From Laspinema palackyanum D2c (GTDB taxonomy: Bacteria; Cyanobacteriota; Cyanobacteriia; Cyanobacteriales; Laspinemataceae): a stretch of 64,000 bases of DNA. Made by a program: the position numbers and the translations under genes. The DNA lies in NCBI RefSeq assembly GCF_025370875.1, contig NZ_JAMXFD010000016.1:62001-126000 (forward strand), written 5' to 3'. Shown in pieces: positions 1 to 64,000 of this stretch (the first letter of the stretch is position 1; the number at the start of each line of letters is the position of its first letter). The notes beneath the pieces were generated by a model that had not been told where the DNA came from, ran no database searches, and saw nothing but the letters and a program-made list of their open reading frames with translations.

Positions 1-1
1 G

Positions 2-1216
2 GAAGAACAGGATAATCTAGTCAGAAATCAACTATTAACGGCAGATTTGGTGGTGCAGGTACTTGATGCTCGTAAGTTGATGACCCTGGGAGAACGGGAA
101 AATCTCCGGGATTGGCTGCTCGATCGCGGGATTGAAACGGTGGTGTTTGCGGTCAATTTTATGAATTTAATGGACCCAGACGACCAAAAAGAAGTGTCCA
201 GTCGAATGCGGTTTGTGGCAGAAAGTTTTCGCTCTAATTTGCCTCCGGGGATTAGTAATTTGTATCGAGTTGATGCTTTACCCGCCCTGCGAGCCAGACT
301 GAAAGGGGATGCGGCAGCAGCGCAGACTACGGGTCTGCCAATGTTTGAATCGGCGCTGCAAAGTATTGTGGCATTTCATCAAGAAAAAACTACTAATTGG
401 TTGCCACGCTTAGAGGCGATCGCCTTTCAAATCTGCCAGTCTTTAACGGCAAAAATTCAAGGGTTGAACACTGATTTAGCCGTTATTGAAGAAAAACAGG
501 CGAATAAAATTCAATTGCAACAAAAGGCGGAAAAACTGATTAAACAAGGGTTTGAGGGGAGCGTTTCTGATTTGCAAAGTAAGCTGTATTTACCGAATCT
601 GTTAAAGCGATATGAACTGGAGGCGATCGCCGCACTGCAACAGGGTCAATTTCGCACCTGGGAAACCCAATCTTTTCAACCGGCGATGGTTAAACATCAA
701 CAAGAAATTACCAGTTGGGTAAATAAATCTTGTGAGTTTTTCAACCACTCCCACCCCGGAACATTAACCCTAAAATTTCCTGACCCTCCCTCGGTCCCTG
801 GTCCCCAAACTCCCTCGGCTCCTAAGTCGCCAAAACGTCCCACCGCTATCTCAGGGGACACTCCTTTGGATTGGCTATTAGAAAGTCCTGTGGGGAATAC
901 GGTGGCTCGCAGTGCTTATTATATCCTGAATCGAATTATTGAACCCAATTCATCTACCCCCGCCACTCCTAGCACTCCGGGGAGTTCTCTTGATTTACAA
1001 ACGATCTATAAAAAAGCGGTGGAGGACTATCTGACGCGGTTCAGTGAAGCGGCTTTTTCAACCCTGCAAGACTATGAAAAAATAGCCTCGTCCGTGATGC
1101 GATTTCAACCCGTTAAGCCCTCCTCGGAGATGCTCACGAAGCACCATCAAATCCAGTTTTTGCAGAATGTATTGGAGGCGTTAACTCAGGATTTGCAGTC
1201 TTTGAAGGGGACTTAA
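2..1216 (+). CDS. Dynamin-like GTPase family protein, C-terminal part (5' end outside window)
   Basis: The frame is open from the first bases of the window, so the gene starts upstream; 404 residues are visible. The first ~90 visible residues (VVQVLDARKLMTLGERENL, then a segment ending in a DALPALRARL-like stretch) resemble the end of the GTPase domain of bacterial dynamin-like proteins. The rest is mostly helical and Gln/Glu/Lys-rich, with a Pro/Ser-rich linker near residues 260-290, as expected for stalk regions that remodel membranes. The nucleotide-binding P-loop would lie outside the window and was not seen. A J-domain gene follows on the same strand 80 bases later. The family call rests on overall resemblance. 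Confidence 0.65.
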   Translation, partial: EEQDNLVRNQLLTADLVVQVLDARKLMTLGERENLRDWLLDRGIETVVFAVNFMNLMDPDDQKEVSSRMRFVAESFRSNLPPGISNLYRVDALPALRARLKGDAAAAQTTGLPMFESALQSIVAFHQEKTTNWLPRLEAIAFQICQSLTAKIQGLNTDLAVIEEKQANKIQLQQKAEKLIKQGFEGSVSDLQSKLYLPNLLKRYELEAIAALQQGQFRTWETQSFQPAMVKHQQEITSWVNKSCEFFNHSHPGTLTLKFPDPPSVPGPQTPSAPKSPKRPTAISGDTPLDWLLESPVGNTVARSAYYILNRIIEPNSSTPATPSTPGSSLDLQTIYKKAVEDYLTRFSEAAFSTLQDYEKIASSVMRFQPVKPSSEMLTKHHQIQFLQNVLEALTQDLQSLKGT

Positions 1217-1295
1217 ATTGACTGGAGATTGAGGGAGTGTTGTTCGGATATGGGCTAACCCCGTTGGGGGAAATTCAAGTGAAGAGGTTTTGGAA

Positions 1296-1634
1296 ATGAT
1301 TGACCCTGTGGAAGCCAAGTTTCAGGCATTGGAAATGGATGCAGAATTAGCCAATCTGAAACAGATGAACCGGCGATCGCATCAGGAGGCGATCGCTCTT
1401 CGTCCGCAAGCACCTCCGCCACCTGTTAGCGATAAAATTGCTCGGTTTTACAAAATCCTCGGGCTGAACTCTAATGCTTCGCTGAAAGAGGTGAAACAAG
1501 CTTATCGAACTTTACTAAAAAAATGGCATCCTGATTTATTTTATGAAAATCCAGAAAAGCAACAAAAAGCTCAGGAAGTTATCCAAAAAATGAACGAAAT
1601 TTATAAAGAAATATGTGGTCAAATGGGGAAGTGA
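1296..1634 (+). CDS. Small J-domain (DnaJ-like) protein
   Basis: About 112 residues. The C-terminal ~65 residues form a J domain: FYKILGLNSNASLKEVKQAY, then the diagnostic HPD tripeptide (KKWHPDLF), then a last helix rich in Lys and Gln. J domains stimulate the ATPase of Hsp70 (DnaK) partners; with no Gly/Phe or zinc region this is a stand-alone co-chaperone. The N-terminus is a helical segment with a short Pro run. ATG at 1296 is preferred over TTG at 1290 because AGAGG at 1283-1287 is spaced correctly for it. It follows the dynamin-like gene on the same strand, so co-transcription is possible. Confidence 0.8.
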   Translation: MIDPVEAKFQALEMDAELANLKQMNRRSHQEAIALRPQAPPPPVSDKIARFYKILGLNSNASLKEVKQAYRTLLKKWHPDLFYENPEKQQKAQEVIQKMNEIYKEICGQMGK

Positions 1635-1810
1635 ATGCATTATTCACCCTTCCCCTGTTCAGAATTGATCAGATTTGGTACTCTGCCGAGTGGAGTGCAA
1701 CATCGAGTCAGGTTCTACCCCTCACGGGTTCGGAACATCTCCCCATAGAGGCATCCATCCGTTACACTCCAACTAGACTAATCTCTCATCACCTAATCAG
1801 TTTCCCTCTT

Positions 1811-2470
1811 CTACCACGGTAAGACTTCGCCATTGGCGTGCCAAAACGTACCCGAATTATCCAGAGTGAGATTATCAATTCGCTGAATGATACCATGCGC
1901 GGCTTCCCGGGTGGAAATTCCACTAAAATCCGTCATGCGGGTCTGAACTAACCCGGGATGTACAATCCCTACGGCAATTTTGCGCGGTTTTAAATCGATC
2001 GCCAGGGATTTGCCTGCCATACTCACGGCGACTTTTGACATCCGATACCCATAATAACCTCCGGAACTATTATCCTCAATAGAACCCATGCGACTGGTGA
2101 CAATCCCAATTTTGGACCCCGGAGAGAGAAACGGTAGCAGTGCCTGAGTCACTCGCAATGTTCCCAAAGCATTGACCTCAAACTGCCGTTGAATGCTGTC
2201 AAAATCTAGGCGATCGAGGCTATCTTCTTCTAAAATGCCCGCATTATTGACCAACACATCTAAGGATATCCCCTGCAATCGCTGCACCAGTTCTTTTAGG
2301 GTTTGATCCGAAGTGATATCAATTCCGGTTTCGACTCGAATCCCTAATGCATCTAACTCCGGGGACGACTCACGACAAACCGCGATCGCCGTATCCCCCC
2401 GTTCCTGTAACTGCTGGCACAATGCTAACCCAATGCCACGAGCAGTTCCTGTTACTAAATAAGTTGCCAT
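1811..2470 (-). CDS. Short-chain dehydrogenase/reductase (SDR) family oxidoreductase
   Basis: 219 residues, normal for a classical SDR. Visible motifs: the NAD(P)-binding TGTARGIG at residues 7-14, NNAG at 75-78, and the catalytic YRMSK (Tyr142, Lys146). It is therefore a cytosolic NAD(P)-dependent oxidoreductase on a Rossmann fold, of the CsgA-like short SDR group. The substrate cannot be read from sequence. It is convergent with the J-domain gene, and a small unknown gene lies upstream on the same strand. Confidence 0.85.
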   Translation of the reverse strand: MATYLVTGTARGIGLALCQQLQERGDTAIAVCRESSPELDALGIRVETGIDITSDQTLKELVQRLQGISLDVLVNNAGILEEDSLDRLDFDSIQRQFEVNALGTLRVTQALLPFLSPGSKIGIVTSRMGSIEDNSSGGYYGYRMSKVAVSMAGKSLAIDLKPRKIAVGIVHPGLVQTRMTDFSGISTREAAHGIIQRIDNLTLDNSGTFWHANGEVLPW

Positions 2471-2524
2471 GTTGGTAATTTACTCACCCTAAATCCTTCG
2501 CTCCCTATTCTAAATCAATTTTAT

Positions 2525-2743
2525 TTATTCTTTGAGGGGCACTTCCCCACACTCTGATCGCAATTCCTGACCCTCTCCGGGTTTCAGGGATTGAAATAGG
2601 TTTGATAAAGGCTTAGAAGGATTAACATGGCGATCGCTCGGTAGTTTCGGATTTTTGATCACCATCCATTTCCCCGTGAGTGGATCTCGATAAACCTCAT
2701 AAGGATTTTGACGCAATTTTTGGGTGACCGTTGTCACTTCCAT
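2525..2743 (-). CDS. Small hypothetical protein, 72 aa
   Basis: Not recognised. The protein is basic in its N-terminal half, with a compact segment (NPYEVYRDPLTGKWMVIKNP) that looks like a folded beta-rich core, and ends in an acidic tail. A strong ribosome binding site (GAGGAGAAGAGG) immediately precedes the ATG at 2743 on the minus strand, which argues for real translation. It lies 55 bases upstream of the SDR gene on the same strand. Confidence 0.6.
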   Translation of the reverse strand: MEVTTVTQKLRQNPYEVYRDPLTGKWMVIKNPKLPSDRHVNPSKPLSNLFQSLKPGEGQELRSECGEVPLKE

Positions 2744-3564
2744 TTCCTCTTCTCCTCGATTATCCCAGATGTTTATACGGAAGGGGTTTAGACCCTTTCT
2801 TAAATAAATTTTTTCGCCCGATCAGACCTCGGGTAACCGTCCAAAACTCCCCCCTTTTTTTAAGTATTGAGAGGGAACTCTTCAGAATGAAGTCAGCAAT
2901 TGATTCAGGACTGTTCCCTCTAATTTGAGTGAACAAAACTGTAATTCCTGGATCTCCCTCTTCTTTTTCAAGTTTCCTACGGTTGGGGAACCCTTGATGA
3001 GGAACTGTGCCACTTCTTAAGGGGGACCAGATTTAACTGGGGGCTGTTTAGAGTAGTGGGGTAAATCATCTATTTAGAGATGACCCGATGCACTGGCAGA
3101 ATAATTGCACCGAATAGACCCTGATTGATTCCTTGATCCGATCAGGGGGGGAGAACCCGGAAAAAATGCAGCAACCGCAGATTTAACTCCATGTTTCCTC
3201 TAGGGAGCGATCGCCCGAGTCATTCTCGGACTCCTCCCCTCCAAACGAGGAAAGCAGACATTGCCCAGATTATTATAAAGATTATTTCACCCGATCGCAT
3301 CCCATCCACCCCTCAATGCTGAAATGGGCTAAAAAAGGGTTAGGCTTATTTGGGTTATAACCGTAGGGGCGAGCGGGGCATCCAATGATGAGGGTTGTCA
3401 CCCACCGCCCCCTGTAGCAACGCCCCTACTAAACTCTTGAAAACCATAACGGCTTTATTTTAATAAATCTTCCACTTTCATCCGTAGCTCGGTTCAGTTA
3501 AATGTAGTAAATGTAGGTAGAATTTGCCTGAGATGTTTTTTGTCTTGCAACTGAGTTTATTCTG
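2744..3564. other. Intergenic region, about 820 bases, no supported gene
   Basis: I see no coding sequence with recognisable content. Near 3363-3429 there is a stem-forming repeat (GTAGGGGCG ... CGCCCCTAC), a common type of short dispersed cyanobacterial repeat. The region must hold the promoters of the minus-strand 72-aa gene and of the sugar-phosphate transferase, but no convincing -10/-35 pair stands out. Confidence 0.5.
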
Positions 3565-4611
3565 ATGCCTTACCAGCTCTACCATGTGGTTGCTTTTATC
3601 GTCGCCGCCCTTGTTGTCCTTGCAACGACGCCGGTCGTCAAAAAAATTGGGATTAAAAGTGGCCGAGTTGATCTTCCCTCAGAACGCAAGGTACACCGCC
3701 AGCCAATGGTGCGCTTGGGAGGCGTATCCATCTTCCTAGGGACCACGATCGCCCTATTAATCGTCTGGTGGATGGGTGGATTTGGCTTCTTGCCCACTCC
3801 GAAAGAGTACGAAATTTGGGGCCTCACCCTCGGCGGCCTTGCCTTCTTCGCGATCGGACTCGCTGACGATTTATACGGACTCTCTCCGTTCTTGCGACTC
3901 CTGTTACAAACCATCTGTGCCAGTGGCGCTTGGGCCGTCGGTGTTCAAATTGAATTTTTAACCATTCCCTTTCTGGGACTCGTGAAATTCCCTGACTTGA
4001 TTAGCTATCCCATCACCGTGATCTGGCTGGTTGGCATGACCAATGCCATTAACTGGATCGATGGATTAGATGGTCTGGCGGCAGGTGTTTCCGGCATTGC
4101 CGCCTTAGTTATGCTGATGGTGAGCCTGTTTATGCATCAACCCGCTGCTGCGTTGATTGCGGCGGCCTTAGCCGGTGCAACTTTGGGCTTCCTCCGGTAC
4201 AACTTTAATCCGGCCCAAATTTTCATGGGGGATGGTGGCTCTTATTTTATCGGCTTCACCCTGGCTGGGGTCGGTGTGGTGGGTTTGGTCAAAACTACGG
4301 CTGTTACTGCGGTGGTCCTGCCTTATATCATTCTAGCGGTCCCCATTCTGGATATGTCAGCGGTGATTGTCGATCGCATTCGCAATGGCAAATCTCCCTT
4401 TACCGCCGATAAGCGTCATCTGCACCACCGTCTCCTCGAAGCTGGACTCTCCCATCGGTTAACCGTTCTGTTTATTTACGCCCTGACCATTTGGGTTGGC
4501 AGTATCGCCCTAGCGTTTGCCGGAATTCCCAGTGGCGTCGCCTACGCTTTTGCGGCAACGGCTTTACTCAGCTATGCCAGTTGGAAAGTGAAGAAACACG
4601 CGAGGTTATAA
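3565..4611 (+). CDS. WecA/TagO/MraY-family polyprenyl-phosphate sugar-1-phosphate transferase
   Basis: 348-residue integral membrane protein with about ten hydrophobic segments. It carries the signature motifs of the phospho-GlcNAc transferase family: the Asp pair at residues 101-102 (GLADDLYG), NAINWIDGLDGLAAG around 160-174, MGDGGS at 221-226, and the cytoplasmic HLHHRL loop at 285-290. Members move N-acetylhexosamine-1-phosphate from a UDP-sugar to undecaprenyl phosphate in the cytoplasmic membrane, starting O-antigen, exopolysaccharide or wall glycopolymer synthesis. The HLHH loop places it with WecA/TagO rather than MraY. cinA follows 62 bases downstream on the same strand. Confidence 0.88.
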   Translation: MPYQLYHVVAFIVAALVVLATTPVVKKIGIKSGRVDLPSERKVHRQPMVRLGGVSIFLGTTIALLIVWWMGGFGFLPTPKEYEIWGLTLGGLAFFAIGLADDLYGLSPFLRLLLQTICASGAWAVGVQIEFLTIPFLGLVKFPDLISYPITVIWLVGMTNAINWIDGLDGLAAGVSGIAALVMLMVSLFMHQPAAALIAAALAGATLGFLRYNFNPAQIFMGDGGSYFIGFTLAGVGVVGLVKTTAVTAVVLPYIILAVPILDMSAVIVDRIRNGKSPFTADKRHLHHRLLEAGLSHRLTVLFIYALTIWVGSIALAFAGIPSGVAYAFAATALLSYASWKVKKHARL

Positions 4612-4673
4612 CCCGGCTGAGTAAACACCTATCTCTGGTGCCTATCCTATCTAAACTCTAAAATCAAACATTC

Positions 4674-5930
4674 ATGAGTGCTGAGATTATTTGTGTTGGC
4701 ACAGAATTGCTGTTAGGAGACATTCTTAACAGCAACTCTCAATTTTTAGCGAAACAACTGGCTGGACTGGGTATCCCTCATTATTTTCAAACGGTGGTGG
4801 GGGACAATCCAGACCGAATTAAACAGGTGGTGGCGATCGCTATCGAGCGTTCTGCCCAAATTCTTATCTTTACCGGCGGTCTGGGCCCCACCCCCGACGA
4901 CCTCACCCACGAAACCCTCGCTGCTTGTTTTGGGGTGGAAATGGTCGAAAGAACGGACATTCTCGAAGACCTGATCCAAAAATACGCCTCTCGCGGTCGG
5001 CCAATGGCGGCCAGTAATCGCAAACAAGCCTCAATTCCTGCGGGTGCGGACATTTTACCCAATCCCCTCGGCACGGCCCCAGGTATTATTTGGCAACCTC
5101 GTCCTAATTTGACGATTCTGACCTTTCCTGGTGTTCCCAAGGAAATGTACCGAATGTGGGAAGAAACTGCCGTCCCCTACCTCAAAGCCCAAGGCTGGGG
5201 TCAAGATATTATCTACAGTCGGATGTTGAAATTTTGGGGAATTTCTGAGTCGGTTTTAGCGGAAAAAGTGGCTCCGTTACTGGATTTGACCAATCCCACG
5301 GTGGCTCCCTACGCCCTCAATGGCGAGGTCAAACTCCGGGTTTCCGCCCGCGCCTCCAATGAAACCGCAGCTCAAGCGGCGATCGCCCCCGTACAGCAAC
5401 AGATTCAAGCGATCGCTGGCTTTGACTATTTTGGGTGCGACCAAGATACCCTCGCTTCCGTGGTGGGTGATTTACTCCTCCAACGGGGTGAAACCCTCGC
5501 CGTGGCCGAATCCTGCACCGGGGGAAGTATCGGCAGTCTCCTCACCGCCATTTCCGGCAGTTCTCGCTATTTCTTAGGCGGGGTGATTGCTTATGACAAT
5601 TCGGTAAAAATCGGGCTTCTGGATGTCAACTCAGCGGATTTAGCCCGGGAAGGTGCAGTTAGCGATATTGTGGCTCAACAAATGGCCCTCGGTGTCCGTG
5701 CTAAATTAGGCGCAACTTGGGGTCTGAGCGTCACGGGAATTGCCGGTCCTGGCGGTGGCAGCCAGACAAAGCCTGTGGGATTAGTTTATATCGGGTTAGC
5801 TGGACCCAACCGTGAGGTTGAAAGTTTTGAATTCCGCTTGAGTGCTTTCCAAGAAAGGGACTTGATTCGCCATTACAGCGCCGAAGGTGCTCTGGACTGC
5901 CTCAGAAGAAAAATGTTAAGAATAGCTTAA
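4674..5930 (+). CDS. cinA: CinA-like protein (nicotinamide mononucleotide deamidase / competence-damage protein)
   Basis: 418 residues, the full two-domain length. Residues 1-170 form the molybdopterin-binding-like CinA domain (GTELLLGDILNSNSQ, FTGGLGPTPDD). Residues ~260-415 form the PncC-type amidohydrolase domain with AESCTGGSIG and SVTGIAGPGGG. Family knowledge: the C-terminal domain deamidates NMN in pyridine nucleotide salvage; the link to competence is historical. An intrinsic terminator follows the stop codon. Confidence 0.92.
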   Translation: MSAEIICVGTELLLGDILNSNSQFLAKQLAGLGIPHYFQTVVGDNPDRIKQVVAIAIERSAQILIFTGGLGPTPDDLTHETLAACFGVEMVERTDILEDLIQKYASRGRPMAASNRKQASIPAGADILPNPLGTAPGIIWQPRPNLTILTFPGVPKEMYRMWEETAVPYLKAQGWGQDIIYSRMLKFWGISESVLAEKVAPLLDLTNPTVAPYALNGEVKLRVSARASNETAAQAAIAPVQQQIQAIAGFDYFGCDQDTLASVVGDLLLQRGETLAVAESCTGGSIGSLLTAISGSSRYFLGGVIAYDNSVKIGLLDVNSADLAREGAVSDIVAQQMALGVRAKLGATWGLSVTGIAGPGGGSQTKPVGLVYIGLAGPNREVESFEFRLSAFQERDLIRHYSAEGALDCLRRKMLRIA

Positions 5931-5950
5931 CATTCTTAATATTTTCTCTA

Positions 5951-5977
5951 AAACACTACTTGTAGTGTTTATTTTTA
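5951..5977 (+). terminator. Rho-independent terminator after cinA
   Basis: A 9-bp stem (AAACACTAC / GTAGTGTTT) with a 2-base loop is followed by ATTTTT, 20 bases after the cinA stop. Confidence 0.75.
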
Positions 5978-6187
5978 AAAATATGACTACATATAGGGGC
6001 TGTCAGGGGTGAAGCCCCCGAGACTGATCCCCAAAAGCCCGTTTTGTACGGTTGAGTCTACTTGCTCATTTCTCAGGATTCGTTATGATCAAAGAAACAG
6101 AGTAATTCCAATTCTGTTACAAACGGCAATCAGTGACTGCCGTCAAGTAGTAGAGCGATAGCCTGGATTCAAGGAGCTGTCTTTTCA

Positions 6188-6325
6188 ATGGATTATATAG
6201 ATAACCTAATCGACAAATTAAAAGAATGGGCCCGGAAAATTATTGAGGCCCTTCTCGGTCCAGAGGCAGAACCGGAACCGGAACCTATTCCTATTCCCGT
6301 CAACGAACCCCGTCGGCGTCGGTAA
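6188..6325 (+). CDS. Small protein of 45 aa: amphipathic helix, Glu-Pro repeat, Arg tail
   Basis: A complete short frame from ATG 6188 to TAA 6323-6325. AAGGAG at 6171-6176 is well placed as a ribosome binding site. The peptide has three sharply different parts: an N-terminal ~23-residue helix (MDYIDNLIDKLKEWARKIIE, amphipathic by eye), an alternating acidic/proline stretch (EAEPEPEPIPIPVNEP), and a terminal run of four Arg with one interruption-free end (RRRR). There is no signal peptide or membrane span. This layered composition is hard to obtain by chance in a spacer. It lies between the cinA terminator and aroQ, and aroQ begins only 32 bases later. Function unknown; no family is asserted. 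Confidence 0.65.
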   Translation: MDYIDNLIDKLKEWARKIIEALLGPEAEPEPEPIPIPVNEPRRRR

Positions 6326-6357
6326 ATTTATAGTGTTAAAGGCATAGGCATCGGCGA

Positions 6358-6810
6358 TTGCTGAATATATTGGTACTGCATGGGCCAAACTTGAATCTCC
6401 TGGGTCAACGAGAGCCAGGAGTCTATGGGAGTGCGACGTTAGAAGATATTAATCGCTTGCTGGAAACCGAGGCCCAGGCTTTGCAAGTCAAGGTGTCTGC
6501 GTTGCAATCCAATCATGAGGGGGTACTGGTGGATGCTATCCATGCCGCCAGAGACCAGCACTCAGGACTTTTGATTAATGCCGGGGCTTATACTCATACG
6601 AGTGTGGCCATCCGTGATGCGATCGCAGGGGTTAACATTCCCACTGTGGAAGTTCACTTGAGCAATATTTATCGCCGTGAACCGTTTCGCCATCACTCCT
6701 ACATTGCCGCGATCGCCGTCGGGCAAATTAGCGGGTTTGGTCCCAATAGTTATCGTCTGGGACTTCAGGCGTTGGTCCATCATCTCCGAGAAAACAACCC
6801 ATCCGGTTAA
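6358..6810 (+). CDS. aroQ: Type II 3-dehydroquinate dehydratase
   Basis: 150 residues, the standard length. It catalyses the third step of the shikimate pathway in the cytosol and forms dodecamers. Motifs: [10 protein letters not shown] at residues 7-16, catalytic Tyr23 (REPGVYG), NAGAYTHTS near 74-82 and [15 protein letters not shown] near 98-112, which holds the catalytic His and substrate-binding Arg. The start must be TTG at 6358: the frame is closed by TAA at 6337 and no other start codon lies between. The weak start may keep expression low or couple it to the small gene just upstream. Confidence 0.93.
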
Positions 6811-6813
6811 TCT

Positions 6814-6872
6814 CCCCCTCATGGGGGTTTCTTCCTAGAGGTGGGCGGCACTTCAGTCCCACCTCTCATCTT
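6814..6872 (+). terminator. Two consecutive hairpins after aroQ
   Basis: First hairpin: CCCCC (6814-6818), loop TCAT, GGGGG (6823-6827), followed by TTTCTT. Second: AGAGGTGGG (6837-6845) with CCCACCTCT (6858-6866), followed by CATCTTTT. Both fit intrinsic termination. Confidence 0.6.
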
Positions 6873-7029
6873 TTGATGAGGCGATCGGCTTCTACGGTTT
6901 TCCTTTTTATTTACCCCAAAAATTGCAGATTGCCAACATAAATAAAATATATAGAGCATTCAAGATGCCTGACCCTTTTAAAAATCTATGGCTATCCAAG
7001 AAGGATGAATCAGCAGATTCTCTGACCGG

Positions 7030-7102
7030 ACTTACGCCTCAAAACCTCATGGGAAGGACATCCCAGCCCATCCCTGCTCCATTTAGGTATTTAGGCGTAA
7101 GT
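7030..7102 (+). other. Nested inverted repeats in the ndhD upstream region
   Basis: ACTTACGCCT (7030-7039) pairs perfectly with AGGCGTAAGT (7093-7102). Inside the loop TGGGA (7050-7054) pairs with TCCCA (7061-7065). The rest of the 420-base spacer between aroQ and ndhD has no gene I accept. It could be a structured RNA or a leader element; nothing identifies it. Confidence 0.35.
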
Positions 7103-7233
7103 TTGTTTGGTCTGGGGTTCAATATAAAATTTTCTTAATCCCTTCCCGAAAAGTTAAAGAAATGTTACAAAAGCAGGCATAATAGGTTCAAGATTAATGC
7201 CCTGGCCCCTTTAAAAAGAGAAAAATCACTGCA

Positions 7234-8925
7234 ATGCTTGCTGATTCATTTCCTTGGTTAACTACTATATTTGCTCTGCCCCTAGTGGCGGCCTTACTGG
7301 TTCCGGTGATACCCGATCGCGATGGAAACGTCTTGCGCTGGTATGCAACTGGAGTGGCGATCGCCGACTTCGCCCTGATGTGCCTCCTCTTCTGGCAACA
7401 TTACGATCCCCAGGTTTCCGGCTTTCAACTCGTCGAACAATTTAGCTGGATTCCCCAACTCGGCATCAGCTGGACCGTCTCCGTGGATGGCATCTCCATG
7501 CCCTTGGTCCTCCTAGCCGGATTCGTCACCAGCATGGCCCTGCTGTCCGCATGGCAAGTAGACCGCAAACCCCGAATGTTCTACTTCCTGATGCTGGTGT
7601 TATATGCAGCCCAGGTGGGGGTGTTCATCGCCCAAGACCTGCTGCTATTCTTCATCATGTGGGAAATCGAACTCGTCCCCGTCTATCTCCTCGTTTGCAT
7701 CTGGGGCGGACCGAAACGACAATATGCCGCCATCAAATTTCTACTCTACACCGCTGCGGCCTCTATCTTTATTCTAATTGCCGGACTCGCTTTAGCTTTG
7801 TATGGACCCGGCCCTGCTTCCTTTGATATTGCAGATATCGCCTTGAAAGAGTTCCCCTTGGCCCTGCAATTGCCCCTCTATGCTGGTTTATTAATTGCAT
7901 TTGGCGTCAAACTCGCCGCCTTCCCCTTCCATACCTGGCTTCCCGACGCCCACGGCGAAGCATCCGCCCCAGTTTCGATGATTTTGGCCGGGGTGTTATT
8001 AAAAATGGGTGCCTATGGATTAATGCGAATGAACATGGGATTACTACCCGATGCTCATGTTTATTTTGCCCCGGTTTTAGTCATTTTGGGAGTCGTTAAT
8101 ATTGTTTATGGGGCATTAACCTCCTTTGCCCAAACCAATATGAAACGGCGACTCGCCTATTCGTCCGTTTCCCACATGGGATTTGTGTTAATTGGGATTG
8201 CCTCCTTCACCGACCTCGGAATTAATGGGGCAATGTTGCAGATGATTTCCCACGGATTAATTGCCTCGGTGCTGTTTTTCTTAACCGGGGTAACTTACGA
8301 TCGCACCCATACCATGACCATGCAAGATATGGGGGGAATTGGGATTTTCATGCCCAAAGTTTTTGCTCTCTATACTGCTGGTGCAATGGCATCCCTTGCC
8401 CTACCTGGCATGAGTGGATTTGCCAGTGAAGTGGCGGTATTTATTGGGATTGCCACCAGTGATTTTTATAGCCTGACCTTCCGGATTGCCGTAGTCTTTC
8501 TAGCTGCAATTGGGGTGATTTTAACCCCGATTTATCTGCTGTCGATGGTGCGTCAAGTGTTTCACGGGTCCTTCTACGGGTCGAAGGAAATTCCCGCTTG
8601 TGACATCACCGATCCAGAGTTACGGGAAGACTTCATTGAAAACCAAGCAGCGGTCTGTTTTGGGACCAATTGTATTTTGCCTGGAGAAGCGGCATTTATT
8701 GATAGTCGCCCTCGGGAAGTAGCGATCGCCTTGAGTTTCTTGGTCGCGATCGTGGCGATCGGTTGTTATCCTAAAATTGCGATGCAAGTGTATGACAATA
8801 CGACCGTGGCGATTAATAGTGTAGCGACCCAAGCCTACGCCCAGGTGCGATCGACCGAAACCATCGGCTTCAAAGCACCCAGCCTCACCCCAATGGCAAA
8901 AATTGCTGAATTCACTCCCGATTAA
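7234..8925 (+). CDS. ndhD: NAD(P)H-quinone oxidoreductase subunit 4 (NdhD)
   Basis: 563 residues, strongly hydrophobic with about 14 membrane helices. It is the proton-pumping antiporter-like subunit NdhD of the thylakoid NDH-1 complex. The call rests on [20 protein letters not shown] (key membrane Glu), [15 protein letters not shown] and [10 protein letters not shown]-like sequence typical of NuoM/NdhD. NDH-1 accepts electrons from ferredoxin and works in respiration and cyclic flow around photosystem I. Cyanobacteria have several NdhD paralogues; the length and conserved ion-path residues suit a respiratory/cyclic form rather than the CO2-uptake forms, but that is inference. No ndhF partner is adjacent. 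Confidence 0.92.
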
Positions 8926-8967
8926 TCCGGTGAGTACCAGGCTTATAACCCTAGGGATAAGATGATG

Positions 8968-9007
8968 AAAATGCGGGTATCTTGCGCGAGTGAGATGCCC
9001 GCATTTT
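8968..9007. terminator. Bidirectional terminator between ndhD and the GDSL gene
   Basis: AAAATGCGGG and CCCGCATTTT form a 10-bp stem that continues as ATCT/AGAT. A/T tracts lie on both sides. It sits between two convergent genes and can serve both. Confidence 0.75.
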
Positions 9008-9023
9008 CTAAGGGGTTGGAGGG

Positions 9024-10406
9024 TTAGAGAATCACCTTCGCCAGTTGAGATAAGTCCGTCACGGTTTTAAGGGCGGCATCGGCAATAATTTGATGACTGA
9101 CGGTGGTGGGATGGACATCATCCCAAAACAGGAAGGTATTGGGGTCACTTCCGATGGATTTCTGGGCGGGGTCGGTGACATTTGTGAATCCATATTGACT
9201 GGGATTGGCGATCGCATCATTGACCAACCCATTGACATCAACCAGAATAATATTGATATTCGGGTTTTGGTCTAAATTGGCGATCGCGGAGGCCAATGCC
9301 GTATTATGAGCATTGGTAAGTTGGCTTAACAATTGCTGCGCTTGCGGGCCCCGATTTCTGACTCCAGGCGTGTTACCCAAGTCCGGGAGGTTCATCACCA
9401 TAAAATTGCGAGCACCATCCTCTGCCAGTTGAGTCACCGCATTCACTACATTATTCACCGGAATTGTGACATCTGTAATCCCCGCATTCAGGTAATCATT
9501 AGACCCTGCCCAAATGGTGTATAATCCAGTGGGATTAGATACAGGAGTTTCGGCAAGAAAACTGTCAATTTGTGTTTGCAACCCAGGCAAGCTAGGTAAC
9601 AGCGGATTTTGCAAGTTGAGAGAATTCACAGACGAACTCGTAGCCCCTCCAAAAGCAATATTAGTCTGAGGATTGACCTCTAACCCTAGACGAGAGGGGA
9701 GTAGTTCGGACCAAACGGGTCCATTGCTAAATCGGCCCTTGTCATATAAGGGTTCTGGGGGAAATAGACCCTGAGTTAAGGCAAACAAATTGCCATCATC
9801 GGAAAGACTGTCCCCGAAGACGTACATTTCATTAAATAAGCGACGAGGCAAGCGACCCTCCGATTGACCGAAGTTTGCAAAATGGGCGATCGCCGTCGTC
9901 TCTCCTCGGGAAACCCCCTCAGCAACATCTGGGTTTTGTTCCAGATAAAAACTCCGATCAAAAAAGGCCACAGGACTGCGACCTTCTTGCGCCCCAACTG
10001 TTATAAAATGAGCAAAGAAACCCGTCAAGGGGTCTTGCCGAACCGCCTCCGCTACATCAGGATTAGTTTGGGCGTAAAAGTTGGTATTAAACAAGGGAGT
10101 CGGACTGCGCCCTTCCCGGTAACCGACATTAATAAAATGGTCAAACGGGGTCAGGTTTGGGGAAATTGCTGCCGCTACGTCTGGGTTTTGTGCTAGATAG
10201 TAATCGGTCTGAAAAAACGCACTCGGGTCGCGTTTTTCCTGGTCTCCAAATGCAAAAAAGTGTTCGGCTGCACTACTGAATATCCCACTCGCCACCGCTA
10301 CCGCTACATCAGAATTTCTCGCTAAATAAAACCCTTCATCAAATAGGTTCATTGCAGATAACATACTTTCAGTTACTCCTACACCAAGGTAAATCAGATT
10401 TTTCAA
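9024..10406 (-). CDS. GDSL/SGNH-family esterase-lipase with four N-terminal repeats
   Basis: 460 residues in two parts. Residues ~20-189 are four repeats of about 42 residues, each with a core like FYLAQNPDVAAAV followed by HF..G..EGRSP. Such repeats occur in cyanobacterial surface or secreted proteins. Residues ~192-460 are a GDSL hydrolase: block I FGDSLSDDG (catalytic Ser200), a Gly in IAFGGAT, WAGSNDY with Asn303, and DDVHPT near the C-terminus with the catalytic Asp/His. The family includes phospholipases, arylesterases and EstA-like enzymes. I see no clear signal peptide, and no beta-barrel autotransporter domain. Substrate unknown. Confidence 0.82.
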   Translation of the reverse strand: MKNLIYLGVGVTESMLSAMNLFDEGFYLARNSDVAVAVASGIFSSAAEHFFAFGDQEKRDPSAFFQTDYYLAQNPDVAAAISPNLTPFDHFINVGYREGRSPTPLFNTNFYAQTNPDVAEAVRQDPLTGFFAHFITVGAQEGRSPVAFFDRSFYLEQNPDVAEGVSRGETTAIAHFANFGQSEGRLPRRLFNEMYVFGDSLSDDGNLFALTQGLFPPEPLYDKGRFSNGPVWSELLPSRLGLEVNPQTNIAFGGATSSSVNSLNLQNPLLPSLPGLQTQIDSFLAETPVSNPTGLYTIWAGSNDYLNAGITDVTIPVNNVVNAVTQLAEDGARNFMVMNLPDLGNTPGVRNRGPQAQQLLSQLTNAHNTALASAIANLDQNPNINIILVDVNGLVNDAIANPSQYGFTNVTDPAQKSIGSDPNTFLFWDDVHPTTVSHQIIADAALKTVTDLSQLAKVIL

Positions 10407-10524
10407 AGGTCTAGGTTTATCTTAACCTACAAATTTTGTTTTTAGAAAATTTGGCTTGCCGTCTTTTATTCGTATTAGTGTTAAAGGGTTTATTGCTTAC
10501 GTCGCTAGTGACTGAACCAACAGG

Positions 10525-10773
10525 TTAACCTAAAGTTTGTAAAAAGTCTGCCAGTAAGAATTTATTTTGAAATGTGGCACGGATGGAATCTCCATTGTTA
10601 TAATCAATTATCACCTCAACCCGTTGAAAATCACCCCTAGGATTTTCTAAGTCTAGGGTTTCGAGGGTGGCGATCGCCTCTTGCAAGCCAGTAACCTTAG
10701 AGCCGGTTCCAAACAGGGGCATAATCATAATTTGAGTAATATGACGCGCCAGACCGTTTTTAAGCTTCATCAT
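10525..10773 (-). CDS. Hypothetical protein, 82 aa (or 91 aa from an upstream GTG)
   Basis: Not recognised. ATG at 10773 has a good GAGGAA ribosome binding site three bases upstream; GTG at 10800 would add nine residues but has no well-spaced site. The protein is a mixed alpha/beta type with an acidic central part (ETLDLENPRG) and a YNNGDSIRATF segment. No cysteines, signal or membrane span. It stands alone between the GDSL gene and pfkA on the minus strand. Confidence 0.6.
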   Translation of the reverse strand: MMKLKNGLARHITQIMIMPLFGTGSKVTGLQEAIATLETLDLENPRGDFQRVEVIIDYNNGDSIRATFQNKFLLADFLQTLG

Positions 10774-11023
10774 AAATTCCTCAACTTGTTTTTGATCCAC
10801 CTCTATTAAAGCTTATCAAAGCGGCTGTTTTTCTGATTCAGTTATCAGAGTCGATAGACAAACGGATGCGCTTCCACGGCATAAGAATGGATGCCTAATT
10901 TATAGGTGACTACAGAAACCGTACCGGAACCGGCAGATGTACAGGGTTTGGCATGACAGGCAATCGGGTCCGGGATAGGATAATAGAGTATAGTTTACCG
11001 CGTTTTTCTCCCCTCAGCCGCCA

Positions 11024-11047
11024 GGGACACGGCAAACGCCGTGTCCC
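11024..11047 (-). terminator. Perfect hairpin just downstream of pfkA
   Basis: GGGACACGGC (11024-11033) pairs with GCCGTGTCCC (11038-11047) across a 4-base loop, 9 bases beyond the pfkA stop. There is no clear T tract on the minus strand, so termination or 3'-end protection are both possible. Confidence 0.45.
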
Positions 11048-11055
11048 GAAGAACT

Positions 11056-13335
11056 TCATCCTTGAGTTGGGGGTGCGGTATGGGCCAGAATTTTGCCGAT
11101 CGCCGCGATTTCCATCCACCATTGTTCTTTAGGACGTTGGTGTTCTTTGTCTACCATGCGCGGAATCATGCCGAGGTCAATAAATCGCACATTACCGGCT
11201 TCCGTTCCCATGAAAGCCCCTGTGGGTGTAGGTTTTTGGGCTTGTTCAATCAGGAAATCTAAACCGATCGCCGAGAAGCGGGTAGCTTGGATGCGATCAA
11301 AGGGGGTGGGGTCGCCGCCTTGTTGGAGATGCCCTAAAATGGCTTGTCTCACCTGAAACACTTCTCTCCCTTCTTCCGCAAACAAATCACAGATAAAGTC
11401 GCTATCATACACCGGATGGGCATTTTCATTACAGATAATTAAACCCACTCGTTTCCCTTGTTTAAATCCAGAAATCAGGGTAGAGAGGTTTTTTTGTAAG
11501 TCCGTGAGGGCAACACCTTCCTCGTTAATATACACCTGTTCCGCCCCGGTTGCCAAGCCACTCATGACGGCTAAATATCCGCAGTAGCGTCCCATAACTT
11601 TGACTAAAAAGCAACGGTTGGAGGCAACCGCCGATTGCTTGATTTTATCCACCGCTTCGATGATATTATTCAAAGCAGTATCGGCCCCGATACTCAGTTC
11701 ACAGCCGGGAAGATTATTGTTAATTGAGGCGGGGATGCAGAGAATCGGTATATTGAAGGCGGGGAAGGTTTCACATTGTGAATAGAGTTGATAGGCAGCT
11801 TGATAGCCACTCCAACCGCCAATAATCAGCAGTCCATTAATGTCATAGCGCTCAATTTGACGGGCGATCGCATAAAAATCTTTACTTTGGGGAATCTTGC
11901 GGCTAGTCCCCAGTTCAGAACCGCCGGTAGTCGCCCATCCTCGTACACTTAACCAGTTTAATTCTTTGATGTGACCCTCAATTAAGCCGCGAAATCCATG
12001 TTCTACCCCTAACATGGTATGTCCTTTGTCGATCGCCAATCGGACGGCGGCGCGAACCGCAGTATTCATTCCCGGGGCGGTTGCGCCACAGTTGAGGATG
12101 GCGAATCTCAGGGGTTTGCCTTCCCGAGGTTCGGGGGTACTGGGTTTGGCTTGCATCAGGGTATGCAAGATTTGATAGGCGTTTTTGAAGTTCTCACCCC
12201 GCAGATCCATCGCTTTGGCATAATCTCCATCAGCGATCGCCTGAGAAACCGCATGGGTTTGTTCCACACAATGCATTAGAGGCGCTTGATAAACCCGGTT
12301 TCCCCGCATTCCAATCAAGACCGATTCAGTTTCGGGGGTGGCCGTTTGGAAGGCATTAACCGCCGCATGACCCAACAAAGTGCTTAAGTTCCGGTCAAAT
12401 GCCGTGGGCGATCCACCTCGTTGCACATGGCCTAAAATCGTGACTCGGGCATCTTCCCCGAGTTTTTCTTCTAGCACTTGGCGCACATATTCGCAGGAAA
12501 TCGGGTTATTGTGACGGTCCCTGGCACCTTCGGCGACAATCACAATGGTATCACGACGCCCGGATTCTCGACCGGCTTGTAAGACTTGGCACATTTTTTC
12601 CTCCCAGCAGTCGCCCTCGGGAGGACATTCGGGAATCAATACCCAATCTGCGCCGGTAGCTAACGCCCCCATTAACGCTAGATAGCCGCAATGCCGTCCC
12701 ATCACTTCCACCACAAAGGTGCGCTGATGGCTGGCTGCTGTGGAGGAGATTGAGTCTACAGCCTCGGTTAAGCGGTGGAGGGCGGTATCGGTCCCGATGG
12801 TCATGTCACTGCCATACATATCATTATCAATGGATGCCGCTAATCCAACAATGGTTAAGTGACGGTGACGTTCGGCGATTTCAGGATCAATCTCACCTCG
12901 TTCTAAGAGTTCGGCGACTAATTCCGGCCATTCGCTGCGGAACAAGTGTGCGCCTGTGAGACTACCATCCCCCCCGATCGCCACTAATCCATCGATATCA
13001 TTGGCTAACAGATTCCGAACCGCCTGCAACCGACCTTCCCGAGTCCGAAACTGGGCCGATCGCGCCGTTCCGATAATCGTCCCCCCTTTATGCAAGATCC
13101 CCGCCACGTCATACCAATGCAATTGGCGAATACAGGCTTCCGCATCCGGGGCGACACGGCGCGGGTTCTCGAGGTCGCATTGTCCCCCCTCCACCATCCC
13201 CTGATAGCCTTCATAAATGGCAAATACATCGATTCCTTGGGCGATCGCAGACCGAACCACGGATCTAACTGCCGCATTCATTCCCGGTGAGTCTCCCCCA
13301 CTGGTTAATACCCCTAGTCTTTTTTTCTGATGCAT
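11056..13335 (-). CDS. pfkA: Fused double-domain 6-phosphofructokinase, eukaryote-like
   Basis: 759 residues, about twice a bacterial PfkA: two phosphofructokinase domains in one chain. The N-half (1-395) has an intact active site: TSGGDSPGMNAA, GGDGSLTGA (121-129), SIDND at 168-172 with catalytic Asp170, and MGRHCGYLA. The C-half (~409-750) keeps the fold (APGMNTAVRAAVR, SIGADTALN, MGRYCGYLA), but GGDGS is replaced by GGWSG (507-511) and the catalytic Asp by Asn (ASINNN, 536-541). Animal and fungal PFK-1 shows the same division: active N-half, allosteric C-half. The enzyme phosphorylates fructose 6-phosphate in the cytosol. AGGAGG at 13341-13346 on the minus strand fixes the ATG. Upstream on the same strand are fermentative genes. 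Confidence 0.93.
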   Translation of the reverse strand: MHQKKRLGVLTSGGDSPGMNAAVRSVVRSAIAQGIDVFAIYEGYQGMVEGGQCDLENPRRVAPDAEACIRQLHWYDVAGILHKGGTIIGTARSAQFRTREGRLQAVRNLLANDIDGLVAIGGDGSLTGAHLFRSEWPELVAELLERGEIDPEIAERHRHLTIVGLAASIDNDMYGSDMTIGTDTALHRLTEAVDSISSTAASHQRTFVVEVMGRHCGYLALMGALATGADWVLIPECPPEGDCWEEKMCQVLQAGRESGRRDTIVIVAEGARDRHNNPISCEYVRQVLEEKLGEDARVTILGHVQRGGSPTAFDRNLSTLLGHAAVNAFQTATPETESVLIGMRGNRVYQAPLMHCVEQTHAVSQAIADGDYAKAMDLRGENFKNAYQILHTLMQAKPSTPEPREGKPLRFAILNCGATAPGMNTAVRAAVRLAIDKGHTMLGVEHGFRGLIEGHIKELNWLSVRGWATTGGSELGTSRKIPQSKDFYAIARQIERYDINGLLIIGGWSGYQAAYQLYSQCETFPAFNIPILCIPASINNNLPGCELSIGADTALNNIIEAVDKIKQSAVASNRCFLVKVMGRYCGYLAVMSGLATGAEQVYINEEGVALTDLQKNLSTLISGFKQGKRVGLIICNENAHPVYDSDFICDLFAEEGREVFQVRQAILGHLQQGGDPTPFDRIQATRFSAIGLDFLIEQAQKPTPTGAFMGTEAGNVRFIDLGMIPRMVDKEHQRPKEQWWMEIAAIGKILAHTAPPTQG

Positions 13336-13501
13336 GAACTCCTCCTCATTTATGGGTTGACTCGTTTAACCGGCAAGATTCCAGACCTTAATATCTTGCA
13401 TTTTAAAATTTAATCGACTTTTTAGTTTGGAGGGAACCGGGGGTTTGGTGATGATTTTTCCATAATTTTGGGGAGATAGGGGACAGACGGGTGATGGGGG
13501 A

Positions 13502-13522
13502 AACGACTGAAGTCGTTACTCC
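13502..13522. repeat. Single copy of the AACGACTTCAGTCGTT palindromic repeat family
   Basis: AACGACTGAAGTCGTT followed by ACTCC, an inverted copy of the repeat that is clustered at 14683, 21805, 31812 and 43821. It lies in the gap between pfkA and the dihydroorotate-dehydrogenase-like gene. Confidence 0.7.
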
Positions 13523-13621
13523 AAACTTCCCCATCCTGCCTATCTCCCGCAAAAAAGGCGGCATTGCCGCCATATTGGGATTTCCTGACATTGGAAAAAA
13601 TCACTCAGGGGAGAAAATTGG

Positions 13622-14647
13622 TTAGACTGTGGAAGCGGTAACCACCGCCTGATCGTAATCGAAACTTTGAATCACCTTCATGTATTGCGCCCGTTCATAG
13701 GCACTGCGATCGGCCACATTCATCTGACTCATGGTCCCGATCGCCTGTTTCACCGAGTGATATTCATGTTCCTCCAACCACTCCACCAGTTCTCGTTCAA
13801 TTTCCCGCAGATGTCCGATGCCGTGGCGCAACAGAGGAGAACAGACTTGGGTCACTTTCGCCCCCACCATCAACATTTTCACCGCATCCCGCCCTTTTTG
13901 AATGCCCGTGGTTGCCGCCAGGTCCGCATTAATGCGACCATAGAGTAATCCTAGCCAACGCATCGGCAGGAGAGATTCCTGATGATTGCTTAACACGACA
14001 TGGGGCCAAACTTCCAGTTCCTCCGGGGAAATATCCGCCTGCATGAAGCGGTTAAATAGAATCAACCCATTGGCACCGGCTTTATCCAAGCGCATCGCCA
14101 TATTGGCTAAATTGGTAAAAAATGGGCTAAGTTTCACCGCCAAGGGAATGGTCACATCGGCGCGAACCGCTTCTACAATAGAAAGATAATCTTCCTCAAT
14201 TTGCGCCCCGGTCAAGTGAGGGTCAGTGGGGATACTATAGATATTCAACTCTAAAGCATCCGCCCCAGCTTCCTGGATTTGTTGAGAATAATCCACCCAA
14301 TCGCCCAAGGTAGAACCATTCAAGGAGGCAATGATGGGAATTCCCACACTTTCTTTCGCTTGGCGAATATGTTCCAGATAGGTTTCCGGTCCCACATGAT
14401 AGGTATCCGGGTCGGGGAAATAAGTGAGGGCCTCAGCGAAACTTTCAGTATGGGAAATCGTGTGATAATGGAGTTCGTGTTGTTCGATTTTGAGTTGTTC
14501 AGCAAAGATACTATGCAGCACGATCGCCCCTGCCCCTGCATCTTCTAACCGTTTGATGTTATCCAAGTCTTCGGTTAGGGGTGCGGCAGCCGATGGCATT
14601 AAGGGGGATTTTAGTTGTAAGCCGAGATATTCTGTACTCAGATCCAT
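13622..14647 (-). CDS. Dihydroorotate dehydrogenase-like flavoprotein
   Basis: 341 residues with the class 1 DHODH TIM-barrel pattern: YLGLQLKSPLMPSAAAPLTE at the N-terminus, SLNGSTLGDW near 110-120, ALELNIY, VKLSPF near 170, and a flavin-phosphate loop region with GRDAVKMLMVGA. It probably binds FMN. The divergence from genuine PyrD, and the position just downstream of nifJ on the same strand, suggest a role tied to pyruvate/ferredoxin metabolism rather than pyrimidine synthesis; this is inference from context. The catalytic nucleophile of PyrD was not identified with certainty. Confidence 0.8.
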   Translation of the reverse strand: MDLSTEYLGLQLKSPLMPSAAAPLTEDLDNIKRLEDAGAGAIVLHSIFAEQLKIEQHELHYHTISHTESFAEALTYFPDPDTYHVGPETYLEHIRQAKESVGIPIIASLNGSTLGDWVDYSQQIQEAGADALELNIYSIPTDPHLTGAQIEEDYLSIVEAVRADVTIPLAVKLSPFFTNLANMAMRLDKAGANGLILFNRFMQADISPEELEVWPHVVLSNHQESLLPMRWLGLLYGRINADLAATTGIQKGRDAVKMLMVGAKVTQVCSPLLRHGIGHLREIERELVEWLEEHEYHSVKQAIGTMSQMNVADRSAYERAQYMKVIQSFDYDQAVVTASTV

Positions 14648-14682
14648 TATGTTATGTTCTCCTGTAATAAGAAAGGGGAAGA

Positions 14683-14818
14683 TGTTCGTAGTAACGACTT
14701 CAGTCGTTATTTCCGATGTTCGTAGTAACGACTTCAGTCGTTATTTCCAATGTTTGTAGTAACGACTTCAGTCGTTATTTCCAATGTTCGTAGTAACGAC
14801 TTCAGTCGTTATTTCCGG
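14683..14818. repeat. Tandem array of four 34-bp units of the palindromic repeat
   Basis: Units begin at 14683, 14717, 14751 and 14785, an exact 34-base period. Each contains AACGACTTCAGTCGTT (16-bp hairpin), a constant TGTTCGTAGT lead and an ATTTCC tail. Differences between units are one or two bases (TTCG to TTTG, CCGA to CCAA). There are no unique spacers, so it is not CRISPR. Confidence 0.9.
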
Positions 14819-14848
14819 GTTGGGAAAGATATCGTTTCACCCTCATAA

Positions 14849-14983
14849 TCTGGGGAAGAACCCCACCCTAACCCTCCCCTTGCCAAGGGGAGGGGACCGG
14901 AGTAGTCTTGGGGAATTTTCCAATCATCTGGGGAAGAACCCCACCCTAACCCTCCCCTTGCCAAGGGGAGGGGACCGGAGTAG
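14849..14983. repeat. Two copies of the CCCTCCCC...GGGGAGGG palindromic repeat
   Basis: Two nearly identical ~57-bp units (from 14849 and 14927, spacing 78). Each has ACCCCACCCTAACCC, then the palindrome CCCTCCCCTTG / AAGGGGAGGG, then GACCGGAGTAG. The same family occurs at 25768, 25988 and 42296. Confidence 0.85.
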
Positions 14984-15032
14984 CCCGCGCAGGCGGGCTT
15001 TGTTTGTATAGCCCCAGGCTTTAGCCTGCGGG
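14982..15032. repeat. Double-hairpin repeat overlapping the 3' end of nifJ
   Basis: AGCCCGC / GCGGGCT (14982-14999) is followed by TTTG, then CAGGCT-TT-AGCCTG (15015-15028). Related copies lie at 43991-44045 and 48371-48430. The second hairpin contains the nifJ stop codon. Confidence 0.7.
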
Positions 15033-18000
15033 GGCTGCGGGGGCTGCGGGGGCTGCCCCTGGGGGCGCTACCGCAGCATCCCCATTGTGAGTTTCCAGGT
15101 GGCGGGAGGCGAGATATTCATACATCTGCCAACGAGTGTCAATGTCGTTTTGGGCTTCTTCCAATAACCGCTTGGCATCAGCGGGTTTGGTTTTGGTCAA
15201 CATCTTGAATCGGTTCTCGTTGTACATGGAATATTCCACCCCTTTCTTGGGCGATCGCATATCCAATTGCAACGGATTCTTACCTTGTTCCACCAAATCC
15301 GGGTTATAGCGATACAATAACCACCGTCCCGCTTCTACAATTTCCTTCTGGTGATTCATGGCGGTAACCATGTTGATGCCGTGGGCGATACAGTGGGAAT
15401 AGGCGATAATTAAGGACGGTCCGTCATACGCTTCGGCTTCTAGGAAGACTTTCAGGGTATGTTCGTCTCGCGCCCCCATTGCGACGCTGGCGACATATAC
15501 ATTCCCGTAAGTCATGGCAATTAAGCCGAGGTCTTTCTTAGCAGCGGGTTTGCCACCGGCAGCGAATTTAGCAACCGCACCCCGTGGGGTGGCTTTGGAG
15601 GCTTGTCCTCCGGTGTTGGAGTAGACTTCGGTATCTAGGACGAGGATATTGACATTTCGTCCGGAGGCGATGACGTGATCTAAGCCACCATAGCCGATGT
15701 CATACGCCCAACCGTCTCCCCCGATAATCCACACATCTTTTTTGACGAGGTAATCGGCAATACTGGCAAGTTGTTTGGCATCTGGGGAGTTCATCCCTTG
15801 TAATTTTTCTTTGAGGGCTGCGACGCGATCGCGTTGTTCCCAGATGTCGGCTTCGGATTTCTGGGTGGCATTGAGAATGCCGGTAACTAGGTTATCCCCA
15901 ATCTCACTACTGAGTTTTTGCAGTAATTCGGCGGCGAATTGGGCTTGTTTATCGATGGAAACCCGGAATCCTAGACCGAATTCGGCGTTATCTTCAAACA
16001 GGGAGTTGGACCATGCGGGTCCCCGTCCTTCAGCGTTTTGCGCCCAAGGGGTGGTGGGTAGGTTGCCACCATAGATGGAGGAACAGCCGGTGGCATTGGC
16101 GATGACGCTGCGATCGCCAAAGAGTTGGGAAACTAACTTCAGATAGGGGGTTTCGCCACATCCGGCACAAGCCCCGGAGAACTCGAATAAGGGTTCTTGG
16201 AGTTGTTGTTGACGAATGCGATCGAGATGCAATGTGCGGCGATCGGGGTTGGGTAAGTTCATGAAGAATTCCCAGTTTTCCCGTTCGGGTTCCCGCAGCG
16301 GAATCTGCGGTTCCATGTTAATCGCTTTCAGGGATGGCATGGATTTATTCTTGGCGGGACAAACTTCGACGCAGATACCGCAGCCGGTACAGTCTTCCGG
16401 GGAGACTTGAATGGTAAACTGAGTTCCGGCAAAGTCTTTATCTTTGGTATCCGTTGCCTTGAAGGTTGCCGGTGCATTCGCTAGTTCTGCCGGTTCGTAG
16501 ACTTTCCCTCGGATGACGGCATGGGGACAAACCATGATACATTTGCCGCATTGCACGCAAACATCCGGGTCCCAAACAGGTATTTCCGTGGCAATATTCC
16601 GTTTTTCCCATTTGGACGTAGCAGTGGGATAAGTACCATCACAAGGTAAGGCACTCACGGGCAAACCTTCCCCTTCTTTCACCAACATTTTGCCTTCGAC
16701 TTCGCGCACAAATGCCGGGGCTAAATCTGGAACAGCAGGTTGTTTGTGGATAGGACTGCTGGCTTGTCCGAGGGGAACTTCAAACAGGTTCGCCAAGGTA
16801 TTATCCACCGCTTGCAGGTTCATGCGGACAATTTCTTTCCCTTTTTTGCCGTAGGTTTTCTCGATCGCCTTTTTGATTTGGGCAATGGCTTCGTCCCGAG
16901 GTAGAACTCCGGCTAAGGCGAAGAAACAAACCTGCATGACGGTATTAATTCGTCCACTCATGCCACTCTCGCGAGCAACTTTGTTGGCATCAATAGTATA
17001 GACTTTTAAGCCTTTGCGGACGATTTGTTCTTGGGTTTCAATGGGGAGTTGATTCCACACTTCCTCAGCAGGATAGGGGCTATTTAAGAGGAAAATGGCC
17101 CCCGGGGCGGCTGCACTTAAAACGTCTAATTTTTCTAGGAAAATCCACTGATGACAGCCGATAAAGTTGGCTTGTTCAATCAGGTAAGTGGAACGAATCG
17201 GCTGGGGTCCAAACCGCAGGTGGGAAATGGTAATCGCCCCGGATTTTTTGGAGTCATAGACAAAGTAGCCCTGGGCATAATTGTCTGTTTCTTCCCCAAT
17301 AATTTTAATGGAGTTCTTGTTCGCCCCGACGGTGCCATCGGACCCTAATCCATAGAACATTGCCCGAACAACGCTATCGGGTTCCGTGGAGAAGTTGGGG
17401 TCATAATCTAGGGAGGTGTGAGTGACATCATCATTGATGCCGATGGTAAAGTGATTTTTGGGTTTAGCTTGGCTGAGATTATCGAAAATGGCTTTTACCA
17501 TTGCCGGGGTAAATTCCTTGGAGGATAAGCCATAGCGCCCTCCGACGAGTTTCGGCAAGCTGTCTCCCGCCCATTCTTCATGCAGGGCGGTGACGACATC
17601 GAGATACAAAGGGTCACCTCCGGCCCCAGGTTCTTTGGTACGATCTAAGATAGCGATCGCCTTAACGCTTTCCGGGATAGCGGCAACTAAGCGTTTCATA
17701 TCCAAGGGGCGATACAGTCGCACTTTCAAAACGCCGACTTTTTCCCCTTGGGCGTTCAGATAATCCACAGTTTCATGGACGGTTTCGCAACCGGAACCCA
17801 TTAAGATAATCAGGCGATCGGGGTCTGGTGCACCGTGATACTCGAACAGTTGATATTTACGTCCCGTGAGTTCCCCAAACTGGTCCATTGCCTGCTGTAC
17901 GATGTCGGAACAGTCGGTATAGAAGGGGTTGACCGTTTCCCGGGCTTGGAAATAAACATCGGGGTTTTGGGCAGTACCGCGTAAGACAGGGCGATCGGGA

Positions 18001-18629
18001 GTTAAGGCGCGATCGCGATGGGCGAAGACTCCAGCATCATCAATCAGCGATCGCAGGTCCTCATCCTCTAACAGTTCTACTTTCTGGATTTCGTGAGAGG
18101 TCCGGAACCCATCAAAGAAGTGAATGAAGGGAACGCGAGATTTCAAGGTCGCGGATTGGGCAATTAAGGCGAAATCATGGGCTTCCTGGACCGAGGCGGA
18201 ACATAACAGGGCAAATCCGGTACTACGGACCGCCATCACATCACTATGATCGCCAAAAATAGACAGGGCCTGGGCTGCCAGCGATCGGGCGGCAACGTGA
18301 ATTACTGCACAAGTGAGTTCCCCGGCTATTTTGTAGAGATTGGGGATCATTAATAGTAATCCCTGAGACGCGGTAAAGGTAGTGGTGAGGGAACCTGTTT
18401 GCAAGGACCCATGTACTGTTCCCGCAGCCCCCGCCTCACTTTGCATTTCTACCACCGAGGGAATGGTTCCCCAGAGGTTCGGACGCCCTTCGGACATCCA
18501 GGCATCCGCCCATTCTCCCATCGGTGAAGCGGGGGTAATTGGATAAATAGCAATGACTTCATTTAATTTATACGCAACCTGGGCAACGGCCTCGTTTGCG
18601 TCGAGAGTCGCAAATGTTCTTGTACTCAT
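15021..18629 (-). CDS. nifJ: Pyruvate:ferredoxin (flavodoxin) oxidoreductase
   Basis: 1202 residues, the single-chain homodimeric form. It oxidises pyruvate with CoA to acetyl-CoA and CO2 and reduces ferredoxin or flavodoxin in the cytosol under dark or anoxic conditions. Order of parts: pyruvate-binding domain (YPITPASPMGEWAD), the gamma-type domain, a two-cluster ferredoxin segment (CVQCGKCIMVCPH and CTGCGICVEVCPA near 690-760), then the thiamine diphosphate domain with CAGCGETPY, GGDGWAYDIGYGG and the DTEVYSNTGGQ segment. The last ~20 residues are Ala/Pro-rich (GAAPAAPAAPAG) and end inside a dispersed repeat, so the natural tail has probably been replaced. AAAGG precedes the ATG. Upstream lie hyp and hox genes on the same strand. 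Confidence 0.95.
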   Translation of the reverse strand: MSTRTFATLDANEAVAQVAYKLNEVIAIYPITPASPMGEWADAWMSEGRPNLWGTIPSVVEMQSEAGAAGTVHGSLQTGSLTTTFTASQGLLLMIPNLYKIAGELTCAVIHVAARSLAAQALSIFGDHSDVMAVRSTGFALLCSASVQEAHDFALIAQSATLKSRVPFIHFFDGFRTSHEIQKVELLEDEDLRSLIDDAGVFAHRDRALTPDRPVLRGTAQNPDVYFQARETVNPFYTDCSDIVQQAMDQFGELTGRKYQLFEYHGAPDPDRLIILMGSGCETVHETVDYLNAQGEKVGVLKVRLYRPLDMKRLVAAIPESVKAIAILDRTKEPGAGGDPLYLDVVTALHEEWAGDSLPKLVGGRYGLSSKEFTPAMVKAIFDNLSQAKPKNHFTIGINDDVTHTSLDYDPNFSTEPDSVVRAMFYGLGSDGTVGANKNSIKIIGEETDNYAQGYFVYDSKKSGAITISHLRFGPQPIRSTYLIEQANFIGCHQWIFLEKLDVLSAAAPGAIFLLNSPYPAEEVWNQLPIETQEQIVRKGLKVYTIDANKVARESGMSGRINTVMQVCFFALAGVLPRDEAIAQIKKAIEKTYGKKGKEIVRMNLQAVDNTLANLFEVPLGQASSPIHKQPAVPDLAPAFVREVEGKMLVKEGEGLPVSALPCDGTYPTATSKWEKRNIATEIPVWDPDVCVQCGKCIMVCPHAVIRGKVYEPAELANAPATFKATDTKDKDFAGTQFTIQVSPEDCTGCGICVEVCPAKNKSMPSLKAINMEPQIPLREPERENWEFFMNLPNPDRRTLHLDRIRQQQLQEPLFEFSGACAGCGETPYLKLVSQLFGDRSVIANATGCSSIYGGNLPTTPWAQNAEGRGPAWSNSLFEDNAEFGLGFRVSIDKQAQFAAELLQKLSSEIGDNLVTGILNATQKSEADIWEQRDRVAALKEKLQGMNSPDAKQLASIADYLVKKDVWIIGGDGWAYDIGYGGLDHVIASGRNVNILVLDTEVYSNTGGQASKATPRGAVAKFAAGGKPAAKKDLGLIAMTYGNVYVASVAMGARDEHTLKVFLEAEAYDGPSLIIAYSHCIAHGINMVTAMNHQKEIVEAGRWLLYRYNPDLVEQGKNPLQLDMRSPKKGVEYSMYNENRFKMLTKTKPADAKRLLEEAQNDIDTRWQMYEYLASRHLETHNGDAAVAPPGAAPAAPAAPAG

Positions 18630-19135
18630 GTGTTTAACCTTTGGGGAGCAACAATTTATCGTTTGTGCGCCTAAATAGACCAGATTAGCCCGGGTACGTT
18701 TCCCAGGAATCCGGAATCATTTTTCTGGCGAATCGGCAATGAGATGACTCGCTGGGGTGTTCTGTCCTCTCAGCAAATTTTGAGCGGTTGTTTAATGGCA
18801 ATGGTCCCTTTAAACAACTGTTGTTTTGTTTAATTTGCCTTGCTCATATTTTTTTTGTTTTGCAACCGGGATGTTTCTTAATTGGGTTTTAATCCTCCTG
18901 AAAACGGACAGTTGCTTTTTTTTCTCCTTTTAATTATACCATCATCAAAGATGATAATTTAGAGATTTTTTTGAGAAAATACTCAGATTAATTCGGAGGG
19001 GGTTTCCTGGCGGTTAATGTGCCTAGAGGGGTGGGGCATTATTCCCATCAAGGGTTTAAATTTTTTTTAAGATTTAGGAAAAAGGTGATTCCCTATGGTA
19101 TTTTCTGGGGAACGCTAAAATCTTTACATAACTTA
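18630..19135. other. Upstream region of nifJ, about 500 bases without a gene
   Basis: AT-rich non-coding region between hypC and nifJ. It holds the candidate promoter/operator at 18933-18955 and otherwise nothing I can assign. If that promoter is used, nifJ has a leader of about 300 bases. Confidence 0.5.
18933..18955 (-). promoter_or_regulatory. Candidate nifJ promoter -10 with overlapping palindrome
   Basis: On the minus strand, TATAAT (18933-18938) is preceded by the perfect 15-base palindrome ATCATC-TTT-GATGAT (18941-18955), occupying the space between -10 and -35. A regulator bound there would block RNA polymerase. No good -35 hexamer is present. Reading-based candidate only. Confidence 0.35.
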
Positions 19136-19169
19136 TAAAAAAAATACCGCCCCCAGTGAGGGTAGCGGT
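19136..19169 (-). terminator. Rho-independent terminator after hypC
   Basis: On the minus strand: ACCGC-TA-CCC, loop, GGGG-GCGGT, then ATTTTTTTT. It lies 40 bases beyond the hypC stop and closes the hypF-hypC transcript before nifJ. Confidence 0.75.
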
Positions 19170-19207
19170 TTGTTTATAGGATCTCTTGATTCCCGGGTTT
19201 GGGGGAA

Positions 19208-19441
19208 TTAGACCTCTTGAATTTGTTTAAAATAATCTAAAGTTTCTTGCGCTTCGCCCTCATCGATGATACTCAAGGCGAACCCGACATGAACAATGGC
19301 ATAGTCCCCTATTTTCGCCTCGGGAACGTAGGCCAGATTCACGGTTTTGACTACGCCGCCAAAGCTGACCCTGCCCGATCGCAACAACGGTTCGTCATTT
19401 TCATTAATACTGATAATTTGGCCCGGTATTGCTAAACACAT
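19208..19441 (-). CDS. hypC: [NiFe]-hydrogenase maturation chaperone HypC
   Basis: 77 residues, typical of HypC/HybG. The essential N-terminal MCLAIPGQI is present, whose Cys2 carries the Fe(CN)2CO precursor with HypD and docks onto the large subunit. The middle (VSFGGVVKTVNLAYVPEAKIGDYAIVHVGFAL) is the conserved beta-barrel. It starts 8 bases after the hypF stop, so the two are co-transcribed. Confidence 0.95.
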   Translation of the reverse strand: MCLAIPGQIISINENDEPLLRSGRVSFGGVVKTVNLAYVPEAKIGDYAIVHVGFALSIIDEGEAQETLDYFKQIQEV

Positions 19442-19449
19442 TCTGAAAA

Positions 19450-21792
19450 TTACTCCTGATTCAGATTTCGATAGGCGGCAACCACTTGCCCCAGGGCAAT
19501 TCCCCCATCATTGGGTGGGATCCGTTGATGCCAGTAAGGACGGAACCCCTTTAATTTTAACCGATGAATGACCTGTTCCGTTAAGTAGGCATTTTGAAAA
19601 CAACCCCCGGTGATCACAATTCGTTCCTCACCTACCCATTGGGCAACAGCCAGGATAGAGTCTACTAAGGTATTATGAAATTTAGCCGAAATTATCCCAA
19701 TGGGAACGCGATCGCCTACATCGCTTAAGATTGCTAAAATTGTCGGTTCCCAATCCGCAATGACCACCCCTTCCCCGGTTTGAATCGGTAAGGGATAACT
19801 CTCCTGGGTTGTCCAACCTTCTAGGGCAAATTCCAATGCAGTCGCCGCTTGTCCTTCAAAACTAATCCGGGAATGTAACCCAGCGATCGCCGCGACGCCA
19901 TCAAACAACCGTCCTACACTAGAGGTCATCGGAGTATTAATCTGTTTCTCCAACATCGATCGCAGCAGGGTCAACTCCAATGGGGTAAACGCCTGGAGGA
20001 TATGTTGATAATTTTCAGTTACACCCTCCGTAAACAACCGATTGCCCAACACTTCATATAATAACCCCAAGGCCACCCGGCGAGGTTCCTTCACCGCCTT
20101 GTCCCCTCCCAACAGGGGAAACGTGCGAAAATGGGCCACTCGGTCCCAAGATGTCGGAGAAACCCGCAGAAACTCACCCCCCCAAATCGTCCCATCCAAC
20201 CCATATCCCGTCCCATCCCAGGCCACTCCCAGGACCGTTTCCTCTAACAGTTGATTTTCGGCCATACAAGCGAGAACATGGGCATAATGATGCTGAACCG
20301 CAAGTTGTGGCAACGCCAGTCCCTCGGCAAAGCGGGTAGAACGATAGTCTGGATGGGCATCGCGGGCCACCACTTGCGGCGTGGCGTCATACAGTTGCTG
20401 TAAACTGGCCGTCGCCTCCTGAAATGCTTGGAATGCTTGGGGAGTTTCTAAATCCCCGATATGCTGACTCACAAAAATTTGAGGGAATAGACCAATTGCG
20501 ATCGCACTTTTCAAATGAGCACCCACCGCTAAAATCGTTGGGGGAGACGTAGGAGAATCCGGCGTAACCTTCAGGGAAATCGGCAAAGGCGCATACCCTC
20601 GGGCCCGTCGCATCACCATTTCTCGCCCTGCCACGACTCTCACAACGGAGTCATCCACCGCCCGAACAATGGGGCGATTGTGGACGAGAAATCCATCGGC
20701 AATGTCTTTCAGGCGATCGCCCGCTTCCCATTCATCAATACAAATGGGTTCATCAGAAAGATTCCCACTCGTCGCCACCACAGGTTTACCCAACCCAGAC
20801 AACAGGAGATGATGTAAGGGTGTGTACGGCAACATTACCCCTAAATAGGGATTATCTGGGGCCACTTCTGGGGCGATATTTGATGCCACGTCGGACAACC
20901 GCCGTAATAATACAATGGGACATTCGGGCGATCGCAACAGTCTCTCCTCAATCGCCGTTACCTGACAATCTTGGCGAACTTGTTCCACGGAGGGATACAT
21001 GACGGCAAACGGTTTTTCTTCCCGATGCTTACAACGCCGCAGACGACGGACTGCTGCCGAGTTTCCGGCATCCACCATCAGATGAAATCCACCTAATCCC
21101 TTCACTGCTAAAATTTTGCCGCGATTCACCTTAGAAATGGCCGTTTCTAAAGCGCGATCGCCCGTTGCCAACACCTCACCCCACCCTTTCCAAAATTCCA
21201 ACTGCGGACCACAATTGGGACAAGCATTTGGTTGGGCGTGAAATCGCCGATTTAAGGGATTTTCATATTCCGCCTGACAGTCAGGACACATTTGAAATCC
21301 CTGCATCGACGTATTGGCGCGATCGTAAGGTAATCCCCGAATAATCGTATAACGAGGACCGCAGTTAGTGCAATTAGTAAAGGGATAGCGATAGCGGCGA
21401 TTTTGGGGGTCAAAAATCTCCTGTAAACAATCGGGACAAGTGGCCACATCCGGCAACACCACCGCCGTTTTTTCCCCTGCCACACTGGGCCGAATTTCAA
21501 ACTCAGTAAATCCCAGAGGTTCTAACCATGAGGATTCTAGGGATTGAATAAAGGAAATGGCCGGTTTTTCCCGTTCCAATCGCCATAAGAAGGTTTCTAA
21601 TTGTTCCTGAGTTCCTTCTACTTCAATAAACACCCCTTGGGCGGAATTATTCACCCATCCGTTTAGTTCCAGTTCCGTGGCAAGTCGATAAATAAAGGGC
21701 CGAAATCCCACCCCCTGTACCGCCCCCCGAACCGTGATACAGAGGCGATTTAAGTTAGACATAAAAATAGTAGATTTCAATAATAAATTCAT
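19450..21792 (-). CDS. hypF: Carbamoyltransferase HypF, [NiFe]-hydrogenase maturation
   Basis: About 780 residues. It makes the cyanide ligands of the NiFe site from carbamoyl phosphate with HypE. Domains in order: acylphosphatase-like (TVRGAVQGVGFRPFIYRLA), two zinc fingers (CPDC ... CTNC and CPDC ... CPNC near 120-200), YrdC-like (AVKGLGGFHL, PLHHLLLSG, VATSGNLSDEPI), and a Kae1-like domain with VQHHYAHVLACMAEN and GGCFQNAYL. ATG 21792 has GGAGG five bases upstream; ATG 21762 gives a start closer to typical homologues, so the start is open by ten residues. Upstream lies a dense repeat cluster separating it from hypB. Confidence 0.95.
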   Translation of the reverse strand: MNLLLKSTIFMSNLNRLCITVRGAVQGVGFRPFIYRLATELELNGWVNNSAQGVFIEVEGTQEQLETFLWRLEREKPAISFIQSLESSWLEPLGFTEFEIRPSVAGEKTAVVLPDVATCPDCLQEIFDPQNRRYRYPFTNCTNCGPRYTIIRGLPYDRANTSMQGFQMCPDCQAEYENPLNRRFHAQPNACPNCGPQLEFWKGWGEVLATGDRALETAISKVNRGKILAVKGLGGFHLMVDAGNSAAVRRLRRCKHREEKPFAVMYPSVEQVRQDCQVTAIEERLLRSPECPIVLLRRLSDVASNIAPEVAPDNPYLGVMLPYTPLHHLLLSGLGKPVVATSGNLSDEPICIDEWEAGDRLKDIADGFLVHNRPIVRAVDDSVVRVVAGREMVMRRARGYAPLPISLKVTPDSPTSPPTILAVGAHLKSAIAIGLFPQIFVSQHIGDLETPQAFQAFQEATASLQQLYDATPQVVARDAHPDYRSTRFAEGLALPQLAVQHHYAHVLACMAENQLLEETVLGVAWDGTGYGLDGTIWGGEFLRVSPTSWDRVAHFRTFPLLGGDKAVKEPRRVALGLLYEVLGNRLFTEGVTENYQHILQAFTPLELTLLRSMLEKQINTPMTSSVGRLFDGVAAIAGLHSRISFEGQAATALEFALEGWTTQESYPLPIQTGEGVVIADWEPTILAILSDVGDRVPIGIISAKFHNTLVDSILAVAQWVGEERIVITGGCFQNAYLTEQVIHRLKLKGFRPYWHQRIPPNDGGIALGQVVAAYRNLNQE

Positions 21793-21804
21793 AAACACCT
21801 CCCC

Positions 21805-22077
21805 TGTTCGTAGTAACGATTTCAATCGTTCTCTTAGTTCGTAGTAACGACTTCAGTCGTTCTCTTAGTTCGTAGTAACGATTTCAATCGTTTCCGGATT
21901 GTTCGTAGTAACGATTTCAATCGTTCCGGATGTTCGTAGTAACGATTTCAATCGTTTCCGGGTTCGTACTCAAGAGGGATAACGACTGAAGTCGTTACTA
22001 CGAACTAAGAGAAGATAACGACTGAAGTCGTTACTACGAACTAAGAAAGAGAACGCCTGAAGGCGTTACTACGAACT
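21805..22077. repeat. Cluster of eight palindromic repeat copies between hypF and hypB
   Basis: Five copies in plus orientation begin at 21806, 21838, 21869, 21902 and 21933. Three inverted copies lie at about 21981-22005, 22017-22041 and 22052-22076. Core palindromes vary in a compensated way: AACGACTTCAGTCGTT, AACGATTTCAATCGTT and AACGCCTGAAGGCGTT. Spacers are short (7-12 bases) and similar, such as CTCTTAG. The intergenic transcript between hypB and hypF would fold into a chain of hairpins. Confidence 0.9.
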
Positions 22078-22086
22078 TAAGAGAAA

Positions 22087-22875
22087 TCATGAGATTGTGC
22101 TGACTGGCGACTTTTTCAAATGCTGTTGTAAATACCCATACCACTCGGTCATTCCTTGTCCTTTGCGGGAAGAAACTTCAAAAATTGTCGCTTGCGGGGC
22201 CATTTTTCTAATATTCTCTAACGCCTTCTCCCGGTCAAACTCCACCGCTTCGGCAAGGTCAATTTTACTAATAATCACCACTTGCGCGGATTTAAACATG
22301 GTCGGATATTTCAAGGGTTTGTCTTCCCCTTCCGTCACCGACAACAACACCACGCGCAAATCTTCCCCTAAATCGTATGCCGCAGGACAAACTAAATTTC
22401 CGACATTTTCAATCACCAATACATCTAACCGATCTAAATTCAGTTGTTGGGCCGCTTTCAAGACCATATCCGATTCTAAATGGCAGACGGTTCCCGTGGT
22501 AATTTGGACGGTGGCGGCCCCACTATTACTCAAGCGAACGGCATCGTTATCGGTTTCTAAGTCTCCGACAATGATGCCGGTGGGGATGCGACTGCCGATA
22601 TCCTGAACCATCCGTTCTAAGAAGGCAGTTTTCCCAGAACCCGGAGAAGAAAGCACATTCAAAACCAGCAAATTTTTAGCCATAAAATAGCCCCGATTTC
22701 GTTCAGCAAGGCGGTCATTTTTGGCTAAAACTGCTTGTCCCACTGCAATAGTTTGATGGGTGTCATGATGATGATGGTGATGGCCATTTTCATGACTGTG
22801 ACTATGGCCATTTTCATGACTGTGACTATGGATTCCGACTTCTCCGACGACGCTGCATCCGCAATTAGTACACAT
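22087..22875 (-). CDS. hypB: Hydrogenase nickel-incorporation GTPase HypB
   Basis: 262 residues. The N-terminal MCTNCGC is the high-affinity nickel motif. Residues 16-40 are a His-rich nickel store made of a duplicated SHSHENGH unit and a run of six His. The G domain follows: SPGSGKT at 77-83, [21 protein letters not shown] and SKIDLAEAV. It hydrolyses GTP to place nickel into HoxH together with HypA. The start is three bases after the hypA stop. Confidence 0.96.
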
Positions 22876-22878
22876 CAG

Positions 22879-23220
22879 TTAGGAAACCTCCAAGGATGTT
22901 AACTCGATTTCTTGTCCGCTTTGAATATGAGGGGTGAGTTGATGACAATGGGGACATTCATAGAACCAATCCATCGGTTCAAAGTCCCGATCGCAAGTAG
23001 GACAGTGACAAATCACTGGAACTCGTTCAATTTCAAATTCTGCCCCTTCGGCGATCGTCCCTCGGGTCACCACATCAAAGGCAAATTCTAAGGCATCTGG
23101 AACCACCCCAGATAAGTCACCCACTCGCATTTTTAGGCGATGAATTTTGCTGGCATTTTGCGCTTTAGCACAATCTAAAGCAATATTCAAAGTGTTTTCC
23201 ATCAAACTAACTTCATGCAT
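22879..23220 (-). CDS. hypA: Hydrogenase nickel-incorporation protein HypA
   Basis: 113 residues from ATG 23220, giving the canonical MHEVSLMENTL start whose His2 binds nickel; an upstream in-frame ATG at 23250 is rejected. The zinc site is the two-pair type: CHCPTC and CPHC in the C-terminal third. It delivers nickel with HypB. The start overlaps the end of hoxW by 19 bases, which implies coupled translation. Confidence 0.95.
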   Translation of the reverse strand: MHEVSLMENTLNIALDCAKAQNASKIHRLKMRVGDLSGVVPDALEFAFDVVTRGTIAEGAEFEIERVPVICHCPTCDRDFEPMDWFYECPHCHQLTPHIQSGQEIELTSLEVS

Positions 23221-23741
23221 AATCCCCCCGCTTCTTTCTCTTCCCCCCATCCCCCAGTCTCAATCAAGTTTGCGATCGCCACTAATGCCTCCGCCATGCC
23301 TTTTTCAGTGACAGCAGAAAACGTATCCCCAAACTCGAAATCCATCGCCGGAATTGCCACTAACCACCCTTCAGGGGCCTTGCCATAGAGGGTTTTAGCG
23401 AGGATGAGAAGGGATGAAGGGTCGCTACTATGGCCTAAACTTTGGGGAGAGATGGAGTCATCATCGTTGAGTTTGACCACTTGTAGTCCTTGTTCAGCAG
23501 TGGCAGGATAGGCATCGATAAAGATTGCCAAGTCTACCTCAGACAAGGGTTCGGCCAATTCTGGGGTGAGTTGATGTTGCGACAGCGATCGCACCTTGGG
23601 TAATCCCCAGGATGCCACTTCTTCCGCCACCCGTTGTCCTACGCCGTCATCGCGACGCAGGTCATTTCCGTATCCGATCGCCAAAATTGCCAGAGACTCC
23701 TGTTGGATTGACAGCATTTTATTAATTTGATTCTCTAACAA
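23202..23741 (-). CDS. hoxW: Bidirectional hydrogenase maturation endopeptidase HoxW
   Basis: 179 residues of the M52 (HyaD/HycI) family. Visible: IGYGNDLRRDDGVGQRVAEE with the nickel-binding acidic residue, then FIDAYPA and a conserved region with LGHSSDP. It clips the HoxH C-terminus after nickel insertion. An internal Met (23717) is an alternative start. It overlaps the phosphatase gene upstream by 7 bases and hypA downstream, so all belong to one transcript. Confidence 0.9.
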   Translation of the reverse strand: MLENQINKMLSIQQESLAILAIGYGNDLRRDDGVGQRVAEEVASWGLPKVRSLSQHQLTPELAEPLSEVDLAIFIDAYPATAEQGLQVVKLNDDDSISPQSLGHSSDPSSLLILAKTLYGKAPEGWLVAIPAMDFEFGDTFSAVTEKGMAEALVAIANLIETGGWGEEKEAGGLCMKLV

Positions 23742-24895
23742 TATTCTAACGTAACTTCTTTCTGTTTGTCCCGCAAAAACTTCACCACTTCCTCCACTAA
23801 ACTACGGCGAATTGAAATATTCTTCGGCAGCAAGGGATTCTGATAAAATTCATTAATCTTTTGTCCCACCATAAATAAAATCGAATCCGCTTGTAAGATT
23901 TCTTTCGCCAACAACACGGATCCATTTTGGTCTGAGGGTAACCGGGTAATATCACAGTTGCAATTTTTCAGAACTTCCAGACATTTGGACAGGGTTAAAA
24001 TTCCTTCGGTGACCAAATCAATGGCACTTAATTTGCCAATCGGGGGTAAGTCACGCCGCATGGTTGAAATATCCATTTCGATGGTTTCTCCCAGATATTT
24101 GGCGACAATATTTCCCGTTGTCCCGCCACAAACCACTTTGCGTCCTTCAAACGTTAGCAAGCGTTCCACATACTGTGGGTCATGACTATTATCTAACGGT
24201 GGACCCGTGAAAATCATTAACGGATTGCGTTGGCGAACATAAACCCCGACAAAGGTTGCATCATCTCCTATTTTTCCCCCATAGAGAGAATAGGTTTCGG
24301 CGATGGTTTTTTGGACAATTCGTCTGGCATTTCGCGTCTGAGTTAGAAAGAGTCCTTCTATATAGTGGGCCACATTATCCCATCCCCACCCGAAATTTAA
24401 GGCCACCCCTAAACCAGCGTAGAGGACCCCATCACTCATACATCCTAAAAAGTCTCCTTCTTTGAGACGGCCTTCATAAACAGTAATTTTTTTTTCTAAA
24501 ATCTTCTCGGTTTTCCCGTCTAATTTGACTAATTTGCCTTGGTCAAAATACAAGGGAGGCGGATTGTCAAAATTGATAACTTTAAACAGGTCCGTATGGT
24601 TATCGATTTGTAAAATCGTAAAGGTCGCGTATGCAATCTTTCGGACTTGACAAATCGGTAAAGTCCCAATAACGGTTTTAATCACTTCCTCTAACGGGAC
24701 ATCCTCATTCAGCATGGAAATGAGAATTTCTGTGGTAAGAGTAGCGAGAATATTCGCTTTAACCCCACTGCCTAATCCATCGGAAAGGACAATAGTGGTT
24801 TTCTCCGGAGTCTTGCGAAACCGGACGCGATCGCCGCAGAGTTCTTCTCCTTTTTTGTTTAAACTTAAATCAAAAATATCTAAGAAACTATCCAT
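23735..24895 (-). CDS. SpoIIE-family (PP2C-like) protein phosphatase with a C-terminal extra domain
   Basis: 386 residues from ATG 24895 (GGGAG upstream); an ATG at 24916 would add seven residues. The PP2C-type metal residues are present: GDR (Asp22), SDGLGSG (Asp39), MSDGV (Asp155) and GDDAT (Asp211/212). The C-terminal ~150 residues form a second domain beginning IFTGPPLDNSHDP and containing VVCGGTTGNIVAKYLG and DLVTEGILTLSK. I recall similar two-part proteins beside [FeFe] hydrogenase genes of Firmicutes, from memory and unverified. It probably dephosphorylates a Ser/Thr phosphoprotein in response to its PAS and [2Fe-2S] neighbours; that is inference. The target is unknown. Confidence 0.85.
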   Translation of the reverse strand: MDSFLDIFDLSLNKKGEELCGDRVRFRKTPEKTTIVLSDGLGSGVKANILATLTTEILISMLNEDVPLEEVIKTVIGTLPICQVRKIAYATFTILQIDNHTDLFKVINFDNPPPLYFDQGKLVKLDGKTEKILEKKITVYEGRLKEGDFLGCMSDGVLYAGLGVALNFGWGWDNVAHYIEGLFLTQTRNARRIVQKTIAETYSLYGGKIGDDATFVGVYVRQRNPLMIFTGPPLDNSHDPQYVERLLTFEGRKVVCGGTTGNIVAKYLGETIEMDISTMRRDLPPIGKLSAIDLVTEGILTLSKCLEVLKNCNCDITRLPSDQNGSVLLAKEILQADSILFMVGQKINEFYQNPLLPKNISIRRSLVEEVVKFLRDKQKEVTLEYC

Positions 24896-24896
24896 G

Positions 24897-25403
24897 CTAA
24901 AGCGTCTCCCTTTCAACCAGTTTCAGAATTTTTAATAAACTGACTTTGGTTTCCGCTGTAGTTTCTCCCAGCAACCCGGCAATTTCCTGGGCGACTTTCA
25001 TCTGGTTATCCACCACTTCATTCACTTTGGCAACGGTTTCTCGCTTCAGTTCAAATAACTCTTTCTTCCGTTGCCACTCGTCCGTAATATCCACCATGAT
25101 GCAGGCGATCGCATTCTGGTCTCGAATTGAAAACAGGACCTGACGCACATACAGATTGTACTTGGGATATTCTTTCTCTTTCCCCCGAATTACTTCATTC
25201 TTTTCCCAGACTCGTTGAAACTCATCCACCGTCCCCAACAACTCAACTGCCGGTTTCCCCACCATTTCCTCTGCCGTTACATTAAACATTTTGCAAAATG
25301 CTGGATTAACAACGGCGATCGTCATCTCCTTATCCAAGACAATCAATCCATTTGGGTCGTACTCCCACAGGAGTTCCCACAAGGTCTTTTCACTAGATAC
25401 CAT
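24897..25403 (-). CDS. PAS-domain signalling protein without kinase domain
   Basis: 168 residues. Residues ~10-115 form a PAS domain (LIVLDKEMTIAVVNPAFCKM, then AEEMVGKPAVELLG, closing with ACIMVDITDEW). A helical coiled-coil tail follows, rich in Glu, Lys and Val. There is no histidine kinase, GGDEF or other output domain. It can therefore only act by binding a partner, most simply the phosphatase whose start lies at its stop codon. It may sense redox, oxygen or a small ligand; no haem- or flavin-binding residue is certain. The three-base gap to the [2Fe-2S] gene upstream indicates an operon. Confidence 0.85.
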   Translation of the reverse strand: MVSSEKTLWELLWEYDPNGLIVLDKEMTIAVVNPAFCKMFNVTAEEMVGKPAVELLGTVDEFQRVWEKNEVIRGKEKEYPKYNLYVRQVLFSIRDQNAIACIMVDITDEWQRKKELFELKRETVAKVNEVVDNQMKVAQEIAGLLGETTAETKVSLLKILKLVERETL

Positions 25404-25405
25404 TG

Positions 25406-25672
25406 CTATTGAACCACTGCTAAAATACTGGGTAAAATTTCGTCGCTGAACTTAGACTCGATATTTTCTGGGTTAATTTGGGTGAATACTTTCTCCTTAA
25501 ATTTCATAACAATTCCCACACTACAAGTTTCCAGACAAAACGACCCTTTCAGTTCAATTTTGTCCTGTAGTTCATACCGAACAATCAACTCCTGGAGTTG
25601 AGGCAGTACCTCATACACTCCCAGTTGATGACAAGCAGAACCCATACATAAATAGAGATTTTCTTTGGTCAT
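25406..25672 (-). CDS. Thioredoxin-like [2Fe-2S] ferredoxin protein
   Basis: 88 residues. Four cysteines in the pattern of thioredoxin-like [2Fe-2S] ferredoxins and NuoE/HoxE C-terminal domains: Cys9, Cys14, Cys46, Cys50 (LYLCMGSACHQ and GSFCLETCSVG). The small size suggests a dedicated electron carrier or redox sensor. It is the first gene of the triad before the PAS protein and the phosphatase. A repeat-rich element separates it from hoxH upstream. Confidence 0.85.
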   Translation of the reverse strand: MTKENLYLCMGSACHQLGVYEVLPQLQELIVRYELQDKIELKGSFCLETCSVGIVMKFKEKVFTQINPENIESKFSDEILPSILAVVQ

Positions 25673-25767
25673 AATGTCTCCAATTTCGGTTATTTTTTCA
25701 CCGATTTGGACCGAATCTGGCTTTTAAAAACCTGAAATTTTAGAATGAAACAGCCCTACCCTCACTT

Positions 25768-26028
25768 CCGGTCCCCTCCCCTTGGCAAGGGGAGGGTTAG
25801 GGTGGGGTGTTGGCGTTGACGCGCTTAAGCGCGTCAAGGAAGAATGGGTGGGTGGACCGTCATAGTGAGGGGTGATCGGCACCTGTATAGAGGTTGGACC
25901 AGCTTCTATACAGGTGCTTAAACCGTTAAGAGTGAGTGACGTGGCGGTAAGCGCAGCTATCCCGTAGGGAATCGCCAGGTTAAGAGGACCCCACCCTAAC
26001 CCTCCCCTTGGCAAGGGGAGGGGACCGG
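25768..26028. mobile_element. MITE-like nested-palindrome element between hoxH and the [2Fe-2S] gene
   Basis: About 261 bases bounded by inverted copies of the CCCTCCCC repeat (25768-25809 and 25988-26028). Inside lie a perfect 20-base palindrome (TGACGCGCTT / AAGCGCGTCA, 25817-25836) and a hairpin with a perfect 12-bp stem (CACCTGTATAGA, 25880-25891, with its complement at 25905-25916). No open frame with recognisable content and no transposase. I did not find clear target-site duplications. Confidence 0.55.
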
Positions 26029-26043
26029 ACGTATCACCTCCAA

Positions 26044-27468
26044 TTACTGCCGATATACTTGATTTACCACGGTCCCTTTCGCATCAATTAATTCAATATG
26101 CAACGGCATTTGACCCGCTGCATGGGTGGAACAACTCAAACAAGGGTCAAAGGCGCGAATCCCCGCTTCCACCCGGTTCAACATTCCTTCTTGAATCTCA
26201 TTATTATGAATGAAATGCTGGGCAATTTGAGTCACCGTTTTATTCATCGCCAGGTTGTTTTGTCCCGTCGCAATAATCAGGTTTACCTTCTTAATTAACC
26301 CATTTTCATCCACCTTATAATGATGGAATAAAGTACCCCGAGGTGCTTCGCTGACCCCAACTCCTTCTAGGTTATTAATCCCAGCAGTTGCACGAGTTCG
26401 GGGGGAAACAATATCCGGGTCATTGACCAATTGTTCGATATGTTCAATGGCACAGAGAATTTCAATTAATCGGGCATAATGATAGTAGAAGGAAGAGGTT
26501 GCAACCCCACCGGCCCGATCGCGAAATTCTAGCAACTCTCTATCCGCTGCCTCGGTTCCCATCCGACTACAGATATTCACCCTTGCTAAAGGTCCAACCC
26601 GATAAATGCCATTCGGATATCCCAAGGGTTTATAATAGGGAAATTTCAGATAAGACCAGGGTTCGACTGCTTCACCAAGGTAGGATTCATAGTCATCTTC
26701 GCTGAGATTGTCGGCAACAATATTGCCATCACTATCAGTAAAGCGAATCTTGCCATCGTAATGTTCCCAGAGTCCATCTTTCCCCACTAACCCCATAAAT
26801 AAGGAGGGGAATTTGCCAAAGGTTTCGACTTCTGTAGAAAAGCGGTCTAGGAGAGTTTTAAATAGACCTAAAGCGGTTTCAATGGTTTGCCGAGATTCCG
26901 GGAGGCGATCTCGAATCCAGGTGCAACTTTCTTCGGACAAGGGCGATCGCACCCCACCGGGAACCGCCCAAGAGGGGTGAATCTTTTTCGCCCCTAACAG
27001 TTCAATTATTTTTTGTCCAAACTGCCGTAAGCGAATCCCACTTCTAGCTAAATCCGGGTCTGCGGCAATCAATCCGAAGACATTTCGTTTCGCGGGGTCG
27101 CTATCCCATCCTAACAGAAAATCTGGACTACTCAGATGGAAGAAACTCAAGGCATGAGACTGAGTAATCTGGGCCAAATTCATCATCCGGCGCAATTTTT
27201 CCCCGGCAATAGGAATTTTGACCGCTTGAATTTTATCCCCGGTTTTGGCCGAGGCGAGGAGGTGGGACACGGGACAGATTCCGCAAATCCTAGCGGTAAT
27301 TCCGGCCATTTCCCACATGGGACGACCTTCGCAAAATTTCTCGAATCCGCGAAATTCGACGACGTGGAAGCGGGCATCTTCGACTTCTCCGGCATCGTCT
27401 AAATAGACGGAGATTTTGGCATGACCTTCAATACGGGTAACTGGATCGATGACGATTGTTTTAGACAT
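26044..27468 (-). CDS. hoxH: Bidirectional [NiFe]-hydrogenase large subunit HoxH
   Basis: 474 residues from ATG 27468, giving [19 protein letters not shown]. It holds the NiFe active site, bound by [10 protein letters not shown] (Cys62, Cys65) and DPCLSCSTH (Cys443, Cys446). Beyond His449 a ~25-residue tail is the extension that HoxW removes. With HoxY it interconverts H2 and protons, linked through HoxEFU to NAD(P)H or ferredoxin/flavodoxin, as a fermentative outlet and electron valve when light returns. Gap to hoxY is 78 bases. Confidence 0.97.
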
Positions 27469-27546
27469 ATTAGTAACCACTGATTTCACTAAGTTTCACG
27501 GAGGGGGAGAGAGGGGAATGAGGGTCTCTCTCCTCGGTGAATTGGG

Positions 27547-28095
27547 TTATCCGAATTTAATCATAGGACGCCCTTTCATTTCGGGTAATTCACCCCGGAG
27601 GAGGGGTTCCACGGTTGCGAGAATGCGTTGGGCGGAAGGGGGACAACCGGGCATAAACAGATCGACATCGACGACTTCATGAACGGGACGGACGCGATCG
27701 AGGAGTTCGGGGACGATGCCGGGAAAATGGGGAAGTTGGCGGGTTTCGTCGCTTAATTCTAGGTAGCAACGTTTGAGGACGGTTTCCGCTTTTCCTAACA
27801 TATTTCGCATCCCCGGAACGTTGGCAGTTACGGCACAATCTCCGAAGGAAATTAGGAATTTGGTGCGTTTTCTCGCCTCAATCAGCAGTTCCATATTTTC
27901 CTCGTTGGCGACGGCCCCTTCTACGAGGCAAACATCGACGTTTTCGGGATATTCTTTGATATCAGAGGCAACGGGACTAAAGACGATATCGACTTTTTCG
28001 GCGAGTTCAATTAACCATTCGTCTAGGTCCAGAAAGGACATATGGCAACCGGAACATCCACCTAACCAAACGGTCGCGAGTCTTATCTTGTCCAT
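27547..28095 (-). CDS. hoxY: Bidirectional hydrogenase small subunit HoxY
   Basis: 182 residues from ATG 28095, preceded by AGGGAG; the longer frame upstream is an artefact. Cysteines for the proximal [4Fe-4S] cluster are in [18 protein letters not shown] (Cys14, Cys17), GDCAVT and MPGCPPS. The short length is typical of the bidirectional Hox type. Its start overlaps the end of hoxU by 13 bases. Confidence 0.95.
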
Positions 28096-28799
28096 TGTTT
28101 GTTCTCCCTGGCATTCACGATAAATTCTAATTTGTTGCGATCGCGAGTCATTTCGGCAACGGTAGAACCCTTGCGGAAAATTGACCCAGTTGGACAAGCT
28201 TCGACACATTTACCACAACTGGTACAGGCATCAACGGTTCCCCAAGGTTGATTTAATCCAGTGACAACTTTGGCCGCTGCCCCTCGAAAGGCCACATCCC
28301 AAACATGAGCCCCTTCGATTTCATCACAAACTCGGACACATCTTGTACAGAGGACGCAACGATTGTGGTCAATGCCAAATTGTGGATGGGAAATATCAAT
28401 TTCTCTTTCCGGAAATCGATAGGGAAATCGACTGTGATCCATGCCGACTTCAATCGCTAAATCTTGCAGTTCACAGTTCTCATTGGCAACACAAACGGCA
28501 CAAACGTGATTGCCTTCAGAAAACAGCATTTCTACAATCATTCGCCGATATTCTTGCAGGCGATCGCTGTCTGTGGTGATATCCATTCCTTCTGCAACTT
28601 GCGTCACACAGGAAGGCAACATTTTATTCACCCCGGCAATTTCCACCAAACACAACCGACAAGCGCCCACATCGGTAATCCCGTTCAGATGGCAGAGGGT
28701 GGGAATCCGAATCCCTGCTTCCTTGGACGCATCCAGAATGGTTGTCCCCTCTTCGATCGCGAGGTCAACTCCATTAATTTTTAAAGTGACGACTGACAT
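28083..28799 (-). CDS. hoxU: Bidirectional hydrogenase diaphorase subunit HoxU
   Basis: 238 residues. N-terminal plant-type [2Fe-2S] domain ([18 protein letters not shown], then SCV), then a His/Cys segment ([15 protein letters not shown]), then a two-cluster ferredoxin domain ([11 protein letters not shown] and [16 protein letters not shown]). It equals the N-terminal part of complex I NuoG and passes electrons between HoxF/HoxE and HoxY. The gap to hoxF is 68 bases. Confidence 0.96.
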
Positions 28800-28867
28800 A
28801 TCTTTTCTCTCTCTGTTAGATCGATGGGTTGCGATCGGGGCAACTTCACCATTGCCCCTGTTTTCCT

Positions 28868-30502
28868 CTAGGAGGTGATGGATGCCGCTGTCCCTGCCGG
28901 AACTTTCCCATTAGGACTGTCTTTCAACAGGGTCAAATACTCCTCGCGGAAGTAGCGCAAGGTACTCATCACCGGGTTCGGGGCCGTCATTCCTAACCCG
29001 CACAAACTGGTGTTTTTCACCATGTCACACAGTTGTTCGAGTTTCACAATATCCTGCAAAGTCGCCTCTCTATTCAGGATTTTGGTCAGCATTTGATACA
29101 TCTGCACCGTCCCCGCCCGACAGGGAATACATTTCCCACAGGTTTCACCCCGGCAGAACTCCATATAAAATCGGGCCACTTCCACCATGCTGGTCTTTTC
29201 ATCCATGACCACCATGCCGCCAGACCCCATCATAGACCCGATTTTCACCAGGGAATCGTAATCCACTGGCGTATCTAACAAGGATGCTGGAATACAACCC
29301 CCAGAGGGTCCGCCGGTTTGTACCGCTTTGACTTTACCATTGGGGACACCCCCGCCCATTTCTTCGACAATCTCACGCAGGGTAATCCCCATCGGGACTT
29401 CGATGAGTCCATTATTGCGAATCTGACCCGTGAGGGCAAAAACTTTGGTTCCCTTACTCTTTTCGGTCCCAATTCCCGCATACCACGCGCCGCCTTCGCG
29501 GATAATCGCCGGAATATTAGCAAAGGTTTCCACGTTATTAATTAACGTCGGCGACTTCCAGAGTCCTTCTTGGGCGGGATAGGGTGGACGAGGACGGGGA
29601 TTGCCGCGTCCCCCTTCAATGGATTGAATTAATGCGGTTTCTTCCCCGCAAACAAAGGCCCCGGCCCCAATTCTAATCTCGATTTTAAAGTCAAAGGGGG
29701 AATCAAAAATTTGACTACCGAGAATCCCGTATTTTTTCGCTTGTTTAATCGCCTTTTGCAACCGTTCGATCGCCAGGGGATATTCTGCCCGCACATAAAT
29801 ATATCCCTCACTGGCCCCGATCGCATAGGCAGCGATCGCCATGCCTTCTAACACCCGATGGGGGTCACTTTCCAACACCGACCGATCCATGAATGCACCG
29901 GGGTCGCCTTCATCAGCATTGCAGATCACATACTTCTGCTGTCCCGGCATTTTCGCCACCGTCGCCCACTTCAACCCAGTAGGATATCCACCGCCACCGC
30001 GTCCCCGCAATCCACTCTTACTCACCTCATCAATGGTTTCCGAGGGGGTGAGGTCATGAATTGCTTTATACAGGGGTTCATATCCCCCAACGGCGATATA
30101 TTCCTCAATCCGTTCCGGGTCAATTTTCCCACTGGTTTCCCGGACAATCCGCATCTGCCGCGCAAAAAATGGATGTTCCGGGTCTCCTTCTGCTGCGCTT
30201 GCGGTCCCGCCTGCGATCGCCTCAATAATACTCGCCGCATCATCCGGGGTCACTTCTTCATATAGCTTGTTCTGGGCCTCAATTTGGACCAACGGCCCTC
30301 GCCCACAAAATCCCATACAACCCACGCCCACCACTTGGACGCGATCGCCCATCTTCTTCTCTTTACAAGTATTTTCTAAATTCTTCTTGACGCCGAGGGA
30401 GTTCGCCGCCTGACATCCCGTGGAGGTACAACAATGTACCCGGATGGGTTTCTGGGCAGTCCGTTCCTTCTCGCCAATCTCCCTAAGTTCCGCTAAATCC
30501 AT
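28868..30502 (-). CDS. hoxF: Bidirectional hydrogenase NAD(P)H-binding diaphorase subunit HoxF
   Basis: 544 residues. N-terminal thioredoxin-like [2Fe-2S] domain (CCTSTGCQAANS, CMGFCGRGP), then the NuoF-like core: GLRGRGGGGYPTGLKW for NADH and FMN, the EGDPGAFMDRS region, FVCGEETALIQSIEG, and the cluster site GETCGKCIPCRAGT with a later CGLG. It exchanges electrons with NAD(P)H. Gap to hoxE is 91 bases. Confidence 0.96.
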   Translation of the reverse strand: MDLAELREIGEKERTAQKPIRVHCCTSTGCQAANSLGVKKNLENTCKEKKMGDRVQVVGVGCMGFCGRGPLVQIEAQNKLYEEVTPDDAASIIEAIAGGTASAAEGDPEHPFFARQMRIVRETSGKIDPERIEEYIAVGGYEPLYKAIHDLTPSETIDEVSKSGLRGRGGGGYPTGLKWATVAKMPGQQKYVICNADEGDPGAFMDRSVLESDPHRVLEGMAIAAYAIGASEGYIYVRAEYPLAIERLQKAIKQAKKYGILGSQIFDSPFDFKIEIRIGAGAFVCGEETALIQSIEGGRGNPRPRPPYPAQEGLWKSPTLINNVETFANIPAIIREGGAWYAGIGTEKSKGTKVFALTGQIRNNGLIEVPMGITLREIVEEMGGGVPNGKVKAVQTGGPSGGCIPASLLDTPVDYDSLVKIGSMMGSGGMVVMDEKTSMVEVARFYMEFCRGETCGKCIPCRAGTVQMYQMLTKILNREATLQDIVKLEQLCDMVKNTSLCGLGMTAPNPVMSTLRYFREEYLTLLKDSPNGKVPAGTAASITS

Positions 30503-30593
30503 AGTGTTCTAACCTCTCGCTTTCTTCCGTTCAAGGAGGGTGGTTGTCTGAGTCAATGGGTGAAACCTTCTCCTTGCCTATAACGCTCTCACC

Positions 30594-31136
30594 CTACTTG
30601 ATCCATCCTTTAATATGTTCGAGTGCTTGTTCCGAAGTCTGCTTACCAGCAACGGTTCCGTCATACACCACCACCGGCGCAATTCCACAGGCCCCAACAC
30701 ATCGGGCGGTGATTAAGGAAACCTCGCCATCTGCCGTGGTTTCCCCTTGCTGAATCCCCGTCTGTTTCTCCAGGGATGCGAGTACCTCACCCCCTCCTTT
30801 CACATAACAGGCGGTTCCCAAGCAGACCACGCAGGTATGTGATCCACTGGGTTTCAGGGAGAACAAATGGTAAAATGTCGCTACTCCGTAAACCCGACTT
30901 AACGGCAGTTTCAGATTCCGCGCTACATAGAGTAATACATCTTCTTCCAGATACCCAAACGCTTCCTGAGCTTTATGGAGTACCTCGATTAGCGCATCTT
31001 GCCGATACTGGTTCCGCTTCATCGTGATATCCAGGACCTTAAAGCGCTTATCCCCACTGGGATGCTCCGTTGCCGCTTTTTTTTCCTTCGGGTCTGATTT
31101 TTCGTGTTCGTCGCTCTTTGCCGCAGTTGATTGCAT
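30594..31136 (-). CDS. hoxE: Bidirectional hydrogenase subunit HoxE
   Basis: 180 residues. A charged N-terminal extension of about 35 residues precedes a NuoE-like helical part ([20 protein letters not shown]) and a thioredoxin-like [2Fe-2S] domain with [12 protein letters not shown] and [11 protein letters not shown]. It is the first hox gene transcribed, so the promoter of the hoxEFUYH unit should lie in the 31137-31800 region. Confidence 0.95.
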
Positions 31137-31369
31137 AGCTTATATCCTTACTCTAAACTTGATCACCTGGCACTGACCTGTTGCTTCCTCCCTTAACTCT
31201 CCCGTTCCTTAGGGACTAGACCTCACCCCTTGACCCTTTTTTCTCCCCTCCCCCTGTTCTTTCTATACTGTACCGCTTAACCATAAAACATTTTCATTCA
31301 TTCTATAAATTTTTGTAATGTTTTTTTAAGACTGCTAGGGAAATGGCGTTACTGCGAGTTGTTTAGCGT

Positions 31370-31398
31370 ATCATATAAAATAGAGAAACTAGCAATAA
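31370..31398 (-). promoter_or_regulatory. Weak candidate hoxE promoter
   Basis: On the minus strand TTATTG (31393-31398), 17 bases, TATGAT (31370-31375). The -10 is good and the -35 poor, about 235 bases upstream of the hoxE start. Confidence 0.25.
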
Positions 31399-31693
31399 TT
31401 TTAAATCCCTTAAGAATTCTCCCGGATCCCAGAAAAAGTCGGTTCAGAATTAACCCATTTATCCCCCTGAGTCTTGCGGTTCCTCGCAGATTTCATCCCT
31501 AAAAGAGCAATGCTTATAGATTTCTTAAGAGAATGTTAAATTTAAAAAATCTGGAAATTTTGATAATTTTTAGGCCAATGGGAATAGCAGTGTCTAGGGT
31601 CTATTACCCAGGATAGAGAAAGGCTTAGTTTAACAATAAAAAAGTTGTCAAAGTTAAGAATAAGCGATTTCCCATAATCATCCGGTCAAGTCA

Positions 31694-31717
31694 CAAAATC
31701 CCCGAACCCATTCGGGC
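31694..31717 (-). terminator. Possible terminator after hypE
   Basis: CCCGAA / TTCGGG stem with a 4-base loop (31701-31716); on the minus strand it is followed by GGATTTTG. A weak T tract, 200 bases beyond the hypE stop. Confidence 0.35.
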
Positions 31718-31811
31718 TATTTTCCCAACAAAACCGTTGCTAAAGTTACCGAAATCCACTCTTAAAATTAATTTAAGAATTGAGATATGAAGGATGAAGG
31801 ATGGGAGAATG

Positions 31812-31898
31812 TTCGTAGTAGCGACTTCAGTCGTTATCCATGTTCGTAGTAACGACTTCAGTCGTTCTCTTAAGTTCGTAGTAACGACTTCAGTCGTT
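31812..31898. repeat. Three copies of the AACGACTTCAGTCGTT palindromic repeat
   Basis: Copies begin at 31812, 31843 and 31875, all in plus orientation, the first with one mismatch in the stem (AGCGACTT). They lie directly after the hypE stop. Confidence 0.85.
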
Positions 31899-31914
31899 CT
31901 CCCCATCCCCTCCA

Positions 31915-32961
31915 TCAACAAATCCGAGGCAATTGTTCCCCACTCAGCATATCCAGAATCCGACTCGCACCAATTTGACTCCGCAACGTCACAAAACCCT
32001 GACCCGTCCCCGTCACCGTCCCGATCGCCACCGCATCCACCCCCAACGGATGAGACTTCATCACCTCCAAAGCGCGACTGGCATAGTCTGCCGGAACAAA
32101 CGCCACAAATCGTCCCTCATTCGCCACATATAGCGGGTCAAACCCCAAAATCTCACAAGCACCCTGGACCTGTTCCTGAACCGGAATCGACCGTTCATCA
32201 ATGGTAATCCCTACCCCCGCTGATGTCGCAATTTCATTTAACGCACTGGATAACCCACCGCGTGTTAAGTCGCGCAAACAGTGAATTTCGATGCCAGCAT
32301 CCAGTAACTGTAAGACAAGGGAGGCGATCGCCGCTGAATCACTCTCAATCGTCGTTTCAAACTCCAACCCCTCACGGACTGCCATAATCGCAATCCCATG
32401 TCGTCCCAAATCTCCATTAATCAACAAAACATCCCCCTCACGCACCGACTGCGGTGCGATCGCCTGGTTATGTTCAATCATCCCTACCCCGGCAGTATTG
32501 ATAAAAATTCCATCTCCCTTCCCGCGATCGACCACCTTCGTATCCCCCGTCACAATTTGTACCCCCGCACTCTGTGCCGCTGCCTGCATCGACTGCACCA
32601 CCCGCCACAGGGTCTCCATTGGCAACCCCTCCTCCAAAATAAACCCTGCCGTCAGATACAAAGGACGAGCACCACTCATCGCCAAATCATTCACCGTCCC
32701 ATGAACCGCCAAGGAACCGATATCCCCACCGGGAAAAAATAGAGGACGAATCACATACGAATCCGTCGTCATCGCGATCCGAGTTCCCGGCAACGTCAAC
32801 GCCACCGAATCATGAGGAACCCCATCCGGCGTCCCAAACACCGGCAAAAACATCCGTTCAATCAACTGGCGCATCAATGTTCCCCCACCCCCATGCGCTA
32901 ACAACACATGAGGATATTGAGAAATCGGAATCGGACAGGTTATGGTAAAATCTTCTATCAT
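31915..32961 (-). CDS. hypE: Hydrogenase maturation protein HypE
   Basis: About 348 residues from ATG 32961 (ATG 32979 is six codons upstream). PurM/AIRS-like fold: [18 protein letters not shown], then [26 protein letters not shown]-like sequence, and [16 protein letters not shown]. The essential C-terminal PRIC ends in the Cys that carries the thiocarboxamide, dehydrated to thiocyanate to supply the cyanide ligands with HypF. It is the most upstream gene of the hydrogenase run, 780 bases from hoxE. Confidence 0.95.
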
Positions 32962-33159
32962 GGCGACTGCTTCTATCAACTAAAGAATATTCTACCCCTC
33001 AACCCCAACCCCAAATACCCCCTCATCTATCGGCAAACGACTGTACCCCTGGGCTAGTTTTACCCAAAGTGCTGAATTTTATCGGGTGGAGAAATAAATC
33101 CCTTGAAATAAGGACTATCCAGAACCTTACCCCATCCCACAACACCGTCTTAAATCACT

Positions 33160-34128
33160 ATGCATCCATCCCAAACAGTCAATCCGTCCCAAAAACCCGC
33201 TCATCCCTTGACTCGCCGCCACTTCTTGAAATTAGGCGCTTTATCCAGTCTCGGCTTTTTAGCTGCTTTAGCGGGCCCCAATTTCGGGGGCAAAATGGCC
33301 AAAGCACAAGCACCACAAATCCCCCAACTTTCTTCCTGGAAATTTACCACCGTTCAGGTGAATGAAACCGGAGAAATCATTCAAAAAGTTTGCAAAGAAG
33401 TCCCCTATTTTCAAGAATCCCTAGGCAAGGGTCTGGGTATTGATTTAATTCAGATTCCTGGGGGTAGTTTTTTGATGGGTTCCCCTCCGACGGAATTAGA
33501 ACGATATGACAGTGAAGGTCCTCAACATTCTGTGACTTTGCCCGACTTCTTTTTAAGTCAATCTCCCATCACTCAGGCACAGTGGCAAGCGGTGATGGGA
33601 AACAATCCCTCCACTTGGCAGCAAGACAATTTACCTGTGGAAAATGTCTCTTGGCATGATGCGGTAGAATTTTGTCACCGACTGGCGCAAAAAACGGGAC
33701 GCGGGTATCGTCTGCCGTCAGAAGCGGAATGGGAATATGCCTGTCGCGCCAAAAGTTCTACCCCGTTTTATTTTGGTGAAAAAATTACCGCCGAATTAGG
33801 GAACTATGATGAAAGTTTGACAGGAATTCCTCACCACAAAACCACCCCAGTGGGCAGTTTTCCCGCGAATGGGTTTGGATTAGTCGATATGCATGGCAAT
33901 CTCTGGGAATGGTGTCAGGATTTGTGGCATAATAGTTATGAGGGTGCGCCGACAGATGGCAGTGCCTGGGAAATTGGAGGAAATCCAGAATTTCGGATAC
34001 TGCGCGGCGGGTCCTGGCATGATTTACCGTGGTATTCTCGGGCGGCGCAACGGTTTGGTAAGGAACCGGATTCTCAAGAGGCGATCGCCGGGTTTCGGAT
34101 TGCTGTTTCTGGGTTGCTTAACCCCTGA
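33160..34128 (+). CDS. Tat-exported FGE-sulfatase-like (SUMF1-fold) protein lacking the catalytic Cys pair
   Basis: 322 residues. The N-terminus has a twin-arginine signal (LTRRHFLKLGALSSLGFLAA) followed by a probable cleavage region (AKAQA), so it should be exported folded. The mature part has the formylglycine-generating-enzyme fold signature: IQIPGGSFLMGSP, NPSTWQQDNLPVENVSWHDA, YRLPSEAEWEYACR, GLVDMHGNLWEWCQD and RILRGGSW. Genuine FGE has two active-site Cys just after RGGS; here that region is RGGSWHDLPWYSRAAQRFG without Cys. It is thus probably a ligand-binding or other member of the fold. Transcribed away from hypE; the reductase gene follows. Confidence 0.85.
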   Translation: MHPSQTVNPSQKPAHPLTRRHFLKLGALSSLGFLAALAGPNFGGKMAKAQAPQIPQLSSWKFTTVQVNETGEIIQKVCKEVPYFQESLGKGLGIDLIQIPGGSFLMGSPPTELERYDSEGPQHSVTLPDFFLSQSPITQAQWQAVMGNNPSTWQQDNLPVENVSWHDAVEFCHRLAQKTGRGYRLPSEAEWEYACRAKSSTPFYFGEKITAELGNYDESLTGIPHHKTTPVGSFPANGFGLVDMHGNLWEWCQDLWHNSYEGAPTDGSAWEIGGNPEFRILRGGSWHDLPWYSRAAQRFGKEPDSQEAIAGFRIAVSGLLNP

Positions 34129-34158
34129 TTTCACGGATTGACGCAGAGAGGAAAAAAA

Positions 34159-34761
34159 ATGAATAGAGATAAAAAAGTTGTAGGAATTGTCGGCAGTTAT
34201 CGCAAGGGCGGAACGATTGATACCGTGGTGAGTGAGGTCCTGGCAGAAGCTGAAAATCAAGGTGCAGAAATTTCCAAGATTTATTTGCAGGACCGCCAGA
34301 TTGAGTTTTGTACGAATTGTCGGGTTTGTTTACAGCAACCGGGACCAGAACGGGGAGAATGTGTGCTCCAGGATGAGATGGATGGGATGTTGCAGGAAAT
34401 TGAGGCAGCAGATTCTTTGGTAATTGGTGCGCCGGTTAATTTTGGAAATGTTAATGCCCTGACTCAACGGTTTTTAGAACGGTGTGTTTGTTATGGATAT
34501 TGGCCCTGGAATACGCCGGGACCACAAATGCGAAAGTCCGAAGCAACGAAGAAGGCGGTCCTCATTTCGTCCAGTGCAGTTCCTGGGTTTATTGCGCGTT
34601 GGTTATCCGGTGCAATTAAAAGTTTGAAGTCTCTGGCGAAAATGTTGGGGGCCAAACCCATTGGGATAATTTGTGTGGGAAAAGTGATTTCCAAACAAGA
34701 AGGTGTGTCGGATAAAATTAAACGGCGGGCACGGCATTTAGGTCATGAGTTGGTTATGTAA
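34159..34761 (+). CDS. Flavodoxin-fold NAD(P)H-dependent FMN reductase-like protein
   Basis: About 200 residues from ATG 34159, preceded by GAGG; the frame's earlier ATG at 34138 is less likely. GSYRKGGTIDT is the phosphate-binding loop, CTNCRVCLQ and a Cys/Asp-rich region (GECVLQDEMDGM) match the iron-sulfur flavoprotein/WrbA-related group, and VIGAPVNFGNVNALTQRFLER is the second flavin loop. Probably a cytosolic redox enzyme with FMN; substrate unknown. It lies 30 bases after the FGE-like gene, likely co-transcribed. Confidence 0.8.
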   Translation: MNRDKKVVGIVGSYRKGGTIDTVVSEVLAEAENQGAEISKIYLQDRQIEFCTNCRVCLQQPGPERGECVLQDEMDGMLQEIEAADSLVIGAPVNFGNVNALTQRFLERCVCYGYWPWNTPGPQMRKSEATKKAVLISSSAVPGFIARWLSGAIKSLKSLAKMLGAKPIGIICVGKVISKQEGVSDKIKRRARHLGHELVM

Positions 34762-34767
34762 AGGGGT

Positions 34768-34829
34768 AACCACAGATTGCACAGATTGACACAGAAAATT
34801 CTCAGTGAAAATCTGTGTAATCTGTGGTT
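34768..34829. terminator. Long inverted repeat between two convergent genes
   Basis: A 20-base arm (34768-34787, AACCACAGATTGCACAGATT) pairs with 34810-34829 with one mismatch. It is followed by TTAGTATTT. It lies between the reductase and SulP genes and can end both transcripts. Confidence 0.6.
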
Positions 34830-34835
34830 TAGTAT

Positions 34836-36560
34836 TTACTGACATTCTAAGGTTTTCATGGCGATGTCGGTGGTCAAAAAGATGCGATCGCTGCCGATAA
34901 ACTCAGTGAATCCAATTTTTTTGAGTTTATCTAATACCGGCCCTTTCACTTCGGCCAGATAAAAGTCTATGCCGAGAGTCTTTAACTCTTCGATTAAACT
35001 TTTCAAGGTTTCCAATCCACTGCCATCAATCACATTAACCGCGCTACAAACTAAAACTAAATGCTTGACTTCCGGAGATTTAGCAATGGTATTTTGTACA
35101 TAAGTTTGTAAATATTTGGCATTAGCAAAATACAGGCTCTCATCAATCCGAATCGCTAAAACATGAGGACAGGTTTTAACCGGATATCGCTCTATATTCC
35201 GGAAATGTTCTGTTTCTTCAATTCGTCCGACTATGGCAATATGGGGTTTGCTGGTGCGCCACAGATGCAGGGCCAAGGAAATAGCAGCACCGATGAGAAT
35301 TCCGGTTTCTACGCTGGTGGCAAGGACCGCAATAAAGGCAGCACTCCAGGCGATCGCATCTCCTTTATCATATCCCCACAGTCGTTTTAATGTCCCAAAA
35401 TCTAACAAATTAGCGACAGCTACTAAAATAATAGCGGCTAAAATTGTTTGGGGTAAAAAATAAAATAAGGGAGTTAAAAACATCACCGTAATTGCAATTA
35501 CAATTGCCGTAATAATTGAGGCTAATCCCGTATTTGCCCCCGCCGCAAAATTCACCACGGACCGACTCAATCCCCCGGTAACGGGATATCCCCCAGTAAA
35601 AGCAGCACTCGCATTGGCCGCCCCTAATGCAATTAATTCCTGATTTGCATCCAGTTTTTGGCGTTTCTTACTCCCTAAAAAACTCCCCACGGCAAATGCT
35701 TCCATAAATCCCACAAAGCTAATCGCTACAGCAGCGGGAAATAACTGTTGCAGGGTCGTGGCATCAAAAATTGGCAGCGAAATCGGCGGCAATCCTTGGG
35801 GAATCGTTCCCACCACTTTCACGCCAGCTATTTCATCTAATCTCAATCCCCAAACCAACAGAGAACTAATAATAACCAGCAACAACGGCGCGCTTTTGGT
35901 AATCGGGACGATCGCCGCTTCTGAGACTCGCCATTGTTTCAGATAATCCTTAAATTTTTTGTTAAAAAAGATTAAAATCCCCAAGGCAATTAACCCTAAA
36001 CCCAGGGTAACTCTGTTGGTATTTCCCACTTCTGCACCTAAATAAGAAACCAGTTGGAAAAATGACTCGGTTTGGGGAATTATCACCCCCAAAAAATGTT
36101 TAATTTGGCTGAACCCAATTAACATAGCCGCCGCACTAATAAATCCCGAAATCACCGACTGACTCAGGAAATTTACCAGAAACCCCAGGCGGAAGACTCC
36201 CATGATAATTTCAATAATTCCCACCAGAAATGCCAGGGTTAAGGCTAATCCTAAATATTCGCCAGTATTTTCCCCAGCAAAGGCACTGACGGCGGCAGCA
36301 ACCATCAGAGAATCCACCGCCACCGGCGCAACGGAGAGATTGCTACTCGTTCCCAAACAAGCATAGACAATCATCGGTAAAATGCTGGCATATAACCCCA
36401 CTTCTGGCGGTAATCCAGCCAGCATTGCATAAGCCATGCCTTGCGGAATTAATAAGCTGGCAAGGATAATCCCAGCAGTAATATCTCCCACTAAATACTC
36501 GCGTTTGTAATGCCTTGCCCAATTCAAAATGGGAATATACTGTTTGATTGCGTTCATCAA
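34836..36560 (-). CDS. SulP-family inorganic anion transporter with STAS domain
   Basis: 574 residues. The SulP core has about ten to twelve membrane helices and the family signature GIILASLLIPQGMAYAMLAGLPPEVGLYAS near residues 30-60. A C-terminal STAS domain spans ~440-560 (VLAIRIDESLYFANAKYL, VNVIDGSGLETLKSL). SulP proteins move sulfate, bicarbonate or other anions; BicA of cyanobacteria belongs here too. The substrate cannot be settled by eye. The neighbouring persulfide dioxygenase and rhodanese genes hint at sulfur, but weakly. Confidence 0.88.
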   Translation of the reverse strand: MMNAIKQYIPILNWARHYKREYLVGDITAGIILASLLIPQGMAYAMLAGLPPEVGLYASILPMIVYACLGTSSNLSVAPVAVDSLMVAAAVSAFAGENTGEYLGLALTLAFLVGIIEIIMGVFRLGFLVNFLSQSVISGFISAAAMLIGFSQIKHFLGVIIPQTESFFQLVSYLGAEVGNTNRVTLGLGLIALGILIFFNKKFKDYLKQWRVSEAAIVPITKSAPLLLVIISSLLVWGLRLDEIAGVKVVGTIPQGLPPISLPIFDATTLQQLFPAAVAISFVGFMEAFAVGSFLGSKKRQKLDANQELIALGAANASAAFTGGYPVTGGLSRSVVNFAAGANTGLASIITAIVIAITVMFLTPLFYFLPQTILAAIILVAVANLLDFGTLKRLWGYDKGDAIAWSAAFIAVLATSVETGILIGAAISLALHLWRTSKPHIAIVGRIEETEHFRNIERYPVKTCPHVLAIRIDESLYFANAKYLQTYVQNTIAKSPEVKHLVLVCSAVNVIDGSGLETLKSLIEELKTLGIDFYLAEVKGPVLDKLKKIGFTEFIGSDRIFLTTDIAMKTLECQ

Positions 36561-36622
36561 AAGACTCGGTTAAATAGTCGGGTGATTTCCCTGAGTAATT
36601 GTAGGGTAACCGGATTCAAAGT

Positions 36623-36645
36623 CCCTCTCCCATTTTGGGAGAGGG
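36623..36645. repeat. Short palindromic repeat between SulP and the hydrolase gene
   Basis: CCCTCTCCCA / TGGGAGAGGG, 10-bp stem with a 3-base loop, followed by ATTTAGGGTGAGGGT. A member of the C/G-rich dispersed repeats seen at 14849 and 54465. Confidence 0.6.
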
Positions 36646-36660
36646 ATTTAGGGTGAGGGT

Positions 36661-37356
36661 CTAAACAACTGCGGGTTTACCACAGCCTTCATTGGCAGGA
36701 ACGGCTTCGGCAATTTTCTTGGGGTCTGGCAAATTCAGGTTGTTCATTTGTTCGATGAAACTATCACGGTTTTTGCCGACAAACCGAGGGTTATAGTTCT
36801 TTTCTTCACCAATGGTGGAGACGGTTCTGCCTTTGTAGTCGTGACCGGGATAGACGAAGGTTTTATCGGGTAAGGTGAAGATTTTTTCGGTAATACAATC
36901 ATAAAGTAATCCGGGATTTCCACTTTGAAAATCCGTTCGTCCACATCCGCGAATTAGTAGGGAGTCTCCGGTTAAAATGCGATCGCCATTGACGAGATAG
37001 GCATTATGACTATCGGTATGTCCCCAGGTGGCAATGGTTTTAATTTCGATGTCTCCCACCTGCAAAATTTCCCCATCTTTGATGAAGCGATCGGCACAGG
37101 CAGCACTGGCATTTTCGGGGACCACTCCCTGACAGTTCGTGCGCGATCGCAACTCTCCTGTACCCGTGATGTGGTCCGCATGAATATGGGTTTCCAAGCA
37201 ATAGCGCAAGGTTAATCCCAACTCTTCCAGCAGTTGCAAATCGCGATCGACTTGCTCAATCACAGGATCCACTAGGACCGCTTCTTTGGTGGTTTCGTCA
37301 GCAATTAAATAAGTATATGTACTGGTTTCGTTGTCATACAGTTGGCGGAATAGCAT
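36661..37356 (-). CDS. Metallo-beta-lactamase-fold hydrolase, persulfide dioxygenase (ETHE1)-like
   Basis: 231 residues. The metal motif THIHADH (His57, His59, Asp61, His62) and later GHTDSHNAYL, LTGDSLLIRGCGRTDFQ and YPGHDYKG are the pattern of ETHE1/Blh-type proteins, which oxidise glutathione persulfide to sulfite at a mononuclear iron. AAGGAG precedes the ATG. It is divergent from the rhodanese gene, a common pairing in sulfide and persulfide detoxification. The last residues (GCGKPAVV) look like a tail extension. Confidence 0.88.
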   Translation of the reverse strand: MLFRQLYDNETSTYTYLIADETTKEAVLVDPVIEQVDRDLQLLEELGLTLRYCLETHIHADHITGTGELRSRTNCQGVVPENASAACADRFIKDGEILQVGDIEIKTIATWGHTDSHNAYLVNGDRILTGDSLLIRGCGRTDFQSGNPGLLYDCITEKIFTLPDKTFVYPGHDYKGRTVSTIGEEKNYNPRFVGKNRDSFIEQMNNLNLPDPKKIAEAVPANEGCGKPAVV

Positions 37357-37514
37357 GGGTCGTTTCTCCTTAGCCGTTAGCCATTGTCAAGTTGTACGGT
37401 TGACTCGACCTGAGTCTAGCAGTACCCTTAAGAGGCGATCGCCTTTTCTCCTGGGGTGCGATTAGTAGCCTCTACTGTGAGCATATCCAGACAAATTGAC
37501 AGTTATAGATTTAC

Positions 37515-37526
37515 TACTATATAGTA
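37515..37526. promoter_or_regulatory. Candidate operator between divergent persulfide genes
   Basis: A perfect 12-base palindrome, TACTATATAGTA, lies in the 377-base divergent region, 159 bases from the hydrolase start and 208 from the rhodanese start. A shared regulator site is plausible; no regulator gene is in the window. Confidence 0.3.
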
Positions 37527-37733
37527 ATGGAATTAACGGAAATTGACCACTCAGGTGAAATAGTGGAAGTCTGGAGTTGAGTAAATCTACTCAAACGGCC
37601 CAGCCACTCTGACCCCGGAGAGTTCTAATCTCGAAATAGATTAATTTCACTAAACGTTCTAAACTTTTTCAATGGTTCATGACAACCCAATGTTGTCTAT
37701 CCTCAATTAAAGTAACCCCCTTAGAGGCTAACG

Positions 37734-38276
37734 ATGACGACCCACAAAACCAACAATCAACTTCTAGATATTGATGCCTTGACTCTCAAAAATGGGCTAG
37801 ATGAGCAAAAAGTTACCCTGATTGATGTTCGAGAACCTGGGGAATTCGCTGGAGAACATATTAAAGGCGCTACCCTATTACCCCTGTCTCAATTTGACCC
37901 CCACTCGCCTAAATTGCAGGGGGACAACGATATCGTTCTCTACTGTCAAAGTGGCAACCGTTCCCAACAAGCGGCGCAAAAACTCTTAGCAGTAGGGGTT
38001 CCCGAGGTGATGCAGCTTAAAGGAGGCATCAACGGCTGGAAACAAGCGGGATATTCGGTAGAAGTGAATAAAAATGCCCCGATTTCGATTTTCCGTCAGG
38101 TGCAAATTGTCGCAGGAACCTTGGTGTTTACGGGCACAGTCCTCGGTTATTTTGTGAACCCCGGGTTTTTATTTCTGAGTGGGTTTGTAGGGGCCGGTTT
38201 AGTCTTTGCTGGCATTAGTAATACTTGTGCAATGGGAATGCTGCTGGCTAAACTTCCTTACAATCAAGTGAAGTAG
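37734..38276 (+). CDS. Rhodanese-domain protein with membrane-anchored DUF2892 tail
   Basis: 180 residues. Residues 8-110 form a rhodanese domain with the active-site loop CQSGNRS (Cys71, persulfide carrier) and LKGGINGWKQAGY. Residues ~118-165 are two membrane helices (TLVFTGTVLGYFVNPGFLFL and following) as in YgaP-type proteins. It transfers sulfane sulfur at the membrane. Together with the divergent persulfide dioxygenase it suggests sulfide/polysulfide handling. A very strong terminator follows. Confidence 0.88.
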   Translation: MTTHKTNNQLLDIDALTLKNGLDEQKVTLIDVREPGEFAGEHIKGATLLPLSQFDPHSPKLQGDNDIVLYCQSGNRSQQAAQKLLAVGVPEVMQLKGGINGWKQAGYSVEVNKNAPISIFRQVQIVAGTLVFTGTVLGYFVNPGFLFLSGFVGAGLVFAGISNTCAMGMLLAKLPYNQVK

Positions 38277-38293
38277 TCATTAAAATTTAAAAA

Positions 38294-38338
38294 CCTAAAA
38301 AAAGGAGTATAGCGGTTGGCTATACTCCTTTTTTTAGG
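38294..38338 (+). terminator. Strong rho-independent terminator after the rhodanese gene
   Basis: A perfect 19-bp stem (38294-38312 with 38320-38338) around a 7-base loop, including GGAGTATAG / CTATACTCC and a run of seven T in the right arm. Confidence 0.9.
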
Positions 38339-38685
38339 CTTTCTCAGAAATTTCCTTTTGTAAAATTTTTCGATACGAAAAAGGCAATTTGCTTAAACGA
38401 TTGATGCAAGTCTAAACCTTAGCAGTCTTGAAGAAAAAATTTTATTGTTTGGAGTGGCCTTCCCGGGTTAACAAATATCAGGAAACTCTGACAAAATTTG
38501 GGAATTTTGAGAGGGAAAACCCGCAGATTTATAGTTGAGGGTTCAGAATTGGCTAAACCGCAGCAATTCTGAATCCCAATCCCTTGAATGAATGGGGTGT
38601 TGAGACCCTCAAGCCTGGGGAGTTACCATGATAAACTGTTTTCATCAAACAGTTACTGTCCACTCATCCTTTAACGAGAAACTCC
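38339..38685. other. Intergenic region, about 350 bases, no supported gene
   Basis: AT-rich spacer before the pentapeptide gene. No recognisable promoter, repeat or RNA beyond ordinary sequence. Confidence 0.5.
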
Positions 38686-39402
38686 ATGAATAGTGAAGAA
38701 ATTCAAAAACGATATCTTGAAGGCGATCGCAGTTTTCGGAAAGCCAATCTTCGGGAGGCGGATTTAATTGATGGTCATTTCCACGGCATCAATTTGAATC
38801 AAGCCGATTTACGACAAACTCGACTGGGTAAAACTGACTTCAGTCGCGCCAGTTTTCGCGAGGCAGATTTGAGCGAAGCACTGATGTGGGGAACTGATTT
38901 AACTGAAGCGGATTTGTATCGCGCTGTTCTCCGGGAAGCTGATTTGAGTGGTGCCAAACTGACTTATGCCAATTTAGAGTTAGCAAACCTCAGTAAAGCC
39001 AGTTTATGTGGTGCCAATTTAGTCGGCAGTCGGTTATCTCGGGCGAACTTATTTGAAGCGGATTTCCGTCCCACTTCTGACCAAGTAACAGATTTAGGGC
39101 GGGCTATTTTAGCTTATGCGGATTTGTGCTACGCCAACCTCAGTGGCGCGTTGTTATATCAAACGGATTTAGAAGGTGCAAAGCTCTGTCGCGCTCATCT
39201 GAATCGGACGTTTCAACAGGGTGCAGCGGATCTGAGTGAAGCAAATTTACGGGAGGTTGACCTGAGTTTTGCGGACTTGACGGGGGTCAATTTACGCGGG
39301 GCTGATTTACGCGGGGCTGATTTGACGGGCGCGATTCTGATTGATGCTAATTTAGAAGAGGCGATCATGCCTGATGGCAGCCTTTACAAAAAAACAAGCT
39401 GA
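38686..39402 (+). CDS. Pentapeptide-repeat protein
   Basis: 238 residues, nearly all A(D/N)LXX pentapeptides (ANLREADLIDG, ANLELANLSKASLCGANLVG, ADLRGADLTGAILIDANLEE), which fold into a right-handed quadrilateral beta helix. No signal peptide or membrane helix, so probably cytosolic. Such proteins are very abundant in cyanobacteria and most have no known role. About 28 repeat units are present with one insertion near residues 128-137 (FRPTSDQVTD). Confidence 0.92.
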   Translation: MNSEEIQKRYLEGDRSFRKANLREADLIDGHFHGINLNQADLRQTRLGKTDFSRASFREADLSEALMWGTDLTEADLYRAVLREADLSGAKLTYANLELANLSKASLCGANLVGSRLSRANLFEADFRPTSDQVTDLGRAILAYADLCYANLSGALLYQTDLEGAKLCRAHLNRTFQQGAADLSEANLREVDLSFADLTGVNLRGADLRGADLTGAILIDANLEEAIMPDGSLYKKTS

Positions 39403-39555
39403 TTTGAGATGGGGTTTGGTGCCGGGAATCGGTATGATATTAAAGTGATTTCTGGCCCTAGGCCAGTCGCCGGTTTCGGGGGCATCTGGACCCAATCCTC
39501 GCGATCGCCTCTCGAATCCATTCCCAGCTTGTCTTCCAAGGAGTAATCAAAGTTT

Positions 39556-40119
39556 ATGGCGTATCTCTGGTTTAAGTCGTTCCATATTATTGGCTTTGTC
39601 GCTTGGTTTGCCGGATTGTTTTATTTACCCCGGTTATTTGTCTATCATATTGAAGCCAGTGACCGCCCGGAAGCCGTTAGATCCGCGCTCAAAACCGAAT
39701 ATAACCGCATGGAAAAACGGCTTTATAAATTAATTATGAGACCTGCGATGATTTTTACAATTGTCATGGCGGCGGGCATTATCTACCAGGAACCCGGGGT
39801 TTTTAAGGAAACTTGGCTTCATGTCAAACTGTTGTTAGTCTTGGCCTTAGTCGGCTTCCATCATTACTGTGGCCGGGTGATTCGTCAGTTGGAGGAAGGA
39901 ACTTGTACCATTAGTGGCATCCAAATGCGACGTTTAAATGAAGTTCCAACTATTATATTGGCTTTAGTGGTGTTCTTAGCCATTTTCAAAAACAATTTTC
40001 CCACGGATATTGTCACTTGGGGAACCATTGCCGCAATTATCGCCTTTGCGGTGATTATTCAACTCTATGCTCGCAAACGACGTTTGCAAGAACAGGGAGA
40101 ATTAGAGGCATCCAGTTAA
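39556..40119 (+). CDS. hemJ: Protoporphyrinogen IX oxidase HemJ
   Basis: 187 residues, four to five membrane helices. MAYLWFKSFHIIGFVAWFAG includes the conserved His10, and YLPRLFVYH, NRMEKRLYKLIMRPAM and WLHVKLLLVLALVGFHHYC match the HemJ (Slr1790-type) family. It oxidises protoporphyrinogen IX to protoporphyrin IX in the membrane, the last shared step of haem and chlorophyll synthesis. AGGAG precedes the ATG. Convergent with the cyclase gene and close to heme oxygenase and hemN. Confidence 0.93.
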   Translation: MAYLWFKSFHIIGFVAWFAGLFYLPRLFVYHIEASDRPEAVRSALKTEYNRMEKRLYKLIMRPAMIFTIVMAAGIIYQEPGVFKETWLHVKLLLVLALVGFHHYCGRVIRQLEEGTCTISGIQMRRLNEVPTIILALVVFLAIFKNNFPTDIVTWGTIAAIIAFAVIIQLYARKRRLQEQGELEASS

Positions 40120-40188
40120 GGTCCTGATATGAGTAACGATCGCCCCTTGACTCACGGATAAAGGGCGATCGGCTCAGTCCCCGAACTG

Positions 40189-41262
40189 TTATCGAACCGT
40201 TCCCCGTAATGCCTCAGCATCAATGCCTTTAAGGAAATAAATCCGCAGCAAATGGCCGAAAATTGACAGTTGAAAGGGTAATTTCTTCAACGCCTTGATC
40301 CACTTCGGTTGAGAACTGGCATCAATTTCCGACAGCTTCTCATTCAAGTCACAACACTTCTGTAACCGAGGGAAAAACTCTGGATGTTCAGTATTCAGAC
40401 CCGATGGAAATGCGCGCAGTGCTGTTTCATTGGTTTTGCGAATCACTTCCCGATCAAACTCTGTGGGGCCGATTCCCAAAGCATAATAAAATCCCGTCCG
40501 TTCATGCACCGTTAAAGTATGGGTGGCGAACACCGTCAGCAGGAAAAAGCGACTCCACAAGCGGGAAGTCCAGGTTTGCCAGAGTTTGGGTTGCGATCGC
40601 AGCAACGCCTTGAAAATATCCCCATGCCGGTTTTCATCCTGACACCAGCTTTCAAAATAGTTGAACAACGGATAAAACTGATGCTCTGGATGCTGTTCCA
40701 GATGCCGATAAATAATAATATAACGCCAATACCCAATCTTCTCCGACAGATAAACCGTGTACAACACCCACTCAATTGGGAAAAACGTATAAACCCGATT
40801 TTTCGTCAGATAGCTCAAATCCATCGTACAGCCAAAATCGGCCATCGCCTTATTTAAAAATCCGGCATGACGCGCTTCATCTCTAGCCATTAAACTAAAC
40901 ATTTCCGCCAACAAAGGACTCTTTTGTTTCAGGTTGCGCGAGAGTTCCTTAAACAGCAGAAACCCGGAAAACTCCGACACGCAGGACCGTTCCAAATAAT
41001 CAATAAAGGCTTGGCGCGCTTCTCCGGTAATGTGATCCCAGGATTGGGCAAACTCCTCATTCCGCACGAAGTGATGGCGGTTGTAGTCTGCCCGCATTTC
41101 CTCTAACATCGCCCGCAACTCGGTTTCCTGGGCGGATAAATCTAAATTGGCGGTCTTCTCGAAGTCGGTTGTATAAAATCGGGGGGTCAGGATATTTTCC
41201 TTTAGGGCCTTGGTTTTGGTGACGGTCATCTCAGCAGGGGCCGGGGATGGGGTAGCAATCAT
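40189..41262 (-). CDS. acsF: Mg-protoporphyrin IX monomethyl ester oxidative cyclase (AcsF/ChlA type)
   Basis: 357 residues. Di-iron ligands lie in ARDEARHAGFLNKA and WCQDENRHGDIF, with further conserved EEMRADYNRHHF near residue 50 and EFSGFLLFKEL. It forms the isocyclic ring of chlorophyll using O2. Cyanobacteria often have two copies; the one beside heme oxygenase and hemN is usually the low-oxygen isoform (ChlAII). The neighbourhood argues for that isoform here. The gene is divergent from heme oxygenase, unlike the co-directional order I recall for Synechocystis. Confidence 0.93.
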   Translation of the reverse strand: MIATPSPAPAEMTVTKTKALKENILTPRFYTTDFEKTANLDLSAQETELRAMLEEMRADYNRHHFVRNEEFAQSWDHITGEARQAFIDYLERSCVSEFSGFLLFKELSRNLKQKSPLLAEMFSLMARDEARHAGFLNKAMADFGCTMDLSYLTKNRVYTFFPIEWVLYTVYLSEKIGYWRYIIIYRHLEQHPEHQFYPLFNYFESWCQDENRHGDIFKALLRSQPKLWQTWTSRLWSRFFLLTVFATHTLTVHERTGFYYALGIGPTEFDREVIRKTNETALRAFPSGLNTEHPEFFPRLQKCCDLNEKLSEIDASSQPKWIKALKKLPFQLSIFGHLLRIYFLKGIDAEALRGTVR

Positions 41263-41345
41263 GGGCGGATCCTCGAAAAAAACTTAATAGCTTTCAAGTT
41301 ATAATACTTTTTCAATTTTGAAAAGACCCTTACCCCAAAACCGTA

Positions 41346-41417
41346 ACAATCGTTAACGTTTGACAACCGTTAAGTTATGTAACAGACTATTGCTTTATCG
41401 CCGTATGGTTATATACT
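41346..41417 (+). promoter_or_regulatory. Candidate heme oxygenase promoter with direct repeat
   Basis: TTGCTT (41390-41395), 16 bases, TATACT (41412-41417) form a good sigma-70-type promoter 88 bases before the heme oxygenase ATG. Just upstream a 13-base direct repeat (ACAATCGTTAACG at 41346 and ACAACCGTTAAGT at 41363, period 17) could be an activator site serving both divergent genes. Confidence 0.45.
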
Positions 41418-41504
41418 GGCTGAAGTCGGTCGCGGTTTCCCTTGCTGGAGATGGCCCCAACCGGCATTACCCAGATCAATCTGAAAGGAAAAAGGTCATT
41501 TAAC

Positions 41505-42260
41505 ATGAGCCACGATTTAGCCAACCGTCTGAGAGAAGGAACCCAAAAGTCCCATACTGCTGCTGAAAATACAGCTTATATGAAATGCTTCCTCAAAGGG
41601 ATTGTCGAGCGGGAGCCCTTCCGCAAGTTGCTGGCGAATCTCTATGGGGTGTATTGTGTGATGGAAGAAGCGATGCGACGACACCAGGATGATCCGGTAG
41701 TCGGACCGATGTATTTCCCCGAACTCAACCGCACGGCGAATCTGGAAAAAGACCTCGCCTTTTATTATGGTGAAAACTGGCGCGAGCAGATTGTCCCCTT
41801 AAATGCGGGTCAGATTTATGTTGATCGCCTTCAGCAACTGGCAGATACTGACCCGGCACTGCTGATTGCTCATGCCTATACTCGCTATATGGGAGACCTT
41901 TCCGGGGGCCAAAGTTTAAAAAAAATTATTCGATCGGCACTGGATTTACCGGAGAATCAAGGAACCTCACTCCATGAATTTGAGGCAATTCCCACCGCAG
42001 AAGCGCGACGAGCATTTAAGGAAAAGTATCGGGATGCTTTGAATTCCTTACCTGTCGATGAGGCAACCATTGAACGGATTGTGGAAGAAGCTAACTATGC
42101 GTTTCACCTGAACCGAGATGTGGTGCATGAGTTGGAAGATGATGTCAAAGCGGCGATCGGGACTCATGTGTTTGAGTTGCTCACTAAGCAGGATAAACCG
42201 GGAAGTACCGAGAGACATTCTCGCCATTCTGCTTCTATACCGGCGGAAGTAGGCGCTTGA
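41505..42260 (+). CDS. Heme oxygenase (biliverdin-producing)
   Basis: About 251 residues from ATG 41505 with AAAGG upstream; the longer frame start at 41442 is an artefact. The haem-ligand His17 is in GTQKSHTAAENTAYMKCFL, and AYTRYMGDLSGGQSLKK is the distal helix. It opens haem to biliverdin for phycobilins. Position beside an AcsF-type cyclase and hemN suggests the low-oxygen isoform (Ho2), unproven. The last ~20 residues (ERHSRHSASIPAEVGA) look like a loosely conserved tail that runs up to a repeat. Confidence 0.92.
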   Translation: MSHDLANRLREGTQKSHTAAENTAYMKCFLKGIVEREPFRKLLANLYGVYCVMEEAMRRHQDDPVVGPMYFPELNRTANLEKDLAFYYGENWREQIVPLNAGQIYVDRLQQLADTDPALLIAHAYTRYMGDLSGGQSLKKIIRSALDLPENQGTSLHEFEAIPTAEARRAFKEKYRDALNSLPVDEATIERIVEEANYAFHLNRDVVHELEDDVKAAIGTHVFELLTKQDKPGSTERHSRHSASIPAEVGA

Positions 42261-42295
42261 TTTTTCCTCAAATCCTCACGAGGAAACCGGAGAGA

Positions 42296-42370
42296 ACCCC
42301 ACCCTAACCCTCCCCTTGCTAAGGGGAGGGGACCGGAAGAACCCCACCCTTGGTAAGGGGAGGGGACCGG
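42296..42370. repeat. Two copies (one internally deleted) of the CCCTCCCC palindromic repeat
   Basis: Full copy 42296-42335, then a second copy 42340-42370 lacking about 11 bases of the left palindrome arm. They occupy the gap between heme oxygenase and hemN. Confidence 0.8.
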
Positions 42371-42415
42371 AGAAATTTTGTTAAACCATTGAGTTGTAAA
42401 CGTCATCTAAATCCC

Positions 42416-43813
42416 ATGAACGCTTTAATTTCTACCGTTGAATTTGATGCTGATTTGTTGAACAAGTATGACCGTCCGGTGCCACGTTACACGAGCTATC
42501 CACCGGCGACGGAATTGAAACCTGAGTTTGAAGAAGTAGGATTTAGAGCGGCTATTGCTGTTGGCAACTATAAGAAAACTCCCCTATCCCTGTATTGCCA
42601 TATTCCTTTTTGTGAAACTCCTTGTTATTTCTGTGGGTGCAATACTATCATCACCCAGCGGAAATCCTTGGCTGAACCTTATCTGGATTATTTGACTCGT
42701 CAAATTCGGGCAATGGCGGAACTGGTGGATACGGCTCGTTCCGTGAATCAAATGCACTGGGGGGGAGGGACGCCGAATTATTTATCGCTTCCTCAAGTGG
42801 AGCAGTTGTGGACGACGATTAATCGGTATTTCCGGTTTGAGGAAAATGCAGAAGTTTCGATTGAGGTGAATCCCCGGTTTTTAGATAAAAACTATCTGTT
42901 GTTTTTACAAGATTTGGGATTTAACCGGATTAGCTTTGGAATTCAAGATTTTAATCCGAAGGTGCAGAAAGCGGTGAATCGGATTCAGCCGGAAGCGATG
43001 CTGTTTCAGGTGATGGATTGGGTGCGGGATGCGGGATTTGAGAGTGTGAATGTGGACCTGATTTATGGGTTGCCGTTTCAAACTTTGGAGACGTTCCGGG
43101 ATACGATTCATAAAACGACGCAACTGGACCCGGACCGAATTGCGGTATTTAATTTCGCCTATGTGCCTTGGTTAAAACCTGTGCAGCGATTGATTCCGGA
43201 GGATGCGCTGCCTCCGGCATCGGAAAAGATGGATATCTTAAAGATGGCGATCGAGGATTTAGGGGAAGCAGATTATCAGTTTATTGGCATGGATCATTTT
43301 GCCAAACCTGATGATGAGTTGGCCATCGCCCAACGGGAAGGGCAACTGCATCGCAACTTCCAGGGATATACCACCAAACCGGAATCGGATTTAATTGGGT
43401 TGGGGATGACTTCCATTAGTATGCTCCATGATGTCTATACCCAGAATCACAAACGCTTGAAAGACTATTATCAAGCGATTGATTCAAATCAGTTACCGAT
43501 TGAAAAAGGGGTGAGTCTGAGTGCCGATGACATCCTGCGCCGGATGGTGATTATGGAGTTGATGTGTCAATTTAAGCTCTCTAAAAATGAGTTTGAGCAA
43601 AAATATCACCTCAGCTTCGATTGCGATTTTGATGAATATTTTGCAGCCGAACAATTAGAGTTACACCAGCTAGAAGCCGATGGATTAGTGCGCCTATCCC
43701 CCAATCATATCGAAGTCACCCCAGCGGGACGCTTGCTCGTTCGGAATGTGGCGGCTGTCTTTGATACTTATCTGAGCAAAAAAGCGTTAAATAGTTTCTC
43801 TAAAGCAATTTAG
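42416..43813 (+). CDS. hemN: Oxygen-independent coproporphyrinogen III oxidase
   Basis: 465 residues from ATG 42416. Radical SAM signature: CETPCYFC with Cys66, Cys70, Cys73, plus Cys75 (YCHIPFCETPCYFCGC). MHWGGGTPNYLS and EVNPRFLDKNYL follow. It converts coproporphyrinogen III to protoporphyrinogen IX without O2, replacing HemF in micro-oxic conditions. Upstream sequence is a repeat, and no strong ribosome binding site is seen. Same strand as heme oxygenase, 155 bases apart. Confidence 0.95.
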   Translation: MNALISTVEFDADLLNKYDRPVPRYTSYPPATELKPEFEEVGFRAAIAVGNYKKTPLSLYCHIPFCETPCYFCGCNTIITQRKSLAEPYLDYLTRQIRAMAELVDTARSVNQMHWGGGTPNYLSLPQVEQLWTTINRYFRFEENAEVSIEVNPRFLDKNYLLFLQDLGFNRISFGIQDFNPKVQKAVNRIQPEAMLFQVMDWVRDAGFESVNVDLIYGLPFQTLETFRDTIHKTTQLDPDRIAVFNFAYVPWLKPVQRLIPEDALPPASEKMDILKMAIEDLGEADYQFIGMDHFAKPDDELAIAQREGQLHRNFQGYTTKPESDLIGLGMTSISMLHDVYTQNHKRLKDYYQAIDSNQLPIEKGVSLSADDILRRMVIMELMCQFKLSKNEFEQKYHLSFDCDFDEYFAAEQLELHQLEADGLVRLSPNHIEVTPAGRLLVRNVAAVFDTYLSKKALNSFSKAI

Positions 43814-43820
43814 AGTCCGG

Positions 43821-44045
43821 TTCGTAGTAACGACTTCAGTCGTTCTCTTTATGTTCGTAGTAACGACTTCATTCGTTCTCTTCATGTTCGTAGTAACGAC
43901 TTCATTCGTTCTCTTCATGTTCGTAGGAAACAAGAGGCAGAGCCTCCAATTGGCATTCCCTGGCTCTGCCAGGGAACAAGGTCATAAACTAGCCTGCGTA
44001 GGCAGGCTTTGTCCGTATAACCCCACCCTTTAGGGTGCGGGTTTT
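43821..44045. repeat. Mixed repeat block after hemN
   Basis: Palindromic repeat copies at 43821, 43853, 43887 and a truncated one at 43920. The second and third carry TTCATTCGTT, which breaks the stem. They are followed by a GCAGAG/CTCTGC-type hairpin (43930-43980) and a double-hairpin repeat at 43991-44045 like the one at the end of nifJ. Confidence 0.75.
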
Positions 44046-44078
44046 CACGGGAATTATTGTGTGGTTGAGGAAGTGTGT

Positions 44079-44924
44079 ATGCAGTTAGAATCGATGCCAA
44101 ATTCACCGGAAAATCAATCCAAGTTAAATTGGGTGATTACCGCATTTTTTATTGCCATTCATTGCCTTGCTTTATTTGCACCCTGGTGCTTTTCCTGGTC
44201 CGCATTAGGGGTAATGTTATTACTCCACTGGTTTTTAGGAAGTATTGGCATTTGTTTGGGCTATCATCGCCTTTTGAGCCATCGGAGTTTTCAAGTTCCG
44301 AAATGGCTAGAATATACGATCGCCCTCGTCGGTGCATCGGCACTCCAAGGCGGACCCATTTTCTGGACTGCCGGACATCGGCTACATCATGCCTATACTG
44401 AAGATGAAATCAAAGACCCCTATTCGGCGCGTAAGGGCTTTTGGTGGAGTCATCTCCTCTGGATGATTTATCCGCGTCCCGAATTTTTCAACAAAGAATT
44501 GTATAACCGATTCGCTCCAGATTTAGCTCGTGATCCCTTCTACCGTTGGCTTGATCGCTACTCTCTCTTGCTGCAAATCCCGTTAGTGGTTGTCCTGTAT
44601 CTCTTAGGCGGTTGGCCCTTTATCGTCTATGGCGTGTTTGTGCGAATTGTGCTGCTATGGCACAGCACTTGGCTGATTAACTCGGTTACCCATCTGTGGG
44701 GATATAAAACCTTTCCCACAGAGGATAATTCCCGGAATCTCTGGTGGGCGGCCATTTTCACTTATGGCGAAGGATGGCATAATAATCATCATGCTTATCC
44801 CAATGTTGCCAAAGCCGGTTGGCGCTGGTGGGAATTGGATATGACTTGGTGGGCGATTTGGCTTTTAAAAACCGTTGGGTTAGCCAAAAAAGTAGTGATG
44901 CCGCCGACAACTAAAGCTCTCTAG
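44079..44924 (+). CDS. Acyl-lipid fatty acid desaturase, delta-9 type
   Basis: 281 residues from ATG 44079 (GAGGAAG upstream; GTG 44061 possible). Three His boxes bind the di-iron centre: HRLLSH (63-68), HRLHH (100-104), HNNHH (234-238). Four membrane helices surround them. It introduces a double bond in membrane lipid acyl chains using O2 and ferredoxin; the pattern fits DesC-type delta-9 enzymes. Next to low-oxygen tetrapyrrole genes it may be an isoform adapted to low O2, but that is speculation. Confidence 0.88.
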   Translation: MQLESMPNSPENQSKLNWVITAFFIAIHCLALFAPWCFSWSALGVMLLLHWFLGSIGICLGYHRLLSHRSFQVPKWLEYTIALVGASALQGGPIFWTAGHRLHHAYTEDEIKDPYSARKGFWWSHLLWMIYPRPEFFNKELYNRFAPDLARDPFYRWLDRYSLLLQIPLVVVLYLLGGWPFIVYGVFVRIVLLWHSTWLINSVTHLWGYKTFPTEDNSRNLWWAAIFTYGEGWHNNHHAYPNVAKAGWRWWELDMTWWAIWLLKTVGLAKKVVMPPTTKAL

Positions 44925-44956
44925 GGCGCCGGTAGAGTATTAGAGCAGCTAGGAAA

Positions 44957-45231
44957 AGAAACCAGGTTTCTGAGCCTAATTTGTGGCTAATTACCCAGAT
45001 TTCTGTTTAGAAACCTGGTTTCTAACCTTTACTGTACCGGCGTCCTAGGGATAAAGTCGAGCGATCGCTCAAAATGCCGACTTCGGTTGGTTAAAGGAGG
45101 AACTCTATAGGGTTGATTCGCGAATCAACCCTACCTGCAAGGGTTAGATATTAAATAATGCGTAAGTTTTGTAGGAATAGGGTAAGCAACAGCCTACCCT
45201 ACAATTGCTTTAACAACCCAATGGGGATGAT
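44957..45231. repeat. Intergenic repeats between desaturase and cobJ
   Basis: AGAAACCAGGTTTCT (44957-44971) and AGAAACCTGGTTTCT (45009-45023) are mutually complementary palindromes. A perfect 26-base palindrome occupies 45108-45133 (left half TAGGGTTGATTCG); a relative lies at 51576. Then an imperfect GTAGG ... CCTAC inverted repeat runs to 45201. No gene. Confidence 0.65.
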
Positions 45232-46689
45232 TTATGTTTGGGAATTTCCATAATGTCGCGGCGTGTACACCCATTGTTTGCCCGATCGCTGCTGTAGGAT
45301 GCGAGTTTTACTAGAGCCAATCAACACTAACGTTCGCATATCCGCATCGCTACTCGCTAATTCTCCGAGGGATTTAACCGTCACCGTTTGTCCGGGTCTG
45401 CCTAAATTTCGGGCTAAAATTACCGGAGTCTGGGCCGATCGCCACTGCAACAACATCTCTTTCGCCTTTTCCAGTTGCCAAGTGCGCTGTTTCGAGACGG
45501 GATTATAGAAGGCGACTGCAAAATCTGCCTGAGCTGCTGCTGCAATCCGTGAGGCGATCGCTTCCCAAGATTTGAGAATATCCGAGAGGGAAATCACACA
45601 AAAATCATGGCCGAGGGGGGCACCCACCTGGGCCGCCGCCGCTTGCATGGCGGAAATTCCCGGATAAACCTGAATCTCAATCGACTCCCACCCCGGTTGA
45701 GGAGATTGCTCTAGCACCTCAAAAACCGCCGCCGCCATCCCATAAATCCCCGGATCCCCTGATGAAATCACCGCCACCGTTCGTCCTGTAGCGGCTAAAT
45801 CCAAGGCCGCACGAGCGCGATCGAGTTCCACCCGGTTATCCGATTCATGGCGGATAGTGGAGGGTTTTCGCCACAGTTCCACCAGATCCAGATAGGTTTT
45901 ATACCCCACCCAATCCGTCGCCGCTTGCAGCATCTCCTTCACTTCCGGGGACATCCAAGCGCTTGAACCCGGACCCGTGCCAATAATTGCCAGCTTTCCG
46001 GGGGAGGTGGGGTGGGTGGGATTGAACCGATAGACCAAACAATCGGGACCCGGAGAGGACATCACCCCCTCCCGATTCGGAGACAGAATCTCAATTCTCA
46101 GGGTATTGTCCCCCGCCTCGGATTCTGGGACAATCGGCAAACGACTCTGGGCAATCCAGGGCGCTTCCCCAATCAGTTGAACCCGGGCTCCCCCCAGTAA
46201 ATTGGCAATAAAAGTTTTGGCATCATCGGGATTGACCAACTCGTATCCAGGCGGGGGTGACAAGAGGGTGGTTTGAAAGCGCAGTTCGCCGGTGGTGGTA
46301 ATCGCTGGCGCTACTTGCAAAACCTTAGCAATTTGCCTTGCGAGATGATTCACCCCCTGCAATCCGCCCAAAAGCGGGACAACGGCACTGCCATCCTCGG
46401 CGATCGCCACCACCGGAGGTTCCTGCCACTTATTGCTTAGGAGCGGGGCGATCGTGCGAATCAAAATCCCGGCAGCACAAACCCCCAGGATGGGAGTACC
46501 CGTTTGAAACAATTCCCGCACCGTTTCCCCAAAGTTGTCGTAAGGGTGATCCACCGATTGGGTGCGAGTTGCTAATCCATAAATCATCGCTTCTGGAATA
46601 GCAGTTTGAATCTGACGAGCAACGGGAAGACTCGCCTCTCCCAAAATGACAATCGCCGGAGCATTTATATGTAATTGATCCTTGAGCAT
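45232..46689 (-). CDS. cobJ: CbiG-CobJ fusion: precorrin-3B C17-methyltransferase with N-terminal CbiG-like domain
   Basis: 485 residues. Residues ~1-220 are CbiG-like (GVCAAGILIRTIAPLLSNKW, AEDGSAVVPLLGGLQGVNHLA, AITTTGELRF), the cobalamin-precursor lactone-opening family. Residues ~231-475 are a SAM-dependent corrin methyltransferase (IGTGPGSSAWMSPE, VISSGDPGIYGMA, PGISAMQAAAAQVGAPLGHD). It methylates C17 with ring contraction in corrin synthesis. Last gene of the riboswitch-led minus-strand group; a repeat separates it from cobI. Confidence 0.92.
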   Translation of the reverse strand: MLKDQLHINAPAIVILGEASLPVARQIQTAIPEAMIYGLATRTQSVDHPYDNFGETVRELFQTGTPILGVCAAGILIRTIAPLLSNKWQEPPVVAIAEDGSAVVPLLGGLQGVNHLARQIAKVLQVAPAITTTGELRFQTTLLSPPPGYELVNPDDAKTFIANLLGGARVQLIGEAPWIAQSRLPIVPESEAGDNTLRIEILSPNREGVMSSPGPDCLVYRFNPTHPTSPGKLAIIGTGPGSSAWMSPEVKEMLQAATDWVGYKTYLDLVELWRKPSTIRHESDNRVELDRARAALDLAATGRTVAVISSGDPGIYGMAAAVFEVLEQSPQPGWESIEIQVYPGISAMQAAAAQVGAPLGHDFCVISLSDILKSWEAIASRIAAAAQADFAVAFYNPVSKQRTWQLEKAKEMLLQWRSAQTPVILARNLGRPGQTVTVKSLGELASSDADMRTLVLIGSSKTRILQQRSGKQWVYTPRHYGNSQT

Positions 46690-46714
46690 GGATAATAATC
46701 AATTGCTAAAAATC

Positions 46715-46802
46715 CCACAGGATAAGACTTGCAGTCGTCTTTAGACGACTTTAGCTTTTAGGCGTGGGTTTTAACCCTCGCCTCGCCTACTCGCCTACTC
46801 GC
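46715..46802. repeat. Hairpin repeat between cobI and cobJ
   Basis: GATAAGACTTGCAGTCGTC, then TTTAGACGACTTTAGC, then a GGCGTGGGTTTTAACCC-type tail. A second copy stands at 53538-53605. The tail CGCCTACT is tandemly repeated. Confidence 0.65.
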
Positions 46803-47504
46803 CTACTGGGGTTGAGTTTGGCTAGGAATGAGAATCAGTGCCCAGTAAGGCACCTCGGCAGGATCGAGTTCCGTAATCGGGACAATTCGCTGATTGGGTT
46901 GAGTCGCCCGTTCGATGTAAAGGGCGCGATCGAGTAATCCTAATTCATCGAGGATGGTGCGAACTTTGGCAAAGTGTCTCCCCAGTTTGATGATGACTGC
47001 TGCATCTGCCACGGCGAGGCGATCGCGCAAAGTCTCGGCATCCAGCGTTGCTGGCATAATGCTCAAGACATCATTGCGGAAGGTAATCGGCGCACCCAAC
47101 ATTGCCGCACTCGCCATCGTCGAAGAAATACCCGGCACCACTTCCGTGGGAAAGCGCGGTGCTAACCGTTGAAACAGGTACATAAATGAGCCATATAACA
47201 TCGGTTCTCCTTCACAGAGCACCGCCACATCTTGCCCTGCCGCGAGGTATTCGGCAATTGTTTCAGCCGCGCGATCGTAATGAGGTTGAGACGATCGCTC
47301 CACACTAAAGGGCAGAGGCATGGGAATTTCAATCTGGTCAGGACGGATAAAGTCCGCCACGATCGCCCGGGCCAATACTTTGCCATTCTCCAGGGTAGGA
47401 TAGGCAATCACCGGCACCGTCGTCAAGATGCGGTGGGCTTTGAGAGTGAGGAGTTCCGGGTCCCCTGGACCAATGCCCAAACCGTAGAGTTTACCTGTAT
47501 TCAA
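46803..47504 (-). CDS. cobI: Precorrin-2 C20-methyltransferase
   Basis: 233 residues. SAM corrin methyltransferase fold: LYGLGIGPGDPELLTLKA at the start, VLCEGEPMLYGSFMYLF, and VPGISSTMASAAMLGAPI. It methylates C20 of precorrin-2. Its ATG overlaps the cobH stop by 4 bases (47501-47504), so translation is coupled. Confidence 0.94.
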   Translation of the reverse strand: MNTGKLYGLGIGPGDPELLTLKAHRILTTVPVIAYPTLENGKVLARAIVADFIRPDQIEIPMPLPFSVERSSQPHYDRAAETIAEYLAAGQDVAVLCEGEPMLYGSFMYLFQRLAPRFPTEVVPGISSTMASAAMLGAPITFRNDVLSIMPATLDAETLRDRLAVADAAVIIKLGRHFAKVRTILDELGLLDRALYIERATQPNQRIVPITELDPAEVPYWALILIPSQTQPQ

Positions 47505-48130
47505 AGTTCATTCTCCTTTGCTAACGCATTCACTGCCGCCGCTGCGATCGCACTCCCCCCCCGCCGACCTTGAAGCGTCATAAAGGGGACGCCGCGACTA
47601 TTGGCCGCCAGTTCCGCCTTCGATTCAGCAGCACCCACAAATCCCACGGGAAACCCTAGAATCAAGGCCGGTTTAGGAAATCCCCGATCCAATCCTTCCA
47701 AGAGATAAAACAGGGCAGTGGGGGCATTCCCGATCGCTACTACGGCATTTTCCAGATGCGGGATCCACAGTTCGATCGCCGCCGCCGATCGCGTATTCTC
47801 GATCCGTCTGGCAATCTCTGGCACTTCAGACTCATTCAGGGTACAAATCACCGGATTGTTTGCGGGTAATCGTTTGCGGGTAATCCCATTCGCCACCATT
47901 TGCGAATCGCATAAAATCGGCGCACCCGCCCGCAACGCCTCTCGTCCCACCCGAACCGCATTTTCTGATGCCTGCAAATCCTCCACAATATCCGTCATCC
48001 CGCAGGCATGGATTAACCGCACCGCCACATGAGCCAAATCATCGGGCAATTGTTCTAAATCAGCCTCGGCACGAATGATGGCAAAAGATTGACGGTAGAT
48101 GTCCTCCCCATTGCGAATATAATCCATCAT
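47501..48130 (-). CDS. cobH: Precorrin-8X methylmutase
   Basis: 209 residues of the CobH/CbiC family. Conserved VRLIHACGMTDI holds the catalytic His; CDSQMVANGITR and GFPVGFVGAAESKAEL form the substrate pocket. It moves a methyl group from C11 to C12 to make hydrogenobyrinate or the cobalt equivalent. A 323-base gap full of repeats separates it from cobG upstream. Confidence 0.95.
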   Translation of the reverse strand: MMDYIRNGEDIYRQSFAIIRAEADLEQLPDDLAHVAVRLIHACGMTDIVEDLQASENAVRVGREALRAGAPILCDSQMVANGITRKRLPANNPVICTLNESEVPEIARRIENTRSAAAIELWIPHLENAVVAIGNAPTALFYLLEGLDRGFPKPALILGFPVGFVGAAESKAELAANSRGVPFMTLQGRRGGSAIAAAAVNALAKENEL

Positions 48131-48214
48131 GCAATTTCTAATCTCATCCCCTTCTAAACAGTAAAGCCCGCCATCATACCAAATCCGCCTATCAAAAATT
48201 TGTTTTCTCTATAG

Positions 48215-48322
48215 TAGTAGCGCGTCCAGCTTAAAATTGTGGGTTCTATCCCTCCTAACCCGCCTTGCCAAGGCGGGAACTCAGAAATTTTTACCCACAA
48301 TTTTAGCCTAGACGTGCTAGTA
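48215..48322. mobile_element. MITE-like inverted-repeat element between cobG and cobH
   Basis: Outer arms of about 29 bases (48215-48243 and 48292-48322; cores AAAATTGTGGGT and ACCCACAATTTT) with small mismatches enclose a second hairpin CCCGCCTTG / CAAGGCGGG. The whole ~108-base element folds into one long stem. No frame and no transposase. Confidence 0.55.
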
Positions 48323-48430
48323 GGGTGGGCACTGCCCACCTTAATGTCGGTGGGCAGTGCCCACCCTACTCTATAGCCCCCGCAGGTGCGTCTACGTCCG
48401 CAAGTGCCTCACCCTTTAGGGTGCAGATTT
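48319..48430. repeat. Perfect 22-bp inverted repeat and double-hairpin repeat
   Basis: The arm at 48319-48340 (AGTAGGGTGGGCACTGCCCA and two more bases) is perfectly complementary to 48349-48370 across TTAATGTC. A diverged copy is at 50200-50245. At 48371-48430 follows a member of the family found at the nifJ stop. Confidence 0.75.
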
Positions 48431-48453
48431 TTCCCGACTTTCAATACCAGATT

Positions 48454-49953
48454 TCATATCAACAGTTGAAGTTGGTTGATATCAAATCGATGAGTAAAGG
48501 CTGGAAACGATTCCTCCGGCGTTGTCCGATGTTGTTGATAGAAAGCCAGTAATTGAGCAATTCGTGATGGCAGTTCAGGGGTTGTTACCTCGCCTAGATA
48601 ATGTTGATGGGGAATAGATTGGGACTCAAGGGCAAGATCGCCCGAGTCCGAGTTGCTCTCCACCCGACCCACATAAATATGATAGCCCTCTAGGGTCTGA
48701 CCCGACTGCTCAATAGTTGTCCCCAATAGGGTGATTTCTGCTGGACTGGGTTGAGCGCAAGACTTGGGACAGGCGGTCAAGTGAATATTCACCGGGTACT
48801 CTAGGCTCAGGTGCTCATTGAGATAATCCTGAAGGGCGATCGCATCCCTCTGAGTCGCCGTCACCGCCGAAGCACAGCCCGGTTTGCCCGCACAGGCAAC
48901 GATCGCCGCCTCCACCCGTTCATCAGACACCCCCAATCCTAACCCCGCCAGATGCTGCAACACCTCAGCCACCTCTGGATCCCGAATATCCGGCAGTAAA
49001 ATCGTTTGCCAGGGCGTTAACCGCAGCCCCTGACTGCCAAAGGTTTGGGATAATTCTGCCAATCCCTGGAGTTGAGTTGGGGTGAGTTGCCCTAATCTCA
49101 GATGAATCCCGATGTAAGAGAACCCCCCTTGTCTTTGACCCTGAACCCCTAAATGGGCGTAGGGCTGACTGGGCCGCTGGGGGACCGCCTCCCGCACCAG
49201 AGGCAAGGGATGAGTCAGCGACAATACCGCTTGCAGATAGCGCCGTCCCCCCCAGTCTTGTAAGAGATGCTTCATCCGGGGCTTTTTAGCCCTTCCCGCC
49301 CGTTGATTTACATAGTCCAAATAGACCTTTACCAAAGCCCCCACCACAGCCACGCAGTCATCTGGGGGAATCAACATCTGAGTATCCCATAATTGTTTGT
49401 CCGCCCCGAGGTAGAGTTGAAAATAGACCTCTTGGCTATATCCAACCACTGCTGAAAGCTGAATCTCGTTATACCGATGTTCCCAAGGAACGGGCGATCG
49501 CGTGCCAATTCCCACCGCACCGCCTCCATCGATGCCCAGACTAAACTTTGCCGGAAGTCCTACCAGTTCCGGATGATGTTGAATATAAGCATCCAAAGCG
49601 GTTACCAACGGACGGGTATCGATCAACTCTTGAGCATCAATTCCCGCCGTCGGGCTCGTCATCACATTCCGCAGATGATCGAGGCGGGGATTTTCCGAGG
49701 CTAACCCTAGAGACTGTAATGTTTCCAGGACTTCAGCCGTAGGAGCGCCTTGAACTGCCCGAATTTGCAAATTAGCGCGATTCGTCACCTGGATCACGTC
49801 GCTTCCCCAAGTTTGCGCCAGGGTCGCCAGTACCCGTCCTTGCTGGGCATTCAGGAACCCACCGGGAGTCCGAATGCGAATTAAGTAGCCATCCTGGGCA
49901 GATGTGCCATAGAATAGCCCCGGACAAACATTCGGTTCCATTAACCAAGCCAC
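48454..49953 (-). CDS. cobG: Precorrin-3B synthase (CobG), sulfite/nitrite-reductase-like
   Basis: 499 residues with the duplicated ferredoxin-type sulfite reductase half-domain plan. Siroheme/[4Fe-4S]-type cysteines lie in ACAGKPGCASA and ACPKSCAQ. RIRTPGGFLNAQQ and QVTNRANLQIR are typical of CobG, which uses O2 to make precorrin-3B in the aerobic corrin route. GTG at 49953 is the start: GGGAGGAG lies five bases upstream. A cobalamin riboswitch precedes it. Confidence 0.9.
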   Translation of the reverse strand: MAWLMEPNVCPGLFYGTSAQDGYLIRIRTPGGFLNAQQGRVLATLAQTWGSDVIQVTNRANLQIRAVQGAPTAEVLETLQSLGLASENPRLDHLRNVMTSPTAGIDAQELIDTRPLVTALDAYIQHHPELVGLPAKFSLGIDGGGAVGIGTRSPVPWEHRYNEIQLSAVVGYSQEVYFQLYLGADKQLWDTQMLIPPDDCVAVVGALVKVYLDYVNQRAGRAKKPRMKHLLQDWGGRRYLQAVLSLTHPLPLVREAVPQRPSQPYAHLGVQGQRQGGFSYIGIHLRLGQLTPTQLQGLAELSQTFGSQGLRLTPWQTILLPDIRDPEVAEVLQHLAGLGLGVSDERVEAAIVACAGKPGCASAVTATQRDAIALQDYLNEHLSLEYPVNIHLTACPKSCAQPSPAEITLLGTTIEQSGQTLEGYHIYVGRVESNSDSGDLALESQSIPHQHYLGEVTTPELPSRIAQLLAFYQQHRTTPEESFPAFTHRFDINQLQLLI

Positions 49954-50009
49954 AGTCTCCTCCCTCTCTGTGCAACGCAGAACTATAGGGTTAGGGTTCC
50001 TCAGATTTA

Positions 50010-50170
50010 GAAACCCCTTGAGGCTGGTATTCTGACTCGCTTTCAGATGGGCATTTTTTGAGAGTTGGTATTAGCAACTTCCCCTCTCAAATCGCTCCCT
50101 CTGCTATGGCATTACAGTTGCGGCACAGTACCGGAATCCCACCGGACTTCCCCAGCATCAAGTTAGGGTA
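50010..50170 (-). promoter_or_regulatory. Cobalamin riboswitch upstream of cobG
   Basis: Read on the minus strand, the conserved elements occur in order: GAAGTCCGGTGGGATTCCGG, TACTGTGCCGCAACTGTAAT (the B12-box region), a variable stem, then GAGTCAGAATACCAGCCTC. This matches the cobalamin riboswitch consensus in sequence and spacing. The 3' end is about 57 bases from the cobG GTG, so binding of adenosylcobalamin probably represses cobG and the genes after it. Confidence 0.92.
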
Positions 50171-50199
50171 GTTTACCACAGAATCGGGGCTGACTAGAG

Positions 50200-50335
50200 T
50201 AGGGTGGGTACTGCCCAACTTAATGTCGGTGGGCAGTGCTACAATTCTTTACTTGTCCATTGGACCGAATGCAATGTAACCCAACATTTGACCCGGATTT
50301 GTTGGGTGGCGCTTCGCTTTACCCAACCTACAACG
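50200..50335. repeat. Two dispersed repeats between the riboswitch and the ROK gene
   Basis: 50200-50245 is a diverged copy of the GTAGGGTGGGC...GCCCACC repeat. 50265-50335 belongs to the GTTGGGTGGCGCTTCGC...ACCCAACCTAC family also seen at 51380-51560. The second one reaches into the ROK stop codon. Confidence 0.65.
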
Positions 50336-51338
50336 TGGTATTCCCTGTCACACTGGCATATTGAGCTGCACCGTAAGCCGCACTATCTAGGAGCGTATCA
50401 ATAGACCATTCCACCCTTGTCTGGGTGAGATGGGGGAAACTCTGGTCAATTCCCTGACGAATCGAGGCGATCGCATCCTGTTTAAATCGTTGATATGCCC
50501 CATCGGATGCCGTTTTTTCCTTTTCTTGCGCTCCCCCAGAAATCACAATCAGGTCACAGCCTACCGTATTGACGACATTACGAGCCGCTATACCCAGGCT
50601 TGTAAAATACTCTTGCCAAATCGCGACAACATCGGACAGAGGATCATCCATTTGACCCAAGCGACGCAGGGTTTTCGCCACCTCTATATGCTCTCCTTGT
50701 AACGCTTCCGGCACATTCCCCTTAGCCTGTCGGTGTTTAACCATATTTCTCAGACCCAATAAAGAGGCTCTCGTTTCCACACATCCCCTCGCACCACATC
50801 CGCAGGGATCCGCATTTTCAGAACTATTAATACAAATATGACCCAATTCTGCGGAAACCGCCGGAGCCGACCAGATTTTCCCGTTGATAATCAAAGCGCC
50901 ACCTAATCCGGTTCCGGTAATAAACTGAGCCATGCAGGAAGAGGCCTTATTTTGAGCCTCGCGGACCCTGTATTCCCGGTAAGCAGCCGCGTCTCCATCA
51001 TTGAGGAGGAGGGCTGGCAACTGGAGAGCCTCGGAAAGTTTTTGCCTGACGTTGACCCCTTGCCAAGAGTGATCAATATTGGTGGGATAAACACACATTC
51101 CCGAAGCATCAATAGGAGTGGGACAACAAGCACCAATGGCTTTTAAATCCTTGAATTGTAGATCATTGGCTTGGAGTAGCTCACTGGTGGCGGTTTTAAT
51201 CACATTTACGGTAGCGTCGGGACCCTCAGATGCTTTGCAGGGACGATCTAACCTTTTTCCGATGACCCCTTTTTCTGGATCAAATAATCCCAGTTTGACG
51301 GTGGTAGCACCAATGTCAATCCCCAAGTAAATGCTCAT
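50328..51338 (-). CDS. ROK-family sugar kinase or related protein
   Basis: 336 residues. N-terminal ATP-phosphate motif YLGIDIGATTVKLGLFD, a GTGLGGALIINGKIW loop, and the zinc signature GHICIN ... CGCGARGCVE near residues 165-190 that defines ROK proteins. No N-terminal helix-turn-helix, so it is a kinase (glucokinase-like) rather than a repressor. The stop codon TAG lies in a dispersed repeat, so the last residues (SVTGNTTL) may be altered. It lies upstream of the riboswitch on the same strand; a link to cobalamin genes is not evident. Confidence 0.85.
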   Translation of the reverse strand: MSIYLGIDIGATTVKLGLFDPEKGVIGKRLDRPCKASEGPDATVNVIKTATSELLQANDLQFKDLKAIGACCPTPIDASGMCVYPTNIDHSWQGVNVRQKLSEALQLPALLLNDGDAAAYREYRVREAQNKASSCMAQFITGTGLGGALIINGKIWSAPAVSAELGHICINSSENADPCGCGARGCVETRASLLGLRNMVKHRQAKGNVPEALQGEHIEVAKTLRRLGQMDDPLSDVVAIWQEYFTSLGIAARNVVNTVGCDLIVISGGAQEKEKTASDGAYQRFKQDAIASIRQGIDQSFPHLTQTRVEWSIDTLLDSAAYGAAQYASVTGNTTL

Positions 51339-51379
51339 GATTCTTTCCTAAGATCCAACTCTTTTGGATTATAAACTTT

Positions 51380-51600
51380 GTAGGTTGGGTGGAATGCAAT
51401 GTAACCTAACATTTGACCTCAATTTGTTGGGTGGCGCGCTTCGCCTTACCCAACCTCCGACTACGACTTGTCCAGTAGGTTGGACCGAATGCAATGTAAC
51501 CCAACATTTAACCCGGATTGGTTGGGTTTTGCCCTTCGCTTCACCTAACCTACGACTTGACCCAACCTCCGACTGTAGGGTTGATTCTCGAATCAACCCA
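51380..51600. repeat. Tandem diverged copies of the GTTGGGTGGC...ACCCAACCTAC repeat
   Basis: Two to three copies (51380-51462, 51472-51560), each with a TGCAATGTAACCCAACATTT-like left part and a GTTGGG ... CCCAAC/CCTAAC stem. A GTAGGGTTGATTCTCGAATC palindrome follows at 51576-51600. No gene in 51339-51660. Confidence 0.65.
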
Positions 51601-51660
51601 CCCTAAAAGGGTTCGACATCAAATAATAAGTAACTCCGGTTTTCGTTTCCTTGATTTTGC

Positions 51661-51936
51661 CTAGTTTCGACTCCATCCAATCAACAGTTTAGCGACCTTC
51701 CAAGCCACCACAGCCGCCCCAATACTCAACAACAGGGCGATCGCAAACCGATGTAAATTGTCCCCGTGATTAGGTTGCCAAGGATAGGCGATCGGTTCCT
51801 GGAAAATTAAAGCCGAAGTCGAGGCAAAAATTGCCCCAAATGCAATTCCGACCCCCAGAGCCTGAATTTTGTCTTGTAATTTTTGGTTCGCTTTTGCGTC
51901 TTGCTCTCGATTCGCTGCCCGGAGAATCAATGTCAA
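51661..51936 (-). CDS. Hypothetical small membrane protein, 91 aa
   Basis: Not recognised. A charged N-terminal helix (REQDAKANQKLQDKIQ) is followed by two hydrophobic helices (LGVGIAFGAIFASTSALIF near 27-45; FAIALLLSIGAAVVAWKVAK near 64-83). The charge pattern suits a two-span membrane protein. Isolated, upstream of and divergent from cobL. No clear ribosome binding site, so moderate confidence. Confidence 0.5.
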   Translation of the reverse strand: MTLILRAANREQDAKANQKLQDKIQALGVGIAFGAIFASTSALIFQEPIAYPWQPNHGDNLHRFAIALLLSIGAAVVAWKVAKLLIGWSRN

Positions 51937-52190
51937 AGGTTCGGATACCCATGTAATTGTCCGTTTTCTAATTAGAACAGTCCAAGAGTTCTTGAATCAG
52001 GTTGGGTATAATAGCGGACTGAGCAGGCTCTTGAAGAAAGAACAAAAATTCGTGGGATTGCACCTTGACACGGCTCGTTCTTATAGACTATCACTCTTGG
52101 AACCGCTATTTTTGCTAAAAAACACCCGATGCGGCGAGAAACCTGGTTTTTTTCTTATAAAATGGCAGCAGGTCAGGCCAGGAGGGGAAT

Positions 52191-53426
52191 GTGCAGAAGT
52201 GGTTATCGGTTGTGGGGATTGGGGAAGATGGGATAGCGGGAATTAGTCCTGTGGCCCGATCGCTCCTGGCTCAAGCTACAGTTATCGTTGGTGGAGAACG
52301 TCATCTCGCTATGTTGCCGCCAGAAGACAGCCAAGAAAAACTCCTCTGGACTTCTCCCATTGCCGACTCGGTGCAGCAGGTGATCCAGCGTCGCGGACAA
52401 GCCATTTGTGTGTTAGCCACTGGTGACCCTCTGTGCTACGGCATTGGTGTCACCCTCCTGCGCCACATTCCCATCACTGAAATGACCCTCGTTCCTGCTC
52501 CCTCTGCCTTCAGTCTAGCCTGTGCGCGCCTAGGTTGGTCCCGGACTGAGGTGGAAACTCTCAGCCTCTGTGGACGAGACCCGGCCCTGTTAAATGCCGT
52601 CCTGTATCCCGGGGCCCAAATTCTTGTCCTCAGTGCGGACAAAACTACCCCCTCCACTGTCGCCGAATCTCTCACATCCCAGGGGTATGGCAATAGTCAA
52701 ATGACGGTGTTAGAGCGCATGGGCGGCCCCCAGGAACGTCTGACTGAGGGCATTGCCGCCACCTGGACTGAGACCGAACTGGATAATCTGAATACGATCG
52801 CCATTCATGTCCACTCCCCCGCTTTCTCCCCCCTCTCTCCCCAGACTCCAGGACTACCGGACACCGCCTACCACCATGATGGACAGTTGACAAAACGAGA
52901 AGTGCGTGCAGTTACCTTATCCAGCCTTGCACCCCTGCCGGGACAACTGCTGTGGGATGTGGGAGCAGGCTGTGGTTCGATCGCTATTGAATGGATGCGG
53001 ACCGATCGCCGTTGTCGAGCGATCGCTATTGAGCAACATCCCACTCGCCTACAATACATTGCCAACAATGCCAACGCATTGGGCGTACCTCACCTCACTA
53101 TCATCCCCAAACCCGCCCCCGATGCCCTCAAAAACCTCCCCGAACCCGATGCCATCTTCATCGGGGGGGGTGTTACCACACCGGACCTCCTAGAAACCTG
53201 CTGGCAGGCCCTGCGTCCCGGCGGTCGTCTCGTCGCCAATGCCGTCACCGTCGAGAGCGAACAAACCCTCTTCCAAGGATATCGCCAATGGGGAGGTCAC
53301 CTCACCCGCATTGCCATTCAACGAGCGGAACCTGTGGGAAAATTTTTAGGCTGGAAGGCAATGGCACCCGTCACTCAATGGGTGGTGGTGAAGCAACAAC
53401 CGGCGGGGGTTAAAACCTCCGCCTAA
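52191..53426 (+). CDS. cobL: Precorrin-6Y C5,15-methyltransferase (decarboxylating), CbiE-CbiT fusion
   Basis: 411 residues. N-terminal CbiE methyltransferase (VVGIGEDGIAGISP, VLATGDPLCYGIGVTLL) and C-terminal CbiT methyltransferase (LTKREVRAVTLSSLAP, LLWDVGAGCGSIAIEWM, IFIGGGVTTPDLLE). It methylates C5 and C15 and decarboxylates the C12 acetate. Start GTG 52191 with GGAGGGG three bases upstream. Transcribed opposite to the other cob genes, so it is outside the riboswitch's reach. Confidence 0.94.
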   Translation: MQKWLSVVGIGEDGIAGISPVARSLLAQATVIVGGERHLAMLPPEDSQEKLLWTSPIADSVQQVIQRRGQAICVLATGDPLCYGIGVTLLRHIPITEMTLVPAPSAFSLACARLGWSRTEVETLSLCGRDPALLNAVLYPGAQILVLSADKTTPSTVAESLTSQGYGNSQMTVLERMGGPQERLTEGIAATWTETELDNLNTIAIHVHSPAFSPLSPQTPGLPDTAYHHDGQLTKREVRAVTLSSLAPLPGQLLWDVGAGCGSIAIEWMRTDRRCRAIAIEQHPTRLQYIANNANALGVPHLTIIPKPAPDALKNLPEPDAIFIGGGVTTPDLLETCWQALRPGGRLVANAVTVESEQTLFQGYRQWGGHLTRIAIQRAEPVGKFLGWKAMAPVTQWVVVKQQPAGVKTSA

Positions 53427-53629
53427 CAGCTCAAGTCGGCTTCAACCGACTGAAGTACCTGTTGCCACAACTGGCGGGGGTTAAAACGATTGGCGGCCTA
53501 ACAGCTTAAGTCGGTTTCAATCGACTGAAAACACCACGGGATAAGACTTGCAGTCGTCTAAAGACGACTTGAGCTATGAGGCGGGGTTTTTAACCCCCGC
53601 TGGTTGTTGCAACTGGTGCAAGATCTCAG
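53427..53629. repeat. Hairpin repeats between convergent cobL and cobK
   Basis: Three related stems: CAAGTCGGCTTCAACCGACT, a copy with TTAAGTCGGTTTCAATCGAC, and GACTTGCAGTCGTCTAAAGA followed by CGACTTGAGC. Each is associated with a GGCGGGGGTTAAAAC-like sequence. Same family as 46715-46802. Confidence 0.65.
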
Positions 53630-54394
53630 CTACAACCTACTTTTAAGCCATGCTAAGGCTCCCTCAACATCTGCCACCCTGTCTCCGGGTGGGACAGGTG
53701 CACGTTGGATCATCACCACCGGAATGCTTAACTCCCTGGCAGCAATGATTTTGGCATAAGTGGCATCACCGCCACTGTTTTTACTGACGATCGCCCCAAT
53801 CTGATACTGCTGCAACAGCGATCGCTCATCGTCTAGGCCAAATGGCCCCCGTTCCAACAGCAACTTGCCTGGGGGAACTGCTGCATCCGGTGAGGGTGGA
53901 TCAATCATCCGCATCAGAAACCACAAATCTTGCAAGTGAGCAAAGGCAGCCAATTCTTGCCGACCAATCGTGAGAAAAATCCGGTGAGCAAGGGTTGGTA
54001 ATACCCCTGCTGCGGCTTGATGGCTCTCGACTTCAATCCAGCAGTCGCCCTCCTGACGTTCCCACCCGGGACGCATCAGCATTAAACGGGGAATAGCCAC
54101 CGCAGCAGCAGCCTCAGCGGCATTCCCTGAAATTTGCGCCGCAAAGGGATGGGTGGCATCAATCAGCAGATCAATGTGCTGTTCTCGCAAATACTGGCTC
54201 AGTCCTGCCACGCCACCAAACCCACCAATCCGAGTGTTTTGCGATCGCACCACCGCCATCCGAGTTCGACCGGCTAAAGAGGTTATCACTTCCACCCCGG
54301 GGATTTCAGCCATGCGATCGGCTAACTCCCGAGCATCTCCGGTTCCACCGAGGATCAGCACTCGTTTCAGGTTCAAGTTAGAGCTAAAATCCAC
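53630..54394 (-). CDS. cobK: Precorrin-6A reductase
   Basis: 254 residues. RVLILGGTGDARELADRMAE is the Rossmann start, RIGGFGGVAGLSQYL and DLLIDATHPFAAQISGNAAEAA are the family signature, and SKNSGGDATYAKIIAAREL is conserved near the C-terminus. NADPH-dependent reduction of precorrin-6A in the cytosol. Minus strand, convergent with cobL. Confidence 0.94.
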   Translation of the reverse strand: MDFSSNLNLKRVLILGGTGDARELADRMAEIPGVEVITSLAGRTRMAVVRSQNTRIGGFGGVAGLSQYLREQHIDLLIDATHPFAAQISGNAAEAAAAVAIPRLMLMRPGWERQEGDCWIEVESHQAAAGVLPTLAHRIFLTIGRQELAAFAHLQDLWFLMRMIDPPSPDAAVPPGKLLLERGPFGLDDERSLLQQYQIGAIVSKNSGGDATYAKIIAARELSIPVVMIQRAPVPPGDRVADVEGALAWLKSRL

Positions 54395-54464
54395 TGATAC
54401 TGCCCCTGATTTACCTCATCAAATATTTATACCATTCCTGCTTTCCTTATCCTCTTGTCCCCCC

Positions 54465-54560
54465 CTCACCTTTACAAGGAGAGGGGGCTAGGGGGGTGAG
54501 GTTCTTCCCCCCTCACCTTTACAAGGAGAGGGGGCTAGGGGAGTGAGGTTCTTCCCCCCT
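54465..54560. repeat. Two tandem copies of a C/G-rich hairpin repeat
   Basis: CCCCCTCACCTTTACAAGGA, then GAGGGGGCTAGGGG, then GTGAGGTTCTT, repeated twice with a period of about 53 bases. Related in plan to the CCCTCCCC repeats. Confidence 0.75.
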
Positions 54561-54582
54561 CTGCGAACCCCACCAGATCAAG

Positions 54583-54636
54583 AAAAGCCCGCTGATGCGG
54601 GCTTTTTTTCTGGCGCGGGAGAGTTGACTCTCCCGC
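54583..54636 (-). terminator. Terminator downstream of ppsA
   Basis: AAAAGCCCGC / GCGGGCTTTT with TTTTTTTC after it on the plus strand and a shorter T tract on the minus strand (54583-54607), then a second perfect hairpin GCGGGAGAG / CTCTCCCGC (54615-54636). Can serve both strands. Confidence 0.8.
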
Positions 54637-54665
54637 CGATCTATCTATCTTACTGAAAAGCTAGA

Positions 54666-57185
54666 TTATTTCATGGTTTCTTCCAACTTGGCGATGTCGA
54701 GGAGAGTCTTCATCACAGAGTCGGGGTTCAAACTGATGGAGTCGATACCCAGTTCCACGAGGAAGCGTGCAAATTCGGGATAGTCCGAAGGCGCTTGACC
54801 GCAGATCCCAATCTTGCGACCCGTTTTCTTCGCGGTTTGAATGACCATCGTCACCATATCTTTAACCGCTTGGTTGCGTTCATCAAAGATATGTGCCACT
54901 AAGGAAGAGTCACGGTCCAGACCCAAAGTGAGCTGGGTCAAGTCATTAGAACCGATCGAGAAGCCATCGAAGACTTCGGCGAATTGTTCGGCCAGAATGA
55001 CGTTACTGGGGATTTCACACATCACATAGACTTGCAGTCCGTTTTCGCCGCGTTTGAGACCGTATTTTTCCATCGTCTCTAACACTTTGCGACCTTCGTC
55101 AGGGGTGCGGCAGAAGGGAATCATCGGAATGACGTTGGTCAGACCCATGTCGTCGCGGACCCGTTTGAGGGCGACGCACTCTAACCCGTAGGCTTCGGTA
55201 TAGTTGGGGTCGTAGTAACGAGAAGCACCCCGCCAGCCGATCATTGGGTTTTCTTCTTTGGGCTCGAATTGCTTACCACCGAGGAGGTTGGCATATTCGT
55301 TGCTCTTGAAGTCAGACATCCGGACAACGACTGGGTTGGGATAGAAGGCAGCGGCGATCGTGCCAATCCCATGCGCCAATTTGTCTACGAAGAAGTCAGG
55401 TTTGTGCGAATACAGTTTCGTCAGTTCAGCAATCTCGCTCTTGACGGCTTGATCTTCGAGTTTGTCGAAGTGAATCAAGGCCAAGGGGTGAGCTTTGATG
55501 TGGTTGGCGATGATGAACTCAAACCGGGCTAAACCAACGCCATCGCAAGGAATAGAGGATAAACCGAAGGCTTCTTCTGGGTTGCCGACGTTCATCAAGA
55601 TTTTGGTCTTGGTGCGTGGCAGGTTGTCGATCGCCGTTTCCAAAACCTCGAAGGGAACTAAACCTTCATAGACTTTGCCTTCTTCCCCTTCAGAACAAGA
55701 TACAGTGACCTCTTGACCACTCTTGATATCCTGGGTGGCAGTTCCGCAACCGACGATGGCTGGAATCCCCATTTCCCGGGCGATAATGGCGGCGTGGCAA
55801 GTCCGTCCCCCTTGGTTGGTGACGATCGCACTCGCTTTTTTCATGATCGGTTCCCAATCCGGGTCCGTCTTGTTGGTAACTAAGACTTCACCTTGTTGGA
55901 ACAGGTCAAGATTGTGTACATCTAAGATGACACGAGCTTTACCTTGGCCAATCATTTCACCAACCGCACGACCCCGAACCACAACATCACTGCTGCCTTG
56001 GAGTTTGAAGTTGCGGATGACGTTTCCGGCTTTTTGGGATTGGACGGTTTCTGGACGTGCTTGCACGATGAAGAGTTCGCCAGTAATCCCGTCTTTGGCC
56101 CACTCAATGTCCATTGGGGTATATTTGCCCCGGGATTCGCTGTAGTGGTCTTCGATGATGCAAGCCCATTTGGCTAAGGTGAGAATTTCATCATCGTTGA
56201 TACAGTATTGATCGCGTTCGGGAGCGGAAACTGGGACGTTTTTCGTCAGTTTCGACCCGCCTACATCATACACCATTTTGATTTCTTTACTGCCCAAGCG
56301 TTTTTCGAGGATTGGGCGTTTGCCTTCTTTGAGGGTCGGTTTGAAGACAAAGTATTCATCGGGGTTGACTGCACCTTGGACGACGTTTTCCCCTAAACCG
56401 TAAGCCGCAGTGACTAAGGCGGCATTCTTGAAGCCGGTTTCTGTGTCGATGGAGAACATGACGCCAGAACTGGCTAAGTCAGAACGGACCATTTTTTGAA
56501 CGCCTACAGAAAGCGCGACGCTGAATTCGTCAAAGTCGGGACGCTTCGAGGCATATTGATGGCGATAGGAGATGGCGCGATCGGTAAATAAGGACGCGAA
56601 GCACTTATGACACGATTCAAGCACACCTTTGACGCCGTGTACGTTGAGGTAAGTTTCCTGTTGTCCGGCAAAACTCGCATCAGGTAAGTCTTCGGCAGTA
56701 GCGCTAGAACGAACGGCTACGTCAAGATCGCTGCTAAATTTTTCGCAGACTTCTTGATACTCTGGGCCAAAGCGCTTGCAGAATTCAGCGTTAGCACCAT
56801 AGGTTTCGCACAATTTGAGGTAAGCCGCTGCGATCGCATCGTCTAATTCTTTCGGGAATGGGGTGTTCATCACCATTGCCCGCGCTTGCTTGCCGCGCTC
56901 CCGCAGATTGTTGACGTCGTTGAGATCCAGATCCGCAAACAAGGTCCGTAGTTTCTCCTCTAACCCTGCTTTCTCGATAAAATACCGATAGGCATAAGCT
57001 GTGGTGGCAAAGCCGGTGGGGACGTTAACTCCCTTTGATTTAAGCTCTTGGATCATTTCACCTAATGAGGAGTTTTTCCCCCCCACCAAGGCTAAGTCTG
57101 CTAATCCTACTTCTTCAAAGAAAAGTACAAACTGTGTTTCTTTGGAACCTTTGGCTGATTGTTGTTCTGGAGCTGTAGAAACCAT
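54666..57185 (-). CDS. ppsA: Phosphoenolpyruvate synthase
   Basis: 839 residues. Domains: N-terminal ATP-grasp (VGGKNSSLGEMI, AVRSSATAEDLPDASFAGQQ), the phosphohistidine domain (NQGGRTCHAAIIAREMGIPA with catalytic His near 461), and the C-terminal TIM barrel (PMIPFCRTPDEG, SIGSNDLTQLTLGLDRDS, CGQAPSDYPE). It makes phosphoenolpyruvate from pyruvate and ATP, the gluconeogenic counterpart to the phosphofructokinase and pyruvate oxidation genes elsewhere in the window. Confidence 0.95.
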   Translation of the reverse strand: MVSTAPEQQSAKGSKETQFVLFFEEVGLADLALVGGKNSSLGEMIQELKSKGVNVPTGFATTAYAYRYFIEKAGLEEKLRTLFADLDLNDVNNLRERGKQARAMVMNTPFPKELDDAIAAAYLKLCETYGANAEFCKRFGPEYQEVCEKFSSDLDVAVRSSATAEDLPDASFAGQQETYLNVHGVKGVLESCHKCFASLFTDRAISYRHQYASKRPDFDEFSVALSVGVQKMVRSDLASSGVMFSIDTETGFKNAALVTAAYGLGENVVQGAVNPDEYFVFKPTLKEGKRPILEKRLGSKEIKMVYDVGGSKLTKNVPVSAPERDQYCINDDEILTLAKWACIIEDHYSESRGKYTPMDIEWAKDGITGELFIVQARPETVQSQKAGNVIRNFKLQGSSDVVVRGRAVGEMIGQGKARVILDVHNLDLFQQGEVLVTNKTDPDWEPIMKKASAIVTNQGGRTCHAAIIAREMGIPAIVGCGTATQDIKSGQEVTVSCSEGEEGKVYEGLVPFEVLETAIDNLPRTKTKILMNVGNPEEAFGLSSIPCDGVGLARFEFIIANHIKAHPLALIHFDKLEDQAVKSEIAELTKLYSHKPDFFVDKLAHGIGTIAAAFYPNPVVVRMSDFKSNEYANLLGGKQFEPKEENPMIGWRGASRYYDPNYTEAYGLECVALKRVRDDMGLTNVIPMIPFCRTPDEGRKVLETMEKYGLKRGENGLQVYVMCEIPSNVILAEQFAEVFDGFSIGSNDLTQLTLGLDRDSSLVAHIFDERNQAVKDMVTMVIQTAKKTGRKIGICGQAPSDYPEFARFLVELGIDSISLNPDSVMKTLLDIAKLEETMK

Positions 57186-58010
57186 ATATCCTACTCCTGT
57201 TACCTGATGCTCGTCTTTAAACGTTGTAGAAAGTTAAACTTCTTTGTTTTTCACTTTCCACGTAAATCATAACTCAGATTTTTCAAATTCGACAACTTTT
57301 AAAATCTTTATTTTGAACTTTTTATGACAATTGGATTTTGCTCTTCTATTTCTTAGCTTTTTAGCTAATTTAAAATATTGTAACGTATTCTCTCCCGCCG
57401 ATCGCCGTAACTTTGTTAAAAGAATATTTAGATTGCTTTAACATCTAAGGGGTTGTTTATTTCTTAATGTTAAGCAGTCCCCTTCCTCCCTGGGGGTCAA
57501 ATTGAGCCGACAGGGGAATCTTTACTCCGTCAATCTCCCGGGGGATTTCCCCCTTGTGAGAACCTCGGATTGCTGGGAAAATCAGGATAAAATTTTCAAG
57601 ATTAATTAGACCGAAATGTTATCCCGATCGCTTGACTTCTGTTCCCCCTTCCCCTATGAACAAGCTTTTTCGGCATTGGCCCAGGTCACCCCTCTCCCAT
57701 GACCCATTAAGCGATCGCCTTTTTTGGTCCACCACCCTGCCCTTAGAATCTCCGGTTCTCTCTATTTAATGACTCATCCCACCCCAGCGATCGCCTGAAC
57801 TGCCCTAATCGCTTGAATTGGCCTAATTGAGTCGGTTTTCCGCGCATTCTGCCGGGGAAGGTGAACCCTTGACCCGAGGACCGCTATCCCGCATCCGGGA
57901 AAATCCCTAATGGAAAGGGTCCTCAACCCCGAACCCTTTCCATCAGAGAGCAAGAATTGCTACCCTAGAGAGGGGAAGAATCAAGTTAGTCCAATTTGGA
58001 TTGTGACAAT
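57186..58010. other. Intergenic region, about 820 bases, no supported gene
   Basis: Divergent spacer between ppsA and the kinase gene. AT-rich near ppsA, GC-rich near the kinase. CCGCATCCGGGAAAATCCC-type sequence near 57890 and GGGTTCGGGGTT-like stems exist but no recognisable element. It should contain both promoters. Confidence 0.5.
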
Positions 58011-59471
58011 ATGCCGGAAACAGGGGCGGTATTACAAGAACGGTATCAACTGCAACAGCAGTTAAACGATAACCCGACCCGGGAAACCTGGTTAGCAGTC
58101 GATTTGACCACCGAGGAACTCGTGGTGGTGAAGTTGCTCGTCTGGGGAGGTGCGAAAGCTTGGGAAAGTCTCAAGCTGTTTGAACGGGAGGCGAAGGTCC
58201 TCCAAAATTTAGCCCATCCGCGCATTCCTCGGTATCGGGATTATTTTGCGATCGATGATGGCACCCTCTGGTCCGGGTTAGTTCAGGAGTATATTCCTGG
58301 TGCATCCCTTCAGGACTGGCTCGATCGCGGTAGGCGGTTCACAGAAGAGGAAGTGGAAGGAATCGCCACAGCCCTGTTGAATATCTTATGTTATCTGCAT
58401 GAGTTGAATCCTCCCGTCCTCCACCGAGATATTAAACCCAGCAATATTATATTAGGAGAAGACAACGAAATTTATTTAGTGGATTTCGGGGCCGCCCAAG
58501 ACCGGAACTTGCTCACTCCCGGACGCAGCTTTACCGTAGTTGGCACTTATGGCTATACTCCGTTAGAACAATTTGGGGGACAGGCGGTCCCGGCATCGGA
58601 TTTATATGCCTTGGGTGCAACTTTGGTTCACCTCCTCACCGGCGTACCCCCTGCCGAGTTACTCCAGAAGAACTTGCAGCTAGAATTTGGCGATCGCCTC
58701 AGTCCCCAATTCAACCCCTATTTAATCAGTTGGTTGCAAACCCTGACGCAAACCCAGGTGGACAATCGCTATCCCACCGCCTCCGAGGCGATCGCTGCCT
58801 TAGCAGGAGTCGCCACCCTCTCCACGGACAACGCCCCCTATTATCAACCAGACATCACCCCGATTCAACTGAGCAAAACCCCCCAAAAACTAGAAATCAT
58901 CCTCCCCGAACCCGGATTAAAAGTCGTAACCTGGGGGTTAAATTTATGGCAACGGGGATTAAACCTAATCGAACGCACGATCGCCTCCTTGCGAGATAAT
59001 CTTAGCACTTCCGATATCATTGCTCAGGTATTAGTGTATCTATTAATCGGCATTGGTTCCTTGTCCCTGTTGTCCTTGGTCCTCCAAGTGGTAACCGTCA
59101 TCCTGCCGATCTTAATTCCCCTGGGTATGGTTGCCTGTTTGAGCGAGTATTTTGAACGAACCATCGTCTGTTTAGAACGCGATCGTAACACCTTTGAGAT
59201 CCAGCAAAAACGACTAGGATTTACCTATCGCCGCCAACTCGGCGTCACCGCCAATATTAAAACCGTTTCCATCTTTTATGACAATAAAAAATTTGTCATG
59301 GGAGTCGCCCTCACCGCCGGACCCCGACCCGGATATTATCAACAATATGCCTTTGGAAATAGCGGACGAAAACTCACCGAGGAAGAATGTACCTGGTTAG
59401 CCGAAGAAATCGAAGACTGGTTGGATCTTGAATCGGAAGACTTATCGCCAGAACCCGACTGGCATCAGTAA
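58011..59471 (+). CDS. Membrane-associated Ser/Thr protein kinase
   Basis: 486 residues from ATG 58011 (TTG 57996 possible). Hanks-type kinase domain over residues ~10-275: ATP Lys41 (VVVKLLVW), catalytic HRDIKPSN (Asp140), DFG at 158-160, then GTYGYTPLEQFGG. The glycine loop is weak. Two hydrophobic segments follow at ~335-380 (VYLLIGIGSLSLLSLVLQVV and ILPILIPLGMVACL). The C-terminal ~100 residues form a beta-rich domain after the membrane part. A membrane-tethered signalling kinase; targets unknown. The next gene is 47 bases downstream. Confidence 0.9.
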   Translation: MPETGAVLQERYQLQQQLNDNPTRETWLAVDLTTEELVVVKLLVWGGAKAWESLKLFEREAKVLQNLAHPRIPRYRDYFAIDDGTLWSGLVQEYIPGASLQDWLDRGRRFTEEEVEGIATALLNILCYLHELNPPVLHRDIKPSNIILGEDNEIYLVDFGAAQDRNLLTPGRSFTVVGTYGYTPLEQFGGQAVPASDLYALGATLVHLLTGVPPAELLQKNLQLEFGDRLSPQFNPYLISWLQTLTQTQVDNRYPTASEAIAALAGVATLSTDNAPYYQPDITPIQLSKTPQKLEIILPEPGLKVVTWGLNLWQRGLNLIERTIASLRDNLSTSDIIAQVLVYLLIGIGSLSLLSLVLQVVTVILPILIPLGMVACLSEYFERTIVCLERDRNTFEIQQKRLGFTYRRQLGVTANIKTVSIFYDNKKFVMGVALTAGPRPGYYQQYAFGNSGRKLTEEECTWLAEEIEDWLDLESEDLSPEPDWHQ

Positions 59472-59518
59472 TGGGTGATAGAATTATCCATTAATCGTTT
59501 CCTGTTGGGAGTCTAAAC

Positions 59519-60091
59519 ATGGCACTGAAATATACTAATCGGCGAGGGCAAACCTACTTTCTGCACCAAGGCACCACTAAAACCGGCAAGCCTAAGTATT
59601 ATTTTTCCCTAAAACCAAAGGGAAATTTAATCAATGTAATTCCCGATGGGTATGAAATTTATGAAAACCCCAATAGTCAAGTTTATTTGCGGAAAATTAA
59701 GCCCAAGTTGTTTAGCGATCGCGAATTAGAAACCGTGGAACAGGGGATTAAACAATACAGCAAAGTTAAGAACTTCATCATTGATGTTAAAGACAAAAGT
59801 ATTATTATCTATCTTCCCGATCAAGATGTGGACAATCTGTCGGACATCTTAAGCGAATTAGGAGGGAGAGACATCTCTTCACGTCACATAGAGACTCTCC
59901 TCACTTATGGCCCAATGATGCGATTTCTAAGAAGGAAAGACTCGAAGAAGTTCTGGGTACAACGGTGGTGCTTTCGCGGGTCAGTGGACGATTGGATTGA
60001 TTTAGCCGCAGGGGAAGATTTAGAAAGCCTGGTGAAAAAATATGCTCCCCATTTAGGTCAAGAGTCATTCTATGAACTGTACGGATTTTAG
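59519..60091 (+). CDS. Hypothetical protein, 190 aa, next to the kinase
   Basis: Not recognised. Begins MALKYTNRRGQTYFLHQGTT, rich in Lys/Tyr, with a beta-rich first part (YYFSLKPKGNLINVIPDGYE) and a later aromatic-rich segment (KFWVQRWCFRGSVDDWIDLA). No signal peptide or membrane span. GGGAG precedes the ATG by eight bases. Short distance to the kinase gene suggests one transcript; it could be a substrate or partner, but nothing shows that. Confidence 0.75.
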   Translation: MALKYTNRRGQTYFLHQGTTKTGKPKYYFSLKPKGNLINVIPDGYEIYENPNSQVYLRKIKPKLFSDRELETVEQGIKQYSKVKNFIIDVKDKSIIIYLPDQDVDNLSDILSELGGRDISSRHIETLLTYGPMMRFLRRKDSKKFWVQRWCFRGSVDDWIDLAAGEDLESLVKKYAPHLGQESFYELYGF

Positions 60092-60459
60092 GGAGAATAG
60101 CAGCAGGTTCAGATACTGGAATCGGGGGGAATTGAGCGGGAATCCCTTCCTCTGCCTAAAATGCGTTGGCGAAGGCTTCCGAAGGAATCGCCTCGGCTGC
60201 TGACTCTACTCCTCCCGATATATTTTTTCCCAGATTCACAAGATTTTCACAAATCTGCGCTACCGTGGCTGATCAGAGTTAGCTATTTTGCCTCACTTGC
60301 CGTGAGTTTAGCAGGCTGAAGTTATGGCTTGTGGGGTAATCTAGCTAACTCTCCTCGATTCCTCGCCCTCTCCCACCCGGGAAACTCCTCGGATCCGCCC
60401 TTAACCCTGGGAACAGTTCACAGGGGCGAAACCCTTCCCCAGTCGTGAGTTAGATTATC
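60092..60459. other. Intergenic region, about 370 bases, no supported gene
   Basis: Convergent spacer. Contains GCGAAGGCTTCCGAAGGAATCG and other weak stems but no convincing terminator, repeat or RNA. Confidence 0.45.
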
Positions 60460-61152
60460 TTACCCTTCAGGACGGCGATCGGCCTCTAGTTCCCGTAAAC
60501 GAGCCTCCAATTCCCGCAGACGTGCTTCTGCTGACTCCGCTCGTTGACGTTGTTGTTCCGCCTCCTGACGCTGTTGTTCGGCTTGTTTGGCTAACTCCGT
60601 TGGAGTCAGAAATTGCTCCCCATCAGGACGGTAGATAGTGAACTGTTCCTCCTGCAATTCAAAGCGAATCCCTAACCGGGGACTGGTAAAGTTTTCCGGC
60701 TGCTCAATCACCTGTAGGGAACCCGCCTGATCGCGTATCCACCCATTGAAATCCAGGCGATCGGGGTCGAACACATAATATTCTTCCACCCCATAACGGT
60801 CATAAAACTGCTGTTTCTTCGCCATCTCCTTGAGACGATTGCCAGGGGAGAGAATTTCAAACACCACTTGGGGAGGAATGTTCCCTTCTTCCCATTGCTT
60901 ATAAGACCCGCGATCGCCTTTAGGTCGTCCGATCGCCACCATCACATCCGGCGCTTGACGCAGTTTATTATTTCCTTCGATGGGATACCAAAGTAAATCC
61001 CCCGCGACAAAAATATTCGGATCATCATCAAACAGAATTTCTAAATTCTCTTTAATCACCACAATCCAGCGAAACTGGCGAGTATTATCAGACATCGGAT
61101 TTCCGTCACAATCGGGATAGATGACCTTTGTGGGTTGAGGGGTAGTTACCAT
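60460..61152 (-). CDS. Uma2-family (DUF820) putative restriction endonuclease
   Basis: 230 residues. Residues ~20-175 form the Uma2 PD-(D/E)XK-like fold: GDLLWYPIEG, APDVMVAIGRPKGDRGSY, PPQVVFEILSPGNRLKEM, YDRYGVEEYYVFDPD. Residues ~185-228 form a Gln/Glu/Arg coiled coil (AEQQRQEAEQQRQRAESAEA) usual in cyanobacterial members. These families are greatly expanded in cyanobacteria; a nuclease role is assumed from fold. GAGAGG lies upstream of the ATG. Confidence 0.88.
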   Translation of the reverse strand: MVTTPQPTKVIYPDCDGNPMSDNTRQFRWIVVIKENLEILFDDDPNIFVAGDLLWYPIEGNNKLRQAPDVMVAIGRPKGDRGSYKQWEEGNIPPQVVFEILSPGNRLKEMAKKQQFYDRYGVEEYYVFDPDRLDFNGWIRDQAGSLQVIEQPENFTSPRLGIRFELQEEQFTIYRPDGEQFLTPTELAKQAEQQRQEAEQQRQRAESAEARLRELEARLRELEADRRPEG

Positions 61153-61495
61153 AAAATTAGACCTCTCAATGATTGAACTGCAAGTAACACCATTCAGTCT
61201 GTGTCAGACCCTCTCTGACCCGACTTTTAAAGTGTTTCCGTCGGTGGCTAGGGCTCGCTGACATTTTAGCTGATTTTTTCGTCAATGGTCAAGAAAGGGA
61301 TTTTTGGGGCGCTTAATTTTCCTCTAACCCGGTTTGCAGGGCTGATATCAGGCGCGTTGGAGGTCCGGACTCATGGATACCGTGGGGTTTTCAGAGGATG
61401 TAGGCGATTCTCCTGTTGAGACGCTTTTCGATTCTCCTGGTGTGGGTGAAGAAACTTGCATTTATGGTATTAATAAAGTAAGTTTCACGGTGCTG
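61153..61495. other. Intergenic region, about 340 bases, no supported gene
   Basis: Contains imperfect repeats of GATTCTCCTG(G/T)TG (61410 and 61432) and a 64-codon frame that I do not accept. No defined element. Confidence 0.45.
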
Positions 61496-61912
61496 TTAAG
61501 ACTGGAAAAGATTCTCAAAATAATTTTTGTTATTCCATTGATAAATACTAAACTCCTTAATGTCTAATGATAAAATTCGTCCAGTTTTGTACTCTTCTGC
61601 TAACAGAACTAGGGATGCGTCTGCTAAATCCATCGGAACATCGCGATATTTATTCATCAAATCTTTGAGTCTGGCGATATGGTCAGGCTTAATTTCAAAA
61701 ACTTGAAATAATCCCTCAGACATGGCATTAATAAACGTAACCGAAGATTGAACTCCCCGACGAGCTTGTAAAAAGTAGCAAGTTTCCGTAACGACACACC
61801 ATGTAGTAATCAGAGGTTCATTATATTGACTAAAAGTTTGTTTAGCCGCTTCATGGTAGTTATCATTTTTGTTAGCCAAGGCAACCCAAAAGCCGGTATC
61901 AACAATAATCAT
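61496..61912 (-). CDS. PIN-domain toxin (VapC-like), pair 1
   Basis: 138 residues. PIN metal-binding residues: Asp5 (IIVDTGFW), Glu43 (CVVTETCY), Asp95/Asp98 (MDLADASLVLLAEE) and Asp117 (LSLDIKEF). A ribonuclease toxin of a type II module. Its start overlaps the antitoxin stop by 4 bases (61909-61912), the usual coupling. Confidence 0.85.
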   Translation of the reverse strand: MIIVDTGFWVALANKNDNYHEAAKQTFSQYNEPLITTWCVVTETCYFLQARRGVQSSVTFINAMSEGLFQVFEIKPDHIARLKDLMNKYRDVPMDLADASLVLLAEEYKTGRILSLDIKEFSIYQWNNKNYFENLFQS

Positions 61913-62160
61913 TTTTCAGTGCCAATTTCCTGCATTAATATTGATTCGCAGTTTTCAGCTAGGTCAGGTTCAGCTTCAATACACCCAATAAAGCCAATTT
62001 TAGTAAAATTCTCCAGATGGTTAGTAGAAGTAGTCAACAGTTGTTGATAATAATATTCAAGGGCTGCCCCTAAAACTTCATCTGTATTTTGTTGAGTTTG
62101 TTGTTGGATAAAAGCAAGTTTTTGAGCTTGTTCGTCAGTGAGTTGAGTGGCAATTTTCAT
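61909..62160 (-). CDS. Antitoxin of pair 1, probable ribbon-helix-helix type
   Basis: 83 residues. The N-terminal ~45 residues (MKIATQLTDEQAQKLAFIQQ, then TDEVLGAALEYYYQQLL) have the beta-helix-helix pattern of RHH/CopG proteins that bind DNA. The acidic C-terminus (EAEPDLAENCESILMQEIGTE) would bind the toxin. GGAGG lies before the ATG. Just upstream is the shared leader and gene tail described at 62185. Confidence 0.75.
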   Translation of the reverse strand: MKIATQLTDEQAQKLAFIQQQTQQNTDEVLGAALEYYYQQLLTTSTNHLENFTKIGFIGCIEAEPDLAENCESILMQEIGTEK

Positions 62161-62184
62161 AATTTCCTCCTTTTGTTTATCAAC

Positions 62185-62319
62185 CTATGGATATTTTAAC
62201 CTAAAAAACGCAAATCCTCAAATCTCCTCTAACCAAGTTTCAATGGCAGCGATTAGATTGGGTTGATTGGGGGGAAAGCCTTTTAACGGCGCGTCTAGGA
62301 GTTCGTCGGGTTTGAGAAA
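62185..62319 (-). pseudogene. Duplicated 3' gene tail, copy a, with shared leader
   Basis: On the minus strand the frame reads, from 62319 down to the TGA at 62218-62220, about 33 codons ending APLKGFPPNQPNLIAAIETW then LEEI. It begins directly after the stop codon of the pair-2 toxin and has no start of its own. Downstream (62185-62217) is a leader with TTTTTTAGGTTAAAATATCC also present after copy b. Closely matches copies b (63031) and c (63899). Confidence 0.8.
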
Positions 62320-62754
62320 CTAGATTTTGAAAGGATTAATAATAGTTAATTGATGCTCTACAATTAAACCATCTTGCATATCTTCAGAATAAAGAATGTT
62401 TGCCTTACCAGATAAAGCACTAGCCACTATTAATCCATCCCAAAAAGATAGATGGTAATTCATTCTCAATTGGGATGCTCTTTTCAGAATAGCCGTTGTT
62501 ACATCTATCACTTGACATTGTTGTTCAAATTCTTCAATCAGTTGAATAATTTGGGTTTCAGGAAAATTAACTTTTTTCCTTAAAACCGAGCAAGTCTCAT
62601 TAATAACCTGTGTACTGACTACGATATTGTTTAGGTTGGTTAATGAAACGGCTATTTTGCGTTTTCTAGCATCTTCCTGGGGATTTTGGTCTTGATCCGC
62701 TAAGAAACGATATAACCAGATATTAGAATCAATAAATATTGTTTGATGAATCAT
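62320..62754 (-). CDS. PIN-domain toxin (VapC-like), pair 2
   Basis: 144 residues. Asp9 (TIFIDSNIWLY), Glu53 (QVINETCSVL), Asp106 (LSFWDGLIVASA) and Asp125 (LYSEDMQDG) are the PIN acidic residues. Distinct from the pair 1 toxin: little similarity beyond the motifs. Overlaps its antitoxin stop by 4 bases. The stop codon TAG is the exact junction with gene tail copy a. Confidence 0.87.
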   Translation of the reverse strand: MIHQTIFIDSNIWLYRFLADQDQNPQEDARKRKIAVSLTNLNNIVVSTQVINETCSVLRKKVNFPETQIIQLIEEFEQQCQVIDVTTAILKRASQLRMNYHLSFWDGLIVASALSGKANILYSEDMQDGLIVEHQLTIINPFKI

Positions 62755-62972
62755 GATTTTCTTTCGTGAATTTCATCTCTTGTTGGTTTGCTCCACCCTT
62801 TAACACTAATAGGTTGTTTTGCTAATTGATCCATTAATCTGGGCTTGGCTGTTTCTTCTGAAACAATAATCACTTTAACGTCACTTCCTTCTTGAATATT
62901 TTGTTGATATTCGGGTGGAATTTCTATCATACCTTGTTTAATTTGCGCTTTAAATTCAAAGGAGTTAACCAT
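62751..62972 (-). CDS. Antitoxin of pair 2, AbrB/VapB-like or DUF2281-like
   Basis: 73 residues from ATG 62972; TTG at 62978 is the only earlier start. The first part FKAQIKQGMIEIPPEYQQNI resembles the swapped-hairpin N-terminus of AbrB-type antitoxins (a beta-rich MIEIPPEY core), followed by a proline/lysine tail (LAKQPISVKGWSKPTRDEIH) that would bind the toxin. Family assignment is tentative; the role is inferred from overlap with a PIN gene. Confidence 0.75.
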   Translation of the reverse strand: MVNSFEFKAQIKQGMIEIPPEYQQNIQEGSDVKVIIVSEETAKPRLMDQLAKQPISVKGWSKPTRDEIHERKS

Positions 62973-63030
62973 TCTCAACCTTCTTTTGTCTATAAAACTA
63001 TGGATATTTTAACCTAAAAAATGCAAATCC

Positions 63031-63363
63031 TCAAATCTCCTCTAACCAGGTTTCAATCGCGGATATCAGATTCGGTTGATTGGGCGGAAACCCTTTTAAC
63101 GGCGCTTCTAGGGGTTCCTCAGTGAGGGAGGCAACGGCAATGACCCCCGGGAGTTTTTCACAGAAGCTGATGAGTTCCGGGGTGGGATGTTCGCAGTCCG
63201 TCAGAAGGAGGGCGCGGTGGGGGAGGAGTTGGCGGCGTTGCAGTGGTTTGAGGTGGCAGCGCAGTTGGGCGGGGGTTGTGGGTTCCGGGGGGTCTTCCTC
63301 GGGACATGGGGTGTCCCAGGATGGGGTGTGGTGGGGGATGCCGCTAAGTGGTGAAGTAGAATA
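63031..63363 (-). pseudogene. Duplicated 3' gene tail, copy b (about 110 codons, no start)
   Basis: An open frame of 111 codons on the minus strand without ATG, GTG or TTG start of credible position. It is preceded by an in-frame TGA at 63364-63366. It reads SGIPHHTPSWDTPC, then LRCHLKPLQRRQLLPHRALL, LTDCEHPTPELISFCEKLPG, VIAVASLTEEPLEAPLKG and ends AIETWLEEI. It is the C-terminal part of an unidentified larger protein. The shared leader (62998-63030) follows it toward the pair 2 antitoxin. Confidence 0.75.
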
Positions 63364-63399
63364 TCATTAAAGGTGATTTAGTACCGTGAGGCTTCGTCA

Positions 63400-63609
63400 A
63401 TGATGACATTTAATGATGTAGTTGAAGCAATTAAAAGTCTTTCTACCCATGAAAAAGAAGAAATTCAATCATTGTTGCAGCAGTATCTCCGTGAAGAGCG
63501 TCGCGATAAGATTTATGAGAATTTCCAAGCAGCCCAGAAAGAACAACAACAAGGAAACCTCAAGTTTTCTAACCAGATTGACGAATTGAGACAACTGATT
63601 GAGGAATAA
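63400..63609 (+). CDS. Antitoxin of pair 3
   Basis: 69 residues, highly charged and helical: FNDVVEAIKSLSTHEKEEIQ followed by LLQQYLREERRDKIYENFQA and a polar tail. The plan (helical N-terminal DNA-binding or dimer part, disordered charged C-terminus) and location two bases before a RelE-like gene identify it as the antitoxin. No specific DNA-binding family asserted. Confidence 0.7.
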   Translation: MMTFNDVVEAIKSLSTHEKEEIQSLLQQYLREERRDKIYENFQAAQKEQQQGNLKFSNQIDELRQLIEE

Positions 63610-63611
63610 TC

Positions 63612-63878
63612 ATGGAAGTCAGTTTCAGTTCAGCTTTTAAACGGGCTTTTAAAAAAAGGATTAAAGGGAATGAAAACTTAGAGTTAAAATTTTGGCAAAA
63701 ACTAGAAATATTTACGTCAGACCCTTACGACCCGAGCTTAAGAACCCATAAGCTATCAGGAAAACTGAAGGATTTATGGAGTTTCACTGTAGATTAAGAC
63801 GTGAGCGTATTATTTTATCTTACCGAAGATAACAAGGCTATTTTTGTTGATTTCGGCAGCCATGACGAAGTTTATTAA
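63612..63878 (+). pseudogene. RelE/YafQ-like mRNA interferase toxin with internal stop codon
   Basis: The first 61 codons read MEVSFSSAFKRAFKKRIKGN, then FWQKLEIFTSDPYDPSLRTH, KLSGKLKDLWSFTVD, a RelE-type toxin. TAA at 63795-63797 then interrupts it, yet the same frame continues DVSVLFYLTEDNKAIFVDFG then SHDEVY to TAA at 63876-63878. RelE proteins have Tyr or a similar residue at the broken codon (VDYDVRVLFY pattern), so one base change explains it. Full length would be 88 residues, normal for the family. Without its C-terminal catalytic strand the toxin is probably inactive. Confidence 0.8.
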
Positions 63879-63898
63879 GGGGTTAGAAACTCGGTTTC

Positions 63899-64000
63899 TC
63901 AAATCTCCTCTAACCAGGTTTCAATGGCGGATATCAGGTTCGCTTGATTGGGGGGAAAGCCTTTTAACGGCGCTTCTAGGGGTTCGTCGGTGAGGAAGGC
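63899..64000 (-). CDS. 3' end of an unidentified gene, copy c (continues beyond window)
   Basis: The last 33 codons of a minus-strand frame that runs off the right edge, ending AIETWLEEI before the TGA at 63899-63901. The visible residues AFLTDEPLEAPLKGFPPNQA match gene tail copies a and b. It is the best candidate for the intact parent gene of those tails. A GAAAC/GTTTC stem follows the stop instead of the shared leader. Function cannot be told from this piece. Confidence 0.65.
   Translation of the reverse strand, partial: AFLTDEPLEAPLKGFPPNQANLISAIETWLEEI

Follow-up and report, generated by a model that had tools for sequence, protein, structure and literature searches.

Three genes between hoxH and hoxW of a cyanobacterium as a probable H-cluster-free relative of the HydS/phosphatase sensory module

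The three genes lying between hoxH and hoxW in the window, by which we mean the whole stretch of 64,000 nucleotides analysed here, are probably related to the HydS/phosphatase sensory module of fermentative [FeFe] hydrogenases, but free of the H-cluster. A minority of cyanobacteria have them, together with the [NiFe] Hox hydrogenase, and their PAS protein and ferredoxin would form a redox gate on the phosphatase. The features of the locus are as follows.

15021 to 18629, minus strand: nifJ, pyruvate:ferredoxin oxidoreductase, past hypC on the same strand
22087-22875, minus strand: hypB, named from reading of its translation; hypA and hypB together span 22087 to 23250
22879-23250, minus strand: hypA, named from reading of its translation
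23202 to 23741, minus strand: hoxW, maturation protease (TIGR00072, 55.6 bits, cut-off 47.45)
23735 to 24916, minus strand: SpoIIE-type PPM serine/threonine phosphatase, 393 aa; listed start TTG, likely true start ATG at 24895
23738 to 24223, minus strand: second, C-terminal alpha/beta domain of the phosphatase, about residues 232-393, with GGTT at 264-267
24897 to 25403, minus strand: short PAS protein, 168 aa, identified by PF13426 (above cut-off), its AF2 model and the HydS C-terminal profile
24936 to 25016, minus strand: tail motif in the helix of the PAS protein, residues 130-156 (VVDNQMKVAQEIAGLLGETTAETKVSL), picked out by conservation; candidate phosphatase-coupling element
25406 to 25672, minus strand: fdx, thioredoxin-like [2Fe-2S] ferredoxin, 88 aa, Cys 9/14/46/50
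25764 to 26032, no strand: palindromic, repeat-derived element in the hoxH/fdx interval, with 45-base inverted arms and 179 bases between them
26044 to 27489, minus strand: hoxH, [NiFe] hydrogenase large subunit
27547 to 28209, minus strand: hoxY, named from reading of its translation
28083 to 28799, minus strand: hoxU, named from reading of its translation
28868 to 30502, minus strand: hoxF, named from reading of its translation
30594 to 31136, minus strand: hoxE (NF005747, 287.7 bits, cut-off 224)

As the earlier note had described, the genes for the ferredoxin, the PAS protein and the phosphatase follow one another on the minus strand, flanked by hoxH and hoxW. In the window, fdx and the PAS gene are two bases apart, and one base separates the PAS stop codon from the likely ATG of the phosphatase. 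The gap between hoxH and fdx measures 371 bases and holds a strong palindrome, so that co-transcription of the triad with hoxH is not assured.

This arrangement is not peculiar to the window. In 388 genomes of its class the phosphatase was found in 27 and hoxH in 127, and all 27 were among the 127 (hypergeometric 1e-14, kinship ignored). When two draws were pooled, fdx, the PAS gene and the phosphatase gene were all present in 30 of 30 phosphatase-bearing genomes, none of which was without hoxH. The contiguous order recurred in 26 of them, the window's genome included; in the other four the genes were scattered and formed no single operon, with all three still present. The recurrence and the co-occurrence rule out a chance neighbourhood of triad and hox; the triad is inherited with hox, which upholds the linkage proposed earlier. 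Two outcomes that would have told against that proposal did not materialize: the triad is not a general component of hox loci, as only 27 of the 127 hoxH genomes carry the phosphatase, and the distances of its three proteins correlate with HoxH (0.65-0.84), giving no sign of an evolution independent of hox. A general partner-switching or stress module placed in or near hox loci by coincidence is highly improbable. Such a bystander would fit the 5 of 26 contiguous triads in which hoxH fell outside the stretch read, as well as the abundance of SpoIIE-type domains in the window's genome (13 matches), but it is at odds with the presence of hoxH in 27 of 27 phosphatase genomes, with genome G145, which has neither hoxH nor any of the three triad genes while its congener G187 carries all, and with the relatives found in hydrogenase operons of other phyla. 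The window's triad is linked to [NiFe] Hox, with no [FeFe] hydrogenase as linked target, and no match to the H-cluster family PF02906 came up in a search of 12 cyanobacterial genomes with the triad (the window's included) and two further ones, 14 in all. AdhE or NifJ was found near triads at several loci.

The PAS protein was the clue to the nature of the module. In its 168 residues the Pfam search found PF13426 and no output domain, in agreement with the earlier description; Fer4, H-cluster, FeS and kinase domains were likewise absent in this search. Its AF2 model (pLDDT 88) comprises a PAS fold at about residues 8-105 and a single long C-terminal helix, residues 107-167. A profile of the HydS C-terminus run against the window's own genome gave this protein 163.4 bits, the next of the 61 matches scoring 30.0. 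Judged by sequence, it is the counterpart of the HydS C-terminus, PAS plus helix. This identity with the tail end of HydS had been missed earlier, and it turns the module into a known kind of sensor whose hydrogenase part is absent. The best conserved part of both the short PAS protein and HydS is a near-invariant tail motif with the consensus QMxVAQEIAxLLGETTAETK, as compared between 23 "short" rows (21 genuine ones, plus two HydS fragments truncated at contig ends, L072 and L125) and 66 HydS rows (without L108 and L128), with the rows of 250-400 aa (L104, L114) in neither set. We infer from this conservation a candidate phosphatase-coupling element, and the 27-residue helix motif is likely the contact with the phosphatase.

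The PAS domain could also bind a cofactor or ligand of its own, such as a flavin, a haem or a metabolite, in which case the ferredoxin would be a separate electron carrier of Hox and the phosphatase would answer to oxygen, energy or light. The two best Foldseek matches of the PAS model, both short LOV proteins, and Cys37, kept in 36 of 36 cyanobacterial PAS proteins (a set whose genomes may overlap), are consistent with this possibility. However, the window's PAS protein contains not a single His, no LOV-type motif was seen in it by eye, and fdx belongs to many HydS operons and is found together with the PAS and phosphatase genes in each of the 30 phosphatase-bearing cyanobacterial genomes; we therefore regard a ligand-binding PAS of this kind as distinctly unlikely.

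The phosphatase matched PF07228 (SpoIIE) over residues 38-225 with 65 bits, above the cut-off, and the best fold match of its AF2 model (pLDDT 90.5), among the Foldseek matches listed, was the SpoIIE phosphatase 5mqh (E 3.4e-15). The aspartate positions of SpoIIE aligned and were kept (D29, D46, D162 and D218/D219), an assignment that rests on what we take to be the metal-binding residues of SpoIIE. Fold and aspartates are thus those of a SpoIIE/RsbU-type PPM enzyme, for which dephosphorylation of Ser/Thr proteins is predicted. In the model the fold opens with a strand at residue 10, and the phosphatase carries no linker of its own ahead of it. For the C-terminal domain (residues about 230-393, the region with VVCGGTTGNIVAKYLG) no Pfam family was matched, and no separate fold match appeared among the 50 of 985 Foldseek matches listed, whose descriptions were of PP2C proteins; aligned over their full length, 50 sequences had 37 invariant columns, which were spread across both domains. 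PAS protein and phosphatase are encoded by separate genes at the cyanobacterial loci read, placing the PAS helix in trans to the phosphatase. A 575-aa frame at L075 was considered as a natural PAS-phosphatase fusion and rejected, because the added N-terminal stretch seems, on reading, to be the upstream PAS gene translated in a different frame.

The four cysteines of the thioredoxin-like ferredoxin (9, 14, 46 and 50), singled out in the earlier note, were kept in 36 of 36 cyanobacterial sequences, from genomes that may overlap. The protein scored 20.8 bits against PF01257, under the cut-off of 24.8; in the PDB it matched best a [2Fe-2S] segment from the alpha subunit of an [FeFe] hydrogenase (7p5h, E 2e-7), and it weakly resembles HoxE. 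These resemblances bear on the idea that Hox takes the place of the missing H-cluster domain, docking with the ferredoxin/PAS pair so that H2 turnover by the [NiFe] enzyme is sensed and the catalytic enzyme is its own sensor. The presence of hoxH in all 30 phosphatase genomes, the ferredoxin gene adjoining hoxH in two of the four broken-up genomes (G187, G151) and the correlation of triad divergence with HoxH also speak for it, but general redox sensing fits equally, and common descent alone would explain the correlation. We consider such docking unlikely. A related proposal, in which catalytic Hox would act as its own H2/redox sensor, passing electrons through the small ferredoxin to a PAS protein that replaces the HydS sensor, the module having moved between two unrelated hydrogenase classes, seems to us likewise unlikely.

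Homologues of all three triad proteins make up fdx-HydS-phosphatase operons, which bears out, and makes precise, a likeness to Firmicutes [FeFe] loci pointed to in the earlier note. The order there is fdx, HydS, phosphatase and then HydA or HydABC; proteins of HydS architecture are encoded next to the homologous phosphatases, and a relative of fdx adjoins HydS in many [FeFe] operons. H-cluster-free forms occur in other phyla too. At L068, L070 and L081 short-PAS forms adjoin [FeFe]-type hydrogenase genes, implying that nothing Hox-specific is built in; a strict dependence of this form on Hox is unsupported by these loci and by PF00374, which gave no match in 5 of the 12 non-cyanobacterial genomes searched, several of them MAGs and not all with a proven short PAS (L093 is cut by a contig end). 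No ferredoxin gene was found at L066, L067 and L069 or, at L081, ahead of the PAS gene, and the ferredoxin may therefore be dispensable. No anti-sigma or STAS partner was recognised in the 8 of 62 unnamed operon ORFs scanned. One of these eight (L117) is APH/kinase-like.

Acquisition as a block, suggested earlier, is plausible: the distribution is patchy, and among the best 80 of 571 confirmed loci, in which forms close to the window are over-represented, the nearest relatives are Armatimonadota with 58% identity, compared with an identity of 30-38% to the other class of the phylum. Both points favour transfer from outside. Inheritance from an ancestor shared with that other class is disfavoured by a tree of 85 rows (18 of 103 having been dropped) and yet escapes firm rejection, the clade of the two classes having an AU p of 0.067 in a tree built from 42 selected rows. 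In the latter tree a single origin of all H-cluster-free forms was not rejected (AU p 0.24), and the main short-PAS group had a support of 93/84 (16 rows, not starred) versus 99/96 in the 85-row tree (22 rows). Given this AU value and the 93/84 support, the hydrogenase part may have been either lost from HydS or gained by it. The underlying sequence set is without 15 of the 18 loci L021-L038 and without L129; it holds the L075 protein trimmed to its last 395 residues, has L072, L104, L114 and L125 relabelled as HydS (cut by contig ends or split frames), and labels L061 as "none" despite the PAS gene found there 562 bases upstream.

In the redox-gate reading that we prefer, signal, direction and substrate are those we infer as follows. 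The [2Fe-2S] ferredoxin would report, by its redox state, the electron pressure of dark fermentation and alter the state of the PAS protein. The latter would be a dimer. Its long helix would do in trans what the coiled-coil lever does in RsbU/RsbP, where it is part of the phosphatase chain, and the changed state of the PAS protein would switch the phosphatase, in the manner of a split RsbP-like device. Dephosphorylation of a putative serine/threonine protein would then tune Hox together with the fermentation enzymes that partner it (PFOR/NifJ, AdhE). The sensor may hold the phosphatase back until triggered, an analogy drawn from hfsB mutants of Thermoanaerobacterium. How cyanobacteria set Hox activity in dark anoxia matters in practice for making H2, and no work on phosphatase-based control of Hox was found in the literature searched. 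Furthermore, these natural H-cluster-free versions, in which the PAS, its tail, the ferredoxin and the phosphatase have been kept although no hydrogenase is built in, take the little-understood HydS module apart.

Several known systems resemble the triad in part. The HoxABCJ regulatory [NiFe] hydrogenase also ties a signalling protein to hydrogenase control (PMC5707799), and HoxJ has a PAS-like sequence (PMC8163306); unlike the triad, whose PAS protein is without a kinase domain, it has its own sensor hydrogenase and a HoxJ/HoxA pair. In Bacillus subtilis RsbU and RsbP, a PPM phosphatase is placed under a PAS or other sensor through a helical linker, a coiled coil that controls RsbU and, by prediction, RsbP (PMC12143880). 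The triad shares the helical linker beside the PAS (AF2 helix 107-167) and differs in having PAS-helix and phosphatase as separate proteins, not in one chain, and a second C-terminal domain on the phosphatase. In the hfsABCD cluster of Thermoanaerobacterium (PMC5707799, PMC11837493) and with hydS of Ruminococcus albus (PMC6776011), a sensor containing a PAS and a serine phosphatase share a hydrogenase gene cluster, and there is a regulatory link with adhE; their sensor is an [FeFe] hydrogenase, and the likeness is one of order and description, not sequence. There, deletion of hfsA or hfsB raised adhE transcripts and ethanol, and hfsC and hfsD were needed for high ethanol yield according to the authors, whereas adhE expression did not change significantly when hfsC or hfsD was deleted singly (PMC5707799); hfsD overexpression alone gave the ethanol phenotype in a strain without all of hfsABCD (PMC11837493). 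The single-deletion and overexpression results suggest that the parent system can at times do without the phosphatase. Finally, the HydS loci compared here correspond to HydDB [FeFe] group C3, an assignment made by our reading of the loci and not by the HydDB classifier; this group is described as "phosphatase-linked (putative)" sensory hydrogenases in PMC5037454. With the C3 loci as read, the triad shares the phosphatase family with its extra C-terminal domain, the adjacency of this SpoIIE-type enzyme, the C-terminal PAS with the family tail, the gene order and, often, the small ferredoxin; unlike them, its sensor is without H-cluster (PF02906), Fer4 and FeS domains, and it goes with [NiFe] Hox instead of [FeFe] HydA/HydABC.

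The genes on the minus strand of the window run in the order hoxE-hoxF-hoxU-hoxY-hoxH, a gap of 371 bases, fdx, the short PAS protein, the SpoIIE-type phosphatase, hoxW, hypA and hypB, and in the window sequence a single base separates the PAS stop codon from the phosphatase ATG. The product of fdx is a short thioredoxin-like [2Fe-2S] protein whose match to PF01257 falls under the cut-off; its nearest solved relative is a stretch of the alpha subunit of an [FeFe] hydrogenase (7p5h). The Laspinema olomoucense locus carries a phosphatase of 98% identity, with the other matched genes at 90-98%. The gap between hoxH and fdx, which gave a folding z of -8.9 as RNA, contains one further feature:

25764-26032, between hoxH and fdx: palindromic element with 45-base arms

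The 20-base core of this element has 36 copies in the genome (reversed control, 0), and in the Laspinema locus L064 the hoxH-fdx spacing between matched ends is 185 bases vs 374.

A profile built from 27 C-termini of HydS, the phosphatase-linked [FeFe] sensory hydrogenase ending in a PAS domain, was run on the window's own genome. The triad PAS protein scored 163.4 bits and the runner-up among 61 hits 30.0 bits; with the window PAS protein as query, the next best match in this genome reached 21.5 bits. Judged by these matches, the triad PAS protein corresponds to the C-terminal end of HydS. An alignment of 23 rows shorter than 250 aa, of which two are truncated HydS pieces, with 66 HydS rows showed few residues kept in the PAS core, N33 being the best, while the C-terminal helix retained Q134, M135, Q139, I141, A142, L145, G146, E147, T149, A150, K153 and L156 in all short rows and in 82-98% of the HydS rows. 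N33, A142, L145, G146 and E147 were invariant across 46 selected PAS/HydS rows. In the AF2 model of the PAS protein (pLDDT 88) the C-terminal part forms one helix, residues 107-167. Because the retained part of this helix is more conserved than the sensor domain and is kept with or without an attached hydrogenase, it is most simply read as the candidate site where both forms touch the phosphatase, the partner they share.

Relatives of the module were found within the phylum and beyond it. With a limit of E 0.001, a phosphatase match was present in 153 of the 386 genomes scanned across the phylum. Of these matches 12 were strong (E below 1e-100) and lay in the window's order or class, namely its own plus 11 of 65-71% identity; 8 were weak, with E about 1e-4 to 1e-3; the remaining 133, at 30-38% identity, were more distant kin, nearly all of family f31, which we take to be gut Vampirovibrionia. 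Neighbour proteins were scanned or read in four distant-kin loci, L050, L052, L054 and L058; in each, the gene before the phosphatase encodes a product of ~570 aa, which in all three Pfam-scanned loci holds Fer4, PF02906 H-cluster, PF04060 FeS and PAS domains and, by this architecture, is a HydS-type sensory [FeFe] hydrogenase. Locus L050 has a small ferredoxin ahead of this gene and a second PF02906 protein after the phosphatase. Among the best 80 of 571 confirmed bacterial loci, six cyanobacteria come first, followed by Armatimonadota, Chloroflexota, KSB3, Verrucomicrobiota, Fusobacteriota, many Bacillota and others. Many of these 80 loci have the order fdx - HydS - phosphatase, often with HydA or genes matching hoxE/F/U downstream, the latter read as HydABC. 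A minority (L065-L070, L081, L124) carry a short PAS protein (163-187 aa) instead of HydS. Two Desulfomonilaceae have a long PAS protein; in L128, the locus scanned, it combines Cache, HAMP and receiver domains and lacks an H-cluster. Some Bacillota have a ~249-aa gene upstream of fdx-HydS (L117:7165-7914, L136:6197-6946, L129:282-1028); the L117 protein, the one scanned, matches APH/kinase-like families and may be a kinase acting against the phosphatase.

In cyanobacteria the module follows Hox, the bidirectional [NiFe] hydrogenase. Of the 388 genomes searched in the window's class, 127 had hoxH and 27 the phosphatase at E below 1e-100, and every one of the 27 also had hoxH (hypergeometric 1e-14, kinship ignored); in the phylum draw, the 12 strong-phosphatase genomes were all among the 87 with hoxH. 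The two draws pooled gave 30 phosphatase-bearing genomes, every one of which has fdx, PAS and phosphatase. The triad is contiguous in 26 of them (the window, seven and 18 further loci), and 21 of these 26 stretches include hoxH. The four with a scattered triad are those of family f9 (loci L046-L049, L139-L145), where all three genes are retained at two places (G187, G109, G119) or three (G151). A hoxW-like gene still adjoins the phosphatase in G109 and G119, where a ~1080-aa frame also lies ahead of hoxH. Genome G145, a congener of G187, is absent from the phosphatase-match genomes and gave no hoxH, PAS-protein or fdx match. Genome G229 has hoxH with none of fdx, PAS and phosphatase matched; a genome can therefore have Hox without the triad. 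Pairwise distances correlated with those of HoxH at r 0.84 for the phosphatase, 0.82 for PAS and 0.65 for fdx (25 loci), a height reached in 0 of 2000 permutations; hoxF, for comparison, gave 0.75 (23 loci). This correlation shows common inheritance, not contact. Other genes also occur among hox. Between hoxF and hoxU, loci L040 (14149-15798) and L041 carry a gene for 549 aa; its L040 product is a hybrid cluster protein (PF03063), and this arrangement has been published for Lyngbya. A CBS-CP12 gene, a possible link to NAD(P)H/ATP status, lies among or near hox in triad-bearing loci L039 (13145-13762, Pfam), L059 and L153 (BLAST).

As to origin, an 85-row tree placed the cyanobacterial phosphatases in one group (16 rows, support 100/99), nested in a 22-row group (99/96) together with phosphatases from Armatimonadota, Chloroflexota, KSB3, Verrucomicrobiota and Fusobacteriota that have short-PAS genes beside them; sequences from the phylum's other class formed long branches away from it. 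A 42-row tree that left out the two longest rows gave the short-PAS group 93/84 support, and neither a clade of cyanobacteria with the other class of the phylum (AU p 0.067) nor a single origin of all H-cluster-free forms (AU p 0.24) was rejected. Gain of the cyanobacterial module by transfer is the better reading, though not proven. Three non-cyanobacterial short-PAS genomes have Hox-like [NiFe] genes on other contigs (HoxH 49% for L066, 68% for L067, 51% for L069). In the Verrucomicrobia MAG the short-PAS/phosphatase pair (L067) and the Hox genes (L178) lie on different contigs; hoxE/F/Y/H of L178 are 60-72% identical to the window's, and MAG contamination is possible.

Genes of fermentation recur near the module. 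A search with an AdhE protein found a relative near the phosphatase in 10 of 119 stretches:

L062 (Spirulina subsalsa; AdhE confirmed by Pfam), L054 (other strand), L055, L070, L083, L103, L117, L121, L135, L136

In genome G474 (L153) an AdhE gene lies between hoxH and fdx. The gene nifJ is on the same strand as the triad in the window. It lies close to the triad in L059, L064, L154, L160 and L161, and in L162 as well, though there on the opposite strand.

In HydDB the phosphatase-linked group is C3, its role left undetermined (PMC5037454). No description of a triad-type module in a cyanobacterial hox locus was found in titles and abstract starts, a scope mostly without subscription papers and preprints; no literature joining hoxH with SpoIIE was found, and the word phosphatase was absent from the portions of hox papers looked into.

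By published description, not sequence comparison, the triad can be likened to two systems. In Thermoanaerobacterium deletion of hfsA or hfsB (PAS [FeFe] hydrogenase) raised adhE transcripts and ethanol, high yield needed hfsC and hfsD according to the authors, and adhE expression did not change significantly in single hfsC or hfsD deletions (PMC5707799); a later paper calls HfsC serine phosphatase-like and reports that in a strain without hfsABCD hfsD overexpression alone sufficed (PMC11837493). For the R. albus group C sensor, which has a putative phosphatase subunit, H2-responsive action on hydrogenase and alcohol dehydrogenase expression has been proposed (PMC6776011). The triad phosphatase itself combines a SpoIIE domain (65 bits), its aspartate positions retained in the alignment, with a second domain that no Pfam family covers; 37 invariant columns are spread over both in a full-length alignment of 50 sequences. 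In its AF2 model (pLDDT 90.5) the first strand starts at residue 10, and the protein therefore has no N-terminal linker helix. RsbU is a phosphatase activated by a coiled-coil linker, and the PAS-bearing RsbP is predicted to work in the same mode (PMC12143880). In contrast to both, PAS-helix and phosphatase are two proteins here, and by analogy the triad looks like an RsbU/RsbP-like device divided over two proteins.
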